Made by a program: the position numbers and the translations under genes
Shown: positions 1 to 11,953 of the stretch, piece by piece
Layout of the letters: the number at the start of each line of letters is the position of its first letter
Numbering within the stretch: the stretch's first letter is position 1
Notes under the pieces: generated by a model
Database searches by the model: none
The model's input: the letters and a program-made list of their open reading frames with translations, nothing else
What the model was told of the DNA's origin: nothing
Assembly (NCBI GenBank): GCA_024640385.1
Contig: JAHEFC010000086.1
Location: 1 to 11,953, forward strand
Source: Sphingobacteriales bacterium
GTDB taxonomy: Bacteria; Bacteroidota; Bacteroidia; Chitinophagales; Chitinophagaceae
Direction: 5' to 3'
Length of the DNA: 11,953 nucleotides

Positions 1-1
1 A

Positions 2-454
2 TGGAAGATCAATATCTGGGCGAGATTGTTTCAGCCTGATAAGGCCTACAATGAGATCAGAACATCACTCAGAGCTGCAAAACCCGGCGGCCAAAGCGAA
101 TCAGACGGAGGGATCAACAAGAACCTGTTCAGCTCATACCCGCCATTCCAGATAGATGCCAATTTCGGTTATACGTCTGGGATAGCAGAGCTGCTGCTGC
201 AGAGCCATACCGGTATCATCCATTTTTTACCAGCACTTCCTAAGAACTGGCCATCAGGAGAAGTCCGAGGATTAAAAGCACGGGGAGATCTGGAAATTGA
301 TATGGAATGGAAGGGAAATAAGCTGCAATCGGTGTCGGTGATCCCTGCCCTTTCTGGCACGTACAGGTTTCGTTATGCTGCGATCGAAAAGAGCATAGCG
401 CTAACTGGGGGAAAGAAATATCGTTTTGATGCTAAACTTGATCTCATAGAATAA
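2..454 (+). CDS. GH95 alpha-L-fucosidase, C-terminal part (5' end outside window)
   Basis: The reading frame is open from base 2 and encodes the last 150 residues of a glycoside hydrolase family 95 protein, which removes alpha-L-fucosyl (in some members alpha-L-galactosyl) residues from glycans. The fragment starts WKINIWARLF, matching the conserved Trp-Lys-x-Asn-x-Trp-Ala-Arg stretch of the (alpha/alpha)6 barrel. It continues with the family motif YPPFQIDANFG, in which the Asp codon is at 155-157; this segment lines the active site, and I believe it supplies the aspartate that helps activate the nucleophilic water. SGIAELLLQSH and LPALPKNWPSGEVRGLKARG are also typical, as is the beta-rich C-terminal domain that ends the protein. 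The catalytic acid lies upstream, outside the window. An internal ATG at 26 is not the true start because the homology continues upstream of it. A terminator follows the stop codon. Family assignment is firm; the exact substrate is not known. Confidence 0.93.
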   Translation, partial: WKINIWARLFQPDKAYNEIRTSLRAAKPGGQSESDGGINKNLFSSYPPFQIDANFGYTSGIAELLLQSHTGIIHFLPALPKNWPSGEVRGLKARGDLEIDMEWKGNKLQSVSVIPALSGTYRFRYAAIEKSIALTGGKKYRFDAKLDLIE

Positions 455-485
455 AAAAGGTAGACATACAGTTTCAGTTAGAGTC

Positions 486-519
486 ATGGGGCCGTTTACC
501 AGCGGTCCCATTTTATTTG
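486..519 (+). terminator. Rho-independent terminator after the GH95 gene
   Basis: A 9-bp stem with one G-T wobble is formed by ATGGGGCCG (486-494) and CGGTCCCAT (503-511) around an 8-nt loop. It is followed directly by TTTTATTTG. It lies 32 bp after the fucosidase stop codon and ahead of the esterase gene, so it probably ends the fucosidase transcript and leaves the esterase with its own promoter in 520-583. I could not identify a convincing promoter there. Confidence 0.75.
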
Positions 520-583
520 TAATAAGGCTATATTTATCTTAGGAACATATTCATTAGTTTATACCTCATTTAAAACAGCTGAC

Positions 584-1879
584 ATGATTTGCAGAAGATC
601 ATTCCTCACCCTCCTGTTATTCGTTTCTATCGGTATCAGTTTTGCCCAGCCAGTACACCAACAGGTGGAGATCGTGGTCACTCCGGATCATTTAAACTGG
701 GAGTACAAGATCGGCGAACCGGCAACTTTCACTATACAGGTATTCAATTTCAACGTACCGATGAAAGATGCCAAGATCGTTTACCAGATAGGCCCTGAAA
801 GAATGAAACCCATCAGATTGGACAGTGCAGTTCTCAAGGATGGCAAATTTGTTACGGGAGCAGTATCCCTGAAGGAACCTGGATTTCTGCGCTGTGTGGT
901 CACAACAAGTTTTGAAGGGAAACAATACCGAAACCTGGCTACTGCAGGCTATGAACCAGGCAGGATACAGCCAACGGTATCCATGCCTTCGGATTTTGAT
1001 GCATTCTGGAAAGGCGCAGCAGATGAGCTGGCCAAACTTCCCATTGATGCAAAAATGACCCTGATGCCCGAGCGGTCCTCCGCCATAACTGATGTTTACC
1101 ATGTCAATTTCCAGGGATATGCTGCGTCAAGAATTTATGGGATCCTATGTGTACCAAAAAAGCCCGGGAGATATCCGGCAGTGCTGCAGGTACCGGGTGC
1201 AGGCATACGTCCTTATGGTCCGGACCTGGAGATCGCCGACAAGGAGATCATTGTTCTTACCATCGGCATTCATGGCATACCCGTAAATCTTGATCCTGCA
1301 GTATACAACAATCTCTCTTCCGGCGCATTAGCCGGATATTTTTACTACAACATGAATGACCGCGACAGGTATTATTACAAACGGGTGTATACCAATTGCA
1401 TCAGGGCAGTTGACATGATATTCAGCCTGCCGGAATTTGACGGGCAAACTCTTGCAGTAATGGGTGGCAGCCAGGGAGGTGCGCTCAGTATCATAACTGC
1501 TTCACTCGATAAGAGAGTGAAATATATGGCGGCACAATATCCCGCTCTTTGCGACCTGACAGGATACACAAAAGGAAGAGCCGGTGGCTGGCCTCATATG
1601 TTGAGTGAAGCAAACAAACAATGGAATTCAGATGAAAAGATCATCAATACCCTTGCTTATTATGATGTGGTGAATTTTGCAAAAGGCGTCAAAGCAGAAT
1701 CTCATTTCAGTTGGGGGTTCAATGATGAAACCTGCCCGCCTACTTCATTTTATGCTGCCTACAATTCCATGACTGCGCCCAAAAAAGCAGATATATTTTT
1801 GGATACCGGACACTGGCTATATCCCGAACAAAGAGCAGCGATCAATAAATGGGTGATCACAAAACTGAAAAATTTGTAA
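584..1879 (+). CDS. Secreted acetyl xylan esterase / CE7-like alpha/beta hydrolase
   Basis: A 431-residue exported esterase of the acetyl xylan esterase/cephalosporin-C deacetylase type (carbohydrate esterase family 7, AXE1 fold), expected to remove acetyl groups from sugars or glycans. Residues 1-21 form a signal peptide: a basic MICRR start, a hydrophobic core and a likely cleavage site in SFAQP. Residues about 24-125 look like an Ig-like beta domain, which explains why the protein is about 100 residues longer than classic CE7 enzymes. The catalytic domain covers about 130-428. The nucleophile elbow is GGSQGG with Ser296; Asp381 in FNDETCPP and His410 in DTGHW complete the triad, all in the expected order and context. 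The upstream neighbour is a fucosidase, consistent with side-group removal from a plant or algal glycan. The start at 584 is preferred because it yields a complete signal peptide. The enzyme class is clear; the natural substrate is not. Confidence 0.9.
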   Translation: MICRRSFLTLLLFVSIGISFAQPVHQQVEIVVTPDHLNWEYKIGEPATFTIQVFNFNVPMKDAKIVYQIGPERMKPIRLDSAVLKDGKFVTGAVSLKEPGFLRCVVTTSFEGKQYRNLATAGYEPGRIQPTVSMPSDFDAFWKGAADELAKLPIDAKMTLMPERSSAITDVYHVNFQGYAASRIYGILCVPKKPGRYPAVLQVPGAGIRPYGPDLEIADKEIIVLTIGIHGIPVNLDPAVYNNLSSGALAGYFYYNMNDRDRYYYKRVYTNCIRAVDMIFSLPEFDGQTLAVMGGSQGGALSIITASLDKRVKYMAAQYPALCDLTGYTKGRAGGWPHMLSEANKQWNSDEKIINTLAYYDVVNFAKGVKAESHFSWGFNDETCPPTSFYAAYNSMTAPKKADIFLDTGHWLYPEQRAAINKWVITKLKNL

Positions 1880-1989
1880 ACAGGCAGGTAGATCGCACGG
1901 GCGTCTTTCAGTGCTGGTATTTGGCAAAGAGATCGGTAAGCACGTACGGGACCTGAAGTTGCAGCAATAATTCAGTTGTGATATCATGA

Positions 1990-2859
1990 TCAAATGCTCA
2001 TGAACTCTTTCTTATACTGCGTAGGTTTCTTCCGCATCAGTGCCAGGAACTGCCGGTTAAAATTAGAGACCGTATTGAAACCGCATTCATAACAGATCTG
2101 TTCCACGGATAGCTCAGTTTCCGTCAACAGTTTGCAGGCATGCCTTATCCTTAATTCGGAAACGAATTTGGAGAAAGGCATGTTGTTTTTCCTGGAGAAA
2201 TACCGGCTGAAAGACGTGGGAGTCATGTGCAGAAGTTTCGACAACTCTTCCAATTGTATCTTCTGCCGGAAATGCTTCATCACATATGCATAAACGATGT
2301 TCAGCCGGTCCGTCTCGCTCTGATTGAACTCGTTCTCGTATGCTTTGGACGAGAGGAAATGATAACTTTTCGAATGCGCCAGTAATTCCAGGATGTTCAA
2401 CAGCTGGATAACACTTTGTGTTCCGTGCATACCAGTCAGCTCTTTCATCATACTGATCAAATGTTGCTTCTCCTTCCCATAAAATTCAAGTCCCCGTGTA
2501 GATCTTGTAAATAATTTCCTGAGCAATACGGTTTCTTCTTTCTCTAAAAAATGTTCTCCAAGAAAATTCTCATTGAAGTAGATCACGACCCCTTCAGTGT
2601 TAAGCCTGCTACCCCTTTCAAAATAAACATCATCCGATCTCCAGAGATGAGGCAGATGCGGGCCGGTCATGATCAGTTCACCAGGGCCAAAAGCTTTGAT
2701 ACTGTCTCCGATGAATCTTGTGCCGGTCCCTTTCAATACAACAAACAACTGATACTCGGAATGGGCATGCCACTGCGGATCAAAGTATTTCTCCTCCAGG
2801 TGACGAACTACAAATATCCGGTCCTGAGGTATCTCAGATTTATGTATAGCCGCTTTCAA
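1990..2859 (-). CDS. AraC family transcriptional regulator with N-terminal cupin
   Basis: A 289-residue cytoplasmic regulator. Residues about 15-95 form a cupin-like sensor barrel, including PQWHAHSEYQLFVVLKG and a PHLPHLWRS segment typical of AraC-type sugar sensors. Residues about 196-287 form the AraC/XylS DNA-binding domain with two helix-turn-helix motifs: the first in LEELSKLLHMTPTSFSRYF, the second in VEQICYECGFNTVSNFNRQF, followed by KKPTQYKKEF, the usual family ending. It is transcribed away from the large dehydrogenase-fusion operon, sharing a 138-bp intergenic region with a pair of direct repeats. It is therefore the natural candidate for controlling that operon and perhaps itself. 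The ligand is unknown; a sugar or keto-sugar handled by the operon is a reasonable inference. Confidence 0.9.
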   Translation of the reverse strand: MKAAIHKSEIPQDRIFVVRHLEEKYFDPQWHAHSEYQLFVVLKGTGTRFIGDSIKAFGPGELIMTGPHLPHLWRSDDVYFERGSRLNTEGVVIYFNENFLGEHFLEKEETVLLRKLFTRSTRGLEFYGKEKQHLISMMKELTGMHGTQSVIQLLNILELLAHSKSYHFLSSKAYENEFNQSETDRLNIVYAYVMKHFRQKIQLEELSKLLHMTPTSFSRYFSRKNNMPFSKFVSELRIRHACKLLTETELSVEQICYECGFNTVSNFNRQFLALMRKKPTQYKKEFMSI

Positions 2860-2997
2860 GTATGATTAAATTATCCTTTGGATTAGCCTAAATACAGTCA
2901 GCAGGACAAAATACAGTAAGAATTGGATAAAATCCGCCAAGGGTTCTAAGATTATTTTCAGGAGATTTAGTGTGACCATAACCAACAACCGACTGCT
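2860..2997. promoter_or_regulatory. Divergent promoter region between regulator and operon
   Basis: This 138-bp AT-rich spacer separates the start of the minus-strand AraC-type gene from the start of the plus-strand operon, so both promoters should lie here. I could not assign convincing Bacteroidota promoter boxes (-7 TAnnTTTG with an upstream TTTG). The left half holds two near-identical direct repeats, listed separately. Confidence 0.55.
2890..2920. promoter_or_regulatory. Candidate AraC-type operator: two direct repeats, 19-bp period
   Basis: AAATACAGTCAG (2890-2901) and AAATACAGTAAG (2909-2920) agree at 11 of 12 bases and are spaced 19 bp start to start. AraC-family dimers typically bind two directly repeated half-sites on one face of the helix about two turns apart, so the spacing is close to expectation. 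The site sits about 30 bp from the regulator start and about 80 bp before the operon start. Function is inferred from position and architecture only. Confidence 0.45.
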
Positions 2998-5900
2998 ATG
3001 TACCAGAGATCCCTCATCCTGTTTTGCTTTTCGCTGTTCATATCCCTGTTCATGGGAGCTTCGGCCCGCAGGTATAAAGAAACTCCGCGCAGGCTGGAGA
3101 TCCTGTTCCTCGGCCATAATAGCAAGCATCATGATTCTGATAAACTCGCTTCCATTTTGGAAAAAGAGTATTTCAAGGCTGGAGTGAACATCTCTTACAG
3201 TACTGATCCCGGTATATTGAATGAAGAGCAGCTCAAGCAATACGACGGTCTTGTCCTGTATGCAAACTATGATTCCATCAGCGCCAGCCAGGAAAAAGCG
3301 TTGCTGGATTTTGTAAGAGGTGGTAAAGGATTCATTCCTCTTCACTGTGCGTCCTGGTGCTTTCGCAATTCTCCGGAAGTGGTGGAAATGATCGGGGGAC
3401 AATTTTCAACCCATCAATACGATTCTTTTAAAGCAGTGATCACAGAGCCCGGGCATCCGGTGATGCAGGGCATCCCTGCATTTACCACAAAAGATGAAAC
3501 CTATGTACATGATAAACTGAGTAAAGAGATCAAGGTACTTTCTGTGAGGATGGAAGGAGACCGGAAAGAACCCTATACCTGGGTGCGGGATTATGGCAAA
3601 GGGCGGGTATTTTACACGGCCTATGGGCACGATGAAAATACATTCTTGAATCAGGGCTTCCTGGACCTGGTGAAGAATGGAATACTCTGGGCAGTAGGTG
3701 ATGAGGCAAGGAACGCATTGGCCGCATATAAGATCGCTGAACCAAAATATTTTGATGGCCCGGTTCCCAACTATGAAAAAAGGGATCCTGCACCTAAGGT
3801 CCAGGAATCGCTTACACCAGAGCAATCTATGTCGCTTATGCAGGTACCGGTTGGTTTTGAATTGAAATTGTTTGCGGCAGAACCCGACGTAGTAAATCCG
3901 ATCTATATGAACTGGGATGAAAGGGGACGATTATGGGTAATTGAAACCGTGGACTATCCCAATGAACTGAAAGACGATGATATTGGCGACGACCGCATCA
4001 AGATCCTGGAAGATACCAATGGGGATGGCAAGGCTGATAAGTTCACCATATTTGCTGACAAGCTGAATATCCCCACCAGCTTTACATTCATTAATGGCGG
4101 CATCATGGTGAGTTGTGCGCCATCTTTCATCTTCCTGAAAGATACCAACGGAGATGACAAGGCGGATGTCAGGCAGGACCTTTTGAAAGGCTGGGGCAAA
4201 TGGGATACGCATGCACAGGCATCCAACCTCAGGTATGGTATTGATAATATGCTCTGGGGTGTAGTGGGTTATTCGGGATTCTATGGAAAAGTTGGCAACG
4301 ATTCCCTTAAGTTCTCACAGGGCGTATACCGGTTCACTGCCGATGGCAGCAAACTGGAATATCTTTCTACAACAAGCAATAACACCTGGGGGCTTGGATT
4401 TTCAGAAGAGTTTGATGTATTTATATCTACCGCAAATAATACACATACTGCCTTTTTCGGACTGCCGAAAAGATATTTCGATAAGGTTAAGCTCAATGAA
4501 ACCGGTGTAAAAAAGATCGACGCGCATTACTACATGCATGTGGCCACAAAAAATCTCCGCCAGGTGGATGTGTTTGGCGGATTCACTGCGGCAGCAGGCC
4601 ATAGCCTGTATACCGCAAGAAATTTTCCTAAAGAATACTGGAACCGCGTTGCCTTTGTTACTGAACCTACAGGGCGCCTGGTACATCGGGTTAATTTGAA
4701 ACAACAGGGTGCAGGCTTCGTAGAAGATGGTGATGGCTGGAATATGCTGGCTAGTGCCGATGAATGGGCCGGACCCATACAGGCAGAAGTAGGGCCTGAT
4801 GGTGCCTTATGGATCACGGACTGGTACGATTTCATTATCCAGCACAACCCTACTCCAAGTATTGCCAGCGCGGGTCTGCAGGCTGAAAACGGGAAAGGAA
4901 ATGCCTATATCAATCCATTAAGGGACCATGAACGGGGCAGGATCTATCGTATTACCTACAAGAACAATGATCAGAAAAACAGTCTGTCTTTAAGCAAAAA
5001 CGATACGGAGGGGCTGATCAGGGCGCTCTCTAATGAAAACTTGTTCTGGAGAACAACAGCACAGCGTTTATTGGTTGAAAATGATGACCGTTCTGTATTG
5101 CCGGCATTGTACAAGATCGTGCAGAACAGGTCTGTAGACCAAATAGGTATCAATGCGCCAGCTATTCATGCACTTTGGACCATGCATGGTTTGAAAGCTC
5201 TTGATGGAGCCAACAAGGAAGCCCTGGATGTTGCCACCATGGCCCTGGAGCATCCGGCGGCAGGTGTGAGAAAAGCGGCGATCGAAGTGCTTCCCCGGAA
5301 CAATGCAACATTCCAGGCCATGCAGAAAGCAAAAGTTTTTGAAGATAAGGACTTGAGGGTTCGTCTTGCTGCTGTACTTGCCACTACTGACATGAAGCCA
5401 TCTGATGAGATCGGAAACGTGTTATTGTCTATGGCAGAAAAACAGGAAAATGTAAATGATGAATGGCTGAAACATGCACTGACCATTGCAGGAAAATTGA
5501 ATGAAGAAACATTCAGGGCGGCATTCAGAAAAAAAGGCCTGAACGAAAATCCTGCGCTGGTTGAAGCGTCCATGGCGCAACGGCTTGCATTTGGTTCGAG
5601 GCTGAATACTATCAGTTTAAGAAGATCTTCAGGGCGGCCAGACGAAGAGCTCCTGTCTCCTGAACTGGCAAATAAAGAATTCTTGCTGTCTGGAGAAATA
5701 GACAGGCCTGCTACTGTAAGTTCCGGAATGATCGCAACACAGGGAAATGCCCGTGAGGGATATGCATTATACCTGTTGGACAACAAACTTCATTTCATCG
5801 TGAACCAGGGCGGGAAATCCGCGTCTACCACTTCACCCAAAGAATTACCTGCTAAATTCAGTTATAAGGCAGGCCTGATGAAAGATGGCACTGCCAAACT

Positions 5901-6498
5901 CTTTGTGGACAATAAGGAAGTTGCCAGTACAAGAACATCTGGCCTTTTCAAAAAAGAATTGGATCTGGGATTAAGAGTGGGTCTGGATAACCGAAAAGGT
6001 ACAGATAGACTTGGTAATTATCCCGATTCAGTATTTGTGCTGAGGACCGGCATAAACAATAACAAGCTCGAAACACTGGAAGCACAGAAATCAGCAACGC
6101 CTCCTCCAACCGGCAAGGTGGACAAGGTGATCGTACTTAAAGTGGTTAAAGATGTGATGAAATACGACAAGCAACTGATCACTGCAAAGGCGGGTACAAC
6201 CATCCAGATCCAGTTTGAGAACCCGGATCTCATGCAACACAATCTTTTGTTGGTCAAACCCGGCACGCTGGACAAAGTGGGCGCTGCAGCGGACAAACTC
6301 GCGCAGGATCCTAATGGAGTTAAAATGAACTATGTGCCCAAGATGCCTGAAATATTAAAAGCAACACCGTTACTCAATCCCGGAGGGAAATACACGCTTA
6401 CGATCAAACTTCCGGATGTTCCCGGTGACTATCCTTACCTGTGTACATTTCCCGGGCATTGGAGGATCATGAACGGAATCTTAAGGGTGACCAAATAA
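2998..6498 (+). CDS. Exported ThuA - membrane-bound-dehydrogenase - HEAT - LamG-like - cupredoxin fusion protein
   Basis: A 1166-residue protein with a signal peptide (residues 1-23, ending MGASA), so the rest acts in the periplasm or outside. Residues about 31-235 are a ThuA-like domain with the characteristic HCASWCF motif (His116-Phe122). Residues about 272-655 are the beta-propeller of PVC-type membrane-bound dehydrogenases, related to glucose/sorbosone dehydrogenases, with FELKLFAAEP near its start and two calcium-type loops, DTNGDGKAD (339-347) and DTNGDDKAD (382-390). Residues about 665-870 look like HEAT repeats, and about 885-1015 resemble a LamG/concanavalin-like domain. Residues about 1040-1166 are a cupredoxin with all type-1 copper ligands in azurin spacing: His1081 (QHN), Cys1149, His1154, Met1158. 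Relatives often carry a haem c domain, but no CxxCH occurs here. Likely role: oxidation of a sugar or glycoside with electrons passed to copper; substrate and cofactor are unproven. First gene of the operon, 17 bp before the transporter. Confidence 0.88.
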   Translation: MYQRSLILFCFSLFISLFMGASARRYKETPRRLEILFLGHNSKHHDSDKLASILEKEYFKAGVNISYSTDPGILNEEQLKQYDGLVLYANYDSISASQEKALLDFVRGGKGFIPLHCASWCFRNSPEVVEMIGGQFSTHQYDSFKAVITEPGHPVMQGIPAFTTKDETYVHDKLSKEIKVLSVRMEGDRKEPYTWVRDYGKGRVFYTAYGHDENTFLNQGFLDLVKNGILWAVGDEARNALAAYKIAEPKYFDGPVPNYEKRDPAPKVQESLTPEQSMSLMQVPVGFELKLFAAEPDVVNPIYMNWDERGRLWVIETVDYPNELKDDDIGDDRIKILEDTNGDGKADKFTIFADKLNIPTSFTFINGGIMVSCAPSFIFLKDTNGDDKADVRQDLLKGWGKWDTHAQASNLRYGIDNMLWGVVGYSGFYGKVGNDSLKFSQGVYRFTADGSKLEYLSTTSNNTWGLGFSEEFDVFISTANNTHTAFFGLPKRYFDKVKLNETGVKKIDAHYYMHVATKNLRQVDVFGGFTAAAGHSLYTARNFPKEYWNRVAFVTEPTGRLVHRVNLKQQGAGFVEDGDGWNMLASADEWAGPIQAEVGPDGALWITDWYDFIIQHNPTPSIASAGLQAENGKGNAYINPLRDHERGRIYRITYKNNDQKNSLSLSKNDTEGLIRALSNENLFWRTTAQRLLVENDDRSVLPALYKIVQNRSVDQIGINAPAIHALWTMHGLKALDGANKEALDVATMALEHPAAGVRKAAIEVLPRNNATFQAMQKAKVFEDKDLRVRLAAVLATTDMKPSDEIGNVLLSMAEKQENVNDEWLKHALTIAGKLNEETFRAAFRKKGLNENPALVEASMAQRLAFGSRLNTISLRRSSGRPDEELLSPELANKEFLLSGEIDRPATVSSGMIATQGNAREGYALYLLDNKLHFIVNQGGKSASTTSPKELPAKFSYKAGLMKDGTAKLFVDNKEVASTRTSGLFKKELDLGLRVGLDNRKGTDRLGNYPDSVFVLRTGINNNKLETLEAQKSATPPPTGKVDKVIVLKVVKDVMKYDKQLITAKAGTTIQIQFENPDLMQHNLLLVKPGTLDKVGAAADKLAQDPNGVKMNYVPKMPEILKATPLLNPGGKYTLTIKLPDVPGDYPYLCTFPGHWRIMNGILRVTK

Positions 6499-6515
6499 AC
6501 TGATAAACATATCGC

Positions 6516-8045
6516 ATGCCATATAACCAAACACAAGAACAAACTGACAAACCCGATATGAAGTTATTCTATGCCTGCTTTGTGGCATTGGTAACTACTT
6601 CGTTTGGTTTTATTTTAAGGGCCATCATACTTCCGCAATGGGGCCGGGAATTCAATCTTACCCAAACACAATTAGGTGAAATAGCTGGCGTTGGACTCTG
6701 GCCATTTGCGATCAGCATCGTATTGTTCAGCCTGGTGATTGATAAGATCGGCTATAAAACGGCGATGGTTTTTGCTTTTTTATGCCACATCACTTCCGCC
6801 GCCCTTACAATTTTCGCTACAGGATATTGGATGCTTTACCTGGGAACTTTTATTGTGGCATTAGGGAATGGTACCGTTGAAGCGGTAGTAAATCCCGTTG
6901 TAGCCACTATGTTCCCGAAGGAAAAAACAAAATGGCTGAACATCCTGCATGCAGGTTGGCCCGGAGGCCTGGTATTGGGCGGGATCATTGCCCTATTGAT
7001 GGGCGAAGAAACCAGCTGGAAGTTCAAGATCGCTCTGATCCTCCTGCCTACACTGGCTTATGGGATGATGATGTTCTTCCGGAAATTCCCGGTCAATGAA
7101 AGGGTCAAGGCAGGGGTTTCGTATAAAGAAATGTTGCAGGAAGTTGGGGCCATAGGAGCATTGATCATTGTTTCCCTGATCATCTTTCAGCTGGGGGCAG
7201 TATTCAGCTGGTCAACCAGTTTTAATGTTATTCTGATACTGGTGATCACGGCCTGGTTTGGATGGTACACCAAAAGCCTGGGGCAACCGCTCTTCATTAT
7301 TCTCTTACTCATCATGATACCGCTGGCTACCACAGAATTAGGAACAGACAGCAGGATCACAGACCTGATGACGCCTGCCATGAGCAAACTCGGCATGCAG
7401 GCGGGTTGGGTATTGGTGTATACTTCTGCCATCATGTTTGTGCTTCGGTTCTTTGCCGGCCCTATTATTCACAAAGTTTCTCCGCTGGGGCTACTGGCCA
7501 TCTGTTCATCCATTGCTGCTGCAGGGCTCTATATGTTGTCGATGTCCAATGGCACCATGATCCTGGTGGCAGCAACCGTGTATGGTCTTGGTAAAACCTT
7601 TTTCTGGCCCACCATGCTGGGTGTGGTGGCAGAGAGATTTCCCAGGGGTGGTGCACTTACTTTAAATATCACGGGCGGGCTTGGCATGATCGCAGCAGGT
7701 GTGATAGGTGCCGGGATATTGGGATTTATCCAGGATAAATCTGTGGATGCAAATATCCTCGCCTATGACCAGGCAAATAATACCAGCATACACAGTTCTT
7801 ATGTCACCATCAATAAAACCAGTGTATTCGGGGATTATAGTGCGCTTGACCAGGACAAACTTGCCTCTGCATCCGAAGCGGAAAAGTCCACTGTATCGGC
7901 TATTAGGGATGACGCTAAAAAAGATGCGCTTAGGGAGATCGTTATCTTTCCCGTCATCATGCTGGTCAGTTACCTGCTGTTGATATTCTATTTCAGAAGC
8001 AAGGGTGGATATAAAGCCGTGGAATTAAAAAATGATCTGCTATGA
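6516..8045 (+). CDS. MFS transporter, probable sugar or sugar-derivative permease
   Basis: A 509-residue inner-membrane protein of the major facilitator superfamily with about 12 hydrophobic segments. The first begins near KLFYACFVALVTTSFG (residues 15-30). The loop after the second segment carries DKIGYKTAM, a version of MFS motif A. Before the last membrane segment there is an unusually long polar stretch at about residues 405-474, from QDKSVDANIL to DAKKDALREI, with an acidic and basic, helix-prone second half. The gene starts 17 bp after the large exported protein and its stop overlaps the next start by 4 bp (ATGA), so translation is probably coupled to the epimerase gene. Context suggests it imports the product of the exported dehydrogenase or a related mono- or disaccharide. 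Membership of the superfamily is firm; the substrate is an inference. Confidence 0.88.
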   Translation: MPYNQTQEQTDKPDMKLFYACFVALVTTSFGFILRAIILPQWGREFNLTQTQLGEIAGVGLWPFAISIVLFSLVIDKIGYKTAMVFAFLCHITSAALTIFATGYWMLYLGTFIVALGNGTVEAVVNPVVATMFPKEKTKWLNILHAGWPGGLVLGGIIALLMGEETSWKFKIALILLPTLAYGMMMFFRKFPVNERVKAGVSYKEMLQEVGAIGALIIVSLIIFQLGAVFSWSTSFNVILILVITAWFGWYTKSLGQPLFIILLLIMIPLATTELGTDSRITDLMTPAMSKLGMQAGWVLVYTSAIMFVLRFFAGPIIHKVSPLGLLAICSSIAAAGLYMLSMSNGTMILVAATVYGLGKTFFWPTMLGVVAERFPRGGALTLNITGGLGMIAAGVIGAGILGFIQDKSVDANILAYDQANNTSIHSSYVTINKTSVFGDYSALDQDKLASASEAEKSTVSAIRDDAKKDALREIVIFPVIMLVSYLLLIFYFRSKGGYKAVELKNDLL

Positions 8046-8902
8046 ACCTGCAGGTAAAATTTGGCGCAAGCACCTGGCTGTGGACATCACCGTTCAATAC
8101 AGATTCAATTGAAGATATTTTTTCGAACATATCATCCATTGGTTTTGATGTGGTAGAGATCGCTGTGGAAGATCCTTCCATCATAGATGTGAAACGTGTT
8201 GCTGCCGGTCTTGCCAGGTATAAACTGGACGTGGTGATCTGTGGGGCATTTGGACCCTCACGGGATCTTACCCATGAAGATGAATCGGTACACCAAAACT
8301 GCTTTAACTACATAGAACAGTGTTTTGAAATCTGCAATGCCCTGGGGGCGGGATTCCTCGCTGGTCCCATGTATTCTGCGGTAGGCAAAGCAAGGATGGT
8401 CCCTGCAGAACAGAGAAAAAAAGAGTGGGCACTTGCAGTGAAAAATATCCGTAAGGTTTGTGAAATGGCGTCTGCAAAAGGATTGATGATAGGTCTTGAA
8501 CCGCTGAACAGGTTTGAATCCGATCTTGTAAATAATATTGACGATGTATTGAGATTGATCAATGAAGTGGATCATCCGGCGGCTGGTATTGTACTCGATG
8601 GTTTTCATATGAACATTGAAGAAAGGGATATTGTGCAGGCCATTACAAAAGCCGGTGACAAGCTGATCCATATGCAGGTATCTGAGAATTATCGCGGTAC
8701 TCCCGGTACCGGTCAAACGAGATGGGAAGATTACCGGAAGGGATTGGAACTGATCGATTACAAGGGAGTTGTTTCAATCGAGAGTTTCACTCCGGAAAAC
8801 CAGGAGCTTGCCGGTGCAGTATGTTTCTGGCATCCCATGGCTGAAAGCCAGGACGGTTTTGCCAGAGAAGGATTGAAGTTCCTGAAAAAATGGGCTGAAT
8901 AA
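8042..8902 (+). CDS. Sugar phosphate isomerase/epimerase family TIM barrel (D-tagatose 3-epimerase-like)
   Basis: A 286-residue cytoplasmic TIM-barrel enzyme of the xylose-isomerase-like/AP endonuclease 2 superfamily, closest in pattern to D-tagatose/D-psicose 3-epimerases, which act on ketoses through a divalent metal. Ligand positions line up with that family at an offset of one: Glu153 (GLEPLNRFE), Asp186 (LDGFHMN) and Glu247 (SIESF). The nearby ENYRG arginine (Arg218) and His189 also match substrate-binding positions. The fourth ligand, normally the second His of an HxH motif, is Gln212 in HMQVSEN. Gln at this position is used by hydroxypyruvate isomerases, so the enzyme may still bind metal. 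No signal peptide. It overlaps the MFS stop by 4 bp and precedes the oxidoreductase by 18 bp. Likely job: isomerising, epimerising or cleaving an imported keto-sugar; the precise reaction is unknown. Confidence 0.87.
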   Translation: MNLQVKFGASTWLWTSPFNTDSIEDIFSNISSIGFDVVEIAVEDPSIIDVKRVAAGLARYKLDVVICGAFGPSRDLTHEDESVHQNCFNYIEQCFEICNALGAGFLAGPMYSAVGKARMVPAEQRKKEWALAVKNIRKVCEMASAKGLMIGLEPLNRFESDLVNNIDDVLRLINEVDHPAAGIVLDGFHMNIEERDIVQAITKAGDKLIHMQVSENYRGTPGTGQTRWEDYRKGLELIDYKGVVSIESFTPENQELAGAVCFWHPMAESQDGFAREGLKFLKKWAE

Positions 8903-8920
8903 ATTTTTAAATCTATCATC

Positions 8921-10048
8921 ATGGGAAATAAGATCAATGTCGCCATTGTTGGTTTGGGTTTTGGTGCAGAATTCATACCTATATACCAACGACACCCCAA
9001 TGCAAACATGTATGCCATCTGCCAGCGCAATAAGGAAAAGCTTGACCAGATAGGCGATGAATTCAGTATAGAAAAAAGATATACTGACTACGATGAGTTA
9101 CTTAAAGATCCTGCGATCGATGCAGTTCATATCAATACTCCCATACCGGACCATGCCGTTCAATCCATCAAAGCGCTGAAAGCAGGGAAACATGTGGCCT
9201 GCACTGTTCCAATGGCTACCAACGTGGACGAATGCAGGCAGATCGTTGAATTGGTGAACCAGACAGGGCTTACTTACATGATGATGGAAACCGTTGTATA
9301 TGCCAGAGAGTTCTTATTCATGAAAGAGCTTTATGAGAAAGGAGAACTGGGCAAGGTTCAGTTCCTGAAGGCCAGTCACCAACAGGATATGGATGGATGG
9401 CCGAATTACTGGCCCGGCCTCCCTCCTATGCACTATGCCACCCATTGCGTAGGTCCTGTACTGGGACTGACAAAAGATGAGGCGGAATATGTTTCCTGCT
9501 TTGGCTCTGGAACAATCAGGGAAGAATTGATCCCGCATTACAATTCCCCATTTGCTGTTGAGAGCACCCATATTAAATTCCGGAATTCTGACCTGAGTGC
9601 ATATGTATTTCGTTCTTTGTTTGATACTGCCCGTCAGTACCGCGAGAGCTTTGAAGTATACGGATCAAAAAAATCTGTAGAGTGGCCATTGATCGAAGGC
9701 CAGCCACTGGTGGTGCATACTGCCAAGAAACCAGAGCCTGAAATTCCAGAAGAAGTTCATTCCCCTGATTATGCGCATTTGTTACCTGAGCCAATTCAGC
9801 GGTTCACCACCAAAGGCGTATACGATACAGATGAACACCAGCACCTTTCATTCATACAGGGCGCTGGCCATGGCGGATCTCACCCTCACCTGGTCCATGA
9901 ATTTCTTTCTTCACTGGTAGAAAAAAGAGAACCATTCCCAAATGCCCGACAGTCGGCAAATATCACTTGCGTAGGGATTCTTGCTCACGAGTCGGCCATG
10001 CAGGGCGGGAAGATCATTGCCTTGCCGCAGTTTACGTTGAGTCATTAA
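8921..10048 (+). CDS. Gfo/Idh/MocA family NAD(P)-dependent oxidoreductase
   Basis: A 375-residue cytoplasmic sugar oxidoreductase. The N-terminal Rossmann fold begins with VAIVGLGFGAEFIP (dinucleotide-binding GxGxG-like loop, residues 8-21) and continues through INTPIPDHAVQSIKALKAGKHV. The C-terminal Gfo/Idh/MocA alpha/beta domain starts around residue 125 and contains MHYATHCVGP with His171 and His175, where catalytic histidines of this family usually lie. The usual EKP motif, whose lysine contacts cofactor and substrate in most members, reads TVP here (Thr95-Val96-Pro97). ThuB, which forms 3-keto-trehalose, belongs to the same superfamily, and a ThuA domain is encoded in the same operon. 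Last gene of the operon; its TAA stop lies inside the left arm of a long palindrome. Superfamily is firm; substrate and direction are not known. Confidence 0.9.
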   Translation: MGNKINVAIVGLGFGAEFIPIYQRHPNANMYAICQRNKEKLDQIGDEFSIEKRYTDYDELLKDPAIDAVHINTPIPDHAVQSIKALKAGKHVACTVPMATNVDECRQIVELVNQTGLTYMMMETVVYAREFLFMKELYEKGELGKVQFLKASHQQDMDGWPNYWPGLPPMHYATHCVGPVLGLTKDEAEYVSCFGSGTIREELIPHYNSPFAVESTHIKFRNSDLSAYVFRSLFDTARQYRESFEVYGSKKSVEWPLIEGQPLVVHTAKKPEPEIPEEVHSPDYAHLLPEPIQRFTTKGVYDTDEHQHLSFIQGAGHGGSHPHLVHEFLSSLVEKREPFPNARQSANITCVGILAHESAMQGGKIIALPQFTLSH

Positions 10049-10122
10049 CTTTTGTACCTCCAAGGTCCCTACCTCCAAGGTCGGGACCTTGGAGGTAGGG
10101 ACCTTGGAGGTACAAAAGTTAA
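10045..10122. repeat. 38-bp perfect inverted repeat with 2-nt loop, built from four 12-bp units
   Basis: Left arm 10045-10082 and right arm 10085-10122 are exact reverse complements, separated only by GG. Each arm starts or ends with TTAA and contains ACCTCCAAGGTC twice at a 15-bp period (10056-10067 and 10071-10082), mirrored in the right arm (10085-10096 and 10100-10111). The TAA stop of the oxidoreductase gene is part of the left arm. The transcript would form a very stable hairpin that could end transcription or protect the 3' end. The duplicated internal structure also resembles a REP-like or miniature palindromic element. It does not encode a protein. Confidence 0.9.
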
Positions 10123-10286
10123 AGCGAATCAGCAGCAATAACCAAAGCATAAATTCCGGGGAAAGAGATAGGAATTCAAATGCTTATATTTTAATTTAGG
10201 CTATCCCCGTAGCAGAGCTGCACTCCTTAATGAAAATTACTAGCCGTTCCTGATATCTTTTTTTGATAACCATTAAAACAAATGCC
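10123..10286 (+). promoter_or_regulatory. Leader region of the cupin gene, promoter presumed
   Basis: This 164-bp AT-rich stretch follows the palindrome and precedes the cupin start. If the palindrome terminates the operon transcript, a promoter for the cupin gene must lie here. A T-rich tract (10257-10264) sits just upstream of the gene, but no clear promoter boxes, riboswitch or RNA gene could be recognised. Confidence 0.3.
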
Positions 10287-10664
10287 ATGAAGATCAAAAA
10301 AGAAGACATCCCCGTCATGATGGAATCTCCCGGAACGATCATGAGAAACCTTCCAGGATATGGCGGAATGACCGTTGCATTTAACGAAGTACCTGCCGGT
10401 ACGGATTTTCGCCCATTCTTACAAGGCCTGAAAAATAACAGCTGCCAGTGTCCACATTGGGGATACGTGGTTGAAGGAGAGATCCTGATGACTTATGATG
10501 ATGGATCATCCGAGAAGCTTACAAAAGGAGATGTTTTCTACATGCCACCGGGGCATGTAGGCGTTGTTGCAAAAGACTTGAAGATGATCGACTTCAGCCC
10601 TTCACAGGAATTTCATGAAGTCATGGATCATATCTCGAATAAAATAGCAGAATTAAGTCAGTAA
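10287..10664 (+). CDS. Small single-domain cupin protein
   Basis: A 125-residue cytoplasmic protein of the cupin fold, consisting of one conserved beta-barrel domain. Motif 1 is represented by CQCPHWGYVVEGE (Cys53, Cys55, His57, Glu63/Glu65) and motif 2 by YMPPGHVG with His90, after LTKGDVF. The putative metal site would use His57, a glutamate and His90, fewer histidines than classical cupins. The ATG at 10287 is chosen over a TTG 24 bp upstream because it gives a normal family start (MKIKKEDIP) and ATG is the commoner start codon. It stands alone between two palindromic repeats and is convergent with the TSUP permease gene. It could be an auxiliary sugar-binding or isomerising protein for the preceding operon, but no specific function is supported. 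Confidence 0.82.
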   Translation: MKIKKEDIPVMMESPGTIMRNLPGYGGMTVAFNEVPAGTDFRPFLQGLKNNSCQCPHWGYVVEGEILMTYDDGSSEKLTKGDVFYMPPGHVGVVAKDLKMIDFSPSQEFHEVMDHISNKIAELSQ

Positions 10665-10671
10665 CGCCATT

Positions 10672-10750
10672 TTTAAACAGGTTGCGGGTTGCAGGTTGCG
10701 GGCATTAGGTTTTCTGCAACCTGCAACCTGTTACCTGCAACCTGCTTAAA
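10672..10750. repeat. Inverted array of 7-bp GCAACCT / AGGTTGC units
   Basis: The left side has AGGTTGC, GGGTTGC and AGGTTGC in tandem (10679-10699). The right side has GCAACCT, GCAACCT, GTTACCT and GCAACCT in tandem (10716-10743), the reverse complement of the left unit. TTTAAA-like flanks (10672-10677 and 10745-10749) extend the symmetry, and a 16-bp centre (10700-10715) separates the halves. The arms hold three and four units, so the structure is slightly unequal. It fills the space between the convergent cupin and permease genes and could act as a bidirectional terminator. Confidence 0.85.
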
Positions 10751-10754
10751 GGGC

Positions 10755-11510
10755 TTATCGTTTAAACAACATAAATACCGACCCAATCAGGGTCATCAAT
10801 AACACCAGTTTCCGGTATTGTCCTTCCTGGATTTTCTTAACCGCCAGGATCCCAAGCCAGAAGCCCAGCGCCAGTGCAGGGATCAGGAACAGGTCGGTTT
10901 TGAAGGTGTTGAGATCGATGTTCTTCCAGTAAAAGATCTGGAATGGCATTTTAAACAGATTGATGACTAAAAAAATCCAGGCGGTAGTGCCTATAAAATC
11001 ATTTTTTGGCAGCCTCATGGCGAGAAAATAGAGATTGGCAAATGCACCGGCGAGATTGCCGATCATGGTGGTAAAGCCTGCTGCCAAGCCGGTTCCAGCA
11101 GCAAACAGTTTATTGCCAGGAACAAATATCATGGATTTGAACTCCATCCACAGTACAATACCCACCGTAACAAATATGGTGAATACCATGATCTGGCGGA
11201 ACAACACTTCGTTCATATCTTTTCCGAAATAAACACCCAGGAGTATCCCGATCCCCATCCAGGGGATCAGCTTCCAGAAATGTTTCCACTGTGCGTGACG
11301 GTTGTAATAAGACACTGCAGCAATATCAGCCATTGACAAAAGAGGGAGTACAATTCCGGTAGACAGTTTCCCTCCAAACACGATGGCCATAATGATGATC
11401 GCCAGCATATCCACCCCTTTCAGTCCTGCTTTTCCCATGCCAATGAAAAAAGCGGCCAGGGCGATCATTGCCCACTGGGAAAATGAAAAGACTGCCAGGG
11501 TTTCCATCAT
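10755..11510 (-). CDS. TSUP family (TauE/SafE-like) membrane permease
   Basis: A 251-residue integral inner-membrane protein of the TSUP family (sulfite exporter TauE/SafE, DUF81-like), whose members move small sulfur- or carbon-containing anions. About eight hydrophobic segments are visible. The first one carries the family motif FFIGMGKAGLKG, and the repeat half shows AAGFTTMIGNLAGAFANLYFLAMRLPK, matching the second-half signature in which a short Gly/Asn/Ala-rich loop precedes the membrane helix. I start the gene at the ATG at 11510 (MMETLAVFSF). An in-frame ATG 63 bp further upstream would add a polar 21-residue extension that coincides with a terminator-like hairpin. The gene lies downstream of the TrpB-like gene on the same strand but is probably separately transcribed. 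The substrate cannot be told from sequence. Confidence 0.87.
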   Translation of the reverse strand: MMETLAVFSFSQWAMIALAAFFIGMGKAGLKGVDMLAIIIMAIVFGGKLSTGIVLPLLSMADIAAVSYYNRHAQWKHFWKLIPWMGIGILLGVYFGKDMNEVLFRQIMVFTIFVTVGIVLWMEFKSMIFVPGNKLFAAGTGLAAGFTTMIGNLAGAFANLYFLAMRLPKNDFIGTTAWIFLVINLFKMPFQIFYWKNIDLNTFKTDLFLIPALALGFWLGILAVKKIQEGQYRKLVLLMTLIGSVFMLFKR

Positions 11511-11525
11511 GATCACTAAATATAA

Positions 11526-11556
11526 AGAGGAGGCCTCAATATATGAGACCTCCTCT
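11526..11556 (-). terminator. Terminator hairpin after the TrpB-like gene
   Basis: The 13-nt arms 11526-11538 (AGAGGAGGCCTCA) and 11544-11556 (TGAGACCTCCTCT) pair with a single non-Watson-Crick position around a 5-nt ATATA loop. On the minus strand the hairpin is followed by a T-rich TTTATATTTAG stretch. It lies between the TrpB-like stop and the preferred permease start, so it most likely ends the TrpB-like transcript. Confidence 0.65.
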
Positions 11557-11626
11557 ATAAATTTTCTACGCATCTAACTCACTTATCTATTGCACTACCC
11601 GGCTAACATATTAACCGGTTAACACA

Positions 11627-11953
11627 CTAGATCAATGGGGTATCCAGTTCCGCGAGCGATTCATTGATCTGCTCCTGGGTCACTTCATAGTTGATGAGTT
11701 TACCGGACAGATACTGCTCATAAGAACTCAGGTCAAAATGCCCATGACCACAGAGATTGAACAGGATGGTTTTGGAAACGCCCTCTTCATCTGCCTGCTT
11801 TGCCTGCCTGATCACTTCCGCGATACCGTGATTTGCTTCAGGTGCTGGAATAACGCCTTCCGTTCTGGAAAACAGAACACCGGCTTCAAAGCATTCTATT
11901 TGGTTGATCGCATCTGCTTCTATCAAACCATCTTTCAACAATTGGCTGATGAT
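11627..11953 (-). CDS. TrpB2-type tryptophan synthase beta-like PLP enzyme, C-terminal part
   Basis: The minus-strand frame is open to the end of the window and encodes the last 108 residues of a pyridoxal-phosphate enzyme of the TrpB2 type. Tryptophan synthase beta subunits join indole and serine into tryptophan; TrpB2 forms often act without the usual TrpA partner. Recognisable elements are an EGVIPAPEANHGIAEVIRQA segment, in which the EG-x-x-PA-x-E motif is the beta-subunit substrate-binding stretch, and ILFNLCGHGHFDLSSY. The latter is the TrpB2 form of the C-terminal region, where ordinary TrpB has an SGRGDKD-type motif. The PLP-binding lysine lies upstream, outside the window. The frame continues upstream of the first in-frame TTG, so that TTG is not a real start. 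No other trp genes are visible here. Confidence 0.88.
   Translation of the reverse strand: MISQLLKDGLIEADAINQIECFEAGVLFSRTEGVIPAPEANHGIAEVIRQAKQADEEGVSKTILFNLCGHGHFDLSSYEQYLSGKLINYEVTQEQINESLAELDTPLI

Follow-up and report, generated by a model that had tools for sequence, protein, structure and literature searches.

A ThuA–propeller fusion of Bacteroidota with a type-1 copper domain at its C-terminus

Members of the TIGR02604 family are named 'PVC-type heme-binding CxxCH protein', and the locus described here raises the question of how electrons would leave a member that has no haem motif. The window, i.e. the whole 11,953-nucleotide stretch of Sphingobacteriales DNA analysed, encodes such a protein. 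The original prediction was that a C-terminal copper domain replaces the haem c of its relatives, giving a self-contained sugar-oxidising enzyme.

Domain architecture and copper site

The fusion is encoded by a single intact reading frame, and its closest relatives are 89% and 83% identical to it over the full length. Its features are:

2998..6498, + strand: ThuA / DUF7133 propeller / helical repeat / LamG-like / cupredoxin fusion, one intact ORF of 1166 aa
2998..3078, + strand: probable signal peptide, residues 1-27 (GASA-RR), called visually; helix 2-22 in the AF2 model
3109..3693, + strand: ThuA domain, residues 38-232 (PF06283, E 1e-38; structures 4jqs, 4e5v, 1t0b)
3817..4962, + strand: beta-propeller DUF7133 / TIGR02604, residues 274-655 (Pfam E 2e-118)
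4210..4212, + strand: His405, invariant in A1, A2 and A3, possible equivalent of the histidine seen in PQQ-type paralogues
4378..4383, + strand: Asn461-Asn462; own-genome paralogues L074, L076 and L077 have Arg-Asn, L081 Arg-Ser
5005..5601, + strand: helical (HEAT-like) repeats, residues ~670-868 (AF2 model; HEAT_2 in relatives)
5677..6078, + strand: LamG / concanavalin-like beta-sandwich, residues ~894-1027 (PF13385 below cut-off; laminin module 1qu0)
6124..6495, + strand: C-terminal cupredoxin (type-1 copper) domain, residues ~1043-1166 (PF00127; auracyanin structures)
6238..6240, + strand: copper ligand His1081 (residue check, alignment, structure comparison)
6442..6471, + strand: copper ligand loop, Cys1149, His1154, Met1158 (same three checks)

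ThuA, DUF7133 and Copper-bind all scored above their Pfam cut-offs (PF06283, 134.2 versus 33.4 bits; PF23500, 396.4 versus 27 bits; PF00127 at residues 1047-1164, 36.9 versus 21.2 bits, E 5e-9), in agreement with the 1166-residue frame, ThuA domain, propeller and cupredoxin originally predicted. The predicted HEAT-like and LamG-like regions stood in part: helices are present in the AF2 model, but no HEAT family matched the window protein at 0.001 in the Pfam scan, and Laminin_G_3 (PF13385, residues 910-999) stayed below its cut-off (21.5 versus 27.6 bits). HEAT_2 was matched in 14 of the 27 Bacteroidota proteins surveyed below, and the LamG-like region is absent from one group of relatives (e.g. 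L051, L064 and L035). The signal peptide was called visually, from a hydrophobic segment at ~5-22 followed by GASA-RR.

A residue check bore out both the predicted cysteines (10, 117, 121, 373 and 1149 only) and the absence of a CxxCH haem c site anywhere in the 1166-aa protein. The propeller nevertheless scores above the cut-off of TIGR02604 (NCBIfam; 249.4 versus 122.2 bits). As named, this family implies CxxCH, whereas the window protein lacks the motif and ends in a cupredoxin; because of this absence the name does not fit it or its near relatives, and labelling the latter 'heme-binding CxxCH protein' is a mis-annotation. In the literature searched, whose coverage leaves out most subscription papers, we found no paper on the TIGR02604/DUF7133 family names, and no mention of the fusion in titles and abstract openings.

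The domain search found a cupredoxin with an intact ligand set, and all four predicted ligands, His1081, Cys1149, His1154 and Met1158, are present, with C-x4-H-x3-M spacing. Four-ligand type-1 copper sites are of the electron-carrier type. The nearest solved cupredoxins are auracyanins (6kol, 2aan, 1ov8/1qhq), with azurins ranking behind; the azurin equivalog TIGR02695 did not reach its cut-off (31.2 versus 105.1 bits). Auracyanins A and B of Chloroflexus and the Roseiflexus auracyanin share the fold and the four ligands with the window domain (31-33% identity, TMt 0.80-0.86); in the PDB, however, auracyanins are small stand-alone proteins, whereas the window cupredoxin is a domain of an enzyme fusion.

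The alignment comprised 120 proteins plus 71 frames from loci, 191 sequences in total, with the window included and three proteins counted twice; 182 of them keep the copper loop and lack CxxCH. The scan of genome contigs for relatives was biased to copper proteins, since one of its six peptide patterns (KDVMKYDK) lies in the copper domain. Such conservation argues that the copper site is not due to chance. The remaining nine are four truncated records, four L053/L054 proteins that stop before the domain and one haem protein. A PF00127 search of the window's own genome revealed at least one further cupredoxin (C23), a lower bound, as the search missed the window's own.

Copper and haem tails among relatives

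We surveyed two phyla by whole-protein score at E 1e-100, and classed the tails by motif (CxxCH, or C-x4-H-x3-M, with x3 to x4 allowed in later classings). As many as 26 of the 27 strong matches in 247 Bacteroidota genomes were copper-linked (15 C-terminal fusions, 7 with cupredoxin then ThuA, and 4 whose cupredoxin is encoded separately, no more than ~1.2 kb away), and one had haem. Among 194 Verrucomicrobiota genomes there were eight matches, seven with a cytochrome c tail and none with copper; the eighth is interrupted by a contig end, and ThuA was matched in four of the eight. Pfam cytochrome c was found in 1/27 and 7/8, respectively; Copper-bind was matched in 17 of the 27 Bacteroidota proteins and the copper motif in 22. 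The only copper-motif match in L142 lies at residue 604, within the propeller, with no Pfam cupredoxin, and was taken as chance.

Linkage to copper is the usual form in the sampled Bacteroidota, not the exception. The original statement that related PVC-type dehydrogenases usually end in cytochrome c holds for the sampled Verrucomicrobiota but not for the sampled Bacteroidota, and the two tails found on the same core across the phyla support copper in place of the relatives' haem c. On the Bacteroidota count we rejected the possibility that haem is the rule and the window protein its single exception.

A haem protein, L119 (Pfam Cytochrom_C was matched in its longer copy, L144), clustered with the copper proteins L120, L121 and L128 with support 100, in a quick tree made without bootstrap and with several long branches. 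The tree used 104 of the 119 rows found (4 truncated and 11 distant ones were left out), and its label 'none' for L129 stands although a cupredoxin gene lies 1.2 kb away. Since L119 sits among copper proteins to which it is 69-72% identical across propeller and repeats, copper and haem c seem exchangeable on one core. L119 and its three companions represent one enzyme in naturally occurring haem and copper forms, which allows direct comparison.

The copper domain also occurs as a separate gene, after the tail-less relatives L118, L122, L130 and L053, and 1.2 kb downstream in L129/L143. Most copper-free Bacteroidota relatives have a neighbouring cupredoxin gene; L054 has none adjoining. In L131 the copper domain is fused, yet it shares 60-66% identity with four of the separate cupredoxins. 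As the split relatives show, a copper domain of this kind can also exist as a protein of its own.

Propeller, neighbouring genes and proposed function

The fusion is flanked by the following genes:

1990..2859, - strand: divergent AraC-type regulator (PF12833; homologue somewhere in the stretch at 20 of 69 loci)
6516..8045, + strand: MFS transporter, probable operon partner (PF07690; homologue at 13 of 69 loci)
8042..8902, + strand: PF01261 xylose-isomerase-like TIM barrel, probable operon partner (homologue at 51 of 69 loci)
8921..10048, + strand: Gfo/Idh/MocA oxidoreductase, probable operon partner (homologue at 57 of 69 loci)

We consider it likely that the protein is an exported ThuA-DUF7133 oxidoreductase which passes electrons from sugar to its tethered copper, the 3-keto product being imported and processed. 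The propeller would probably oxidise carbohydrate outside the cytoplasm, and electrons would move one by one to the type-1 copper domain and on to the respiratory chain (COX1-type oxidase genes are present in the genome); in Verrucomicrobiota relatives haem c would play the copper domain's role. The oxidised product (a 3-keto sugar or glycoside is the most likely) would enter through the MFS protein, undergo elimination, hydration or epimerisation by the PF01261 TIM barrel, and be reduced by the Gfo/Idh/MocA enzyme. The ThuA domain might, at a guess, act on the oxidised sugar.

Sugar oxidation is suggested by the propeller fold, which resembles that of PQQ sugar dehydrogenases. Soluble PQQ sugar dehydrogenases and AA12 pyranose dehydrogenases have a six-bladed propeller in common with the window protein, at only 10-17% identity; an AA12 enzyme of Coprinopsis is reported to bear a haem b domain (PMC4332668). 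By structure comparison, the fold is also common to lactonases and DFPase. By hhalign, the propeller aligned at probability 86.6 and E 4.5e-6 with L077, a paralogue from its own genome that in turn matches the PQQ enzyme 6jt5. In PQQ sugar dehydrogenases a histidine is catalytic, for which His405 is the candidate here, and an Arg(-Asn) contacts PQQ, in whose place stand Asn461-Asn462.

It appears, however, rather doubtful that the propeller belongs to the classical PQQ sugar dehydrogenases (sGDH or AA12 type) and takes PQQ from outside. The paralogues' Arg is replaced by Asn at 461, and His405, aligned with the L077 histidine by hhalign, is one column away from it in MAFFT. A PDB search with the propeller profile returned WD40 and aldolase matches only, with no PQQ enzyme, and profile comparison with the GSDH domain of L157 gave no match. 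TIGR02111 (pqqC) matched in 0/21 genomes, but control genomes were equally empty, and this count weighs neither way. The cofactor of the propeller core may differ from PQQ.

The gene cluster is conserved, and 46 of the 57 Gfo/Idh/MocA homologues are at least 69% identical. Segetibacter aerophilus (L015) is among the cultured relatives that have it. Because it contains PF01261 and Gfo/Idh/MocA enzymes, the cluster suggests a role in 3-keto-sugar metabolism. Both families also serve the levoglucosan pathway (LgdA/LgdB1/LgdC), which has 3-keto intermediates (PMC10066097); there the first oxidation is NAD-dependent, whereas here it would occur outside, by the copper fusion. The conserved neighbours argue for a multi-enzyme pathway and, together with the separate copper domain of split relatives, make the predicted 'self-contained' character questionable.

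The same genome holds a parallel set: Gfo/Idh/MocA, PF01261, two 3-keto-disaccharide hydrolases (PF06439), then a ThuA-GSDH-PKD-cytochrome c protein (L157:6015-9386). The latter likewise joins ThuA, a propeller and a carrier tail, but differs from the window protein in its clear GSDH match, PKD, haem c tail and adjoining hydrolases, and its propeller has no profile alignment to that of the window. PF06439 was absent from the nine window proteins scanned, which do not include the ORF at 11627-11953, and had nine matches elsewhere in the genome.

It is also conceivable that the substrate is an alcohol or cyclitol (e.g. inositol-like) rather than glycoside C3, and the neighbours cyclitol enzymes. 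Scores below cut-off point this way, the TIM barrel to D-psicose 3-epimerase and 5-keto-L-gluconate epimerase models and the MocA protein to an inositol 2-dehydrogenase model. We regard this as unlikely in view of the hydrolases of the parallel cluster and of L050, where a Gfo/Idh/MocA gene is followed by a PF06439 protein (homologues in L037, L040 and L071; 4 of 69 loci in all) and then by a propeller-cupredoxin fusion without ThuA.

Still less probable is that propeller and ThuA hydrolyse or bind, with the cupredoxin storing or delivering copper or merely accompanying them as a carrier. The fold shared with lactonases and DFPase would allow it, and the part of the literature examined describes no reaction for ThuA or DUF7133. 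However, a core that also occurs with haem c, and split pairs that recur, suit an electron outlet rather than copper storage, as does a four-ligand site typical of electron carriers. Although the genome is a draft of 585 contigs, an assembly or frame error that fused two genes, one for a copper protein and one for a dehydrogenase, is for practical purposes ruled out: 182 of 191 sequences show the fusion, some of them on megabase contigs of named isolates.

Possible copper outlets in Bacteroidota

More broadly, it is possible, and we propose it only tentatively, that Bacteroidota possess an extracytoplasmic, copper-wired sugar catabolism proceeding via 3-keto sugars. ThuA-propeller oxidases would then feed respiration through tethered or separate auracyanin-like domains, with copper or haem c as interchangeable parts on a common enzyme core whose cofactor may not be PQQ; the rearranged order, copper before ThuA, would leave the domain set complete. 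If so, sugar oxidases with a copper outlet built in would stand alongside quinohaemoproteins as a second solution. They would serve work on direct electron transfer and help to explain how sugars are used in Bacteroidota when these enzymes lack cytochrome c domains.

Architecture and copper site of the fusion

The window protein matches Pfam and NCBIfam models as follows.

2998-6498, + strand: reading frame of the fusion protein, 1166 residues
Residues 38-232: ThuA domain, above cut-off
Residues 274-655: DUF7133/TIGR02604 propeller, above cut-off
Residues 1047-1164: Copper-bind domain, above cut-off
Within the same frame: Laminin_G_3 match, below cut-off

An AF2 model with 56 sequences as input (pTM 0.78, mean pLDDT 88.3) runs from an alpha/beta ThuA domain through a propeller, helical repeats and a beta-sandwich to a cupredoxin, which is preceded by a short low-confidence linker (residues 1032-1038). 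Foldseek matched these parts to ThuA proteins, soluble glucose dehydrogenase, laminin G modules and auracyanins; auracyanins are the best solved relatives of the copper domain, with azurins next. The original prediction of such a fusion was right, and a residue check agreed with its five cysteines and four copper ligands.

We aligned 191 sequences, comprising 120 proteins (the window's among them) and 71 frames from genomic loci (L numbers), with three proteins in both sets. As many as 182 have the copper loop (C-x4-H-x3-M) and lack the haem c motif (CxxCH). Four others are truncated records (protein P0080 and L020, L039, L048), four stop ahead of the copper domain (three from L053, one from L054), and one, L066 from Limisphaerales, has CxxCH. 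Some relatives without CxxCH bear the source label 'PVC-type heme-binding CxxCH protein'; the label travels with the propeller model.

Copper and haem tails on one core

Searching 247 Bacteroidota genomes with the whole window protein (E 1e-100) gave 27 matches in 21 genomes, the window's own included; tail types of the other 26 were assigned by motif. The cupredoxin is C-terminal in 15 (window counted), lies ahead of a C-terminal ThuA domain in seven 'permuted' proteins (L123-L127, L132, L133), and is replaced by a haem tail in one (L119). The remaining four (L118, L122, L129, L130) are tail-less, and all have a separate same-strand cupredoxin gene downstream, immediately so in L118, L122 and L130 and at ~1.2 kb in L129, where it is visible in a longer stretch (L143). 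Pfam found ThuA and DUF7133 in 27/27, Copper-bind in 17/27 and cytochrome c in 1/27. The longer copy of L123, L149, illustrates the permuted order.

L149:4480-7872: permuted fusion gene (DUF7133 64-449, Copper-bind 792-910, ThuA 947-1128, by Pfam)

A search of 194 Verrucomicrobiota genomes gave eight matches in seven genomes. CxxCH is present in seven, the eighth (L137) being cut off at a contig end. Pfam (with L066 standing in for L135, the same protein) found cytochrome c in 7/8, ThuA in 4/8 and Copper-bind in 0/8. An earlier study (PMC5615132) described cytochrome c proteins of planctomycete type in freshwater Verrucomicrobia; their function was unknown, and some carried carbohydrate-binding modules.

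A tree built on 104 propeller-plus-repeat regions places haem protein L119 in a four-member group with copper proteins L120, L121 and L128 (support 100), to which it is 69-72% identical over that region. The permuted proteins form a single group (support 100). Six label changes are required for fused copper and three for haem. As this is a quick tree with long branches, individual positions, L066's for one, are uncertain. Comparison of Bacteroidota and Verrucomicrobiota relatives supports well the proposal that copper stands in place of haem c in fusions like the window's.

Sphingobacteriaceae locus L053 (L053:949-11938) has three tandem copper-less ThuA-DUF7133 genes, then a separate cupredoxin gene whose start looks lipoprotein-like by eye. 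L054, which belongs to the same genome bin, lacks a tail, and its stretch contains no cupredoxin either; this case counts against strict coupling. Haem-type DUF7133 proteins also lie within about 3 kb of a copper-type gene (L015:4465-6855, L017:4325-6739, L023:14111-17224), placing both outlets at one locus. The window's own genome encodes a further small cupredoxin on another contig (C23:5956-6195, L134; 137-aa frame, lipoprotein-like start), with low similarity to the fused copper domain.

Gene cluster and putative pathway

Across 69 loci, counting a homologue anywhere in the stretch and scoring short contigs as misses, the Gfo/Idh/MocA gene recurs in 57 (46 at >=69% identity, 11 at 45-48%), the PF01261 TIM barrel in 51, the AraC regulator in 20 and the MFS transporter in 13. 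Loci with split oxidase and cupredoxin genes (L145, identified by Pfam; L146 and L147, by likeness of protein starts) share the order oxidase, cupredoxin, TIM barrel, Gfo/Idh/MocA. Permuted L149 instead adjoins PEP_hydrolase-like and UPF0261 genes (Pfam), and the neighbours of haem-type L144 resemble those of L149 in their starts, so the cluster varies among branches.

Upstream of the fusion lie the 3' end of a GH95 glycosidase gene (2-454) and an acetyl-xylan-esterase-like gene (584-1879), which hint at carbohydrate use. The window also encodes a small cupin protein (10263-10664) and, on the opposite strand, a TauE/SafE family membrane protein (10755-11573).

Two further loci bear on the chemistry.

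L157:1690-9386 (own-genome contig C118): haem-type cluster including a ThuA-GSDH-PKD-cytochrome c protein
L050:15236-17296: second propeller-cupredoxin fusion (687 aa, without ThuA), beside a 3-keto-disaccharide hydrolase homologue

The C118 set parallels the window's; in order it comprises Gfo/Idh/MocA, PF01261, two PF06439 3-keto-disaccharide hydrolases and the ThuA-GSDH-PKD-cytochrome c gene. In L050 the PF06439 protein and small fusion follow the cluster; homologues of both occur on the opposite strand in L037, L040 and L071 (4/69 loci in total). Compared with the copper domains of the ThuA fusions, that of the small fusion shows 27-44% identity. In the levoglucosan pathway, 3-keto intermediates are handled by Gfo/Idh/MocA and PF01261 enzymes (PMC10066097). 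For C-glycoside breakdown, one paper reports oxidation at C3, then cleavage (PMC12724307), and another elimination, hydration and reduction steps (PMC13273386).

The literature open to search yielded no description of the copper-tailed variant. The window fusion is a widespread variant within a known family, not a new kind, and its enzyme function is putative. From the C118 set, the PF06439 neighbours in L050 and its kin, and the levoglucosan and C-glycoside papers, we infer that the window cluster would serve a 3-keto-sugar route whose initial oxidation takes place outside the cytoplasm.
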